A stretch of 46,865 nucleotides of DNA, taken from contig JAICKA010000017.1 of NCBI GenBank assembly GCA_025928185.1, positions 1-46,865 of the forward strand, in the 5' to 3' direction. Source of the DNA: Gemmatimonadaceae bacterium. Its GTDB lineage: Bacteria; Gemmatimonadota; Gemmatimonadetes; Gemmatimonadales; Gemmatimonadaceae. Below are positions 1-46,865 of this stretch, one piece after another. Each line of letters begins with the position of its first letter. Position 1 is the stretch's first letter. Below the pieces are notes generated by a model, which was not told where the DNA came from, ran no database searches, and was given only the letters and a program-made list of their open reading frames with translations. The translations under genes and the position numbers were made by a program.

Positions 1-2763
1 CCGCAAGGCATCGCGCGCACCGACCCGGGCGTCAAGAAGACCCTCGGCTTCACCGACATCGGCCGCTGGAACCGCATCAACAACGCGACGCTGTCGAACG
101 ACGGCAAGTGGATGGCGTACATCTACCAGCCGAACGAAGGCAACGGCACGCTGTACGTGCGTCCGTTCGGCGGCGGCAAGACGTATACGATTGCCGTCGG
201 ATCGGCGCCCGTGTTCTCCGACGACTCGCGCTACGTCGGCTACTTCGTGAGTCCGCCGGAGTCGGCCAGCCGCGCGGGCCGGGGCGCTCGCGGCGGCGGC
301 GGCGGTCGCGGGGGTCGCGGCGCTGAAACCGAAGGCGACAATACGCCGTCGCGGCGATTCGAGCTGCTCGATCTCGCCAGCGGGGCGACGTACACCGTGC
401 CCGGCGCCGCGACATTCAAGTTCTCGAAAGGTTCGAAGTTCGTGGCGATCCACACGAGGCCGGCGACCGGCGCGAAGGTCAAAGGCGCCGACCTCCTTCT
501 CCGCGAGCTCGCTACAGGCATCACGCAGAACATCGGCAACGTCAACCTGTACGATTTCGACGACGATGGCGGCGTGCTCGCCTACACCGTCGACGCGGCG
601 GACCGGATCGGCAACGGCGTCTACACCATCGACCTCGGCACGAATCAGTCGAAAGTGCTCAGCTCCGGCGCGGCAGATTACGATCAGTTGACGTGGTCCG
701 GCACGGGCACGTCGCTCGCCGCGCTGCGCGGCGACAAGAAGAAGGAGAACACTCAGCGCGACAACACGCTCCTCGTCTGGAAGGATGCGAGCGCCCCCGC
801 GCCGCATGCCGTCGAGTACGATCCGTCGAAGGACGCGACGTTCCCGAAGGGCTACGTGGTGAGTGAGCTCGGCGCGCTGCGCTGGACGCCCGATGGCTCT
901 CGCCTGTTCGTCGGCCTCAAGGAGCAGACGGAAGCAACGCCGCCGAGCACTGGCCCCAAGGCGAACGTCGACGTATGGCACTGGAAGGACGCCGAGATTC
1001 AGTCCGTGCAGATGGTCCGTCTCGCCGCCGCGCGCCGCGCCACGCTGACCGCGGCCTTCGATCCGTCCGCCGACAAGCTCGTGCAGCTCGCCGATACGGT
1101 GATGCTCAACGTCACGCCAACCGGGGATTCGCATTGGGCCATCGGCCGCATCGATACGACGTATCGTGGCGAAGTGGCGTGGGGCGGCAGCCGCGCCGAC
1201 TACTATCGCGTGAACACTGCGACTGGCGAGCGTTCGCTCATCGACACTAGCCTCATGCGCACGATGGGCAGCTCGCCCGATGGGCACTGGTTTCTGTATC
1301 TCAAGAACGGCCAGGTCTACTCGTACGACGTTCGCTCCGGCAAGCGCACGCAACTCGCCGCCAGCGACAAGGTGAGCTTCGTCGACGAGACTGACGATCA
1401 TCCGTACGAAAGGCCGATCTACGGCGTCGCGGGCTGGTCGAAGGATGGAAAGTCGGTGATCCTCGATCACCGCTACGATCTCTGGGACGTGCCGCTCGAC
1501 GGCGGCCACGCGGTCAATCTCACGCATGGCTCGGGTGACGCGCAGCAGATCCAGTTCCGCCTCGTGCGCCTCGATCAGCCGGCCCGTGGGCGCGGCGGAC
1601 GCGGTGCGTTCGCCGCCGCGTCGGACGACGAGGATCAGGGCGTCGACCTGTCGAAGCCGTTGCTGCTCTCGGCCTACGGCGAATGGACGAAGAAATCGGG
1701 CTACTACACGCTGGCGCCGGGCGGCACGCCGAAGCCGCTCGTCTACGACGACGAGATGATCGGTCAGGCGCAGAAGGCAAAGAACGCCGATCGCGTCATC
1801 TTCACGCGCCAGACGTTCAGCGAATCACCCGACTATTGGACGGCCACGACGTCGTTCGAGTCGCCGACGAAGGTGACCGACGCCAACCCGTTCCTCGGCG
1901 AGTACGCCTGGGGCAAGCGGATTCTCGTCGATTTCAAGAACAGTAAAGGCCAGCACCTGCAGGGCACGCTCACGCTGCCCGCCAACTACCAGCCGGGCAA
2001 GAAGTATCCGATGCTCGTCTATTTCTACGAGACCCTGTCGAACACGCTGCATCAATTCGCGATGCCCGTGTTCGACGACCGGCCGCACTTCGCCGAGTAC
2101 GCGAGCGGCGGCTATCTCGTGTTCTCGCCGGACATCGTGTACGAGACGGGCAAGCCGGGCAGCTCGGCCCTCGACTGCGTGACGAGCGGCGTGAAGAAGG
2201 TGATCGAAATGGGCTATGCGGATCCCCAGCACATCGGTCTGCAGGGACACAGCTGGGGCGGATACGAGACGTCGTTCATCCTCACGCAGACCGACATGTT
2301 CGCCGCCGTCGTGACCGGCGCCCCGCCAACGGATCTCGTGAGCTTCTACGACGAGCTGTACAAGAGCACCGGTACCGTGCAGCAGGGCATCATGGAGCTC
2401 GGACAGGTGCGCATGGGCCCGAACGCGACGCCGTGGACGACTCCCGAGCTGTACAAGAGTCAGTCGCCAATCGAGCACGTGCAGAACATCAAGACGCCGT
2501 TCCTCATCCTCCAGGGGACGGCGGACGGCGCGGTCGACTGGGATCAGGGTTTGGAGTTCTATAATGCCGCGCGGCGTTGGGGCAAGCACGTGATCTTCCT
2601 GTCGTACCCCGACGAGCAGCACCACCTCACGCGCAAGGAGAACCAGAAGGACTTCCAGGTGCGCATGCGGCAGTTCTTCGATCACTACCTGATGGGCGCG
2701 CCGGAGCCGAAGTGGATGAGCGACGGCGTGCCGCAAACCGAGAAGGGCGGTCCGATCAGGTAG
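1..2763 (+). CDS. S9 family serine peptidase (prolyl oligopeptidase/DPP type), 5' partial
   Basis: The reading frame is open from base 1, so the N-terminus lies outside the window; 920 codons are visible. The first two thirds look like a beta-propeller of the S9 family. The last 270 or so residues are the alpha/beta hydrolase domain. The nucleophile motif GHSWGGYE has its Ser codon at 2251. The acid is in GTADGAVDWDQ (Asp codon 2524) and the histidine in DEQHHL (about 2620-2625), so the triad appears complete. Two Arg/Gly-rich low-complexity insertions sit in the propeller, near 271-327 and 1582-1611. It probably is an exported or periplasmic peptidase degrading peptides, but the signal peptide cannot be seen. 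The 3' end overlaps the convergent amidase gene by 8 bp. The family assignment is firm; substrate preference is unknown. Confidence 0.93.
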   Translation, partial: PQGIARTDPGVKKTLGFTDIGRWNRINNATLSNDGKWMAYIYQPNEGNGTLYVRPFGGGKTYTIAVGSAPVFSDDSRYVGYFVSPPESASRAGRGARGGGGGRGGRGAETEGDNTPSRRFELLDLASGATYTVPGAATFKFSKGSKFVAIHTRPATGAKVKGADLLLRELATGITQNIGNVNLYDFDDDGGVLAYTVDAADRIGNGVYTIDLGTNQSKVLSSGAADYDQLTWSGTGTSLAALRGDKKKENTQRDNTLLVWKDASAPAPHAVEYDPSKDATFPKGYVVSELGALRWTPDGSRLFVGLKEQTEATPPSTGPKANVDVWHWKDAEIQSVQMVRLAAARRATLTAAFDPSADKLVQLADTVMLNVTPTGDSHWAIGRIDTTYRGEVAWGGSRADYYRVNTATGERSLIDTSLMRTMGSSPDGHWFLYLKNGQVYSYDVRSGKRTQLAASDKVSFVDETDDHPYERPIYGVAGWSKDGKSVILDHRYDLWDVPLDGGHAVNLTHGSGDAQQIQFRLVRLDQPARGRGGRGAFAAASDDEDQGVDLSKPLLLSAYGEWTKKSGYYTLAPGGTPKPLVYDDEMIGQAQKAKNADRVIFTRQTFSESPDYWTATTSFESPTKVTDANPFLGEYAWGKRILVDFKNSKGQHLQGTLTLPANYQPGKKYPMLVYFYETLSNTLHQFAMPVFDDRPHFAEYASGGYLVFSPDIVYETGKPGSSALDCVTSGVKKVIEMGYADPQHIGLQGHSWGGYETSFILTQTDMFAAVVTGAPPTDLVSFYDELYKSTGTVQQGIMELGQVRMGPNATPWTTPELYKSQSPIEHVQNIKTPFLILQGTADGAVDWDQGLEFYNAARRWGKHVIFLSYPDEQHHLTRKENQKDFQVRMRQFFDHYLMGAPEPKWMSDGVPQTEKGGPIR

Positions 2764-4444
2764 ACGACAGATCGGCCCCCACGGCGAACGTCGGCGCGTG
2801 TCGCGCCGGCGCCGCCTGCTCGAATGCGTAGGCGAGCGAAAGCAGGCGCTGCTCGGTCCACGCGGTGCCGACGAAGGACAGACCGACCGGCAGGCCGCGC
2901 ACGAAGCCCATCGGCACCGTCACGTGTGGATAGCCGGCGACAGCGGCGGGTGCGGTGAATGACCCGCCGCCGCCCGGATCTCCGTTCACCAGATCGATCA
3001 GCGGTGACGGCTGCTGCGTCGGCGCGACGATCGCGTCGAGATGGTACTTCGTGAGCGTCGCGTCGATGCCCTGCGCGCGCATCAGCCGGCGATTGCGGGC
3101 GAGGTCATCGCGGTACTTCTTCTCGGTGAGCGGCCCCTTCTCCTGCGCGCTGATCATGATGTCCTGGCCGAAATAGCGCAGCTCGCGCGCGGCATTCGCG
3201 TTATTGAATGCGATCACCTGGGCAAGCGACCGTACGCGGACCTCGGGCTTGAGCTGGCCGAGGTACTTGTTCAGATCCGCCTTGAACTCGTACAGCAGCA
3301 GGTCGAGCTCCGAGTCGTCCGTCTGGCCGGCGGTCGCGATGTCGGCCGGATCGACGATCGTCGCGCCGCGCTGCCGCATGAGATCCAGTGCGTGTTCGAA
3401 CACCCGGTCGGTCGGCTCGCTGTAGCCGGTGTAGTGCTTGCGCGCGACTCCGATCCGCGCGCCGCGAAGCGCGTTCCTGTCCAGACCTGACGCATAGTCG
3501 GTGCGTGCATGGCCGCGACTGTCGGCCGTCGCCGCGTCGCGCGGATCGATACCGGTGAGCGCGCCGAGCAGGATGGCCGCATCGCGCACCGTGCGCGCCA
3601 TCGGGCCGGCGGTGTCCTGGCTGTGGGCGATCGGAATGATGCCCGAGCGGCTCACCAGCCCGAGCGTCGGCTTCAGGCCGACGAGCGCCGCGGCCGCCGA
3701 CGGTGACGTGACCGAACCGTCGGTCTCGGTTCCCACCGCGACCGCGCATAGACTGGCTGCCGCCGCGGAGCCCGACCCGGAGCTCGAGCCGGACGGCGAA
3801 CGATCGAGCGCGTACGGATTCCGCGTCTGTCCGCCGCGGCCGCTCCAGCCGCTCGATGAATGCGATGAGCGGAAGTTGGCCCATTCGCTCAGGTTCGTCT
3901 TGCCGAGGATCACCGCGCCGGCCGCGCGCAACTGCGCGGCGACGAACGAATCGCGCGGCGCGATGTTGTTCGCCAGCGCCAGCGAGCCCGCCGATGTGTG
4001 CATGCGGTCCGCGGTGTCGATGTTGTCCTTGATCAGCACCGGAATCCCGTGCAGCGGGCCGCGGAGATGTCCCGCCTTGCGTTCGGCGTCGCGCTGTCGC
4101 GCGATCGTGTGTGCGTCGGGATTCAGCTCGAGGATGGCGTTGATCGCCGGCCCATGCTTGTCGATCGCCTCGATGCGATCGAGGTACTGATTCACCAGCG
4201 TCGACGAGCTCTCGCGCCCGTCGCGCATGCGCGCCTGCAGATCGTCGATCGTCAGCTCGTCGAGCGGCGCTGCGGCCGTCGGCGCCGTACCGGGTGCGCC
4301 ATTCGGTGAGGTGTCGCGCGCCAGCAGCTGCCCAGCATGCCCCCGGCCGCCCACCGCAACCGCGCCGGCGATCGCGGACGCCATGAAGCCGCGCCGCGAC
4401 AGGGAAGAGCTCGTTGCGTGCCGCTCGTCGTTCGAATTGCTCAT
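2756..4444 (-). CDS. Tat-exported amidase signature family enzyme
   Basis: This 562-residue protein hydrolyses or transfers amide bonds by family. The Ser-cisSer-Lys triad is visible: Lys139 in HGIPVLIKDN, the cis-Ser near 221 in a Ser/Gly-rich stretch, and the nucleophile Ser244 in GTETDGS. The N-terminus carries a twin-arginine signal (SRRGF at 16-20, then a hydrophobic run), so it is probably exported folded. The start at 4444 was chosen because it directly precedes the Tat signal and because ATG overlaps the stop of the upstream gene as ATGA, suggesting translational coupling. An in-frame extension to 4735 would run through that neighbour and has no amidase-like sequence. It resembles exported amidases more than GatA, since no gatB or gatC is nearby. 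Substrate unknown. Confidence 0.93.
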   Translation of the reverse strand: MSNSNDERHATSSSLSRRGFMASAIAGAVAVGGRGHAGQLLARDTSPNGAPGTAPTAAAPLDELTIDDLQARMRDGRESSSTLVNQYLDRIEAIDKHGPAINAILELNPDAHTIARQRDAERKAGHLRGPLHGIPVLIKDNIDTADRMHTSAGSLALANNIAPRDSFVAAQLRAAGAVILGKTNLSEWANFRSSHSSSGWSGRGGQTRNPYALDRSPSGSSSGSGSAAAASLCAVAVGTETDGSVTSPSAAAALVGLKPTLGLVSRSGIIPIAHSQDTAGPMARTVRDAAILLGALTGIDPRDAATADSRGHARTDYASGLDRNALRGARIGVARKHYTGYSEPTDRVFEHALDLMRQRGATIVDPADIATAGQTDDSELDLLLYEFKADLNKYLGQLKPEVRVRSLAQVIAFNNANAARELRYFGQDIMISAQEKGPLTEKKYRDDLARNRRLMRAQGIDATLTKYHLDAIVAPTQQPSPLIDLVNGDPGGGGSFTAPAAVAGYPHVTVPMGFVRGLPVGLSFVGTAWTEQRLLSLAYAFEQAAPARHAPTFAVGADLSST

Positions 4445-5265
4445 TTTGGTTTTGCGTCGAGGGATTGATCCACCACGAAGCTGCCGACGTCCTGCTGATA
4501 TTCCACACCGGGCTTGAGCACGATGAACAGCGCGTTGTTGCCGTGCACGAGCGAGTTGGAAGTGTCCCAGCAATCCTTGTAGGACATCGACTCGATGTGC
4601 TCCGGCGCGATCTCCGACAGCACGGTGATCGGGATATACGAGATTTGCGCGTCCGGCGGCATGCCGACGTTGGCGTGCGTCGCCGCCATCCCGATCGGGA
4701 GCAGCGGCAGCACGACGCGCTTGCCATTCACCCACACGTCCTGAATGCCGGGACAGCCGCCGCGGCTCGTCAGCATGTCCGGCCGCAACTTTTTCACGAT
4801 GTCGAATGCGTCGAACAGCGGGCGCGGCGAGTTGGCGATCGCGTCCGCATCGATGAAGTAGCTCTTCCGTTTGAGATCCGCGTCCGCCGTCACGCGCACG
4901 GCGGCCAGCGATGCCGTCGGATGCGCCACCATGATGTCGACATCGAGTGTCTGGTGCGGCTTCACGCTCACGAATCGGTCGCCGCGCGAGTAGCCGATCT
5001 TGCGCATCACCACCTGCACGTCGGTGCCGTCGCCGGACAGGTCGATCGCCAGGTCGGCGCGCCCCGCGTCATCCGTGGTGCCGCGCGCGATCACGTCGTT
5101 CAATCCTTCCACGACGGTGAGCTCCGCCGCAGGGATGGGAACGCCCGTCGAGTCCTCCGCCGTGACGTGAAGGACGGTCGGCTGCTGCGCGCGCGCTCCG
5201 GCAGCGATACACGTGAGTGCGGCCGCGACGGCGGCGATGCGGGAACAGAACTGAGCGACGCGCAT
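4441..5265 (-). CDS. Secreted protein with carboxypeptidase-regulatory-like domain and TonB-plug-like segment
   Basis: The 274-residue product begins with a clear Sec signal (MRVAQFCSRIAAVAAALTC, cleavage near ARAQ). Residues about 28-120 look like a carboxypeptidase regulatory-like (transthyretin-type) beta domain. The following part, with RPLFDAFDIVKKLRPDML, WVNGKR and GNNALFIVLKPG, resembles the plug region of TonB-dependent receptors, but there is no outer-membrane barrel. The start at 5265 is supported by a strong Shine-Dalgarno AGGAGGAG a few bases upstream. Its stop overlaps the amidase start as ATGA. Such barrel-less proteins are seen in Bacteroidota and Gemmatimonadota, but no function is assigned. 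It may bind a ligand or anchor the amidase; that is inference. Confidence 0.8.
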   Translation of the reverse strand: MRVAQFCSRIAAVAAALTCIAAGARAQQPTVLHVTAEDSTGVPIPAAELTVVEGLNDVIARGTTDDAGRADLAIDLSGDGTDVQVVMRKIGYSRGDRFVSVKPHQTLDVDIMVAHPTASLAAVRVTADADLKRKSYFIDADAIANSPRPLFDAFDIVKKLRPDMLTSRGGCPGIQDVWVNGKRVVLPLLPIGMAATHANVGMPPDAQISYIPITVLSEIAPEHIESMSYKDCWDTSNSLVHGNNALFIVLKPGVEYQQDVGSFVVDQSLDAKPK

Positions 5266-5267
5266 GA

Positions 5268-5275
5268 CTCCTCCT
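5268..5275 (-). promoter_or_regulatory. Strong ribosome binding site for the plug-like protein
   Basis: The minus strand reads AGGAGGAG two bases before the ATG at 5265. It fixes the start of the 274-residue secreted protein rather than the in-frame extension to 5436. Confidence 0.7.
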
Positions 5276-5344
5276 GCTGACAAAGATCGACGAATGCTGA
5301 ACCGCTTCTTCAGTACACCCGTCGCCGGTCGATGGCCGAATGCT

Positions 5345-6313
5345 CTACGGCACCAGCACCACCTTGCCGGTCGTCCTGCGTTCGGCGAGTGCGCGGTGCG
5401 CGTCGGCGGCCTGGTCGAGCGCCAGCTCCTCGCCAATCCGCACCGATAACGCGCCGCTCTCCACCCAACCCAATACTTCGTCCATTCGTTCGACCAACTC
5501 GCGCCGCGTGACCACGTAATCGTTGAGGGTGGGTCGCGTGAGGTAGAGCGAGCCTTTGCGGTTCAGAATCTGTGGATCGAATGGCGGCACTGGCCCGCTG
5601 GACTGCCCGAAAAGCACCAGCATTCCGCGCGCCGCCAGCGAATCGAGCGACTTGTCGAACGTGGTGCGGCCAACCGAGTCGTACACCACCTGCACGCCGG
5701 CGCCATGCGTGATGCGCCGCGTCTCCGCGGCAAAATCCTCACTGGTGTAGTCGATGAGCTCGTCGGCACCCGCCTCGCGCGCCAGCTTCCGCTTTTCGGC
5801 GGTTGACGCGGTGCCGATCACGAAGGCGCCACGCCGCTTTGCCATCTGGCAGAGCAGGAGTCCCACACCGCCCGCGGCGGCATGCACCAGCGCGTGATGG
5901 CGCGGCGAGAGCGGATAGGTGGACGTCGAGAGATAGTGGGCGGTGAGCCCCTGGAGGCACACCGCAGCCGCGACGCGCGTGCTCACCTGATCCGGAATCT
6001 GCACCGCACGCTCGGCCGCGACCACCGCCTGCTCGGCGTACGCGCCCTTCACACTTTGCGAAACAACTCGGTCTCCGGCAGCGAAGCCGGTCACTCCGTT
6101 GCCCACTCCGCGCACCACGCCCGCCGCCTCGGAGCCGGGAATGAACGGCAGCGGCCTCGGGTACAATCCCTCGCGCTGATAGATCTCGATGAAGTTGACG
6201 CCGATCGCCTCGACGTCGATCAGCAGCTCACCCGGGCCCGGCACCGGCGCCGGCACGTCCTCCACCCGCAATACTTCCGGTCCGCCAGTTTCGTGAACTC
6301 TGATTGCCTTCAT
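5345..6313 (-). CDS. NADPH:quinone oxidoreductase (zeta-crystallin-like, zinc-free MDR)
   Basis: This 322-residue cytoplasmic enzyme belongs to the medium-chain dehydrogenase/reductase superfamily. It starts MKAIRVHETGGPEVLRV, typical of quinone oxidoreductases, which reduce quinones or enones with NADPH. The GroES-like part occupies residues 1-130. The nucleotide-binding loop AAAGGVGLLLCQMAK follows at about 145-160, with the Rossmann fold after it. The cysteine/histidine set of zinc alcohol dehydrogenases is absent. A long purine-rich tract lies directly upstream as ribosome-binding region. It follows the acyl-CoA dehydrogenase gene with a 29-bp spacer, so co-transcription is likely. Exact substrate unknown. 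Confidence 0.92.
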   Translation of the reverse strand: MKAIRVHETGGPEVLRVEDVPAPVPGPGELLIDVEAIGVNFIEIYQREGLYPRPLPFIPGSEAAGVVRGVGNGVTGFAAGDRVVSQSVKGAYAEQAVVAAERAVQIPDQVSTRVAAAVCLQGLTAHYLSTSTYPLSPRHHALVHAAAGGVGLLLCQMAKRRGAFVIGTASTAEKRKLAREAGADELIDYTSEDFAAETRRITHGAGVQVVYDSVGRTTFDKSLDSLAARGMLVLFGQSSGPVPPFDPQILNRKGSLYLTRPTLNDYVVTRRELVERMDEVLGWVESGALSVRIGEELALDQAADAHRALAERRTTGKVVLVP

Positions 6314-6315
6314 CA

Positions 6316-6342
6316 GCCCTCCCCTCTCCTCTCTCCCCTCAC
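6316..6342 (-). promoter_or_regulatory. Polypurine spacer with ribosome binding site
   Basis: The 29-bp gap between the acyl-CoA dehydrogenase stop and the quinone oxidoreductase start is nearly pure purine on the coding (minus) strand, with several overlapping GAGG/GGAG units. At least one will serve as Shine-Dalgarno. The unusual length of the tract is noted as a finding. Confidence 0.5.
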
Positions 6343-7509
6343 CTATCTGAGCATTGCCTTCGCGATCGTCTGCAGCTGCATGTTGCTCGTTCCCTCGTAG
6401 ATCGCGCCGATCTTTGCGTCGCGATAGAACTTCTCGGCGGGATAATCCTTCGTGTACCCGTATCCGCCGAACAGCTCGAGCGAGATCGACGTCACGCGCT
6501 CGGCCACTTGCGACGAGAAGAGCTTGGCCATCGCGCCCTCCATCGCAATGTCGCGCCCCGCGTCCTTGAGGCGTGCCGCGTTGTACACCATCAGCCGCGC
6601 TGCCTCGAGCTCGGTGCGCGCCTGCGCAAGCTGGAACTGGACCGCCTGGAAGTCGGACAGCTTCTTCCCGAATTGCGCGCGCTCCTTCACGTACTCCGTG
6701 GCCGCGTGCAGCGCGCCGGAGGCGACACCGATCATCTGCGCGCCGATGCCAACGCGCCCTTCGTTCAGCGTCTCGATCGCGATCTTGTACCCCTGACCCA
6801 CCGGGCCGAGCACGTTCACGTCCGGTACTTCGACGTCGTCAAGTATCAGCTCCGTCGTGCTCGAGGCGCGAATGCCGAGCTTGTCCTCCTTCTTGCCGAC
6901 GCTGAAACCCTTGAAGCCGCGTTCGACGACGAACGCCGTGATGCCCTTGTAGCCCGCCTGTGGATTCGCGTTGGCGAAGATCACGTAGATCTGCGCCTCG
7001 GCGCCGTTCGTGATCCACATCTTGCGGCCGTTGAGAATCCAGCGATCGCCCTTCTTCGTCGCGCGTGCCTGCATGCCGAACGCGTCGGATCCGGAGCTCG
7101 GTTCGGACAGCGCGTACGCGCCGACCTTCTCGCCCGTGAGCTGCGGCAGGTACGTCGACTTGATGTAGTCGCTGCCGTAGCGGCGGATCGGGTAGTTCAC
7201 GAGCGTGTTCTGCACGTCCATGAGGATCGCGGCAGCAGGATCGAACTTGCTGATCTCCTCGACGCCGAGTGCGACCATGAACAGCGAGCCGTCGGCGCCG
7301 CCGTATTCGTCGGCGACCTCGATGCCCATCAGGCCCATCTCGAAGAACTTTGCGATCAGCGCGGGATCGAGCTTGCCGTCGCGCTCCATCTGCTGCACGC
7401 GTGGGCGAACTTCCTCGGCGGCAAATCCCGCGACGGCGTCGCGGAACATCGTCTCGTCATCGGACAGGATGGTCAACGGCGCGTTGACCAGCGACAGGTC
7501 AGTAGGCAT
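6343..7509 (-). CDS. Acyl-CoA dehydrogenase (short/branched-chain type)
   Basis: The 388-residue flavoprotein oxidises acyl-CoA to enoyl-CoA, passing electrons to ETF. The family pattern is complete: an N-terminal helical domain, the signature ALSEPSSGSDA near 135-145, the FAD-contacting KMWITNGA near 165-172, and a C-terminal helical domain. The catalytic base is Glu372 in IYEGTSNMQLQTIA, the position used by short- and branched-chain members. FGGYGYTKDYPAEKFYRD is also typical. The start at 7509 lies 19 bp downstream of the chelatase gene's stop codon, which suggests a shared transcript. Branched-chain amino acid or short-chain fatty acid breakdown is likely, but the exact acyl chain cannot be read from sequence. 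Confidence 0.95.
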   Translation of the reverse strand: MPTDLSLVNAPLTILSDDETMFRDAVAGFAAEEVRPRVQQMERDGKLDPALIAKFFEMGLMGIEVADEYGGADGSLFMVALGVEEISKFDPAAAILMDVQNTLVNYPIRRYGSDYIKSTYLPQLTGEKVGAYALSEPSSGSDAFGMQARATKKGDRWILNGRKMWITNGAEAQIYVIFANANPQAGYKGITAFVVERGFKGFSVGKKEDKLGIRASSTTELILDDVEVPDVNVLGPVGQGYKIAIETLNEGRVGIGAQMIGVASGALHAATEYVKERAQFGKKLSDFQAVQFQLAQARTELEAARLMVYNAARLKDAGRDIAMEGAMAKLFSSQVAERVTSISLELFGGYGYTKDYPAEKFYRDAKIGAIYEGTSNMQLQTIAKAMLR

Positions 7510-7528
7510 GTGGCTGGTGAAGTGTCGT

Positions 7529-7909
7529 CTACTCGGGCGCGTGCACGAGCGGAACGCCGGCGCGAATTGCGATCAGCTCGCCGAGCTTCTCGTGCACGCC
7601 GAAGGGCTCGGTCACACGAAAGTCGACGTCGGGATGTGCGCGCGCCGCCTCGGCTACGAGTCGCGGAATGTCGCGCGTCACATGCTTGCCCGGCGAGAGC
7701 ATGTACGGAAACGCGATGACTTCCGTGGCGCCGCCATCGACACACGCGACAAACCCCTGCTCGATCGTCGGCTCGGCGAGCTCCATGTGCGCGTGGCGCA
7801 CGAGCACGTCGTCACCGACCATCTGTTGGAGGAGATTCGCGGCGGCACCGAGCATCCGGTTGGCTTCGTCCCGCTGCGAGCCATGGTCGATGATGAGAAT
7901 CGCGCGCAT
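7529..7909 (-). CDS. Short CbiX/SirB-type sirohydrochlorin chelatase-like protein
   Basis: The 126-residue protein matches the small class II chelatases that insert cobalt or iron into sirohydrochlorin for B12 or siroheme synthesis. It opens MRAILIIDHGSQRDEAN with the metal-binding His9, and has the second histidine, His76, in PYMLSPGKHVTRD. EPTIEQGF near 46-53 is also characteristic. The length matches the single-domain CbiX(S) form, which works as a dimer. It sits between the GNAT-deacetylase fusion and the acyl-CoA dehydrogenase, and no other tetrapyrrole gene is next to it. B12-dependent MetH is encoded about 5 kb upstream on the same strand. Whether it handles Co or Fe, or another substrate, is open. 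Confidence 0.88.
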   Translation of the reverse strand: MRAILIIDHGSQRDEANRMLGAAANLLQQMVGDDVLVRHAHMELAEPTIEQGFVACVDGGATEVIAFPYMLSPGKHVTRDIPRLVAEAARAHPDVDFRVTEPFGVHEKLGELIAIRAGVPLVHAPE

Positions 7910-7945
7910 ATCCTGGGAATATACCGGCCGAGCGCGGCCGCGGAA

Positions 7946-9703
7946 TTACCGGGCTGACAATCGCCGCTCGTAGACGCCGCGCTGCAGGCCGCCGATGAGA
8001 CGCCGCGAGTTGCGCCCCAGCACCCGCGTGTCGTACCCGCCCTCCTGCACCACGAGTGTCGGGCAGCCAAGCCCGGCGACCGTGCCGCCAATGCGCTCGA
8101 GGCCGTCCGGAGTGATCGTCCACGCACCGGTCGGATCGCCCTTGGCGATGTCGAGGCCAGCCGAGAGCACGAGGTAGCTCGGATCGAATCGCCGGATGAG
8201 CGTGATGGCTTGCTGCAGCACCTGGAGGTAGGCGTCGTCGCTCACGCCTTCCGGCAGCGGGAAGTTGTGATTGAAGCCTTCCCCCGCGCCGGTGCCGCGC
8301 TCGTCGGCGAAACCGGCGAAGTACGGGTAGGCGTATCCGGGATCGCCATGAATCGAGATCGTCAACACGTCGGCGCGCTCGTAGAAGATGTCCTGCGTGC
8401 CGTTGCCGTGATGAAAATCGATGTCGAGAATCGCGACGCGACCGTCGGCGCTGAGGAATTGCGCGGCGACCGCGGCATTGTTGAAGTAGCAGAAGCCGCC
8501 GTACACGCGTCGTTCGGCGTGATGGCCCGGCGGCCGGCACACGGCGTACACGAGGTGCTCGCCGCCGCGCAGGAGATCGGCGCCCGTAAGCGCGCAATTC
8601 ACCGCTTCGCGCGCCGCGATGTACGCGTTGCGCGTGAGCGGTGTGAAGGTGTCGATGCAGTAATAACCGGAGAGGATTTCGTCATCTTCCGGCTTGCGCT
8701 CGCGCGAGCGAATGGGGAAGACGTACGGATATACGGCAGCATCCGGCGCCATGGTCGAGCACACGCGCTCCAGGTAATGCACGAAGTCGGCGTCGTGCAC
8801 GGCGAGAATGGCTTCCTCACCGTGTGATCTCACGGGCACGAGCTCGACGCCCGGCTGCGACGCGAACGCCTGTGCGATGCGCTCGACACGCACCGGCCGC
8901 TCGACGTAGCCGCGCTCGCGAACGTGATGCAGCTGATGATGCGGCGTGATGAGAATCTTGATCGGCCGCAGCACGCCGCCATTCAGCGATGGCCGCGGCG
9001 GTACGGCGGCGGCCGACTGTGAGCGCGGCGGCTGCAGCGCGACCGGATCTTCGTGAACCGACGCGACGAGGCTGTTTGCATACGCATCGTCGCGCGCGTA
9101 GCCGTACTTGCGAAAGAGAATCGCCGACATGATGCCGCGCACTTCTTCCGCGCTCGGGCGGCGCGGCTCACCGAGCGAGTCGAAGATGAGGTACGGCTCG
9201 CCCTCGACGCGACCCGGCCGTTTCGCTTCGTAGCCGGTGCCGGCCAGCACCCGCGCGCCGAACCGCTCGTAGAACCGGATGCGCGCGCGATTCTCACGGC
9301 GACGCGTGGCGTCCGGCTCGAGCGCCGGGTCGTCCGGCCGCACCTCGAGATACAACCCGTTGGACTCGAGCCGCACGAGATATTCGCGGAGCGCTTCGTA
9401 CAGAGCGCCGCCCACGCCGCGTTGCCGCACCGTCGGATCGATGACGATGAAGTCCAGCAGCGTCGAATTCAGATCCGTGTAATGGAACGCCAGCGCGAAG
9501 CCGAGCACGCCGCCGCGCGGCTGCTCGGCCGTGATGAGAATCGTGCGATGTCCGAGCTCTGCCTGGCGGCGGAGCAGATCCGGAATCTTGTCGGCGTATC
9601 CGGCGTATGCCTCGCCGAAGTAGCTGCGAAAGATGCGCTGCACCTCGGCGATGCGGCGCGATTCGTGGTCCGGATCGAAGATGTGGAGAAAGCGGATTCC
9701 CAT
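7946..9703 (-). CDS. GNAT acetyltransferase-histone deacetylase-like fusion protein
   Basis: One 585-residue chain carries two opposite activities. Residues about 1-180 look like a GNAT N-acetyltransferase, with the acetyl-CoA loop RQRGVGGALYEAL near 93-105 and FYERFGARV near 144-152. Residues about 245-580 are a zinc deacetylase of the HDAC/AcuC/acetylpolyamine amidohydrolase superfamily. The His pair is His394-His395 in RPPGHHAE. The zinc ligands are Asp429 and His431 in DIDFHHGNGTQ and Asp518 in GLDIAKGDP. The transition-state Tyr557 is in GGYD. Both halves therefore look catalytically competent. The frame is continuous with no internal break. It follows the HEFGH membrane gene by 19 bp. 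The substrate may be a protein lysine or a polyamine; neither is shown. Confidence 0.92.
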   Translation of the reverse strand: MGIRFLHIFDPDHESRRIAEVQRIFRSYFGEAYAGYADKIPDLLRRQAELGHRTILITAEQPRGGVLGFALAFHYTDLNSTLLDFIVIDPTVRQRGVGGALYEALREYLVRLESNGLYLEVRPDDPALEPDATRRRENRARIRFYERFGARVLAGTGYEAKRPGRVEGEPYLIFDSLGEPRRPSAEEVRGIMSAILFRKYGYARDDAYANSLVASVHEDPVALQPPRSQSAAAVPPRPSLNGGVLRPIKILITPHHQLHHVRERGYVERPVRVERIAQAFASQPGVELVPVRSHGEEAILAVHDADFVHYLERVCSTMAPDAAVYPYVFPIRSRERKPEDDEILSGYYCIDTFTPLTRNAYIAAREAVNCALTGADLLRGGEHLVYAVCRPPGHHAERRVYGGFCYFNNAAVAAQFLSADGRVAILDIDFHHGNGTQDIFYERADVLTISIHGDPGYAYPYFAGFADERGTGAGEGFNHNFPLPEGVSDDAYLQVLQQAITLIRRFDPSYLVLSAGLDIAKGDPTGAWTITPDGLERIGGTVAGLGCPTLVVQEGGYDTRVLGRNSRRLIGGLQRGVYERRLSAR

Positions 9704-9722
9704 CCGCGTAAGCTAGCGAACT

Positions 9723-10361
9723 CTATTCGGTCGCCGGCTCCGCGGCGGGTTGCGTCGCGCTCTGCGCGGCGAACCAGGCGCCGGCGAGCAGCGCCCCGGC
9801 GCACACGAGCACCGCGACGCCGCGCATGCGGCCGGCGATGATCGTGTCGTGCGACAGCATGTGCCAGCGCGAGAGGAGATTCCGCCAGTCGTGCGCGTCG
9901 CTCTCCTGGCCCGTCTGGCCGTTGATCAGCATGAGCTTTCCGGCGCGCGAGTCGGCGCAGTAGATCGCGACGCTCAGGATGTTGATCGATGTCCACCAGA
10001 GGCAGACCATCGCGGCGAACGGATCGCGCCGCATCCCATTGTCTGCGGGCCGCAGAAAGTACGCGACGAAGATCAGCGGAAACGCGATCTGCACGAGCGA
10101 GCCGCCGAGGATCATCATCGTGTCGCCGAGGAACTCGATCCCGAACGGCATGAAGAACATGTGGCCGAACTCGTGCACGGCAACGTCGATGTCGCTGAGC
10201 AGCGGCACGGTGCCGTACTCGTCGTGGAACGCGTGCCAGGCGAGCACGGTGAGGAGCGCGACCAGGGCGAATCGGGGCCATGGCCTGCGCGCGTGTGCGA
10301 GGAGATCTGTCTGTACGATCGGCGTGTCGTTGACGGCGGGCAGCTGCGCGGGCGTGGTCAT
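9723..10361 (-). CDS. Membrane protein with HEFGH metalloprotease-like motif
   Basis: The 212-residue protein has about four hydrophobic segments (near 30-45, 80-102, 117-135 and 183-202). An HExxH motif, His63-Glu64-Phe-Gly-His67, lies between the first two, followed by MFFMPFG. HExxH binds zinc in many proteases, and membrane-embedded versions occur in site-2 protease (M50) relatives. I do not recognise a named family and see no clear third zinc ligand or M50 NPDG motif, so enzymatic activity is unproven. The gene sits between the small lipoprotein and the GNAT-deacetylase fusion in a run of closely spaced genes. The start at 10361 is ATG. Confidence 0.75.
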   Translation of the reverse strand: MTTPAQLPAVNDTPIVQTDLLAHARRPWPRFALVALLTVLAWHAFHDEYGTVPLLSDIDVAVHEFGHMFFMPFGIEFLGDTMMILGGSLVQIAFPLIFVAYFLRPADNGMRRDPFAAMVCLWWTSINILSVAIYCADSRAGKLMLINGQTGQESDAHDWRNLLSRWHMLSHDTIIAGRMRGVAVLVCAGALLAGAWFAAQSATQPAAEPATE

Positions 10362-10418
10362 GCTTCAAGGACGCCCGGCGGTGTCGTCGCGTTTCGCCAA
10401 CGGCCGCGCGGCGAAACG

Positions 10419-10979
10419 TCAGTGTACCGCGTGCAGCTCGGCCGAGTAGATGTGCCAGCGCCGATCGGCCTCCGAAGCGCCGGTGACCATCGCGCGGCGA
10501 AGGGTATAGGTGCCGGTGAAGTGCTGCACGCTGCCGTCGCGCAGCGTGGCGTCGACGGCGACCGGGATGGTGGCGTACTGCGAGCCCGCGGCGCCTTCGA
10601 TCCGGACGCTGTCAGTGATCGTGACGTGAACGTTGGCCGTTTGCGCGAAGCCGGCGGCGAATTGGGTGCGCGATTGATGGCTGGCCTGGCCGTTCTGTCC
10701 CCAGAGCGCGTAGGCGGCGTGGTAGTCATGCGCGGCGATGGCGGCGTAGTAGCGGCGGACGATCGCGACGGGCGTGCTGTCGGGTGCCTGCGTCGGTGCG
10801 GCGTCGACCAGAGGTTCAGGAGCTGCGCTGCGCGACGGCGCGGCGACGCTATCGGCGCTCGTTGAGGCTGAGTGCGAGATACTCGAATCCGTGGCCGCTC
10901 GCGTCGCTTGCGGCGCCGCGTTGCAGCCGCAAACGATAACGCCGCAGGCCATCGAGAGCAGGAAAGAGCGTGCTGACAC
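10419..10979 (-). CDS. Putative lipoprotein with NTF2/SnoaL-like C-terminal domain
   Basis: The 186-residue product is taken to start at a GTG (10979), which gives a short basic N-terminus, a hydrophobic stretch and the cysteine-rich end VIVCGCNAAP, a plausible lipobox. A GGGAGG lies at the preceding gene's stop codon, 10 bp upstream. ATG at 10952 is an alternative that would remove most of the signal. A low-complexity Ser/Ala/Pro linker (about 25-65) is followed by VRRYYAAIAAHDYHAAYALW, which looks like an NTF2-like fold used for ligand binding or dimerisation. No catalytic residues are evident. Its position right behind the methionine genes suggests read-through expression rather than a shared role. 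Confidence 0.72.
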   Translation of the reverse strand: MSARSFLLSMACGVIVCGCNAAPQATRAATDSSISHSASTSADSVAAPSRSAAPEPLVDAAPTQAPDSTPVAIVRRYYAAIAAHDYHAAYALWGQNGQASHQSRTQFAAGFAQTANVHVTITDSVRIEGAAGSQYATIPVAVDATLRDGSVQHFTGTYTLRRAMVTGASEADRRWHIYSAELHAVH

Positions 10980-10989
10980 GACTATTTCA

Positions 10990-12852
10990 TTACCTCCCAA
11001 ATACGTCCAGCGCCAATTCCACCTTGCCGAACGGCGCCGACACCTGCACGCCTTGCACGATCGGCCTGATCCGGTCCAGCATCTCGCGCGCGATCGCGAT
11101 CCCTTCCGCCACCGCGTGCTCCTTCGACCGCTCGTTCGCGCGCCGCATGCGCGCGATGATCTCGTCCGGCACCGACACGCCCGGCACCTCGTTCGCCAGG
11201 AACTCCGCGTTTCGCACCGACACCAGCGGCCAGATGCCGGCGACGATCGGAATGTGCGACGCGCCGACGCGCTCGAGAAACTTCTCGAGCTGAGCCGCGT
11301 CGAATACCGGCTGCGTGATCGCGAACTCCGCGCCCGCATCCACCTTCCACTCGAACCGACGCAGCTCCTGCTGGAGATCGATCGCCACCGGATTCACGCC
11401 GACGCCGATCGCGAACCGCGTCGGCTCGCCGATCGCGTTCCCGCCCGGATCCATGCCTTCGTTCAGGTGCCGTATGAGATTCGTCAACCCGATCGAGTCG
11501 ACGTCGAACACGGCCGTCGCGTCGGGATACGGTCCCATCTTCGGCGGGTCGCCGGTGATGACGAGCAGGTTGCGGAGCCCAACGGCCGACGCGCCCAATA
11601 GATCGCTGAGCATGCCGAGCAGGTTGCGATCGCGGCAGGCGTAATGCGTCACCGTCTCGATGCCGACCTGCTGCTCGATCAGGACACTCGTCATCAGCGC
11701 GCCCATGCGGCTCTGCGCGCGCGGGCCATCCGGCACGTTCACCGCGTCGACACCGGCCGTCTTGAGACGCGCCACGTCGGCGAGCATGCGTGTGGCGTCC
11801 ACGCCGCGCGGCGGCACGATCTCGACCGACGTCACGAACTGTTTGCGCGCCAGCTTGCCCGCCCAGCGCGAACGTTCGGCGAACGGAATCGCCGGCACTG
11901 GATGCTGCGTCGGCGCCGCGGGCGCCGTCTGGCGTCGGTCCGGTCCGACGTACGTCGCCGCGAGATTCTCCAGCCGCGGCGCGAGCGGCCGAATGCCTTC
12001 CACCATCGCGTGGATGTGATCGGGCGTCGTGCCGCAGCACCCGCCGACGATCTTCGCGCCCGCCTGCACGAGATGCCGTGCGTACGTCGCCATGTACTCC
12101 GGGCTCGCCATGTACATGCTGCGGCCGCCGACGTCGCGCGGCATGCCGGCGTTCGGCTGCGCGCTCAGCTTCTTGCGCGTCGCCGGCGCCATCTTCTCGA
12201 TGCACTCGAGGATCGTCTGGGGGCCGACGGAGCAATTCAGGCCGACGATGTCGGCCCCCCACGCGTCGAGCGCGCGGACGACGTCGTCCGGCGTCGCGCC
12301 GTACGGCGTGCGGCAGTCGGCGCCGATCGTCATCTGCGCGATCACCGGTGTGGTCGGCGACACCGAACGCGCGGCGCGAATCGCCTGCTCGATCTCCTCG
12401 AGGTCGGCGAACGTTTCGAGAATGAACAGGTCGACGCCTCCGTCGAGCAGGCCTTCCATCTGCTCGCGGAAGAACGCGCACGCTTCGTCCTTGCTCGTCG
12501 GCCCGTACGGCTCGAGACGAACGCCAAGCGGACCGACGGCGCCGGCGACGAGCGCGCGGTCAGCCGCTGCCTCGCGAGCCACGCGCGCCGCTGCGCGATT
12601 CAGCTCGCGCACCTGCTCCTGCAATCCGTACTGCGTGAGCTTCACGCGATTTGCGCCAAAGCTGTTCGTCTCGATCACGTCCGCACCCGCCGCGACGTAC
12701 TGCTTGTGGATGTCGCGCACGAGGTCGGGCGCGCGCAGCGCCAGCTCGTCGTAGCACTGGTTGATGAACACGCCCTTGCTGTACAGCATCGTGCCCATCG
12801 CGCCGTCGAAGACGACGATGCTCTTGGGATCGAGGAGACGCTCGACGTTCAC
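10990..12852 (-). CDS. Bifunctional homocysteine S-methyltransferase/5,10-methylenetetrahydrofolate reductase
   Basis: The 620-residue protein joins two modules. Residues 1-300 form a homocysteine-binding methyltransferase barrel (FDGAMGTMLY; zinc cysteines Cys207 in GLNCSVGP and Cys272-Cys273 in GGCCGTTPDH). Residues about 335-620 are a MetF-type methylenetetrahydrofolate reductase (SVEIVPPRGVD at the start, HYACRDRNLLG, GVNPVA). The same architecture is known from Bacillus YitJ. The reductase makes 5-methyl-THF, the methyl donor for MetH. Translation starts at GTG 12852, which overlaps the metH stop as GTGA, so the two are very likely coupled. What the extra homocysteine module methylates with, beside a full MetH, is uncertain; S-methylmethionine is one family substrate. 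Confidence 0.93.
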   Translation of the reverse strand: MNVERLLDPKSIVVFDGAMGTMLYSKGVFINQCYDELALRAPDLVRDIHKQYVAAGADVIETNSFGANRVKLTQYGLQEQVRELNRAAARVAREAAADRALVAGAVGPLGVRLEPYGPTSKDEACAFFREQMEGLLDGGVDLFILETFADLEEIEQAIRAARSVSPTTPVIAQMTIGADCRTPYGATPDDVVRALDAWGADIVGLNCSVGPQTILECIEKMAPATRKKLSAQPNAGMPRDVGGRSMYMASPEYMATYARHLVQAGAKIVGGCCGTTPDHIHAMVEGIRPLAPRLENLAATYVGPDRRQTAPAAPTQHPVPAIPFAERSRWAGKLARKQFVTSVEIVPPRGVDATRMLADVARLKTAGVDAVNVPDGPRAQSRMGALMTSVLIEQQVGIETVTHYACRDRNLLGMLSDLLGASAVGLRNLLVITGDPPKMGPYPDATAVFDVDSIGLTNLIRHLNEGMDPGGNAIGEPTRFAIGVGVNPVAIDLQQELRRFEWKVDAGAEFAITQPVFDAAQLEKFLERVGASHIPIVAGIWPLVSVRNAEFLANEVPGVSVPDEIIARMRRANERSKEHAVAEGIAIAREMLDRIRPIVQGVQVSAPFGKVELALDVFGR

Positions 12853-15800
12853 GCGGCCGCGCCCTCGCCGGCGGTGCGCACGGCGTAGTACTTGGCCTGC
12901 GGATGATGGATGATGATCGCCGCCGTGCTCTGTTCGGGCATCAACTGGAATGCGCTCGTCATCTGCATTCCCAGCTCACGCTCGGCCGGCAGCACAGCGA
13001 ACACCTGCGCGTGATCCTCGAGATCGGGACACGCACCGTAGCCCCATGAATAGCGCTTGCCGCGGCCACCCGGCATCCCGAGCTCCTGACGAATGTGCCG
13101 GTGCATCCACTCGGCCGTCGCCTCGGCCGATTCGACGGAGAGGCCGTGCACGTAAAAGGCTTCGGTGTATTCGCCGGCTCCCTGCAGCTGATCGAACCGC
13201 TCTGCAGCGCGATTGCCAACGGTGACGATCTGCAAGCCGACGACATCGACGTCGCCCGACTTCACGGAGCGGAAGTAGTCGGCGAGACAGAGTCGCTCTC
13301 GCCCTTCCTGTCGCGGGAAATGGAACCGCGCGATCTCGCGCGTCGTACCGTCGGCCGCGTACGCGTCAGGATCGTAGACGATGACGTCGTTCCCTTGCGA
13401 CTGGGCAGGGAAGTAGCCGTACACGGCACGCGGTGCGAGCCAACCCTCGCGCTTCGCCGCTTCCTGCAGCCGAAAGCGCGTCGGCTCGAACTCGCCCTTC
13501 ACCAGCGCATCGTATTCCGGACCGGAGCCGCGCGCGCCCCACTGCAGCCGGTACAGCTCGTCGAGGTCGAGCAGCGCGAACACCTCGCCGATTGGAATGT
13601 CGCGCAGCGTGCGCACGCCCCAGAATGGCGCCACTGGAATCGGATGATCGGCGGTGACGTCGCTGCGCTGGCCGCCGGCGATTCCCGCCGACGTGTCCTT
13701 GCCAACGTTCGTATTCAGAAACTTGTCGGCCTTCGCATCGGCGAGCAGCTGTTCGACGAACGCGTCGCGCTTCGACTTGTCCTGCAGCCGGTCCATCGAA
13801 TCGAGCCCTTCGAACGCGTCCTTGCAGTAGAACACGCCGGACTCGTAGGCCCGCTCGCCTTCCACGAACAGCGCGCGCCGTCCGAAGCGGCGGTTGATCG
13901 CTGCGCCGCCGATCAGCACTGGGATGTGCATCCCGCGCCGATCCAGCTCCTGCACGCAGAGCGGCATCTGCTTCGACGTCGATACGAGCAGCGCCGACAA
14001 TCCGATCGCGTCGGCGTTCACCTCGATCGCCTTCTCGATGATCGTGTTCACCGGCACCTGCTTTCCGAGGTCGAACACAGTGTAGCCGTTGTTCGAGAGA
14101 ATCGTGTTGACGAGCGACTTCCCGATGTCGTGCACGTCGCCGTACACCGTCGCCAGCACCACGCGCCCCTTGGTGTAGCCCTCGGCGCGCTCGAGGAACT
14201 GCTCGAGGTGCTTCACCGCCTTCTTCATCACCTCGGCGGACTGCAGCACGAACGGCAGAATCAGCTCACCGGCGCCGAACTTGTCGCCGACTTCCTTCAT
14301 CGCCGGCAGCAGCACGTCGTTGAGCACGCGCACCGGCTCGTCGCGCACGCCCGCCGCGTCGAGCGCCCCCTCGATCCCGTCCTTCTTGCGGTGCACGATC
14401 ATCCAGTGCACGCGCTCATCCGGCGTCATCGACGCCGTCGGATCCTCGGTCGCCGCCTCTGTCCTCTCTCCTCTACCCGCTGTCTGCTCGAAGTGTTCGA
14501 TGAACCGTTGCAGCGCATCCGGCCGCCGGTTGAACACCAAGTCGTCCGCCAGCGCGCGCTCGTCCGGCGGAATCTCGGCGTACGGCTGCACGTGCGCCGG
14601 GTTCACGATCGCCATGTCGAGTCCCGCTTCCACGCAGTGGTGCAGGAACACGGAGTTGAGCACCGCGCGCGCGGCCGGCGCGAGCCCGAAGCTCACGTTC
14701 GACACGCCGAGGCTGGTGAACACGCCCGGCAGCTCGCGCTTGATCAGCCGGATGCCCTCGATCGTCTCGACCGCCGAGTCGATCCACTCCGCATCTCCCG
14801 TCGCGAGCGTGAAGGTGAGGTCGTCGTAGATCAGATCGCCGGCCGCGAGGCCGTACTCGCCGACGACGATGTCGTAGATCTTCTTCGCCACCTCGAGCTT
14901 GCGCTCGCGCGTCTTGGCCATGCCCTGCTCGTCGATCGTCAGCGCGACGAGCGCCGCGCCGTGCTTCTTCGCCAGCGGCACGACGCGCTCGATGCGCTGG
15001 CGGCCGTTTTCCATGTTGATGGAGTTGATGATCGCGCGGCCCGGAATCGCCTCGAGCGCGCGCTGGATCACCGCCGGCTCGGTCGAGTCGATCATGATCG
15101 GCGTGTCGACCGTCATCGACAGCAGCTTGACGACGGACGCCATCTGCTCGGCTTCGTCCGGCCGCTCGGTGACCGCGACGCAGACATCGAGCACGTGCGC
15201 GCCCGACTCCACCTGTTCGCGCGCGACATTCGAGATGCCCTCGTAGTCGTCGGCGAGCAGCAGCCGCTTGACCTTGCGCGATCCCTGCGCGTTGACGCGC
15301 TCACCGATCAGGAGCGGCTTGGGATTCTGATCGAAATCCGTCGCGCGCATCGCCGACGATGCGCGCGGCACGCGCGATCCGCGACTCGCACCGGCGCGCG
15401 CGTGCTTCCCATTGCTGCCGTTCGTCGACGACGCGCTGCCCTGAAGTTCGGCCACGCGCCTCACGACTGCGTCGAGATGCTCGGGCGTCGTGCCGCAGCA
15501 ACCGCCCACGATGCGCACGCCGAACTCTGACACCAGCTCGCCAAGCATGCGCGCCATTGGCTCGGGCTCGAGCGGATACACCGCGTCACCGGTTCCCGTA
15601 TTCAGCGGCAGACCTGCGTTCGGAATGCACGACACCGGCCGCGAGGCGTTCGCCGTCAGAAAGCGGATCGGCTCGCGCATGTGCTCGGGGCCTGTCGAAC
15701 AGTTGAGGCCAATCACGTCGATGCGCAGCGCCTCGAGCGTCGTCATCGCGCTCGCGATGTCGGTGCCGAGCAGCATGCGGCCGCTCGTGTCGAGCGTGAC

Positions 15801-16439
15801 CTGCGCCTGCACCGCGACGCGGCGCCCCAGCTCGGCGAACAGCCGCTCGAAGCCGGCGATCGCCGCTTTCATCTCGAGAATGTCCTGCGCCGTCTCGACG
15901 AGCAGCACGTCCACGCCGCCTTCGACGAGATACTTCGCCTGCGTGTAGTAGTTCTCCTCCAGCTCGGCGAAGGTGGTCTTCGAGAGCACCGGGTCGCTGC
16001 TCGAGAGCAGCATGCCAGTGGGCCCGATGGAGCCGGCGACGAATCGCGGCTTGTCGGGCGTTGCGTACTTGTCGCACGCGGCGCGCGCGAGCCGCGCGGC
16101 CGTCACGTTGATGTCGCGTGTCTTCTCCTCGATGCCCCACTCGCGCAATCGGTGCGGCGTCGACTGGAAGGTGCACGTCTCCACGACGTCGCATCCCACG
16201 GCGAGAAACGACTCGTGGATCGACTGGATGATGTCCGGCCGCGTGAGCACGAGGTGATCGTTGCAGCCCTCGAGCTGCTTGCCGCCGAAATCCTCGGCCG
16301 TGGGGTGGAAGCGCTGAATGTTCGTGCCCATCGCGCCATCGAACACGAGAACGCCGCGCGCGAGCGCATCGAGATAAGCACTCGGCGTGGCGCCGGTCGA
16401 GGCAGCGGAATCGGGAGCGACAGCAGATTGTTGTGACAT
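12849..16439 (-). CDS. metH: Cobalamin-dependent methionine synthase
   Basis: The 1196-residue enzyme transfers methyl from 5-methyl-THF to homocysteine through cobalamin. All modules are present in order: homocysteine barrel 1-330 (Cys247, Cys314, Cys315 as zinc ligands in GLNCSTGP and GGCCGTTPE), pterin barrel about 375-630 (ERVNAQGSRKVKRL), B12 cap about 670-740, cobalamin domain with His770 in GDVHDIGKSL, and the SAM-dependent reactivation domain about 930-1190 (SWGYGACPDLEDH). Length is close to E. coli MetH. Two low-complexity linkers, near 338-360 and 640-660, separate modules. No Shine-Dalgarno is visible before the ATG at 16439. The leader instead holds a SAM-II-like aptamer and an intrinsic terminator, so SAM-controlled termination is likely. 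Confidence 0.97.
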   Translation of the reverse strand: MSQQSAVAPDSAASTGATPSAYLDALARGVLVFDGAMGTNIQRFHPTAEDFGGKQLEGCNDHLVLTRPDIIQSIHESFLAVGCDVVETCTFQSTPHRLREWGIEEKTRDINVTAARLARAACDKYATPDKPRFVAGSIGPTGMLLSSSDPVLSKTTFAELEENYYTQAKYLVEGGVDVLLVETAQDILEMKAAIAGFERLFAELGRRVAVQAQVTLDTSGRMLLGTDIASAMTTLEALRIDVIGLNCSTGPEHMREPIRFLTANASRPVSCIPNAGLPLNTGTGDAVYPLEPEPMARMLGELVSEFGVRIVGGCCGTTPEHLDAVVRRVAELQGSASSTNGSNGKHARAGASRGSRVPRASSAMRATDFDQNPKPLLIGERVNAQGSRKVKRLLLADDYEGISNVAREQVESGAHVLDVCVAVTERPDEAEQMASVVKLLSMTVDTPIMIDSTEPAVIQRALEAIPGRAIINSINMENGRQRIERVVPLAKKHGAALVALTIDEQGMAKTRERKLEVAKKIYDIVVGEYGLAAGDLIYDDLTFTLATGDAEWIDSAVETIEGIRLIKRELPGVFTSLGVSNVSFGLAPAARAVLNSVFLHHCVEAGLDMAIVNPAHVQPYAEIPPDERALADDLVFNRRPDALQRFIEHFEQTAGRGERTEAATEDPTASMTPDERVHWMIVHRKKDGIEGALDAAGVRDEPVRVLNDVLLPAMKEVGDKFGAGELILPFVLQSAEVMKKAVKHLEQFLERAEGYTKGRVVLATVYGDVHDIGKSLVNTILSNNGYTVFDLGKQVPVNTIIEKAIEVNADAIGLSALLVSTSKQMPLCVQELDRRGMHIPVLIGGAAINRRFGRRALFVEGERAYESGVFYCKDAFEGLDSMDRLQDKSKRDAFVEQLLADAKADKFLNTNVGKDTSAGIAGGQRSDVTADHPIPVAPFWGVRTLRDIPIGEVFALLDLDELYRLQWGARGSGPEYDALVKGEFEPTRFRLQEAAKREGWLAPRAVYGYFPAQSQGNDVIVYDPDAYAADGTTREIARFHFPRQEGRERLCLADYFRSVKSGDVDVVGLQIVTVGNRAAERFDQLQGAGEYTEAFYVHGLSVESAEATAEWMHRHIRQELGMPGGRGKRYSWGYGACPDLEDHAQVFAVLPAERELGMQMTSAFQLMPEQSTAAIIIHHPQAKYYAVRTAGEGAAA

Positions 16440-16448
16440 TCGGTATGC

Positions 16449-16476
16449 AAAAAGAAAAACGCCCGCAGCGCGGGCG
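16449..16476 (-). terminator. Intrinsic terminator in the metH leader
   Basis: On the minus strand a perfect 7-bp GC-rich stem (CGCCCGC / GCGGGCG, 3-nt GCT apex) at 16460-16476 is followed directly by TTTTTCTTTTT at 16449-16459. It ends 9 nt before the metH ATG and 8 nt downstream of the aptamer, so it fits a transcriptional expression platform for the SAM-II-like element. It is too close to metH to act as a terminator for an upstream gene alone. Confidence 0.88.
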
Positions 16477-16484
16477 CTCGGGCC

Positions 16485-16537
16485 GGCGCTTTAGCGGAAT
16501 ATTTTACGTGGCCGCAATTTGCCTGAAATCGCCACGG
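16485..16537 (-). promoter_or_regulatory. SAM-II (metA-type) riboswitch aptamer upstream of metH
   Basis: The minus strand holds the complete SAM-II core. Stem P1 is CGTGGC (16531-16536) with GCCACG (16507-16512), 6 bp. Its 18-nt loop begins GATTT (16526-16530) and ends TTGCG. An 11-nt AT-rich linker, TAAAATATTCC, leads to the diagnostic GCTAAA, then GCGCC. The loop segment GGC (two bases after GATTT, 16521-16523) can pair with GCC (two bases after GCTAAA, 16485-16487), forming the expected H-type pseudoknot. Known SAM-II RNAs bind S-adenosylmethionine and repress methionine genes, which fits the metH-metF operon downstream. Identification is by eye; a covariance search with the Rfam SAM-II model would settle it. 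Confidence 0.82.
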
Positions 16538-16552
16538 ATCAGTTGTACTCGT

Positions 16553-16581
16553 AGTCTATCAGCCCGCCGTCCGGCGGGCAA
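16553..16581 (-). promoter_or_regulatory. Possible promoter of the metH operon
   Basis: On the minus strand TTGCCC (16576-16581) and TAGACT (16553-16558) are separated by 17 bp. A start about 7 bases past the -10 box would place the transcript start just ahead of the aptamer, which supports it. The boxes match the sigma-70 consensus only partly (4 of 6 each). Confidence 0.4.
16562..16579. repeat. Perfect inverted repeat downstream of the receiver-like gene
   Basis: GCCCGCC and GGCGGGC flank GTCC, giving a 7-bp GC hairpin 14 bp past the stop of the gene ending at 16594. There is no T tract, so it is a weak or factor-assisted terminator candidate. It overlaps the proposed metH promoter. Confidence 0.5.
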
Positions 16582-16593
16582 TGCGCTGCCCGC

Positions 16594-17013
16594 TCAGCGG
16601 TTGTGCAGCAGTTCCTCTGGCGTCGGGCTGCCGCTGCGGTCGCGGCCAGTCACCCGGGCGCGGTCTCCCACGTGGTGCACCAGCGCCATCAGGCGGTTGC
16701 GCTCGAGCGGCAGCGTGAGATCGGCGAGCACCGCGCGCTGCACGGTCGGAGACAGCGTCACCAGCGTGCTGCCGACGGTCCGATAGAGCACCAGCGCGCC
16801 GCCCGGAGCGAGGGGAATGCTCAGCGTCTCGCTGCTCGATGTCGCGGCCAGCTCGCGGCTCACCACGGCGATGAGCGGGGGCACCTGAGCGGCAAGGTCT
16901 CGTCCTTCGGCCAGGGAATGTGCAACCACCGGCGAGAAGCCGAGGGCACCGAAGGATTGGGCCAGACCCTCGAGAACCGGAAGGTCGGTGCCGACCAGGA
17001 GAATGTGCGTCAT
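16594..17013 (-). CDS. Degenerate response-regulator receiver-like protein
   Basis: The 139-residue product begins MTHILLVGTDLPVLEGLAQS, like the first strand and helix of a receiver (CheY-like) domain. The usual phospho-acceptor position after strand 3 reads LIAVVSREL, with Ser instead of Asp, and the acidic pair of strand 1 is reduced to one Asp. It is therefore probably a pseudo-receiver that is not phosphorylated normally. There is no DNA-binding or enzymatic output domain. The start at 17013 is chosen because the fold begins there; the in-frame extension to 17100 is not receiver-like. Role unknown. It lies upstream of metH on the same strand. Confidence 0.65.
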   Translation of the reverse strand: MTHILLVGTDLPVLEGLAQSFGALGFSPVVAHSLAEGRDLAAQVPPLIAVVSRELAATSSSETLSIPLAPGGALVLYRTVGSTLVTLSPTVQRAVLADLTLPLERNRLMALVHHVGDRARVTGRDRSGSPTPEELLHNR

Positions 17014-17068
17014 TGTGCCTTTGCTGGTGATCGCGTGAGCTCGCGCCGGAATTCTAACGTTCGAGGAA

Positions 17069-17090
17069 CGCGCTGCGAAGATGCAGCGCG
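17069..17090. repeat. Inverted repeat between the YggT gene and the receiver-like gene
   Basis: CGCGCTGC and GCAGCGCG enclose GAAGAT, an 8-bp hairpin 43 bp past the YggT stop. No run of T follows on the minus strand. It may end or attenuate the YggT transcript, but this is not certain. Confidence 0.45.
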
Positions 17091-17133
17091 AAATTCCCAA
17101 TGCGCAATAGCCGGGCCCGTTGCGGTCCGCCGG

Positions 17134-17715
17134 TCAGGGAATGCCGAGCACGCTCTGCACGATGTCGAGCAGGATCCAGGCGACGATCGGCGTGATGTCG
17201 AACATGCCGATTCGCGGAATGATCCGCCCGAGAGGGATCACCATCCAGTCGGTGAGCACGAACGACCAGCGAAACCACTTGGAGTAGCGCGAAACCGGGA
17301 GCCAGTACGACAGCACCCGTACCACCAGGGCGATCCGCAGAATCGAGAAGATCCATGAGATGATCACCTTCGGCAGCTCGCTCGGCTGCTGAATGCCAAA
17401 TACGATCTGCTGGAGGACGCCGCCGGCGAGCTGCAGAAGGCTGATCAGCAGGATCCCGCACACGATCACGGCGGCGAGCATCCACCATGACGCCGACGAC
17501 GGATTGCCGCCGGTGCGCAGAATCAGCCGCTCGATCGGCGCAATCAGCGGATCGATCCACGACCGGCAGAATCGCGCGACGCGGCTGAACGGATTGATGC
17601 GCCGCGTGCGTACCGCCCAGTCGATCGCGCAGACGATCGCCGCAATCGCCGCGACGTAGAAGAGCACGACGCGCACGCCGGCGACGAACGCGGCATAGCC
17701 CGCGAGCATGGTCAT
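17134..17715 (-). CDS. YggT family integral membrane protein
   Basis: The 193-residue protein has the two YggT repeats. The first covers about 5-100 and contains WIDPLIAPIERLI. The second covers about 105-193 and ends with WMVIPLGRIIPRIGMFDITP followed by a hydrophobic helix. Four to five membrane segments are evident. YggT proteins are inner-membrane proteins linked to osmotic or shape homeostasis in other bacteria, and often lie near pyridoxal-protein or division genes, which is not the case here. Two Met codons (17715 and 17709) are possible starts. The gene stands alone, 54 bp downstream of the convergently unrelated but co-directional peptidase homologue. Confidence 0.9.
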   Translation of the reverse strand: MTMLAGYAAFVAGVRVVLFYVAAIAAIVCAIDWAVRTRRINPFSRVARFCRSWIDPLIAPIERLILRTGGNPSSASWWMLAAVIVCGILLISLLQLAGGVLQQIVFGIQQPSELPKVIISWIFSILRIALVVRVLSYWLPVSRYSKWFRWSFVLTDWMVIPLGRIIPRIGMFDITPIVAWILLDIVQSVLGIP

Positions 17716-17769
17716 TCTCGAGTGCTCACCGGGTCGCGCAGGAAAGGCGGAGAGGCGTGGCGCATGGGA

Positions 17770-19956
17770 TCACGGAATGTAGTGAAGGGCGGCCAGGAGA
17801 AACGTGATCCGCTCGGCGCCGGCGTCGCGCTCCTTGGATGCCGCGATGTCGTCTCCATGCCCCGCGTCGGATTGCACCGCGAGCAGCACCGGCGGCGAGC
17901 TGCCGACCGCGTTCTGAAGTGCCGCGGTGAACTTGTACTCGTGGGCCGCCGTGAACACGCCGTCGTGATCGCCCACGGTCAGGAGCGTCGGCGGATAATG
18001 CGCGCCGCGGCGGACGTGCTGCAGCGGCGAATAGGCGAGAAGCGCGGGCACGGCCGTGGCGCTGTCCGGCGATCCATATTCGGCGCTCCACAGCGCACCG
18101 TCGCCGAACAGATTGTAGCGCGCCATGTCGAGCAGCCCGGCGTCGAGCAGCGCGGCACCGAAGAGCTCCGGCCGCTGCAGCATGGCCGCCCCTGCGAGCA
18201 GCGCCCCATTGCCGCGTCCCGTGATGGCGAGCAGCGCCGGACGCGTGTAGTGCTGACTGACGAGAAACTCCGCCGCGCTGGTGAAATCGTCGATTGCGGT
18301 CTGGCGGTGCGCGCCCATGGCCGCTTCGTGCCAGGCGCGCCCGTACTCGCCGCCGCCGCGGACGTTGGCCACGGCATAGACTCCGCCGAGCTGGATCCAG
18401 GCGGCGACGTCGGGCGAGTAGACGGGCGTGAACGCCGCGCCGAATCCGCCATTCACCGCGAGCAGCGTCGGGTGGCCGCCGTCGAGCTTCATGCCGCGCC
18501 GTGCGGTGATGAACATCGGCACTCTCGTGCCGTCCGCACTGGCATAGAACGTTTGCGTCGTCTCGTACTGCGAGAACGTGCTGTCCGCCGCCGGGTCGTG
18601 GAACGGCGCGACCGTCTTCGTGTCGAGATCGAATCGAAACACGATCGGTGGCTGCAGGAACGACGTATATGTGAACCAGAGCTCGCGATTCGCCGCATGC
18701 GTCTGCAGATCCGTCACCGTGCCGATCCCCGGCAGCGGAATGTTCCCCTTCGGCGTGCCGTCGAGCGCGTACAGCTCGAGCACCGAGTGCGCATCGTGAT
18801 AGCGGTGGGCCACGATCCGGTTGTCGACGCGCCAGGCCTGCACGAGCGGATCGTAGGTCTGGCGGACGACGGTGGTCCAATGGTTTTCGTCCGGCATGTT
18901 GATGTCGACGGCGGCGAGGCGGCCGCGCGGCGCGTCCTTGGTCGTACGGATGAAGAACACCGCGCCGAGGCTGCCGACGAACTCGTACCGCGCGTCGTCG
19001 GCGTCGAACAGCCGCACGATCGGCGCGGTCAGATTCGGACGGCGCGGGTTGTCGAGGTCGATGAAGTACAGGCGATTGCCGGGCGCCACGCCGTCGCGCG
19101 CTGCGATGACGAGATACTGCCCGTCTTCGCTCAGATCGGCGCGATACCGCCATCCCGGGTGTTCAGAATTCTCATATACCACCGCATCACTCGCCTGCGG
19201 GTGGCCGACGCGGTGGTAGTACACCCGCTCGCGGCCCGGCGGCAGCAGCGCCCGGGCGGTATCGGCGCCGCGGCCTTCGTCGTCGCGCACGTAGAAGAAG
19301 CCGCGGCTGTCCTGCGTCCACGCCAGGCGTGTGTTTCGAATGCCGTGGAGCTCGTCCGGGAGATCCTGGCTCGTGCGCACGTCGCGCACGTGCACTGTGC
19401 GCCAGGCGCCCCCCTGAACCGAGACGGTGTACGCGAGATACCGGCCGTCCGGCGACGGCGACTGATCGACGATCGCGATCAGCCCTTCGGGCGAATAGGC
19501 GTTCGGGTCGATCAGGACGCGCGGCGGCGTGAGCGGCCGATCCTGGACGTACAGTGCCGGTTGATTCTGCCAATCGCCGCGGCTGGTGAAGAAGAGCCGC
19601 TCCGCCGCGGCGATCGGCGGGCTCAGCTCGGTGTACGCTGACGCGCGCTGCACGAGTGACTGCACGGTGCCGCGCGCCTGCACGGACGCCAGGAATTGCG
19701 TCGTCACCGCGTTTTCCGCCGACACCCATTTCTGGACGTCCGGCGACGTGACGTGCTCGAGCCAGCGATACGGGTCGGCGACGCGCACGCCGTGCAGGTC
19801 GTCCGTCTGGTTGTCGCGCGGTGTCGGCGGGTACTTGAGCGTACCGCCCGTTTGCGCCATCGTTCGCGCCCCGACGAGTGCGACGGCGCACGCCGCGAGC
19901 AGCGACGCGCGAGCGATCCGTCCGACCGAAAACCCGAGCACCGTACACATCATCAT
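17770..19956 (-). CDS. Secreted prolyl oligopeptidase homologue lacking the catalytic serine
   Basis: The 728-residue protein has a signal peptide (three Met, then basic and hydrophobic residues, cleavage near TMAQ). It has the prolyl oligopeptidase layout: N-terminal extension (YPPTPRDNQTDDLHGV, DPYRWLEH), seven-bladed propeller, and C-terminal hydrolase domain with NVRGGGEYGRAWHEAA. The nucleophile motif, normally GGSNGG, reads TGRGNGALL, so Ser is replaced by Gly582 (codon GGC, 18211-18213). Asp665 (DHDG) and His700 (AGHGD) remain, but the substrate-binding Arg that normally follows the Asp is Val. It is probably inactive as a peptidase. The N-terminal ATG triplets begin only 6 bp from the divergent EVE gene's ATG. 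Confidence 0.9.
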   Translation of the reverse strand: MMMCTVLGFSVGRIARASLLAACAVALVGARTMAQTGGTLKYPPTPRDNQTDDLHGVRVADPYRWLEHVTSPDVQKWVSAENAVTTQFLASVQARGTVQSLVQRASAYTELSPPIAAAERLFFTSRGDWQNQPALYVQDRPLTPPRVLIDPNAYSPEGLIAIVDQSPSPDGRYLAYTVSVQGGAWRTVHVRDVRTSQDLPDELHGIRNTRLAWTQDSRGFFYVRDDEGRGADTARALLPPGRERVYYHRVGHPQASDAVVYENSEHPGWRYRADLSEDGQYLVIAARDGVAPGNRLYFIDLDNPRRPNLTAPIVRLFDADDARYEFVGSLGAVFFIRTTKDAPRGRLAAVDINMPDENHWTTVVRQTYDPLVQAWRVDNRIVAHRYHDAHSVLELYALDGTPKGNIPLPGIGTVTDLQTHAANRELWFTYTSFLQPPIVFRFDLDTKTVAPFHDPAADSTFSQYETTQTFYASADGTRVPMFITARRGMKLDGGHPTLLAVNGGFGAAFTPVYSPDVAAWIQLGGVYAVANVRGGGEYGRAWHEAAMGAHRQTAIDDFTSAAEFLVSQHYTRPALLAITGRGNGALLAGAAMLQRPELFGAALLDAGLLDMARYNLFGDGALWSAEYGSPDSATAVPALLAYSPLQHVRRGAHYPPTLLTVGDHDGVFTAAHEYKFTAALQNAVGSSPPVLLAVQSDAGHGDDIAASKERDAGAERITFLLAALHYIP

Positions 19957-19962
19957 CACCGC

Positions 19963-20427
19963 ATGAATTACTGGCTCGTCAAATCGGAGCCGAGCGTCTT
20001 CTCGTTCGACGACCTGCTGTCCAGCCCGCGCCGCACGACGCACTGGGATGGTGTGCGCAATTATGCGGCGCGGAATCACCTGCGCGCCATGGCGCGCGGC
20101 GATCTCGTGCTGTTCTATCACTCCGGCGTGACGCCGAGCGAGATTGTCGGAGTGGCGGAGGTGACGCGCGCGGCATATCCCGATCCGACGGCGTTCGATC
20201 CGGCCGACGCGCACTTCGATCCGAAGAGCAAGCCCGATGCGCCGACCTGGTTCATGGTCGATCTCCGCGCGGTCGAGAAGCTGCCGCGCCCCGTCTCGCT
20301 CGACGAGATCAAACGGACCAAGGCACTCCAGCAGATGGCGCTCGTTCGGCTCGGCCGGCTGTCCGTGCAGCCGGTGACCGAGCGCGAATACGAGCTGGTG
20401 CGCGAGCTATCCGGCTCGCGCGGGTAG
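19963..20427 (+). CDS. EVE domain-containing protein
   Basis: The 154-residue protein is a single EVE domain, a PUA/YTH-related fold thought to bind modified nucleotides in DNA or RNA. Characteristic pieces are MNYWLVKSEPSVFSFDDL at the start, THWDGVRNYAARNHLRAM at 26-43, and GDLVLFYHSG at about 46-55. It resembles the THYN1-like bacterial proteins. The start is secure because these proteins begin with MxYWLxKSEP. It is divergent from the peptidase homologue and converges with citrate synthase, with 3 bp between the stop codons. It has no operon partner here. The bound base is unknown. Confidence 0.93.
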   Translation: MNYWLVKSEPSVFSFDDLLSSPRRTTHWDGVRNYAARNHLRAMARGDLVLFYHSGVTPSEIVGVAEVTRAAYPDPTAFDPADAHFDPKSKPDAPTWFMVDLRAVEKLPRPVSLDEIKRTKALQQMALVRLGRLSVQPVTEREYELVRELSGSRG

Positions 20428-20430
20428 ATC

Positions 20431-21813
20431 CTACTTCGCCGGCGCGGGCTTCTTCGCGTTCGGGAAGTGGTTGGTGAGCTTGCTCTTGAACGGCCGCTCG
20501 CCGTACCCGACGTAGATCTGTCGCGGCCGGGCGATCTTCTGCTCCTTGTCGTTCAGCATCTCTTCCCACTGCGCGAGCCAGCCTGACGTACGCGCCACGG
20601 CGAACAGCACCGTGAAGAAGTCCGTCGGGAACGCCATCGAGCGATAGATCAGGCCCGTGTAGAAGTCGACGTTCGGATACAGCTTGCGCGACACGAAGTA
20701 GTCGTCGGACAGCGCGATGCGCTCGAGCTCGAGCGCGATCTCCAGGTCCTTGTCGACGCCGATCTGCGCGAAGACCTCGTCGGCCAGCTTCTTCACGATC
20801 TTGGCGCGCGGGTCGTAGCTCTTGTAGACGCGGTGACCGAAGCCCATGAGCTTCGCACCCTTGCCGGACTTCACGTTCTCGATGAACGCCGCCACGTTCT
20901 TCTTGTCGCCGATCTCCTTGATCATCCGGAGCACCTGCTCGTTGGCTCCGCCGTGCAGCGGCCCGTACAGCGCCGCGATTCCGGCCGCGATCGCCGAGAA
21001 CGGATCGACCTGCGAAGAGCCGACGGCGCGCACCGCGCTCGCCGAACAATTCTGCTCGTGATCCGCGTGCAGGATGAACAGGATCTCGAGCGCCTTCACG
21101 AACACCGGGTTCGCTTCGTACTTCGACTCCGACATGCGCGCCACCATCGAAAGGAAATTCTCGACGTAGCTCAGGTCGTTGTCTGGATAGATGAACGGCA
21201 GACCCTTCACGTGTCGATAGCAGAACGCGGCGAGCGTCGGAAGCTTCGCCAGCAGTCGCACGATGGCGATGTTCCGCTGCTCGGGATCGTGAATCTGCTT
21301 CGCTTCCGGATAGAACGACGACAGCGCGGCGACGGCCGAACAGAGCATCGACATCGGATGCGCGTCGTAGCGGAAGCCTTGCAGAAAGGTCTTGATGTTC
21401 TCGTGCACGTACGTGTGGTACGTGATGTCGTGCACCCACTGGTCGTACTCGCCCTGCGTCGGCAGCTCGCCGTGGCGCAGCAGCCAGGCCACCTCGAGAA
21501 AGGTCGACTTTTCCGCGAGCTGCTCGATGGGATAGCCACGATAGCGGAGAATTCCCTTCTCGCCGTCGATGAACGTGATCGCGCTCTTGCACGATGCCGT
21601 GTTCATGAACGCCGGATCGTACGTCATCAGCCCGAACTCGTCGGGCGACGTCTTGATCTGGCGGAAGTCCATGGCTCGCACGGCGGTGTCGCCCTCGACC
21701 CCGCCCTCGAGAATCTTGACAGAGTAGGACTTGCTCGTCCGCGAGTCCTTGATGTCCAGCGTACCGGTCTCCCGAAGCTCGCTCGAAGGCGGCGTCGGTT
21801 GCGTGTTCCCCAT
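20431..21813 (-). CDS. gltA: Citrate synthase (type II-like)
   Basis: The 460-residue enzyme condenses oxaloacetate and acetyl-CoA to citrate at the entry of the TCA cycle. Catalytic residues are visible in HADHEQNCSAS (first His region), LYGPLHGGANE (second His) and GFGHRVYKSYDPRAK (His and the catalytic Asp region). Length and the N-terminal beta-sheet domain (LDIKDSRTSKSYSVKIL) fit the hexameric, NADH-sensitive group. Start 21813 has AGGGAGA about 10 bp upstream; the in-frame extension to 21927 runs into a repeat-containing leader and is not expected. A candidate promoter lies at 21873-21899. The gene appears monocistronic. Confidence 0.96.
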   Translation of the reverse strand: MGNTQPTPPSSELRETGTLDIKDSRTSKSYSVKILEGGVEGDTAVRAMDFRQIKTSPDEFGLMTYDPAFMNTASCKSAITFIDGEKGILRYRGYPIEQLAEKSTFLEVAWLLRHGELPTQGEYDQWVHDITYHTYVHENIKTFLQGFRYDAHPMSMLCSAVAALSSFYPEAKQIHDPEQRNIAIVRLLAKLPTLAAFCYRHVKGLPFIYPDNDLSYVENFLSMVARMSESKYEANPVFVKALEILFILHADHEQNCSASAVRAVGSSQVDPFSAIAAGIAALYGPLHGGANEQVLRMIKEIGDKKNVAAFIENVKSGKGAKLMGFGHRVYKSYDPRAKIVKKLADEVFAQIGVDKDLEIALELERIALSDDYFVSRKLYPNVDFYTGLIYRSMAFPTDFFTVLFAVARTSGWLAQWEEMLNDKEQKIARPRQIYVGYGERPFKSKLTNHFPNAKKPAPAK

Positions 21814-21872
21814 GCGTACGTTCTCCCTGAGAGGTCGAGACGGAGCGCACCGCTCCATCTCACGTGCGGCGA

Positions 21873-21899
21873 AATCTAAGGGATCACACGCCTTGTCAA
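21873..21899 (-). promoter_or_regulatory. Candidate promoter of citrate synthase
   Basis: On the minus strand a perfect TTGACA (21894-21899) precedes TAGATT (21873-21878) by 15 bp. The -35 box is ideal, the -10 fair and the spacing short. The leader to the ATG would be about 55 nt. Confidence 0.42.
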
Positions 21900-21909
21900 A
21901 CGGCGGAAC

Positions 21910-21928
21910 GGTGGAGGACCGCTCCACC
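21910..21928. repeat. Perfect 7-bp inverted repeat with GTTCC-type motif
   Basis: GGTGGAG and CTCCACC flank GACCG, forming a hairpin between the small membrane protein gene and citrate synthase. The left side continues from GGCGGAACGG, the same core as the octamer arrays at 34695-34838. It may be a terminator for the upstream gene or a single dispersed repeat copy; no T tract follows. Confidence 0.5.
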
Positions 21929-21940
21929 AGTCTGCCGCCG

Positions 21941-22255
21941 TTAGTGCGGCGTCGTCGACCCGATCTTTCGCGCGCTCTCGGGGAGTGCCCCTGGGACTGC
22001 CCGCTCCGCCAGCACCCGCGCCGTGAACCGCTGCGCTTCCGACACGCGTTCCACCTCGACCGCGACGGTGTCGACCGACGCCTCGAGGCGTGCGATCCGA
22101 TCGGCGATCTCGTCGAGGCGGGAGACGAGCTGGCTGGATGCGGTATCCGGCTTCCGTCGCGACTTGAGCCATGTGATCATGATGCCGGTGAAGCAGCCCA
22201 TCGCCGTGAGGCCGGCGACGAGTCCGATCAGGTCGTCGAGAATGGTGTACATCAA
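21941..22255 (-). CDS. Small membrane-anchored coiled-coil protein
   Basis: The 104-residue protein has one membrane helix near 8-30 (LIGLVAGLTAMGCFTGIMIT), then a basic patch (WLKSRRK). A helical segment with heptad character follows at about 42-85 (LVSRLDEIADRIARLEASVD). I do not recognise a named family; the layout resembles small scaffold or envelope-stress proteins such as PspB, but there is no direct match. Two Met codons start the frame (22255 and 22252). It is followed by citrate synthase and preceded by mutY on the same strand. Coding potential is supported by the amphipathic pattern and the clean membrane helix. Confidence 0.7.
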   Translation of the reverse strand: MMYTILDDLIGLVAGLTAMGCFTGIMITWLKSRRKPDTASSQLVSRLDEIADRIARLEASVDTVAVEVERVSEAQRFTARVLAERAVPGALPESARKIGSTTPH

Positions 22256-22301
22256 GCTCCTCTCAGGCCCTCAGCCCGAATTCAATGAATGGTACGCAGC
22301 C

Positions 22302-23024
22302 CTACGGAGCCACACGGTCCCCGGGTTTCGCCGACCGGCACACGCTGCGTACCGGGCAGCGGCCACAATGCGCCACGCGCGCCGTGCACACCAGGGCGCC
22401 CAGCTCCATCAACGCCTGATTGTGCGTCCAGGTCGCCCGACCCGTACGCGGCAGGATCGATTCGGCAATGTGCCAGACCATCCGGGCACCGCTCGTCGTC
22501 TTGATGTTCACCGTCGGCGCGAACACCCGCTTCAGCACTCGGGCCACGTTCGTGTCCACCAGCGCCGCGCGCCGCTCGTACGCGAACGACGCCACCGCGC
22601 CGGCGGTATACGCCCCGATGCCGGGTAGCGCCCGCAGCTCGACAGGGTCGGCGGGAAGCTCTGCGTCGGGCGACTGTCCGCCCGCGGTGACCTGCCGGGC
22701 GAGCTTGTGCAGATTGCGCGCGCGGGCGTAGTAGCCAAGGCCCTCCCACGCCGCCATGACCCGCGCCGGTCTGGCGCGGCCCACGTCTGCCAATGTCGGA
22801 AAGCGTTCGAGAAATTCGCCGTAGCGGGTAACCACTCGCGACACTTGCGTCTGTTGCAGCATCAGCTCCGACACGAGGATCTCGTACGCATCCCGCGTTC
22901 GCCGCCAGGGCAGGTCGCGCGCGTTTCGCCGATACCAGGCGCGCAGCTTCCGCCCGAACGCTCGCGCCGCCGCGGCGTCGACGCGCGGCTCAGTCGGGCG
23001 CGTTCGCGATCTCGAGCGCGTCAT
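22302..23024 (-). CDS. mutY: A/G-specific adenine glycosylase, short form
   Basis: The 240-residue enzyme removes adenine mispaired with 8-oxoguanine in base excision repair. The helix-hairpin-helix glycosylase core is complete: catalytic Glu53 in SELMLQQTQVSRV, the HhH motif LPGIGAYTAGAV at 133-144, and catalytic Asp157 in LVDTNVARV. The [4Fe-4S] cysteines are Cys213, Cys220, Cys223 and Cys229 (C-x6-C-x2-C-x5-C). The chain ends 11 residues later, so the NUDIX-like C-terminal domain that reads 8-oxoG in E. coli MutY (about 350 residues) is missing. The stop is clean. The 5' end overlaps the NiCoT gene by 35 bp, suggesting coupled expression. Confidence 0.93.
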   Translation of the reverse strand: MTRSRSRTRPTEPRVDAAAARAFGRKLRAWYRRNARDLPWRRTRDAYEILVSELMLQQTQVSRVVTRYGEFLERFPTLADVGRARPARVMAAWEGLGYYARARNLHKLARQVTAGGQSPDAELPADPVELRALPGIGAYTAGAVASFAYERRAALVDTNVARVLKRVFAPTVNIKTTSGARMVWHIAESILPRTGRATWTHNQALMELGALVCTARVAHCGRCPVRSVCRSAKPGDRVAP

Positions 23025-24045
23025 AGCCCTTGAGTCGGTAGATCAACGCCGACGCGCCCCAGCTCACCGCGAACACGGCGATGATCACGACGCCGATGTA
23101 GCCAAAATGCTCATTCAGGCTGGCGATCGCCTGCCACATTCCGTCGCGCAGCGAGAACCGCTCGCGCACCAGTCCGAGCGCTTCGATTCCGCCCACCAGC
23201 AGCGCGACGACCACGGACACGAACGTGATCGTGAGATTGTAGTAGAGCTTTCGAATCGGCTTGCGGTACGCCCACTCGTACGCGCCGAGCATCAGCACGC
23301 TGTCCGTCGTATCGAGCAGCGACATGCCGGCAGTGAACAGCGCCGGAAAGACGAGGATCGACCAGATCGGCATGCCGTGCGCCGCTTCCGCCGCCGAGAT
23401 GCCGAGCAGCGCGATTTCCGTGGCCGTGTCGAACCCCAGTCCGAAGAGTAGTCCGAGGGGATACATGTGCCAGCTCGCGCGCACCATGCCGAACAGCGGC
23501 CGGAAGATCCGCGCGAGCAGCCCCGAGCCGGCGAGCAGCGTGTCGAGATCCTCCTCGACGAACGCGCCGCCGCGCCGCACGCGATGGAACGTCCGGTAGA
23601 CCGACGCGAGCACGAACAGATTCATCACCGCGATCGCCACCAGAAACACCGTGGACACGAGCGTGCCGATCACGCCGCCGACGCGGTGAAACGACGTCAC
23701 GCGTGCGTCGAGCGCCATCGCAGTCGCGGCGATCGCGATCGACGCGAGCACCACGACCGTCGAATGGCCGAGCGAGAAGAAGAAGCCGGTGCCGACCGGC
23801 CGCTTGCCGTCGTGCATCAGCTTGCGCGTGACGTTGTCGATCGCCGCGATGTGGTCGGCGTCGATTGCGTGGCGCAGGCCCAGTCCGTAGGCGAGCAGCG
23901 CGGTGCCGAGCAGCACGGGATAGTGCCGGAAGGCGGCGAATGCCCACGCCCACGTGCCAATATTTGCGCCGGCAAGCAGCACGTAGAGCCCGGCGATTCG
24001 GCGCCGCGTGTCGGCGTGCGGGTTGGGTCTGATCGGGCGTTTCAT
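22990..24045 (-). CDS. NiCoT family nickel/cobalt permease
   Basis: The 351-residue protein has about eight membrane helices and the family signature HX4DH in helix II: His59, Asp64 and His65 within GLRHAIDADHIAAIDN. Other family blocks are FFSLGHSTVV, LGFDTATEIALL and LFTAGMSLLDTTDS. NiCoT proteins import Ni2+ or Co2+ with high affinity; which metal cannot be told from sequence. Cobalt would fit the B12-dependent MetH and the CbiX-like chelatase nearby. The gene is divergent from copCD with a 73-bp gap and overlaps mutY. No cobalamin or NiCo riboswitch was recognised in that short gap. Confidence 0.95.
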   Translation of the reverse strand: MKRPIRPNPHADTRRRIAGLYVLLAGANIGTWAWAFAAFRHYPVLLGTALLAYGLGLRHAIDADHIAAIDNVTRKLMHDGKRPVGTGFFFSLGHSTVVVLASIAIAATAMALDARVTSFHRVGGVIGTLVSTVFLVAIAVMNLFVLASVYRTFHRVRRGGAFVEEDLDTLLAGSGLLARIFRPLFGMVRASWHMYPLGLLFGLGFDTATEIALLGISAAEAAHGMPIWSILVFPALFTAGMSLLDTTDSVLMLGAYEWAYRKPIRKLYYNLTITFVSVVVALLVGGIEALGLVRERFSLRDGMWQAIASLNEHFGYIGVVIIAVFAVSWGASALIYRLKGYDALEIANAPD

Positions 24046-24118
24046 TGGATCGGAAAACTATCCAGTCGCCCGCCGGCAGGCGCGGCCGTTTGCGCGCCGG
24101 CGATTGTCTGCGCAATGT

Positions 24119-25552
24119 ATGCGCGTGAAAAAGTCACTCAGACATCGCACGGTCGCTCTGATCGTTGCTCTCGCGGCGATCGTCGCGACGCCCGTGTTGC
24201 TCTTCGCGCACGCGCATCTCCTCAAGAGTACACCCGCCGCGAACTCGCGCGTTGCCGAGTCGCCGACCGCGCTCACCCTCTGGTATTCCGAGCGGCCCGA
24301 GCTCGCGCTCACGACGCTGCAGCTCACCGACAGCTCCGGCGCGTCGTACGCGCTCGGCCCGGTGCACTACGGCGCCGAATCCGCGAGCATCATGGCCGCG
24401 ATCGCGAAGCCGCTGCCGCGCGGAACGTACACCGTCACCTGGCACACGGCGGCGTCGGATGGGCACGCGACCGAAGGCCGCTTCTCATTCACCGTCACGT
24501 CCGGCGCCGTGGCTGCACCTGGGGGTGCCGCTACGCCGGCACCTGCTGTCGTTCCACAATCTCCGCCGGCGACGGCGGGAACGAGCAAGTCCAACGCACC
24601 ACTCCAGGCGGCACCAACCGCTCCGGTGTCCGCGCCGCTCCGCTGGGCGGAATTGATCGGCGTGCTCACGCTCGTCGGAGCGATGGTGTTCCGTCTCGTG
24701 GTGCTCCCGGCAGCCGGCTGGCCGGAGAGCGTCACGCACGACGCCAGCGATCGCACGCGGCGTTTTGCCCAGGCCGCGCTGCTGCTCTTTGCCGTCACGA
24801 CGCTGATGCGGCTCGGCGGCGAGTCGACGCTCGTGCCCGATCCCACGAGCTCGCGGCTGTCGGACATGTGGACGGTGGTGCACGCCACGCGTTGGGGCAC
24901 CGGCTGGTGTGTCGGCGCGATCGGCGCGATAGTCGCCGCGGTCGGCTTGTTTGCAGCGCGTCGGGTGCACTCGGGTTGGTTCGCCGCAGCCATCGGCGTG
25001 ATCGCGATTGCCGCGAGCGAGTCGATCACCGGCCACGCCGGCGCGTCATCGCGGTCGGCGCTCGCCATCGCGACCGACGTCGCCCACGTGCTCGCGGGGG
25101 GCGGCTGGCTTGGCGGCTTGACCGTCGTGCTGCTCTGCGGATTGCCTGCGCTGCCGTCGGTCAACGAAACGGAGCGTCCTGCGGCAGGTTCGCGGCTCGT
25201 GCGAGCCTATCACAGCTCGGCCGTCGAATGCGTGGTGCTCGTGCTCATCACCGCGGTGATCGGCGCGTGGCTGCGGCTCACCGCGTTCAGCGATCTCTGG
25301 GCGACGCATTACGGAACGATCCTCCTGATCAAGATCGCGCTCGTCATCGTCGTGCTGCTGTTCGGTCTCTTCCACTGGAAGCGCGTCGTCACCGTGGATT
25401 GGGAAGAATCCACGCGCCCGCGATTCGCGCGAAGCGCTGCCGTGGAGCTGCTCGTCGGCGCGCTGGTCGTTGGCGCCAGCGCCGCGCTTATCTCGACGGC
25501 GCTGCCGACGGCTGCCGTGCCGCCAGTGCCGGCCGTAATGGAAGCGCCGTAG
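24119..25552 (+). CDS. CopC-CopD fusion, copper resistance/uptake protein
   Basis: The 477-residue protein starts with a signal sequence ending at FA just before HAHL, leaving His at the mature N-terminus. Residues 31-127 are a CopC cupredoxin-like domain whose Cu(II) ligands are retained: His31 or His33, Asp114 and His116 (SDGH). A Pro/Ala-rich linker (130-172) leads to a CopD membrane domain with about eight helices, carrying conserved histidines such as His306 (TGHAG) and His323 (AHVLAGGGW). CopC binds copper outside the membrane and CopD is thought to move it across. The start at 24119 is chosen for the signal peptide; an ATG at 24115 is in another frame. Confidence 0.93.
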   Translation: MRVKKSLRHRTVALIVALAAIVATPVLLFAHAHLLKSTPAANSRVAESPTALTLWYSERPELALTTLQLTDSSGASYALGPVHYGAESASIMAAIAKPLPRGTYTVTWHTAASDGHATEGRFSFTVTSGAVAAPGGAATPAPAVVPQSPPATAGTSKSNAPLQAAPTAPVSAPLRWAELIGVLTLVGAMVFRLVVLPAAGWPESVTHDASDRTRRFAQAALLLFAVTTLMRLGGESTLVPDPTSSRLSDMWTVVHATRWGTGWCVGAIGAIVAAVGLFAARRVHSGWFAAAIGVIAIAASESITGHAGASSRSALAIATDVAHVLAGGGWLGGLTVVLLCGLPALPSVNETERPAAGSRLVRAYHSSAVECVVLVLITAVIGAWLRLTAFSDLWATHYGTILLIKIALVIVVLLFGLFHWKRVVTVDWEESTRPRFARSAAVELLVGALVVGASAALISTALPTAAVPPVPAVMEAP

Positions 25553-25565
25553 CCGCTCCGCCGAG

Positions 25566-26354
25566 CTAAGGCGCGCCCGGCGAGGGCGTGCTGGCGACGT
25601 CGACGTCGATCGTCAGGGTGACTCCGTTCCACGTCTGACTGACGTTGAATGCACCTTGCCAGATTCCCGCGTAGCTCAAGCCGAGCTCCGACGGCGTCAC
25701 GTTCGGCGTAAATCCCTGGCTGCTCGACACCCAGAACGGCGGCGCATCGGAGCGGCCGGCTGCGGCGTAGGCGTCGCTCGCCGCGGTGTAGAACGTGGGC
25801 GCGTTCGCCTTGTCGGTGTAGATGCCCGGTCGAAAATGTCCGTCGGCGAGGATGCCGCCCAGCCACGAGCGCACGTACTCGAGCAGCGCCGGTGCGACCA
25901 TCTGGACGTGTTCAATATCCAGAAAGATGATACTCTGATCGGGAAATCCGTCGGTGCGCATCCGGTTCGCCGCGTCCGCCGCTTCGGTCGACCCTTGCCC
26001 ATCCGTGAGCAGCGTCGCCGAGCAGGTGGGAAGCGTTGCCGCATTGGCGCCCGGAATCTGCGACCAGTCCTGCTGGCCGACGTAGATCGCCGCGACTCCC
26101 CAGCCCATCGTTGCGAGCGTTTTATAACGACCGTCCCACGAGTGATCGCGGCGGCAGGGTGCGTTGAGGTAGTAGCCGACCCAGCGGTAGGGCGAGGCCG
26201 GATGCTTCCACGCCTGCATCGCACTGTCGCCCGGATAGTGTCCGATGTCGAAGCCGGGGTACGAATGGGCGGTGTCGGTGCCCGGCATCGGCGTCACCGG
26301 CGCCGGTGCGGTGCTCGCGGAGGATCCCGCGCACGCGGCCAGACCCGCCATCAC
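25566..26354 (-). CDS. DUF1906 (Rv2525c-like, GH25-related) putative lipoprotein
   Basis: The mature part (about 235 residues) is a TIM-barrel of the DUF1906/glycoside-hydrolase-like group: GFDIGHYPG at strand 1, GYYLNAPCR, IFLDIEHVQM with acidic residues at strand 4 positions, GIYTDKANAP and IWQGAF near the end. Such proteins may bind or cut cell-wall sugars. GLAACAG at the N-terminus is a good lipobox. With start GTG 26354 or ATG 26351 the signal peptide is too short. An in-frame CTG at 26411, overlapping the VWA stop as CTGA, would give a basic n-region and full hydrophobic core, so the true start may be there. Activity unproven. Confidence 0.82.
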   Translation of the reverse strand: MMAGLAACAGSSASTAPAPVTPMPGTDTAHSYPGFDIGHYPGDSAMQAWKHPASPYRWVGYYLNAPCRRDHSWDGRYKTLATMGWGVAAIYVGQQDWSQIPGANAATLPTCSATLLTDGQGSTEAADAANRMRTDGFPDQSIIFLDIEHVQMVAPALLEYVRSWLGGILADGHFRPGIYTDKANAPTFYTAASDAYAAAGRSDAPPFWVSSSQGFTPNVTPSELGLSYAGIWQGAFNVSQTWNGVTLTIDVDVASTPSPGAP

Positions 26355-26407
26355 CGCGGCGACACCGAGCCGGATCAGCGCCCGCGTAGTGCCGCGAGCG
26401 CGCGCGA

Positions 26408-27688
26408 TCAGCTCACCTTGCGCGTCTTGCGCTTGAGGAAGTCCATGAGAATGAACTGTCCCAGCGTCATCGTCGATGTGAAGTATGCTTTCCCCCGGCT
26501 GATCTCGGACACGCGCTTCACGAACTCGACGAGCGCGCGGTCGCGCGCCAGCATGAACGTGTTGATCATGATCCCCGCGCGCCGGCAGCTCGCGACTTCC
26601 TTGATCGTCTGCGCGATCACCGTTGCGTCGAGCCCGAACGAGTTCTTGTAGATCTGGCCGTTCGGCATCGTCAACGCGCTCGGCTTGCCGTCGGTGATCA
26701 TGATGATCTGACGCATGTCCTTCTTCTGACCCATGAGCAACCGCCGGGCCAGCTTGAGTCCTTCGGCCGTGTTCGTGTGATACGGACCGACCTGCGCCGT
26801 GGCGAGTGTGGCGAGCGGAATTTCCTCGGCCGAATCGTGGAACAGCACGACCTTGAGCGTGTCGCCGGGGAATTGCGTGCGGATGAGGTGCGTGAGCGCG
26901 AGCGCGACCTTCTTGGCGGGCGTGAATCGGTCCTCGCCATACAGGATCATCGAGTGCGAGCAGTCGAGCATCAGCACCGTCGCGCACGACGACCGGTACT
27001 CGGCCTGTCGCACCATCAGGTCGCTGTAGTCGAGGTCCATCGGCACCTCGATCTTGCCCGTGCGCGCCAGCGAGTTCTTGAGCGTCTCGTTGACGTCGAT
27101 GTTCAGCACGTCGCCGAATTCGTACTGCTTGCTCCAGCCGTCGGACTCGATGCCGGTGGCGAGATACGCCGTGTCGTGGCTGCCGAAGCTCGACTTGCCG
27201 AGCGATCCGATCAGGTTTCGTAAACTCTTATAGCCGAGGAAGTCGATGCCCTTCTCGGTGAGATTGAACTGCACGTCGCGCGCGGCCGCCTTGGCGAGAC
27301 TGCCCGGTCCCGTCACGGGCTGGTGGCCTGCCGGCATCTGCGGTGCGTTCTGGATGTTGAGGTAGCCCTCTTCCATGAGGCGCTGCACGAGCTGATCGAG
27401 CAGCTGCGCGAGCTTGGCCTGACCTGCCTCGTCGTCGCCGCCGCGGAGCGCCTCGAGCATCTCGGGCGTGAACTGGCCGCTCTCCATCAGCGCGTCGAGA
27501 ATTGCCTGCTTGAGCGCCTCGAGCGAGCGATCCCCCGGGTCGCCACCCGTCCAGTCGTAGTAGGAGTTGCTGTCGCCGCCGGCGAAGCCGGATTGCAGGA
27601 GGAAATCGGCGAGCTTGTCGAGCAGCGCTTGCAGATCGACGGCGTCGGCGAGCTCGGGGCTGAACTTGGTGTACGTGTGGAAGCGCAT
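26408..27688 (-). CDS. VWA domain protein, likely partner of a MoxR-like AAA+ ATPase
   Basis: The 426-residue cytoplasmic protein has an acidic helical N-terminal half (about 10-110) and a C-terminal von Willebrand A domain. The metal site MIDAS is complete: Asp242, Ser244 and Ser246 in LDCSHSM, a Thr near 305-307, and Asp333 in ITDGKPS. Proteins of this kind act with MoxR/RavA or chelatase-type ATPases as co-chaperones or insertases. The AAA+ gene at 33142-34605 is the natural candidate, though it lies about 5.5 kb away. A strong AAGGAG (27696-27701) sits 7 bp before the ATG. The stop overlaps the possible CTG start of the DUF1906 gene. Confidence 0.9.
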
Positions 27689-27751
27689 GGCGACTCTCCT
27701 TCCGCGAAGAATACCCCGCGGGGGAGGGAAGTGCCATGCGCCAGATCGCCG

Positions 27752-30445
27752 CTATTCTGCGCGGAGCGTCACGACCGGATCGACGCGCGATGCGCGCCAG
27801 GCGGGGATGAGGCAGGCGAGGGCGCCGAGCACGGTGAGCAGCGCTGCCGCTGTCAACAGCACGGTCGGATCGTAAGTACCAACGCCGTACAGCAGTGACT
27901 GAATTGCGCGCGCGAGGAGCAACGCGCTGACGATGCCTATGACAATGCCCACCGCGACGACGCGCAGTCCGCTGGCCACGATCAGCTCCATGATATTCGC
28001 GGAGCGTGCGCCGAGTGCGATGCGGACGCCTATCTCGTGCGCGCGCTGACTGACGCCGTACGCGACGACGCTGTAGATGCCGATCGCCGCGATGATGACG
28101 GCGAGTGCGGCGAGCGCGGAGAACAGCTCGGCGCCGAGGCGCCACGGACGCGTTTGGGGTTCGAGAGCCGCGTTCATGCTGCTGACGTACGTAGCGTCGG
28201 AACTCGGGAGCACCTTCGCAATGACGCGCCGTGCCTCGGTCGCAATCATACCGAAGTGCGCCGGATCGCCACGGATGAGGATCGCGCTCGGATTCGTGAA
28301 CTTCGCCTGGTCGAGCGGCAAGTAATAGCGGAAGGTCTCGTCTTCAACGAGCTCCCACTGATGGCTATCGGCTGCGACGCCGACCACTGTCGTGCAAGGC
28401 TCGCTCGTTTCGCCGACGATCAGACACTTGCCGATGGGCGATTGGCCGGGCCACGCCGCGCGGGCGAACGCCTGGCTGACCACCGCTACCGGCACGCTGC
28501 CGCGCCGGTCACTTTCGCGAAATCCGCGGCCACTTAGTACAGCGATGCCAGCGGTCGCGAGGTAGGTCGGCGAGACCGAAGTCACCGTCGGGTACGTCTG
28601 ACCAACGTGAAATGCCGAGTCCTGTCGGGCGAGATATGTCGGCGCATATCTGAAGCCACGCATTGGCAGCATGTCGGTCAGCGCGATCGATCGAACGCCC
28701 GGCGCACGTGCGAGTGCTTCGACAAGTCGAGGAAGGGTTTGAGCCACGACAGTATCGTGGCGTGCGCCGTCGCTGAATCCCGGACTGACCAGCAGCAGTT
28801 CGTCTTTTGCGTATCCGATGTCGATCGCATCGAGATTTTGCAGACTCCGGACGAATAGCCCGGCTCCGACGAGTAGCACGACCGAGAGCGCCGCCTGCAC
28901 GATCAACAGAGTCGAGCGCGCGCCGCGCGCGCCCCGATGGCCGGCCCGAGCGCCATCGCGCAACCCGCGAACCGGATCGATGCTGAGCGCACCGAAGGCA
29001 GGGGCGAGACCTGCAACGATTCCGGCCAACAACGCGCCGGCCGCGCACGCCGTGATCCAGTGCGTCGTCACCACGCCACCCGCCCAATTGATGCGTGGGA
29101 AGAGCAGGCGACGCAGCGCCAACCCACCCCAGTCACCGAGCAGCAGTGAGGCAGCTCCTGCCAGCACCGCCAGCAGCACGCTCTCGGTCATGAGTTGGCC
29201 GATGAGCCGACCGGCCGACACGCCAAGTGCGCGACGGATTGCGATCTCGCGCTGTCGCCGCGCCGCTCGAAGCAGCAGCAGATTGGCGACATTGGCGCAC
29301 GCGATCAGGAACACGATTAGCGCGACGCCGGCGATGCGGGTCGAAATCGTCGCTTCCTTGCTCGGCTTAGCCGGGCCCTGGGCCTCGACGAGCGGACCCA
29401 TGAGCATTTTCGTGAGCGTATCCGGCTTGCCTTGAAGCAGAGCCTTCTCGGCGCGTAGAGCCGCGCCGCCCTTTGCGTCGAGAAGTTGCTCGGCGTTTGG
29501 ATTCCGTACTCTCGCAAAAGCACGCAGGTAATTGCCGGTTCCCTGGTACCACGGCGTGCGACGATTGCTCTTGTTGACGAAATTACCGAGCGGCGTCCAG
29601 AGGTCAGCGCGATTGAGATCGAGGCCCGTAAAGTCCGGCGATGCGACACCGATGACCGTGAATTGCCGGCCACTGACACTGAGGCGTTGACCCAACGCGG
29701 ATGGCGAACGCTGATAGAGGCGATCCCACAGGGGGTCGCTGATCACGACCACGGGTGCTGCACTCTCGACGTGATCCTCATCCGGGGCGAAGAAGCGGCC
29801 CTCCAAAGGCCGGAGCCCGAGCACCGCAAAGTAGCTGGCGTTTGCATAGCTGAGCCTCGCCGAGCCGGCATTCACACCGGTGCGCAACTCGACGGAGTCA
29901 CTCGGCGTGTACAGCGCGATAGGTGTTAGCGGCAGCGCCTGCTGAATTGCGTGATAGTTTGGATAGTTGAACGAGGCGAAGGCGGATGCTCCCATCGTTC
30001 GCTTTCCAGTCAGCGAAATCGAGTAACCCTGATCGATGTACAACCTCCGCACGGAATCCGGATCCGGCACACCGGCGGGCGGCCGTACGAAGACTCGATC
30101 GAGGACCGAATACACCGCCGCATTCACGCCGAGACCCAACGCCAGCGTTACCACGACTGCTGCGGTGAATCCGGGTTCGCGACGCAACCCGCGCCACGCG
30201 TACCACAGATCCTGCCGCATGCGATCGAGCCAGCCGAGCGCCGTCATGCGACGAACCTCCTCGCGATAGTAGGTCTGATTGCCGAACGCGCGTCGCGCGT
30301 CATCGTGCGGGGTGGCCGACTGGCGTGACAACGCCTGCGTCTCGAGCTCGACGTGAAACTGCATCTCGTCGCGCAGCTCGTCGTCGTATGCGTTTCCGCG
30401 CACCAGCACGCGCAGCCGATGCAATAGTCCGTCGACCAATGACAT
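27752..30445 (-). CDS. ADOP-type ABC transporter permease (MacB/FtsX duplicated)
   Basis: The 897-residue membrane protein has the ADOP layout. An N-terminal soluble extension (LRDEMQFHVELET, RRAFGN, REEVRRMTALGWLDRMRQDL) precedes a first membrane helix near 95-118. Then come a MacB-type periplasmic domain, three helices of an FtsX domain around 375-490, a linker helix, a second periplasmic domain and a second FtsX triplet at about 780-890 ending RASRVDPVVTLRAE. ADOP permeases lack an adjacent ATPase, as here, and are abundant in Acidobacteriota and Gemmatimonadota. Substrate is unknown; peptides or small toxic compounds are plausible by analogy with MacB. It follows the padR gene by 7 bp. 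Confidence 0.95.
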   Translation of the reverse strand: MSLVDGLLHRLRVLVRGNAYDDELRDEMQFHVELETQALSRQSATPHDDARRAFGNQTYYREEVRRMTALGWLDRMRQDLWYAWRGLRREPGFTAAVVVTLALGLGVNAAVYSVLDRVFVRPPAGVPDPDSVRRLYIDQGYSISLTGKRTMGASAFASFNYPNYHAIQQALPLTPIALYTPSDSVELRTGVNAGSARLSYANASYFAVLGLRPLEGRFFAPDEDHVESAAPVVVISDPLWDRLYQRSPSALGQRLSVSGRQFTVIGVASPDFTGLDLNRADLWTPLGNFVNKSNRRTPWYQGTGNYLRAFARVRNPNAEQLLDAKGGAALRAEKALLQGKPDTLTKMLMGPLVEAQGPAKPSKEATISTRIAGVALIVFLIACANVANLLLLRAARRQREIAIRRALGVSAGRLIGQLMTESVLLAVLAGAASLLLGDWGGLALRRLLFPRINWAGGVVTTHWITACAAGALLAGIVAGLAPAFGALSIDPVRGLRDGARAGHRGARGARSTLLIVQAALSVVLLVGAGLFVRSLQNLDAIDIGYAKDELLLVSPGFSDGARHDTVVAQTLPRLVEALARAPGVRSIALTDMLPMRGFRYAPTYLARQDSAFHVGQTYPTVTSVSPTYLATAGIAVLSGRGFRESDRRGSVPVAVVSQAFARAAWPGQSPIGKCLIVGETSEPCTTVVGVAADSHQWELVEDETFRYYLPLDQAKFTNPSAILIRGDPAHFGMIATEARRVIAKVLPSSDATYVSSMNAALEPQTRPWRLGAELFSALAALAVIIAAIGIYSVVAYGVSQRAHEIGVRIALGARSANIMELIVASGLRVVAVGIVIGIVSALLLARAIQSLLYGVGTYDPTVLLTAAALLTVLGALACLIPAWRASRVDPVVTLRAE

Positions 30446-30452
30446 CTGACGC

Positions 30453-30797
30453 TCAGGCCTTGCCCATCACGCGCGCGATCGCCGCCGTGACCCGCTCGTA
30501 ATCGGACGACTTCGCCTCGAGCCGCTTTCGGCCCGCGCGCGTGATCGTGTAGTACCGCGCCTGGCGCTTCGTCGGCGTCTCCGCCCAGCGCACCGTCACC
30601 CAGCCTTTGTTGAGCAAACGCTCGAGCGCGGGATACAGCGATCCCTGCTCGACGCGCAAAATGCCGTCGGACGACTTCGCGATGTGCTGCGCGATTGCGT
30701 ACCCGTGCAGCGATCCGAGCGTCAGCGTGCGAAGGATCAGCATGTCGAGCGTGCCGGGCTGCAACTCGCTGCGCGACGATGGCGCCGGGTCGGGCAT
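30453..30797 (-). CDS. PadR family transcriptional regulator
   Basis: The 114-residue protein is a PadR winged-helix regulator of the short type. It shows LDMLILRTLTLGSLHGYAIAQ (recognition region 17-37), LRVEQGSLYPALERLLNKGW (47-66) and the wing with KRQARYYTITRAGRKRLE. It is co-transcribed with the ADOP permease directly downstream, a constant pairing in this family. It probably represses its own operon through the palindrome at 30821-30841, which overlaps the likely -10 region. The effector is not known. Confidence 0.95.
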   Translation of the reverse strand: MPDPAPSSRSELQPGTLDMLILRTLTLGSLHGYAIAQHIAKSSDGILRVEQGSLYPALERLLNKGWVTVRWAETPTKRQARYYTITRAGRKRLEAKSSDYERVTAAIARVMGKA

Positions 30798-30820
30798 GGA
30801 CGTACCGGAAGATTGTCTGG

Positions 30821-30841
30821 ATGTGTAGTTAAACTACATAT
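30821..30841. promoter_or_regulatory. Palindromic operator upstream of padR
   Basis: TGTAGTTAAACTACA at 30824-30838 is a perfect 15-bp palindrome, extended by AT on both sides after one mismatch. It lies 27-41 bp upstream of the padR start and overlaps the downstream end of the presumed -10 box. The TGTAGT/ACTACA half-site is the type bound by winged-helix repressors. Autoregulation by PadR is inferred. Confidence 0.75.
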
Positions 30842-30865
30842 GTATCGACCGGCGGCGCGCGTCAA
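30837..30865 (-). promoter_or_regulatory. Candidate promoter of the padR-ADOP operon
   Basis: On the minus strand TTGACG (30860-30865) and CATATG (30837-30842) are 17 bp apart. The -35 box matches 5 of 6 positions; the -10 box is weak. The palindromic operator overlaps the -10 box. Confidence 0.4.
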
Positions 30866-30910
30866 CCCCGAAGCGTAGATTCAGAGACTTCGGACGCCAG
30901 CGGCGGTCTC

Positions 30911-32002
30911 GTGTATTCCACCTGCATCTTCTGCCACGCCTCGCTCGGCGCGAATGACGCCATCGAGCATTTTCCCGTCGGTCGCCGCCTCGCGTTCGAC
31001 GCTGCGCTCGGGCGGCTCTGGGCCGTTTGCCGCAAATGCGGGCGGTGGAACCTCTCGCCGCTCGAGGAACGCTGGGAAGCAATCGAGGAATGCGCACGCC
31101 TGTTCGCCGGCACGCGCCTGCGCGCCTCGACCGACAATATCGGGCTCGCCCGCGTCGCCGACCGCGTGGAGCTGGTGCGCATCGGATCGCCGCTGCGGCC
31201 TGAGATGGCCGCCTGGCGCTATGGCGACCAGTTCGGCCGGCGTCGCATCAGACATCTCGTATACACCGGTATCGGAGCGGCGGCGCTGACCGGCCTCTAT
31301 GTCGTTGGTCCGGGCACGGGCATGCTCGCGGGCTCCCTGTATCCGCTCCTCAGAGTGGCGACGTGGGCGGTAGCGTTCCGCCAGCAGCAACGGATGCAGG
31401 CGCGGATTCCACTGCCCGACCGCAGTCGGCCGGTGCTGATTCGCCCGAGCGCGATCGCACGCGTCTCGATCTCCCGGATCGGATCCGAGTGGGCGCTGCG
31501 CGTTCCGATGCAGGGGAGCGATGCCGCCCCGGATCGCCGCTCCAGGGCGCGCTTCCTCCGTGTGCCGCAGTTCGGCGAGGAGCGGGAATCGATAATCAAG
31601 TTGATGGGTGACGATGCGCTCCGCGCCGCCGCGATGATCCTGCCGGCCGTCAATTCCGCCGGCGCGAACCGCTCGGAGGTCAGCGCGGCTGCCCAGCTCA
31701 TCGAGCAGACGGGCACCGCGGTGTCGCTGTTCGATCGCTACGCGCCTCGCGAGAGGCCGCGCTGGAAGGACAACGAGGTGCCCGGCCGGGCGCTGTCGGC
31801 GCTGCCGCGCGAAGCTGCACTCGCCCTGGAGATGGCGACGCACGAAGACGCCGAACGGCGCGCGCTCGAGGGCGAGCTGGCACTGCTGGAAGCAGCGTGG
31901 CGCGACGCCGAGGAAGTCGCGTCGATTGCAGATCAAATGTTCGTCCCGGATACGGTCAACGAACGGCTGAAGGATCTGAAGCGCCGCGGCGACGACCGCT
32001 GA
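30911..32002 (+). CDS. Hypothetical membrane protein with N-terminal zinc-ribbon-like motif
   Basis: The 363-residue product starts at GTG 30911 with weak ribosome-binding sequence. Cys5-x2-Cys8 and Cys40-x2-Cys43 look like a treble-clef or zinc-ribbon knuckle pair. A hydrophobic stretch at about 120-148 (IGAAALTGLYVVGPGTGML) is the only membrane segment. The rest is soluble and Arg-rich, with a charged helix near the C-terminus (about 305-350). I do not recognise a family. It is divergent from padR and converges with the cytidylate kinase gene, with 1 bp between stops. Coding is supported by length, codon pattern and the paired cysteines. A metal or nucleic-acid-binding role would be speculation. 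Confidence 0.75.
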   Translation: MYSTCIFCHASLGANDAIEHFPVGRRLAFDAALGRLWAVCRKCGRWNLSPLEERWEAIEECARLFAGTRLRASTDNIGLARVADRVELVRIGSPLRPEMAAWRYGDQFGRRRIRHLVYTGIGAAALTGLYVVGPGTGMLAGSLYPLLRVATWAVAFRQQQRMQARIPLPDRSRPVLIRPSAIARVSISRIGSEWALRVPMQGSDAAPDRRSRARFLRVPQFGEERESIIKLMGDDALRAAAMILPAVNSAGANRSEVSAAAQLIEQTGTAVSLFDRYAPRERPRWKDNEVPGRALSALPREAALALEMATHEDAERRALEGELALLEAAWRDAEEVASIADQMFVPDTVNERLKDLKRRGDDR

Positions 32003-32003
32003 A

Positions 32004-32642
32004 TCAGCGCTGCACCGTTACCCCGAGCACGCGACTCGCCGCGTCGAGCACCAGCGCCGCCGCGCCGTCCATTCCGAGCCACGCCGTGTTCACGCACACG
32101 TGGTAGTTCTCGTGCGCCAGCCAGCTCCGGTTCCAGTGGCGCTTCACGTATTGCTCGCGCTGCCGGTTCGTGTCGTGCACCCGGCGCTCCGCTTCGACGG
32201 CGTCGATGCCGAACTTCTCCATCGCGTACCGCCGCAGCGCGCCGCGCGTCGCGTAGCAGAACACGTGCAGCGCGTCCGAGCGCTCCGCCAGGAGACACTG
32301 CGCGCCACGCCCGACGAACACCGCTGGTCCAGTCTGCACCGCCTCCTCGATCACGCGCTTCGTCACCGCGACGATCCGCTCGTCCGTCGTCTCGACCGGA
32401 CCGGCCGGCACGGGCGGCATCACCTCCGGCGATCCGAGCGACAGCGCCTCGGCGATCCGCTCGACGATCGACGGCACGCGCTCCTCCTGCGCGCTCACTT
32501 CCGCCGGCGTCAGCCCGGAGCGCTGCGCGATCGCGTCGACCAGCGCGTTGTCGAACAACGACCAGCCGAGCGCCGACGCGACGCGCTCCGCCACCTCGGA
32601 CCCGCCCGAACCGTACATCCGCGAGATCGTGATGACCGGCAT
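32004..32642 (-). CDS. Cytidylate kinase-like family protein (AAK6/Cytidylate_kin2)
   Basis: The 212-residue protein begins MPVITISRMYGSGGSEVAER, the glycine-rich start of the cytidylate-kinase-2 family, a P-loop relative with the GSGGSE version of the nucleotide loop. Further family blocks are FDNALVDAIAQRSGL at about 30-44, VFVGRGAQCLLAER near 108-121 and RQREQYVKRHW near 163-173. It may phosphorylate CMP or another small substrate; true CMP kinases are usually a different subgroup, so the substrate is open. The ATG overlaps the GNAT stop as TGATG, so the two are translationally coupled. The in-frame extension to 32792 would run into the GNAT gene. Confidence 0.9.
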   Translation of the reverse strand: MPVITISRMYGSGGSEVAERVASALGWSLFDNALVDAIAQRSGLTPAEVSAQEERVPSIVERIAEALSLGSPEVMPPVPAGPVETTDERIVAVTKRVIEEAVQTGPAVFVGRGAQCLLAERSDALHVFCYATRGALRRYAMEKFGIDAVEAERRVHDTNRQREQYVKRHWNRSWLAHENYHVCVNTAWLGMDGAAALVLDAASRVLGVTVQR

Positions 32643-33141
32643 CAGTCGGCTCTGCTCACGGCCGCGCCGAGTGCGCGACGTCGCACGTGCTCCACGATCT
32701 GAAAGCCCAACGCCGTCCACGCCTGTTCGGCCGCGGCGGACGACGGCGAATTGTGCAGGCGCATCTCGTCGATCCCACGTTCGGCGCACCACGATTCCGC
32801 AGTGGCGAGCAGCGCGCGGAGCACGCCGCGGTGCCGCTCCTCCGGCCGCACGTAGACCGACGACACGTAGCAGTAGTGTTCTGGAAAGAGCAGCGGTGAC
32901 CCGGCCGAATCGACGCAGCGCAGAATGCCGACGATGCGCGAGTCGCGTTCGGCCACGAAAATCGTTTCGTGCGGCGACCGGAGCTGCGCCGCGTACAGCT
33001 CGAATGCGCGATCGACCGCGTCGTCTCGCAGGCGACCGTAAACCGGATGATCGCCGTATTCGCGGAGCAGCGCGATGCGCAGCTCGACGACCGTAGAGAG
33101 GTCATCGAGCCGCGCCCGCCGCACCGAGAGTGCGGACGGCA

Positions 33142-33142
<1 letters not shown>
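32642..33142 (-). CDS. GNAT family N-acetyltransferase
   Basis: The 166-residue protein has the GNAT fold: LSVRRARLDDLSTVVELR at the start, SSVYVRPEERHRGVLRALL around 92-110 with the acetyl-CoA binding loop, and AWTALGF near 142-148. The closest general type is a small-molecule or peptide N-acetyltransferase; the substrate is not evident. The ATG at 33142 overlaps the AAA+ stop as TGATG; a GTG one codon earlier is also possible. Its stop overlaps the cytidylate kinase start in the same way, so three unrelated activities form one tight unit with the ATPase. Confidence 0.92.
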
Positions 33143-34605
<1,463 letters not shown>

Positions 34606-34694
34606 CTGGGACTCCTGATTCCGAACGATACCGGTTCTGCTGCAATCAAGGCGCCGTGACGGCAGGGGCGCAAGAGCGGGGGAGCGGATGAACG

Positions 34695-34734
34695 GTGGAA
34701 CGGAGGAACGGTGGAACGGTGGAACGGTGGAACG
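34695..34734. repeat. Tandem octamer array GTGGAACG, five units
   Basis: Five head-to-tail 8-bp units: GTGGAACG, GAGGAACG, then three more GTGGAACG. A further partial unit lies upstream. The array sits between the AAA+ gene and the molybdopterin oxidoreductase. Its core GGAACG is the reverse complement of the core of the second array. Confidence 0.9.
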
Positions 34735-34793
34735 ACTGAAGCCTGCAATCTGGCGTCTGGGTAGTTCGCGTTCCGCCGTTCAAGCGAAGCGCC

Positions 34794-34838
34794 CGTTCCA
34801 GCGTTCCAGCGTTCCAGCGTTCCAGCGTTCCAGCGTTC
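34794..34838. repeat. Tandem octamer array CGTTCCAG, five units plus partial
   Basis: Five perfect 8-bp units at 34794-34833, then CGTTC. The array reaches into the stop codon of the molybdopterin oxidoreductase gene (34837-34839). It is inverted with respect to the array at 34695-34734; unit mismatch is one base in eight. In RNA the two could form a long imperfect hairpin with a loop of about 60 nt. Confidence 0.9.
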
Positions 34839-36927
34839 AATCCGCCGCCCCGACCTCCACCAGATTGTCGTAGAACACCGGCCCGTGCCCGAGATCGGTT
34901 TCGGCTTGCGATGTCGTGTGGTTCGCGTTCGCGCCGTCCGCCGCGAGCTTGCCCCACCAGATCGACGGCGCCCACACCACGCCTTCGCGAATCCCGTCGC
35001 CGACGCGGGCGACCGCCGTGAACGCCCCGCGGTCATTGTGAATCACCACCCGCATGCCCGGCGCGATGCCGCGCCGTTCCGCGTCGAACGGGTGCAGCAG
35101 GCACTCCGGCTCGCGCGCGGCGCGCCGCAGGCTGTCGATATTCACGAAAGTAGAATTCAGGAACTGGTGTGCCGGGGACGAGATCAGCACCAGCGGGTAG
35201 CGCGCCGCCAGCGCCGTCGCCGTGTCCGGGAATTCGCGCGGCGGCGTGAACGCCGGCAGCGGATCAAGCCCCATCGCCGCCATGCGCGCCGAATAGAGCT
35301 CGCACTTGCCCGACGGGCTCGGAAAGCCGCCGTCGGCGTACGGAAGATAGGGCGTCGGCACGTTGAGCCGCATCCATCCGCGCTCGAGGAGTGCCTCGAA
35401 CGTCACGCCGGCGAGCCGCTTGCTCGTCGAGGCCAGCGCCTGGCGGATCATCGTCAGATCGTCGTCGCGGAAGCATTCGTCCGCGAAGTTCATCCGCGCG
35501 GCGAGCCGGCGGAAGATCTCGCTGTTCGGCAATGACTCGCCGCGTGGCGCGATCGACGGACGATTCAACGTCACGTAGTGATGGCCGTACGCGAGATGCA
35601 CGTCCCAGTGCTCGAGCTGTGTCGTTGCTGGCAGCACGATGTCCGCCCAGTCGGCGGTATCGGTCTGGAAGTGCTCGAGCACGACGGTGAACAGATCGTC
35701 GCGCGCCAGGCCGTGCAGCACCGTTGTGCGATCGGGCGCGACGGAGGCCGGGTTCGAGTTGTATACCACGAGTGCGCGCACCGGCGGCCCGCCAACGCCG
35801 GCATCCGGCCTGGTCAGCGCTTCGCCGAGTCGAATCATGTTGATCGTGCGAACCGGCGGCGAGAGATCGGGTCGCTCGAGCGCGCCTCGATCAAACTCGA
35901 AATTCGCGCTCGACGAGAGTTGCACGCCGCCGCCTGGCCGACGCCAGTGTCCGGTGAGCGCCGGCAGGCACGCGATGGTGCGCACGGCCATGCCGCCGCC
36001 CGCGTGTCGCTGCAAGCCGTAGTTCACGCGAATGAACGCCGCAGTCGCGCGTCCATACCGTTCGGCGAGCGAAACGATCGCGGCAGCCGGCAGTCCCGTG
36101 ATCGCGCTCACCAGTTCCGGCGGATACTCCGCCGCGCGCGGACGCAGCTGCTCGATCCCGAGCGTATGCGCGGCGATGTACCGATCGTCCTGCAGGCCGC
36201 GCGCGAACAGCACATGCATCATGCCCAGCGCCAGGGCGGCGTCCGTGCCGGGGCGAATGCCAAGCCATTCGTCGCACTGATCGGCGGTGCGCGTGCGAAT
36301 CGGATCGATCGCAATCACGCGCGCGCCGCGTTGCCGCGCCTCGAGCACGAACGGCCAGAGGTGCGGATTCGACGTGAGCGTGTTGGTGCCCCAGAGCAGA
36401 ATGAGATCGCTCTGCGGGATTCCTTCGGGATCGGCGCCGATGTTGGCGCCGACGGTCATCCGCATGCCGACGGTTCCGGCCATCGAGCAGATCGTTCGAT
36501 CGAGCAGGGAAGCGCCGAGTCGGTGAAAGAATCGGCGGTCCATGGACGAGCCCTGGATCATGCCCATCGTACCCGCGTAGGAGTAGGGCAAAATTCCCTG
36601 TTCCCCGACGCTCGCGCGGACGTCGTTCAACCGACTGGCAATCTCATCGAGGGCCTCGTCCCACGAGATGGCGGCGAACTTTCCCGCGCCTTTGGGGCCG
36701 ATGCGCCGCATGGGTCGCAGCAGCCGATCGGGGTGGTATGTCCGCTCGATATAGCGATTTACCTTCGCGCAGAGAAACCCGCGCGTGACCGGATGGTCAG
36801 GATCGCCGGCGACGCGGATCGCGCGCCCGTCTTCGACCGTGACGAGCATGGCGCACGTATCCGGACAGTCGTGCGGACAGGCGCCGCGGACGACGTGTGT
36901 GTCGCGCGCGGGCGGCGAAATGGACAT
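34837..36927 (-). CDS. Molybdopterin-dependent oxidoreductase (DMSO reductase superfamily)
   Basis: The 696-residue enzyme has the N-terminal [4Fe-4S] motif Cys17, Cys21, Cys25 and Cys53 (ACPHDCPDTC and GFLC). Bis-MGD-binding blocks follow: DLILLWGTNTLTSNPH, ARVIAIDPIRTRTADQ, and a C-terminal molydopterin dinucleotide-binding domain from about 570 (HQFLNSTFVN, PGMRVVIHNDRGAF). A Cys147-Ser148 pair in TICSMAGTVG may provide the metal ligand. No Tat or Sec signal is seen, so it is probably cytoplasmic. No partner iron-sulfur or membrane subunit lies next to it, so the electron acceptor and substrate are unknown. It starts at ATG 36927. Confidence 0.93.
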   Translation of the reverse strand: MSISPPARDTHVVRGACPHDCPDTCAMLVTVEDGRAIRVAGDPDHPVTRGFLCAKVNRYIERTYHPDRLLRPMRRIGPKGAGKFAAISWDEALDEIASRLNDVRASVGEQGILPYSYAGTMGMIQGSSMDRRFFHRLGASLLDRTICSMAGTVGMRMTVGANIGADPEGIPQSDLILLWGTNTLTSNPHLWPFVLEARQRGARVIAIDPIRTRTADQCDEWLGIRPGTDAALALGMMHVLFARGLQDDRYIAAHTLGIEQLRPRAAEYPPELVSAITGLPAAAIVSLAERYGRATAAFIRVNYGLQRHAGGGMAVRTIACLPALTGHWRRPGGGVQLSSSANFEFDRGALERPDLSPPVRTINMIRLGEALTRPDAGVGGPPVRALVVYNSNPASVAPDRTTVLHGLARDDLFTVVLEHFQTDTADWADIVLPATTQLEHWDVHLAYGHHYVTLNRPSIAPRGESLPNSEIFRRLAARMNFADECFRDDDLTMIRQALASTSKRLAGVTFEALLERGWMRLNVPTPYLPYADGGFPSPSGKCELYSARMAAMGLDPLPAFTPPREFPDTATALAARYPLVLISSPAHQFLNSTFVNIDSLRRAAREPECLLHPFDAERRGIAPGMRVVIHNDRGAFTAVARVGDGIREGVVWAPSIWWGKLAADGANANHTTSQAETDLGHGPVFYDNLVEVGAAD

Positions 36928-37088
36928 GGACGCGCCTCGCTGAACGAAGTCGGAAGGTATGTACGAGCGTATTGCGCAGCCAGTGGCCCGGAAGCTGCAG
37001 CGGGCGCAAGCTTAGTCCGGCATGCGAGCGGCGCGGGCGGCGAAACGAAGTCGTTGCCCGACGCCAACTTGCCGAGCCGACGTTGGAC

Positions 37089-37116
37089 TTGACACGCACT
37101 AGGGGTGCGGTATGTT
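37089..37116 (+). promoter_or_regulatory. Promoter of the small lipoprotein gene
   Basis: A perfect TTGACA (37089-37094) and TATGTT (37111-37116) are separated by 16 bp, about 80 bp ahead of the ATG at 37198. This is the best sigma-70 promoter seen in the window. Confidence 0.65.
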
Positions 37117-37197
37117 ACACGCCGCTCGCTCCCGAGCCCCCTGATCGCGTGCACGGACCACGCGGAGATCACTCGACCTACTCTTCAGGAGAATGTC

Positions 37198-37407
37198 ATG
37201 AAGCGCCTGGCTTTCGTCGCCGCTGTGCTCGCGGTAACCGCTGTTGCTGCCTGTTCGAAGTCGGAGAATGCTGCTACCGACACCACCACGCCCGCGATGG
37301 CTCCGGCGCCCGCTCCGGCCGCCACCGACACCGGCATGAAGATGGACACCACGGCCAAGATGGATACGACCGGCATGAAGCCCGACACGTCCAAGAAGAA
37401 GCCGTAA
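37198..37407 (+). CDS. Small lipoprotein, Ala/Pro/Thr/Lys-rich
   Basis: The 69-residue product has a classic lipoprotein signal, MKRLAFVAAVLAVTAVAAC, with lipobox VAAC and Cys19. The mature 50 residues are low-complexity. An Ala/Pro stretch leads to near-repeats GMKMDTT, KMDTT and GMKPDTS, and the chain ends KKKP. It has no predictable fold and may be a cell-envelope filler or a metal/Lys-rich spacer; the function is unknown. AGGAGA lies 5 bp before the ATG. A strong promoter and a strong terminator bracket the gene, so it is monocistronic and probably well expressed. Confidence 0.85.
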   Translation: MKRLAFVAAVLAVTAVAACSKSENAATDTTTPAMAPAPAPAATDTGMKMDTTAKMDTTGMKPDTSKKKP

Positions 37408-37431
37408 GCCAGTCCAGAGGTTCGTTGGTGC

Positions 37432-37458
37432 AAGGGCGCGACGCACGTCGCGCCCTTT
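37432..37458. terminator. Bidirectional intrinsic terminator
   Basis: A perfect 11-12 bp stem (AAGGGCGCGACG / CGTCGCGCCCTT, CA apex) lies between two convergent genes. A short TTT run follows on the plus strand and AAA precedes it, so it can act in both directions, for the lipoprotein gene and the DUF1802 gene. Confidence 0.82.
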
Positions 37459-37464
37459 GTGCGT

Positions 37465-38046
37465 TCAGCCCAGCGCGTTCCGCAGCGTCGCGAGGCGCAT
37501 GAGCATACTCGCATCGTCGAGCACCGGCGCCGCGTTCGTCACGTCGATCGCCTCGTCGAGGGCGACCCACGAAACGCAGCCCTGATATCGCCGCTGCTCC
37601 GGCACGACGACCGGCTCCCCCAGCCGCAGCACGCGCACCGCGATCACCTGCACGCCCGGCTTCTGTCGGTAGTGAAATCGCGACTCGACCGCGCTCCACG
37701 CCAGGCCGTGCATGCCGTCGATCGCCCGCAGCGGCTCGAGCGAGGATACCGGCCACACGCCGGCGACCTCGCCGAGGTACTCGATGCGAATCGTGCCCTC
37801 TGCCGGCTGCGCGGCGTGTGACGCCTCGAGCTGCGCGGCGAAGCGCGGCGCGAGTTCGCCCGGTCGCTCGTGGAAGAAGGTGGGATAGAACAGAAATCGT
37901 TCGTGGCGCACGGAAAAGCCCGCGCGCTGTTCGCGAATGCCGCCTTTGCGCACCATGGCGATGATCTCGCCGCGCGCCATCGCGTCGACGAGCACCGCCC
38001 ATTCCTTGAGCGCCGTGCGCTCGGTCAGTGGTGCGCCTGCCACCAC
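37465..38046 (-). CDS. DUF1802 family protein
   Basis: The 193-residue protein matches DUF1802, a family of unknown function. Recognisable blocks are LKEWAVLVDAMARGEIIAMV at about 14-33, RKGGIREQRAGF at 34-45 and FLFYPTFFHERPGEL at about 52-66. The C-terminal half includes PLRAIDGMHGLAW and the conserved VQVIAVRVLRL. The start is a GTG at 38046 (or the next GTG, 38043), within the last codons of the epimerase gene, so translation is probably coupled. It ends next to the bidirectional terminator. No catalytic residues can be assigned. Confidence 0.82.
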   Translation of the reverse strand: MVAGAPLTERTALKEWAVLVDAMARGEIIAMVRKGGIREQRAGFSVRHERFLFYPTFFHERPGELAPRFAAQLEASHAAQPAEGTIRIEYLGEVAGVWPVSSLEPLRAIDGMHGLAWSAVESRFHYRQKPGVQVIAVRVLRLGEPVVVPEQRRYQGCVSWVALDEAIDVTNAAPVLDDASMLMRLATLRNALG

Positions 38047-39026
38047 CGGAACGCCTCCGGAATGCCGACCTCTGGTCGTACGGCGGGCGCCCACCCGAGC
38101 TCGATGCGCGCACGCTCGGACGAGAATGGATTGCCGCGTGTCACCATGTCCAGCGATGCCGTTGAGAGAACGCTCATGCGGCCGCCGGTGACGATGCGAA
38201 TCACGAGCTTCGCGGCGTGCAGCGCGCCGTTGGCAACCGGCAACGGCACCGGAATGAATCGCATGTGTCGGCCGAGGCCCTCGCCGGCCAGGGTGAAGAA
38301 CTCGCGCACCGTGACGTCGAAATCGTTCGCCAGATTGTAGGCGCGGCCGCCGGCGGCGTCGGTCGTCGCGGCGCGCACGGCGCCGTCGGCGACGTTGGCC
38401 GCGTGCACGATTGCCAGCGTCGCGTTCCCGCCGGCGACGAGCGGCGCGATGCCGTGGCGGAGGACGCGAGCCACGCGCGGCACGAATTGTCGGTCCCGAT
38501 TTCCGTAGATCACGTCCGGGCGCACCGCCGTCGCCCACACGCGGCCTTCGGCATGCGCCGCCAGAACGAGCTGCTCCGATTCGCGCTTGGAACGTGCGTA
38601 ATAGGCGCGCTCGGGCAGCGGTTCGAGCGGCGTGTCTTCATCAGTCTTCTCTGATTGACCGCGGTACCGGCCCGACGGACCATAGACCGCCACGCTGCTC
38701 AATTGCAGCAGCCGGGCACCGGTGCGTTCCGCGGCCTGGATGGCGTTCGTCGTGCCGTCGATGTTCAGCCGGAATGCATCCCAGCCGCCACGCGGCGTGA
38801 TTGCCGCCGCCGTGTGAAACACCACATCGCGTCCCTTGGCCGCACGTTCGACGGCCGCGGCATCCAGTACGTCGCCGACCGCGGCCTCCGCGCCGGCGGC
38901 GGCGAGTGCCGCGACACCCGCGGCGGTCCGCGCGAGCCCGCGGACGCGCCATCCTTCAGCGAGCAGGCGCTCGACGATGTGCGAGCCGACGAGACCGGTG
39001 GCTCCCGTGACGAGCGCGCTGGGCAC
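38025..39026 (-). CDS. NAD-dependent epimerase/dehydratase (extended SDR)
   Basis: The 333-residue protein is an extended short-chain dehydrogenase. The Rossmann loop is TGATGLVGSHI (7-17), the active-site pair is Tyr and Lys in AYYARSKRESE (about 136-146), and DVVFHTAA and VRPDVIYG are family blocks. Members act on nucleotide sugars, steroids or hydroxy-lipids; the exact substrate is not evident. It is 6 bp downstream of the YgfZ-like gene and overlaps the DUF1802 gene by 22 bp, so three genes form a likely operon. Confidence 0.93.
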   Translation of the reverse strand: MPSALVTGATGLVGSHIVERLLAEGWRVRGLARTAAGVAALAAAGAEAAVGDVLDAAAVERAAKGRDVVFHTAAAITPRGGWDAFRLNIDGTTNAIQAAERTGARLLQLSSVAVYGPSGRYRGQSEKTDEDTPLEPLPERAYYARSKRESEQLVLAAHAEGRVWATAVRPDVIYGNRDRQFVPRVARVLRHGIAPLVAGGNATLAIVHAANVADGAVRAATTDAAGGRAYNLANDFDVTVREFFTLAGEGLGRHMRFIPVPLPVANGALHAAKLVIRIVTGGRMSVLSTASLDMVTRGNPFSSERARIELGWAPAVRPEVGIPEAFRWWQAHH

Positions 39027-39032
39027 GCGCGC

Positions 39033-40100
39033 CTACGCGGGAAACGGCAGCGCGGCGACATCCACGTGCCGCTCGCCGGACTCCCATTTCGCGGTGAGAC
39101 TGGCGCCTGGGGCGACTTCGCGCCGGATCATCGCCAGCGCGATCCCGCCGAGTCGCGGGGAGGCGACCGCGCTCCGCACGTCGCCGACGTGCGTGCCGCC
39201 TTCATCGATCAGTTGCGCGCCCGTGGGCGGCGCATCGGTGCTCGCCGCGCGAATGCCGCGCAGATGCCGGTTCACATGGCCGCGGAAGTGCACGCGGGCC
39301 ACCACCTCCTGCCCGATGTAGCAGCCCTTCGTGAACGAAATGGCATTCAACTCCTCGAAATTGGCTTCCTGGGGAATCGTCGTGTCGTCCATGTCGATGC
39401 CCCACTCGGGCCGTCCTGCTTCGACGCGCGCGATCTCCCACGCCTCGAGACCGGCCGGTGTTGCGCCGGCCGTCACGGCTCGCTGCCAAACGGCGTCGAA
39501 GGCGGCGAGCGGAACGAACAGGTCGAAGCCGTCGAGTCCGATATCCGGAGCGCGCGCGATGGTCACCGGCACGTCGTCGATCGAAACGGTGACGTGCGCG
39601 TATGGTGCAAGCGCCGCGAGCGTTTCCTGCGGCACGCCGCCAACCGCGCTCGCCACGCGCACCGCGTCGGCGCCGAAGATTCCCAGATCGCGCAGACCGT
39701 GCGAATCGTCGCGATAGCCGGAGAGCCGTGGATTCACGTACTTCTTCACCATGCCAGACCAGTTGCTCCACGCGCGCGCCGGCGTGTCGACGAGAAAGCC
39801 GTCCGGCGTCGCGAAGACGCGAAGGTCCGCCGCAACGCGTCCCTTGGCCGACAGCGCCGCGGCGTATTGTCCGTGCCCCGGCTGGAGCGACAGCACGTCG
39901 CTCGTGACGAGCCCCGTCAACGCTTCGCCCGACCTGGGGCCAAACAGAGTCATGCGCCCGCGATGACTCCGGTCGACGACAATGGCGTGATGTCGGAGCG
40001 CGTCGTACTCCGCCTGCACGTCGGCGTACACGAGGACGACGTCCTGACCGCCGATCTCCTGTGTCGCCCGTTGCGCCGGCGCCGTGTTCGGCTGCGTCAC
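39033..40100 (-). CDS. YgfZ/GcvT-like folate-binding protein
   Basis: The 355-residue protein has the aminomethyltransferase (GcvT) fold and the YgfZ signature KGCYIGQEVVARVHFRG, whose Cys is needed in YgfZ proteins for iron-sulfur cluster upkeep with folate. Other blocks are HRGRMTLFGPRSGEALTGL near the N-terminus and RPEWGIDMDDTTIPQEANF before the signature. It starts at GTG 40100 with GGAG upstream. The epimerase gene follows after 6 bp. Iron-sulfur proteins are common in the region (GlcF, MutY, the molybdopterin enzyme), but no direct link is shown. Confidence 0.93.
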   Translation of the reverse strand: MTQPNTAPAQRATQEIGGQDVVLVYADVQAEYDALRHHAIVVDRSHRGRMTLFGPRSGEALTGLVTSDVLSLQPGHGQYAAALSAKGRVAADLRVFATPDGFLVDTPARAWSNWSGMVKKYVNPRLSGYRDDSHGLRDLGIFGADAVRVASAVGGVPQETLAALAPYAHVTVSIDDVPVTIARAPDIGLDGFDLFVPLAAFDAVWQRAVTAGATPAGLEAWEIARVEAGRPEWGIDMDDTTIPQEANFEELNAISFTKGCYIGQEVVARVHFRGHVNRHLRGIRAASTDAPPTGAQLIDEGGTHVGDVRSAVASPRLGGIALAMIRREVAPGASLTAKWESGERHVDVAALPFPA

Positions 40101-40184
40101 GCCACGACTCCGGATTCACACTGTACGGCGTGCATCATGGTCGTAAGTAAATCGTGCCACCGCAGCCGCGCCACCGTCCCGCGA

Positions 40185-41516
40185 CTATTTCGACGTGTTG
40201 GTATGGCGTGAGTCCTTTGCGCCGTTCGCGTCATCCACAGCATTCGCGTAGCTCGCGTCGAGCAGCTCCACCGGGTGACGCGCCTGCACGCGCGATCGCG
40301 CGTGGAGCAGTCCCGCGCCGATCTGCATGAGGCAGCCGGGATTACCCGTCGCCACCACGTCGGGATTCGCCGTGGCGATGTGCGCCAACTTGCGATGCAG
40401 CACGACGTCCGACGTTTCTGGTTCGATCAGATTGAAGATTCCGGCGCTCCCGCAACAGACGTCCGACTCGGCGAGCGGCACCAGCTCGAGCTCGGGGATC
40501 GCGCGCAAGACGTCGAGCGGCGGTACGGTAATTCGCTGCGCGTGCATGAGGTGACAGGGTGCGTCGTACGCCACACGGACGCGAACGGCGCCTCCACGCA
40601 CGGGACCGGCGGTGGATAACAATTCGCTCACGTCGCGCACTTTCGCCGCGATGCGCGCGGCGCGATCCGCCCATTCGCGATCGTCCGCCAGGAGGTGCGG
40701 GTATTCCTTCATGGTCGCGCCGCAGCCCGCCGCGTTCACGCAGATGTAATCGACGTTGGCGCGCTCGAACGCCGCGATGTTCGCCCGCGCGAGTCGTCGG
40801 GCACCCTCCGCATCACCAGCGTGCGCATGCAACGCGCCGCAGCAACGTTGCCCCGGCGCGGCGCGCACGGTGTACTCGTTCACGCCGAGCACGCGTTCCG
40901 TCGCGCGATTCGTCTCCTCGAACAATCCCTCCATCACGCAGCCGGTCAGCAGCGCCGCGGAGCCGCGGCCGCCGCGCTCCGCGGCCCCCTTGCGTTCACG
41001 AGCGTTGGAGCGGCGCCGCGTCGACGCGAGCATCGCCATGGCGAAACCGAATCTGCCCGGGAGGTGCGCGAGCAGTCGAGCGACACCGGTTGCCCGAAGC
41101 GCGCGGCCGCTCGCCATCGCGATGCGCAGCAGCTTCGGACGCTCGAACGTCGCAAGTATGAGCCGCGCGATCGACGAGATCGGTCGAAACTCTGCCATCG
41201 TCGCCCTGGTCGCCTCGAGCAGATGCCCGTAAGGCACTCCGGCAGGGCACGCCGTCTCGCATGCACGGCAGCCGAGACAGCGCGTGATGTGAGTTTCCAC
41301 GCTCTCGTCTTTGGGGCCGAGTCGTCCCTCGAGCAGTGCTCGCATGAGCACGATGCGTCCGCGCGGGCTGTCGTTCTCGTCCTCCAACGTGAGATACGTG
41401 GGACACGCCTGGAGACAGAACCCGCAGTGCACGCACGCATCGATGCCGCTGCGTTCGCGTGCGAGAGGACTGTCGGGCAGCGCGCACTCTGGCGGCACGA
41501 CGACGGGTGCGCTCAT
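40185..41516 (-). CDS. glcF: Glycolate oxidase iron-sulfur subunit GlcF
   Basis: The 443-residue subunit carries two [4Fe-4S] motifs near the N-terminus, CVHCGFCLQACP and CLGCRACETACP. Two CCG-type (DUF224) heterodisulfide-like domains follow, with CCGALHAHAGD and CCGSAGIFNL. It passes electrons from the flavin subunits to the respiratory chain when glycolate is oxidised to glyoxylate. Start 41516 is chosen because its ATG overlaps the glcE stop as ATGA. The C-terminal tail (about 25 residues) is low-complexity. Start extension to 41657 is not supported. Confidence 0.95.
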   Translation of the reverse strand: MSAPVVVPPECALPDSPLARERSGIDACVHCGFCLQACPTYLTLEDENDSPRGRIVLMRALLEGRLGPKDESVETHITRCLGCRACETACPAGVPYGHLLEATRATMAEFRPISSIARLILATFERPKLLRIAMASGRALRATGVARLLAHLPGRFGFAMAMLASTRRRSNARERKGAAERGGRGSAALLTGCVMEGLFEETNRATERVLGVNEYTVRAAPGQRCCGALHAHAGDAEGARRLARANIAAFERANVDYICVNAAGCGATMKEYPHLLADDREWADRAARIAAKVRDVSELLSTAGPVRGGAVRVRVAYDAPCHLMHAQRITVPPLDVLRAIPELELVPLAESDVCCGSAGIFNLIEPETSDVVLHRKLAHIATANPDVVATGNPGCLMQIGAGLLHARSRVQARHPVELLDASYANAVDDANGAKDSRHTNTSK

Positions 41517-42655
41517 GCAAGTTCTCCCATGATGCCCGGATTCAGCACGTGCTTCGGATCGAACGTCTCCCTGATGCCAACCGAAAGCGCGTCTCTCGCG
41601 GTGGGGCCGCAGGCGTCCCAAAGCGCCGGCGGCAGCCGCTCGCCGATTCGCGTGCATTCCATCGCTGCGAGTCTCGTGCGCAGCATCGCGGCCACGCCGT
41701 CACCATCCGGTACGATGCAGCGCACCACGCCGCGAGCGGGCGAGGCATGCAGCAGCGTACCGGGGCAGGCGCTCGCGATCGATGAGGCATCGCGCCACGT
41801 CCGCGCGATCTCCGACGGAAGTCGCGACAGACGCACGACCATCGCCTTTGGCGGCTCGATCGTAGCCAGCGAATCCCAGACCGCCGGATCCGCCTCGTTC
41901 GCCGTACCCAGCTCGGCGAACGCCGCGCGTTGCGCGCGCACCGACTCGCGGTTGCCGCCGAGTCGAACGAGCGCCACGGCGTCGTCGCGGCCAAGCAGCG
42001 AAACGGCCAGCGACGCATTCACGAACTCGCATGCATACGGCGTAAACGGCAAACGGCGCAGCAGGCGTCGCACGCGCTCGATCTCGTCCGGTGTCTCTTC
42101 GAGCGGCACGGAGATCGTCACGTCGGCGTCGGGCCGCGCGTGCAGGCGCATCGTGGCTTCGGCGATCACGCCGAGCGTGCCCCACGCGCCGATCATGAGC
42201 CGCGTGAGGTCGAACCCCGCGACGTTCTTGACGACGCGACCGCCGCCTCGCGCCAGCACGCCGGCGCCCGTCACGAACGCCACGCCGAGCGTGAGATCGC
42301 GCGGGTGCCCGAACGCGCCGGCGAGCGGACCCGCCGAATTCGTCGCGAGCGTGGCGCCGAGACTGCCCTGCGCGCCGCCAAACGGATCGAGCGCGAGCCA
42401 TTGCCCGTGTCGGGTCGTCGCGCTGCGAATTTCCTCCAGCGTCGTTCCGGCGCGCGCCGTGAGCGTCAGGTCGTCGGGCACGTAGTCGACGATTCCGGTG
42501 CATTCGAGAGTTGTGATCGTCTCGCGCGCCGCCACGGCGCGGCCGGCGTCGAGCCACGTGCCACGACCGACGATTCGGAGCGGCGTCGCTCCGTGCGCCG
42601 CCTCGCTGATCCGCTCGCGCAGCGCTTCCATTGGATCCGTCGCGACGCTCGTCAT
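41513..42655 (-). CDS. glcE: Glycolate oxidase FAD-binding subunit GlcE
   Basis: The 380-residue protein is the shorter FAD-linked subunit. The PCMH-type FAD domain includes LTLTARAGTTLEEI, GAQGSLGATLATNSAGPL, and GGGRVVKNVAGFDLTRLMIG. The C-terminal region ends with the family motif FDPKHVLNPGIMGEL. Start 42655 overlaps the glcD stop as ATGA, and its own stop overlaps the glcF start in the same way. This guarantees near-equal expression of the three subunits. Confidence 0.94.
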   Translation of the reverse strand: MTSVATDPMEALRERISEAAHGATPLRIVGRGTWLDAGRAVAARETITTLECTGIVDYVPDDLTLTARAGTTLEEIRSATTRHGQWLALDPFGGAQGSLGATLATNSAGPLAGAFGHPRDLTLGVAFVTGAGVLARGGGRVVKNVAGFDLTRLMIGAWGTLGVIAEATMRLHARPDADVTISVPLEETPDEIERVRRLLRRLPFTPYACEFVNASLAVSLLGRDDAVALVRLGGNRESVRAQRAAFAELGTANEADPAVWDSLATIEPPKAMVVRLSRLPSEIARTWRDASSIASACPGTLLHASPARGVVRCIVPDGDGVAAMLRTRLAAMECTRIGERLPPALWDACGPTARDALSVGIRETFDPKHVLNPGIMGELA

Positions 42656-44100
42656 CCGACCGCTCGCGCGGACGGCGCCATGTGCCACTCGCGACAGGCG
42701 TGCACCGGCACGACCTTGCCTGGATTCGATCGGCGCTCCGGGTCGAACACGTCGCGGAGCGCGCACATCGTCGCCAGCGAATCGGGCGAAAAGATCAGGT
42801 CCATGTAGCCGACCTTGTCGAGCCCGACGCCGTGCTCGCCGGTAATCGTACCGCCGGCCGCGACGCACGCACGCATGATCTCCGACATCGCGGCGTGCAC
42901 GCGCTCCGTCTCGTCTGCGTCCGCCGCATTGTACGGAATGTTCGGATGCAGATTGCCGTCGCCGGCGTGAAACACATTGCACACGCGCACGCGATGGCGC
43001 TCCCCGATCGCGTGAATCTCGGCGAGCACCCGCGGCAGCGCGGTGCGCGGCACGACTGCATCCTGCACCACGAGATGCGGCGCGACGCGGCCCATCGCAC
43101 CGAACGCCTTCTTGCGCCCCTGCCAGAGCCGCGCGCGTTCGGCTTCGTCGCGTGCGATGCGCACGGTGCGCGCGCCATGTTCCTTGCACAGCGACTCGAC
43201 CGTCGCGACATCGTGCTCCAAACCTGCGGCCGCGCCGTCCAATTCGATGAGCAGAGCTGCAGCGGCGTCGGTGGGATAGCCCGCGGCGTAGATCGATGAC
43301 TCCACGGCGCGGATCGTCGCCTGATCGATCATCTCGAGCGCGGCTGGTACGATGCCCGCCGCGACGATGGCCGATACCGCGCGCGCCGCCGCGTCGAGCG
43401 ACATGAAATCGGCGAGCAGCGTGCGCACTGCTTCGGGATTTCTCGACAGCCGAACCGTGATGTCCAGCGCGATCCCGAAGCAACCTTCCGAGCCGACGAA
43501 CGCGCCGACCAGATCGTACCCTTCATTTTCACCGGCCGCATTGCCGAGCGCGACGACACGGCCGTCCGGCAGCAGCACAGTGAGTGCGACGATGTGGTTC
43601 GTCGTCACGCCGTACTTGAGGCAATGTGGTCCGCCCGCGTTCTCGGCGACGTTGCCGCCGATCGTGCATGCGGCCTGACTCGATGGATCCGGCGCATAGT
43701 GCAGACCGTCGGCGACGACCGCTCGACTCAACGAGACGTTCACCACCCCCGGCTCGACGACGGCCAATCCATTTTCGGCGTCGACCGACAGAATGCGCGT
43801 CAGACGGTTGAGTCCGATCAGCACGACGCCGTCGGCGAGCGCGCCGCCGGACAATCCGGTGCCGGCGCCGCGCGGTACGAACGGAATGTGTCGCTCGGCC
43901 AGCTCGCGAACGACGGCGATCACCTCGTCGCGCGTACCGGGAAATACCGCCAACGCCGGTTGCTTGTGATACGACGGCAGTCCGTCCGACGTATACGTCA
44001 GCAACTCGCTCGGGCGGAACAGCACACGACGCTCGCCGACCATCGCGGCGAGGCGGTCGGCGAGGGAACGGTCGATGAGCGGTGCGGCGGCGCTTGTCAC
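42652..44100 (-). CDS. glcD: Glycolate oxidase FAD-linked subunit GlcD
   Basis: The 482-residue catalytic subunit has the FAD-binding PCMH domain: PRGAGTGLSGGALADG at about 76-91, SSQAACTIGGNVAENAGGPH, and KYGVTTNHI. The C-terminal FAD-oxidase domain has CNVFHAGDGNLHPNIPYN and GTITGEHGVGLDK, and ends FDPERRSNPGKVVP. It oxidises glycolate or a related 2-hydroxyacid; D-lactate is a possible alternative. It starts at GTG 44100 without a strong Shine-Dalgarno. It is the first gene of glcD-glcE-glcF and lies 41 bp behind the lipid kinase gene. Confidence 0.95.
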   Translation of the reverse strand: MTSAAAPLIDRSLADRLAAMVGERRVLFRPSELLTYTSDGLPSYHKQPALAVFPGTRDEVIAVVRELAERHIPFVPRGAGTGLSGGALADGVVLIGLNRLTRILSVDAENGLAVVEPGVVNVSLSRAVVADGLHYAPDPSSQAACTIGGNVAENAGGPHCLKYGVTTNHIVALTVLLPDGRVVALGNAAGENEGYDLVGAFVGSEGCFGIALDITVRLSRNPEAVRTLLADFMSLDAAARAVSAIVAAGIVPAALEMIDQATIRAVESSIYAAGYPTDAAAALLIELDGAAAGLEHDVATVESLCKEHGARTVRIARDEAERARLWQGRKKAFGAMGRVAPHLVVQDAVVPRTALPRVLAEIHAIGERHRVRVCNVFHAGDGNLHPNIPYNAADADETERVHAAMSEIMRACVAAGGTITGEHGVGLDKVGYMDLIFSPDSLATMCALRDVFDPERRSNPGKVVPVHACREWHMAPSARAVG

Positions 44101-44141
44101 ACCAACAAGCTATGGCCGCGCGCGCTCTCGCCGGTAGTCGG

Positions 44142-45014
44142 TCACTCCCGAGTCGTGTCCACCGGCGCGACGACGCGGAGATGCCCCGGCACGTGCCGGT
44201 ACTCGAGCGGCGCGCGAACTCGTACCAGCTCACCGTCGAGAGACACCGTGCTCGTGCGCGGCTCGATGCGGCAGGCGTCCACGAGAAAGGAATCCATCGC
44301 CGGCGTGTGCGCCACCGCATCGAGCCCGCGCGCTGCCGCGGCGAGTCCAAGCGCCAGCGCGCGTGCCCCCGACCGACGCCGCACGACCATGACGTGCAAT
44401 CCCGTTTTGCCGCCGCGCACGCGCGCGCCGAGCGTCGGGAGCTGCAACTCGCGCTCGCCAACACCGAGGAATACCAGCGGCGTCAGGTACTCGCGGGCGA
44501 CGCCTTCGACTTGCACGGACACGCGAAACAAGGGCATGCGGACCAGCAGACGCAGCCCGGCGACGACGGACGCCACGTGATACCCGAGCCGATGCTCGAG
44601 ACGCTCGCGCGCGCGCACGAACGCGACGTACGCGCCCACGGAGCTGGTGTTCAGGAACAGGCGATCGTTCACGACGGCGGCGTCCACCGGCACGGCGCGT
44701 CCGGTGATCGCCACTCGTGCGGCCAGCTCCAGATCCAGCGGAATGTCCAGGTCCTTGGCGAGATGATTCAGCGTGCCGCAGGGCAGAATCGCCAGCTCCG
44801 CGCCCGATCCCGCCATTGCCGCGGCCGCGCTGCCGATCGTGCCGTCGCCGCCCGCCACCAATACGCGCTTTGCGCCTTGCTCGAGTGCCTCTCGCACACT
44901 GGCCGCGAGCGTATCCGCCGGCACTTCACGAATCTCGAAACCGCCCACGGCCGACAGCGCGGCGCGGGCAGGGCCGGCGTTGCCGGCCAGTGGATTCACG
45001 AATGCGGGGATCAT
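44142..45014 (-). CDS. Diacylglycerol kinase family lipid kinase (YegS/DgkB-like)
   Basis: The 290-residue protein has the diacylglycerol-kinase catalytic domain. It starts MIPAFVNPLAGNAGPARAAL, with the ATP motif VAGGDGTIGSA near 53-63 and the substrate loop LPCGTLNHLAKDLDIP near 76-91. A C-terminal beta-sandwich holds SLDGELVRV. It phosphorylates a lipid, probably diacylglycerol or a sphingoid base. It is not part of the glycolate pathway; co-transcription with glcD is possible given the 41-bp gap. Confidence 0.93.
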   Translation of the reverse strand: MIPAFVNPLAGNAGPARAALSAVGGFEIREVPADTLAASVREALEQGAKRVLVAGGDGTIGSAAAAMAGSGAELAILPCGTLNHLAKDLDIPLDLELAARVAITGRAVPVDAAVVNDRLFLNTSSVGAYVAFVRARERLEHRLGYHVASVVAGLRLLVRMPLFRVSVQVEGVAREYLTPLVFLGVGERELQLPTLGARVRGGKTGLHVMVVRRRSGARALALGLAAAARGLDAVAHTPAMDSFLVDACRIEPRTSTVSLDGELVRVRAPLEYRHVPGHLRVVAPVDTTRE

Positions 45015-45058
45015 CTGTCCCCACCGGACAAGAACCGTACCCGGCGGGTCGGGTCAGC

Positions 45059-46865
45059 TCACGCGGTTTCCATCTCGCGCATGCGCTTGAGGATTGCGTC
45101 GAGCGCTCGCAGCTCGAAGGGCTTCTGAAGCACGGTGCACCGCGTGCGCCGCACGAACTCTGCCGCCTCCGCGGATGCAACATCCCCGGTGGAAAAGACG
45201 ACGCGCTCGAGCAGCTCCGGCGCGACTTCGGCGATCCGATCATGCAGCTCGACGCCGGAGCAACCCGGCATCTTCAAATCGGAGATCACCGCGGTGAATG
45301 CGGCTTCGCCGGAGAGGATCGCCGTCAATCCTTCCGCGCCGTCGACTGCTTCGTGCACCTCCCAGCCGCGCCGTGTAAAGAATCGGCAGAGCGCCGCACG
45401 AATCGATGACTCGTCGTCGATGATGAGAACGCGCGGCTTGGCGCCCGAGGCGGTGAGTGCGCGCGGAGGCGCAGCCAGCGAAGCGCGCGGCGTGTGACGC
45501 GGATCGGTCACCGCGCCGCCATCGATCGGCAGCGCGATCCGGAAGAGCGCACCGGTGCCTTCTGACGGCGGGCGATTCTCCACAGTGATGCGGCCGCCGA
45601 GCTGCTGCACGATGCCGAGCGTCACGGACAGCCCGAGGCCGGTGCCTTCACCGAGCGGCTTGGTGGTGAAGAACGGCTCGAAGATGCGATCGATGACCGA
45701 CGGCGGAATGCCCGGGCCCGTGTCGTCGACGATCATCTCGAGCTCGTGCGCCGAAACCGCGGCGCGCAGCCGCACCGTGCCGCCAGGTCCCGCGGCCTGC
45801 GCCGCATTGATCACCAGATTGGTGACGATCTGTTGCAGTCCGGCGCGATCGGTGTTGGCGTACACCTCGCCCGCGCGAAGCTCGGCAACCAGCTCGGCGC
45901 CGATCTCCTCGACGAGCGGCTCGAGCGCCTTCACGCTCGCGGTGAGCGCCTCCGTGAGCTGCACGCGTTCGCGCGACGCCTCACGGAAGCGCACGAACGA
46001 CAGCAGATCGCGAACGATCGAGCGCGAACGACGGGCCTGATCGCGAATTACCGAGAGCGCCTCGCGGTCGGCAGGTGTTCGTTCGTCGTCGAGCAGATCT
46101 TCGGCGAAGTGGAGAATTGCGGCGATCGGATTGTTCAGCTCATGCGCGACGCCGGAAACCAATTGTCCCAGTGCCGCGAGCTTCTCGGATTGGCGCAACG
46201 CCTGCTCGGCGGCGCGCAGCGGCGTGACGTTCTCCACGAATCCCTCGGAGAACCACACGGAGCCGCGCTCATCCCGATATGCGCGCGCGCTCACTCGCAC
46301 GGTGACGATGGTCCCGTCCTTCCGCCGCCAATCGGTTTCCGTGCTGCGAAGCTCGCCTTCCGCCTCGAGCTGGCGCAACAACTCGTCTCGCGCCGTTGCC
46401 GAAACGAACAGCCGCGCACCCATGTCCACCTGCAGCAGCTCGAGCGCAGAGTCGTAGCCGAGCAGGCGCACGAGCGTAGGATTCACGGCGAGCAGCCGCC
46501 CCGTGCCGGTCGCGCGGTAGATGCCGATTGGCGAGTTCTCGACGAACGAACGGAAGCTCGCCTCGGATTGACGCAGCGACTCGGCCGCGTGCGCGCGGTC
46601 CACAGCGATGCCGGCGAGCTGCGTCGCCATGGCGGTGACGCGCAGCTCGGCCACCGTTGGCGACCGCGACTCGCGCACGTACACTGCCAGCGCGCCCACG
46701 ATGCGGCCTTGCGGCGACCGGATTGGCGACGCCCAGCAGGCGCGATAGCCCTGCTCGACAGCGAGCGCGCGGTATTCGTTCCACAATCGATCGCGTGCGA
46801 TGCTTGGCGTAATGACTTGTTCGCGCCGGTAGACCGCCGTGCCGCACGACGCCGCGTGCGGTCCG
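45059..46865 (-). CDS. Hybrid sensor histidine kinase (GAF-PAS-HisKA-HATPase-REC), 5' partial
   Basis: The frame is open to the window end, so the N-terminus is missing; about 601 codons are visible. Going along the chain there is the end of a GAF domain (CGTAVYRRE, ACWASPIRSPQGRIVG), a PAS domain (FRSFVENSPIGIYRATGTGR, GFVENVTPLR), then HisKA with the phospho-His in VSGVAHELNNPIAAIL. The ATPase has the N-box in NLVINAAQAAG, DDTGPGIPP and GTGLGLSVTLGI. A C-terminal receiver begins VLIIDDESS and has the acceptor Asp in SDLKMPGCSG. It senses a cytoplasmic or small-molecule signal and can relay phosphate to a separate His-phosphotransfer protein not seen here. Confidence 0.95.
   Translation of the reverse strand, partial: GPHAASCGTAVYRREQVITPSIARDRLWNEYRALAVEQGYRACWASPIRSPQGRIVGALAVYVRESRSPTVAELRVTAMATQLAGIAVDRAHAAESLRQSEASFRSFVENSPIGIYRATGTGRLLAVNPTLVRLLGYDSALELLQVDMGARLFVSATARDELLRQLEAEGELRSTETDWRRKDGTIVTVRVSARAYRDERGSVWFSEGFVENVTPLRAAEQALRQSEKLAALGQLVSGVAHELNNPIAAILHFAEDLLDDERTPADREALSVIRDQARRSRSIVRDLLSFVRFREASRERVQLTEALTASVKALEPLVEEIGAELVAELRAGEVYANTDRAGLQQIVTNLVINAAQAAGPGGTVRLRAAVSAHELEMIVDDTGPGIPPSVIDRIFEPFFTTKPLGEGTGLGLSVTLGIVQQLGGRITVENRPPSEGTGALFRIALPIDGGAVTDPRHTPRASLAAPPRALTASGAKPRVLIIDDESSIRAALCRFFTRRGWEVHEAVDGAEGLTAILSGEAAFTAVISDLKMPGCSGVELHDRIAEVAPELLERVVFSTGDVASAEAAEFVRRTRCTVLQKPFELRALDAILKRMREMETA

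Follow-up and report, generated by a model that had tools for sequence, protein, structure and literature searches.

By every identity test that could be run on its sequence, the leader of metH in the window (the whole stretch of DNA that was analysed, 46,865 bases) is a genuine SAM-II riboswitch, and modelled folds indicate that it very probably works as an OFF switch through transcription attenuation of the metH–metF operon. When all Rfam families were applied with cmscan, RF00521 (SAM_alpha, or SAM-II) matched positions 16545–16471 of the minus strand over the full model (1-79) with 41.0 bits, above the cut-off of 36, as the first-pass annotation had led one to expect. The E-value was 6e-6 over the whole 46,865-base window and 3.1e-8 on the leader alone, and RF00521 was the sole Rfam family above cut-off in the window. 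In a permissive scan of the 241-base leader with 4227 families, the next-best family reached only E 1.1, and SAM-V was absent from the ten matches at E<=10. SAM-V is a simple pseudoknot in which many of the ligand-contacting bases of SAM-II have counterparts, and some SAM-V elements precede metH (PMC2704228), but the window's leader has no SAM-V match at E<=10; SAM-V or another SAM class was thus rejected for this leader.

A whole SAM-II core had been claimed for the metH leader, and P1, the loop motifs, the linker, GCTAAA and a GGC/GCC P2 are all present on the minus strand:

16471–16545, minus strand: SAM-II (RF00521) aptamer, whole model by cmscan
16531–16536, minus strand: P1 5′ strand CGTGGC, with its partner at 16507–16512
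16530–16526, minus strand: loop start GATTT
16521–16523, minus strand: P2 5′ strand GGC, in the loop (S1), from sequence and closing-pair counts
16517–16513, minus strand: loop end TTGCG
16513, minus strand: last loop base G16513, forming the P1a tertiary pair with C16497, from pair types across 59 leaders
16507–16512, minus strand: P1 3′ strand GCCACG, 6 bp with CGTGGC
16506–16496, minus strand: linker TAAAATATTCC
16490–16495, minus strand: GCTAAA core, invariant in 59/59 leaders but demanded by the selection pattern
16485–16487, minus strand: P2 3′ strand GCC, part of S2 AAAGCGCC, from sequence and closing-pair counts

With the metA motif of RF00521 (PMC1273637) the leader shares the whole model, P1, P2, P1a, GAUUU, UUGC and GCUAAA, as well as promoter-like boxes shortly before P1, a terminator between P2 and the ORF and a methionine gene downstream; it differs in its phylum, Gemmatimonadota, and in its target, metH-metF.

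Related leaders were collected from 241 loci screened by a core pattern, 171 of which carried the core; the pattern missed three covariance-model matches (L174, L211 and L234), and it included P1 pairing and GCTAAA but not P2 pairing. Covariation was measured in 59 nonredundant leaders of <80% identity with a close terminator. In these, the P2 closing pair is GC in 27, CG in 16 and AU in 2 (other or unpaired in 9, gap in 5), and the P1a tertiary pair, predicted earlier (Barrick & Breaker 2007; PMC2258182), is GC in 24, CG in 13, AU in 11 and GU in 4 (other or unpaired in 7). The covariation score of P2 and P1a was 0.194 against 0.085 in shuffles, none of 500 being as high; paired cells made up 97.0% against 90.2% in shuffles, and pairing dropped from 97% to 24–36% when partners were slid by 1–3 columns. 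Two of the five measures were not exceptional, namely pairs changed on both sides (3 vs 2.1, 37/500 shuffles as high) and further pair types (10 vs 9.3, 138/500 as high). P1 is paired at all six positions in 59/59 leaders and its third pair is UA in 56, CG in 2 and AU in 1; with so little variation, and with its pairing demanded by the selection pattern, P1 contributes little. Covarying pairs in related leaders, a further expectation of the first-pass annotation, are therefore found at the P2 closing pair and P1a but scarcely in P1. A duplex-swap energy test of P2 over all 59 leaders was uninformative (z -0.02), since two of the three base pairs of P2 scarcely vary, and the pair count was used instead.

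Downstream of the aptamer lie the terminator and the operon:

16457–16479, minus strand: intrinsic terminator hairpin, 10 bp, -16.7 kcal/mol
16449–16459, minus strand: terminator U tract TTTTTCTTTTT
12849–16439, minus strand: metH, cobalamin-dependent methionine synthase, 1196 aa (TIGR02082, 1112.9 bits, cut-off 1010.85)
10990–12852, minus strand: bifunctional homocysteine S-methyltransferase/methylenetetrahydrofolate reductase, 620 aa (NF006396, 750.9 bits, cut-off 453)

The two frames overlap by 4 nt, and with both models above their cut-offs the claimed operon of metH and a bifunctional metF is borne out. The perfect terminator described earlier, CGCCCGC-gct-GCGGGCG followed by a U tract, is present, and the best-scoring stem, GAGCGCCCGC/GCGGGCGTTT at -16.7 kcal/mol, is longer. 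The U tract stops at 16449 and the ATG of metH stands at 16439, which agrees with the 9 nt reported between them, and no Shine-Dalgarno sequence is visible, again as reported. Under a 120-nt rule, which looks within that distance for a hairpin of -7 kcal/mol or better and a T-rich tail, 143 of the 171 leaders have a terminator-like hairpin, a few of these being inside the coding region, and a close terminator (start within 30 nt) occurs in 138/171; in the held-out leaders described below, the 120-nt rule found terminators in 59/73 against 35/219 dinucleotide shuffles. SD-like sequences near the mechanically called start were seen in 4/44 metH leaders of class A, the window's class.

Another platform appears in metH leaders of another family (L007, L011, L014 and L016), where the start comes right after P2, GCTAAAACGCCAGGATG, without a close terminator; L008 likewise begins translation right after P2 (AAGCCAGGATG, no close terminator), and in L014 the frame after P2 reads into MetH. 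Judged by sequence, these five leaders, which belong to the window's order, have likely changed their platform to direct occlusion. The first four of them would fit a reading of the window's SAM-II as real but mainly translational, with P2 blocking ribosome loading and the terminator constitutive or secondary. The metX SAM-II (PDB 2QWY), of the same aptamer class, is also described as direct ribosome-site occlusion (PMC10907184), and the S. meliloti metA terminator is not predicted to depend on SAM-II in the account of PMC9373788. Such control is nevertheless unlikely in the window, where ~45 nt, including the terminator, separate P2 from the ATG and there is no SD, and a close terminator is found in 59/64 class A leaders of metH, metF and hom; transcription attenuation is the preferred reading.

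Upstream of the aptamer are two promoter-like boxes:

16576–16581, minus strand: -35-like box TTGCCC, 17 bp upstream of the -10 box
16553–16558, minus strand: -10-like box TAGACT, at the TANNNT peak of related leaders

With their 17-bp spacing, these boxes look like a sigma-70-type promoter; the span given in the first-pass annotation ends at 16581, exactly where the likely -35 box starts. In the related leaders (171), TANNNT is most frequent 21–29 nt and TTG 44–52 nt upstream of the core, and transcription is therefore expected to start ~10 nt before P1, in the window near 16548-16545 as inferred; this agrees with Corbino 2005 (PMC1273637). The upstream ORF 17100–16594 had no Pfam match at E<=0.001. 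An inverted repeat, GCCCGCC-ggac-GGCGGGC (16579–16562), was rejected as a part of the riboswitch; transcripts from this promoter probably do not include it, since it sits between the -35 and -10 boxes. Leaders of the same genus have at this site a different 6-bp repeat (L034), one of 4 bp (L033) or none longer than 3 (L032 and L035). In 187 nonredundant leaders, repeats in the promoter spacer exceed those of shuffles only slightly in length (mean arm 3.83 vs 3.60), and arms of >=6 number 14 against 6.2 expected. Just past the upstream stop codon, the window at 16593-16562 has two overlapping inverted repeats with a common TGCCCGC, one of them within the promoter spacer. Separately, in 15 of 16 metF leaders (e.g. 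L042, L061, L147 and L169) the interval from the -35 to the -10 region contains a near-constant box around CATCCGTTCATCCGGAT, for which L054 has CATCTGTTTATCCGGAT; L048 is without the box. This partly palindromic box is possibly a protein operator on top of the riboswitch.

The attenuation reading of the window turns on an alternative hairpin:

16467–16490, minus strand: predicted antiterminator hairpin AGCGCC-GGC...GCC-C-GCGCT, RNAfold -13.0 kcal/mol, also from the class A complementarity described below

In the proposed mechanism, of which SAM binding, the direction of control and the switching itself are predictions, RNA polymerase would start ~10 nt before P1. At high SAM, the H-type pseudoknot would bind SAM and lock GCGCC (16489-16485) in P2, upon which the hairpin 16479-16457 and the U tract would form and transcription would stop before metH. 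At low SAM, the pseudoknot would open and AGCGCC would pair with GCGCT (16471-16467), helped by pairing of the linker/core bases CCGC with GCGG of the terminator 3′ strand; this antiterminator would break the terminator and let metH-metF be transcribed.

In the calculations, the antiterminator and the ligand-bound fold are mutually exclusive. Within growing transcripts, computed from GCTAAA on, the antiterminator hairpin (-13.0) is preferred up to the point where the U tract emerges. The 7-bp terminator stem has a mean probability of 0.147 when P1 is formed and the tail, together with the linker, is left free, and of 0.922 when the linker and the P2 3′ strand are locked to mimic the SAM-bound pseudoknot, so that the equilibrium effect is clear in the window. 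P1 is missing from the window's unconstrained minimum fold in RNAfold, which computes no pseudoknots. In most of the other class A leaders the terminator is favoured either way, with medians of 0.962 free and 0.985 locked from a calculation that, unlike the window's, left the linker out, and locking S2 raised it by more than 0.05 in only 4/16; such a rise was seen in 2/26 leaders of class C and 0/21 of class B, for which S2 is not the expected strand. As the terminator wins at equilibrium in most other leaders, a switch there would have to be kinetic, which argues against a purely thermodynamic reading.

Which strand of P2 is predicted to meet the terminator was assessed in three classes of leaders defined by the loop, which ends in GCAAA/GCAAC or close to it in class A (the window's class), is GCCGC-like in class B, and is mostly GCGGC or GCGC in class C, which holds the rest. 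S1 is the loop with the P2 5′ strand, S2 is AAA plus five bases with the P2 3′ strand, and t5 is the 5′ half of the terminator plus a few loop bases. The first set comprised 18, 22 and 19 leaders of classes A, B and C, respectively. Against dinucleotide-shuffled t5, class A has S2:t5 at -7.97 vs -5.66 (z -5.8, 0/200) and S1:t5 at z -1.1; class B has S1:t5 at -12.5 vs -8.7 (z -8.0, 0/200) and S2:t5 at z -0.6; class C has S2:t5 at z -3.6 (0/200) and S1:t5 at z 0.2. When partners were swapped among leaders, class B gave z -5.0 for S1 (0/5000) and 1.7 for S2, class C gave z -3.9 for S2 (1/5000) and 1.9 for S1, and class A gave z -3.4 for S2 (10/5000) and z -2.4 for S1 (60/5000). The swap test is weak in class A because S2 is almost invariant there; under a first platform classification it had shown no signal for class A S2:t5 (z 0.45), and the z of -3.4 came after reclassification by loop sequence.

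Because the classes had been drawn after looking, a held-out set of 79 further loci, 73 with the core and 57 with a close terminator, was tested under a fixed rule. Forty of these leaders share less than 90% identity with the first set and among themselves (A 11, B 16, C 13). In them, S2 of class A gave a shuffle z of -6.1 (0/200) and a swap z of -2.5 (18/5000), and S1 gave no signal in the 11 leaders (shuffle z +2.5, swap z +1.3); S1 of class B gave a shuffle z of -8.5 and 0/5000 swaps, with no signal for S2; and S2 of class C gave a shuffle z of -5.5 and 9/5000 swaps, with no signal for S1. Among the 16 leaders below 80%, the results against shuffles hold for B (5) and C (8) (0/200 each), with weaker swaps (160 and 374/5000). 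Most of the held-out class A leaders resemble one another or the first set at 80-90% and are thus not fully independent, with only 3 leaders below 80%.

Four rhizobial leaders from a plasmid collection (L242–L245), all Rhizobiaceae and so a sample of one clade, are class B-like, with S1:t5 at -12.8 to -17.3 and S2:t5 at -1.7 to -5.3; the core of L245 is altered to TCTAAA, and this locus lacks an annotated methionine gene. In L242, from S. meliloti, before an O-succinylhomoserine sulfhydrylase gene, the terminator 5′ strand prefers the aptamer loop at -13.8 over the P2 3′ strand at -1.7 kcal/mol, the reverse of the window's class, as computed from the L242 sequence. Class B and the four rhizobial leaders therefore seem to use the loop strand, opposite to the window's class. 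That the window, too, has a real aptamer with S1 (GGC) as its antiterminator is quite improbable: these leaders and the weak S1 swap signal of class A speak for it, but in the window itself S1:t5 is -5.1 against -7.1 for S2 in the region to mid-hairpin and -8.9 in a region 3 nt longer, and in neither set does S1:t5 of class A surpass the shuffles. The P2 3′ strand thus remains the preferred antiterminator of the window.

The classes differ in their genes. Class A (66/171 leaders) precedes metH in 45, metF in 16, hom in 3 and frames without assignment in two; class B (48/171) includes no metH; and class C (57/171) precedes metH in 48, metK in 3, thrC in 1 and others or unassigned frames in five. 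On balance, we lean towards gene-linked platforms in Gemmatimonadota SAM-II that would wire the same aptamer to the terminator through opposite P2 strands. Leaders of metH and metF would take the P2 3′ strand as antiterminator, and those of metY/Z, metX, panB and part of thrC (4/5) and hom (4/7) the P2 5′ strand in the loop, apparently in common with rhizobia, giving two mirror-image solutions whose choice would follow the target gene and not the species.

The genes behind the 171 leaders, named approximately because longest frames were clustered mechanically and only one representative per cluster was annotated, are metH (93), metF (16), metY/Z (13), metX (7), homoserine dehydrogenase (7), panB (6), threonine synthase (5), metK (3) and an ATP-grasp ligase (3). 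The leftover 18/171 are singletons or pairs, several probably in wrong frames, with Pfam assignments, one each, to sulfite/nitrite reductase, amino-acid kinase, rhodanese, a TonB-receptor plug domain (L151), OsmC-like (L182, a mechanical frame call), AAA ATPase and aminotransferase. Ketopantoate hydroxymethyltransferase, panB, follows SAM-II in L002, L022, L025, L029, L039 and L202, with L022 annotated; it belongs to the coenzyme A pathway and is not normally linked with SAM. Since metH, metF, metX, metY/Z, hom or metK comes next in 139/171 leaders, SAM is supported as the ligand.

The genome had been called Gemmatimonadota-like, and the named MetH relatives concur: 10 of the first 12 listed are Gemmatimonadaceae, Gemmatimonadales or Gemmatimonadetes MAGs at 72–77% identity, the closest among the matches listed, and the remaining 2 are a Chloroflexi and an Anaerolineae MAG at 61–62%. 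At least 583 MetH relatives were found and 80 named loci kept. By pattern, 13 of the 80 have a SAM-II core, all in MAGs named Gemmatimonadota, Gemmatimonadetes, Gemmatimonadales or Gemmatimonadaceae; the pattern finds no core in the remaining 67, which are mostly of Chloroflexi type and include Gemmatimonadota L080, L081, L098 and L106, two of which have short upstream sequence. Across the phylum, RF00521 is found at E<=0.001 in 263/395 genomes and above cut-off in 222/395, against 0/14 control genomes; it occurs in 131/138 genomes and 35/35 genera of the window's family and in 5/6 genomes of its genus.

A decayed or ligand-shifted relative that no longer senses SAM, responding for example to SAH or to nothing, is very improbable. 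SAM binding is predicted and 41 bits is only 5 above the cut-off, but the core motifs and tertiary pairs are intact, the element recurs in 4/5 genomes of the genus other than the window's own, and the targets are mainly methionine-cycle genes, all of which favours a SAM-sensing SAM-II.

The window's own genome, 90.1% complete, yielded a single RF00521 match and thus no second SAM-II, and SAM-I was not found in it. A search of it gave nothing for metX and, for metY, no relative closer than 42% identity, an empty answer that is weak evidence in a genome of this completeness; the usual class B targets may accordingly be missing from it. Elsewhere, SAM-I (RF00162) and SAM-II occur together at E<=0.001 in 20/395 Gemmatimonadota genomes, 16 of them with SAM-I above cut-off and 12 in one genus (g74: G042, G046, G054, G056, G060, G072, G149, G163, G201, G210, G260 and G293); no species with both was found in the survey reported by Barrick & Breaker 2007 (PMC2258182).

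The first-pass annotation had also held that SAM-II usually hides the ribosome site, and this is wrong. Terminators are the commonest predicted SAM-II platform in alpha- and beta-Proteobacteria according to Barrick & Breaker 2007 (PMC2258182), and putative intrinsic terminators are reported in many SAM-II representatives (Corbino 2005; PMC1273637). The premise may be explained by a JBC review that presents SAM-II under direct occlusion (PMC10907184). Attenuation by SAM-II was called not yet experimentally established in 2007 (PMC2258182) and has since been studied in S. meliloti, where the metZ SAM-II, like that of the window, stands directly before an intrinsic terminator, a predicted terminator switch with a short RNA that rises at high SAM (PMC9373788). 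As terminators are already common for SAM-II, the terminator platform is not the notable extension it had been taken for; the extension lies in the lineage, the targets and the strand choice. What is new is, in our reading, the lineage, the metH target and the likely antiterminator mechanism through the P2 3′ strand. No earlier description of SAM-II, SAM_alpha or a SAM riboswitch in Gemmatimonadota was found in the open-licence PMC literature.

These findings give a riboswitch class described chiefly in Alphaproteobacteria a central place in the methionine control of an entire phylum. Its main target there, metH, is not listed in a survey of Proteobacteria regulons, where the SAM_alpha targets named in the part consulted are metY, metA, metX, hom, metC and metW, and neither metH nor metF (PMC4239095). 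They also offer a testable wiring for SAM-II transcription attenuation, and suggest that the same aptamer can couple to a terminator via either strand of its pseudoknot.
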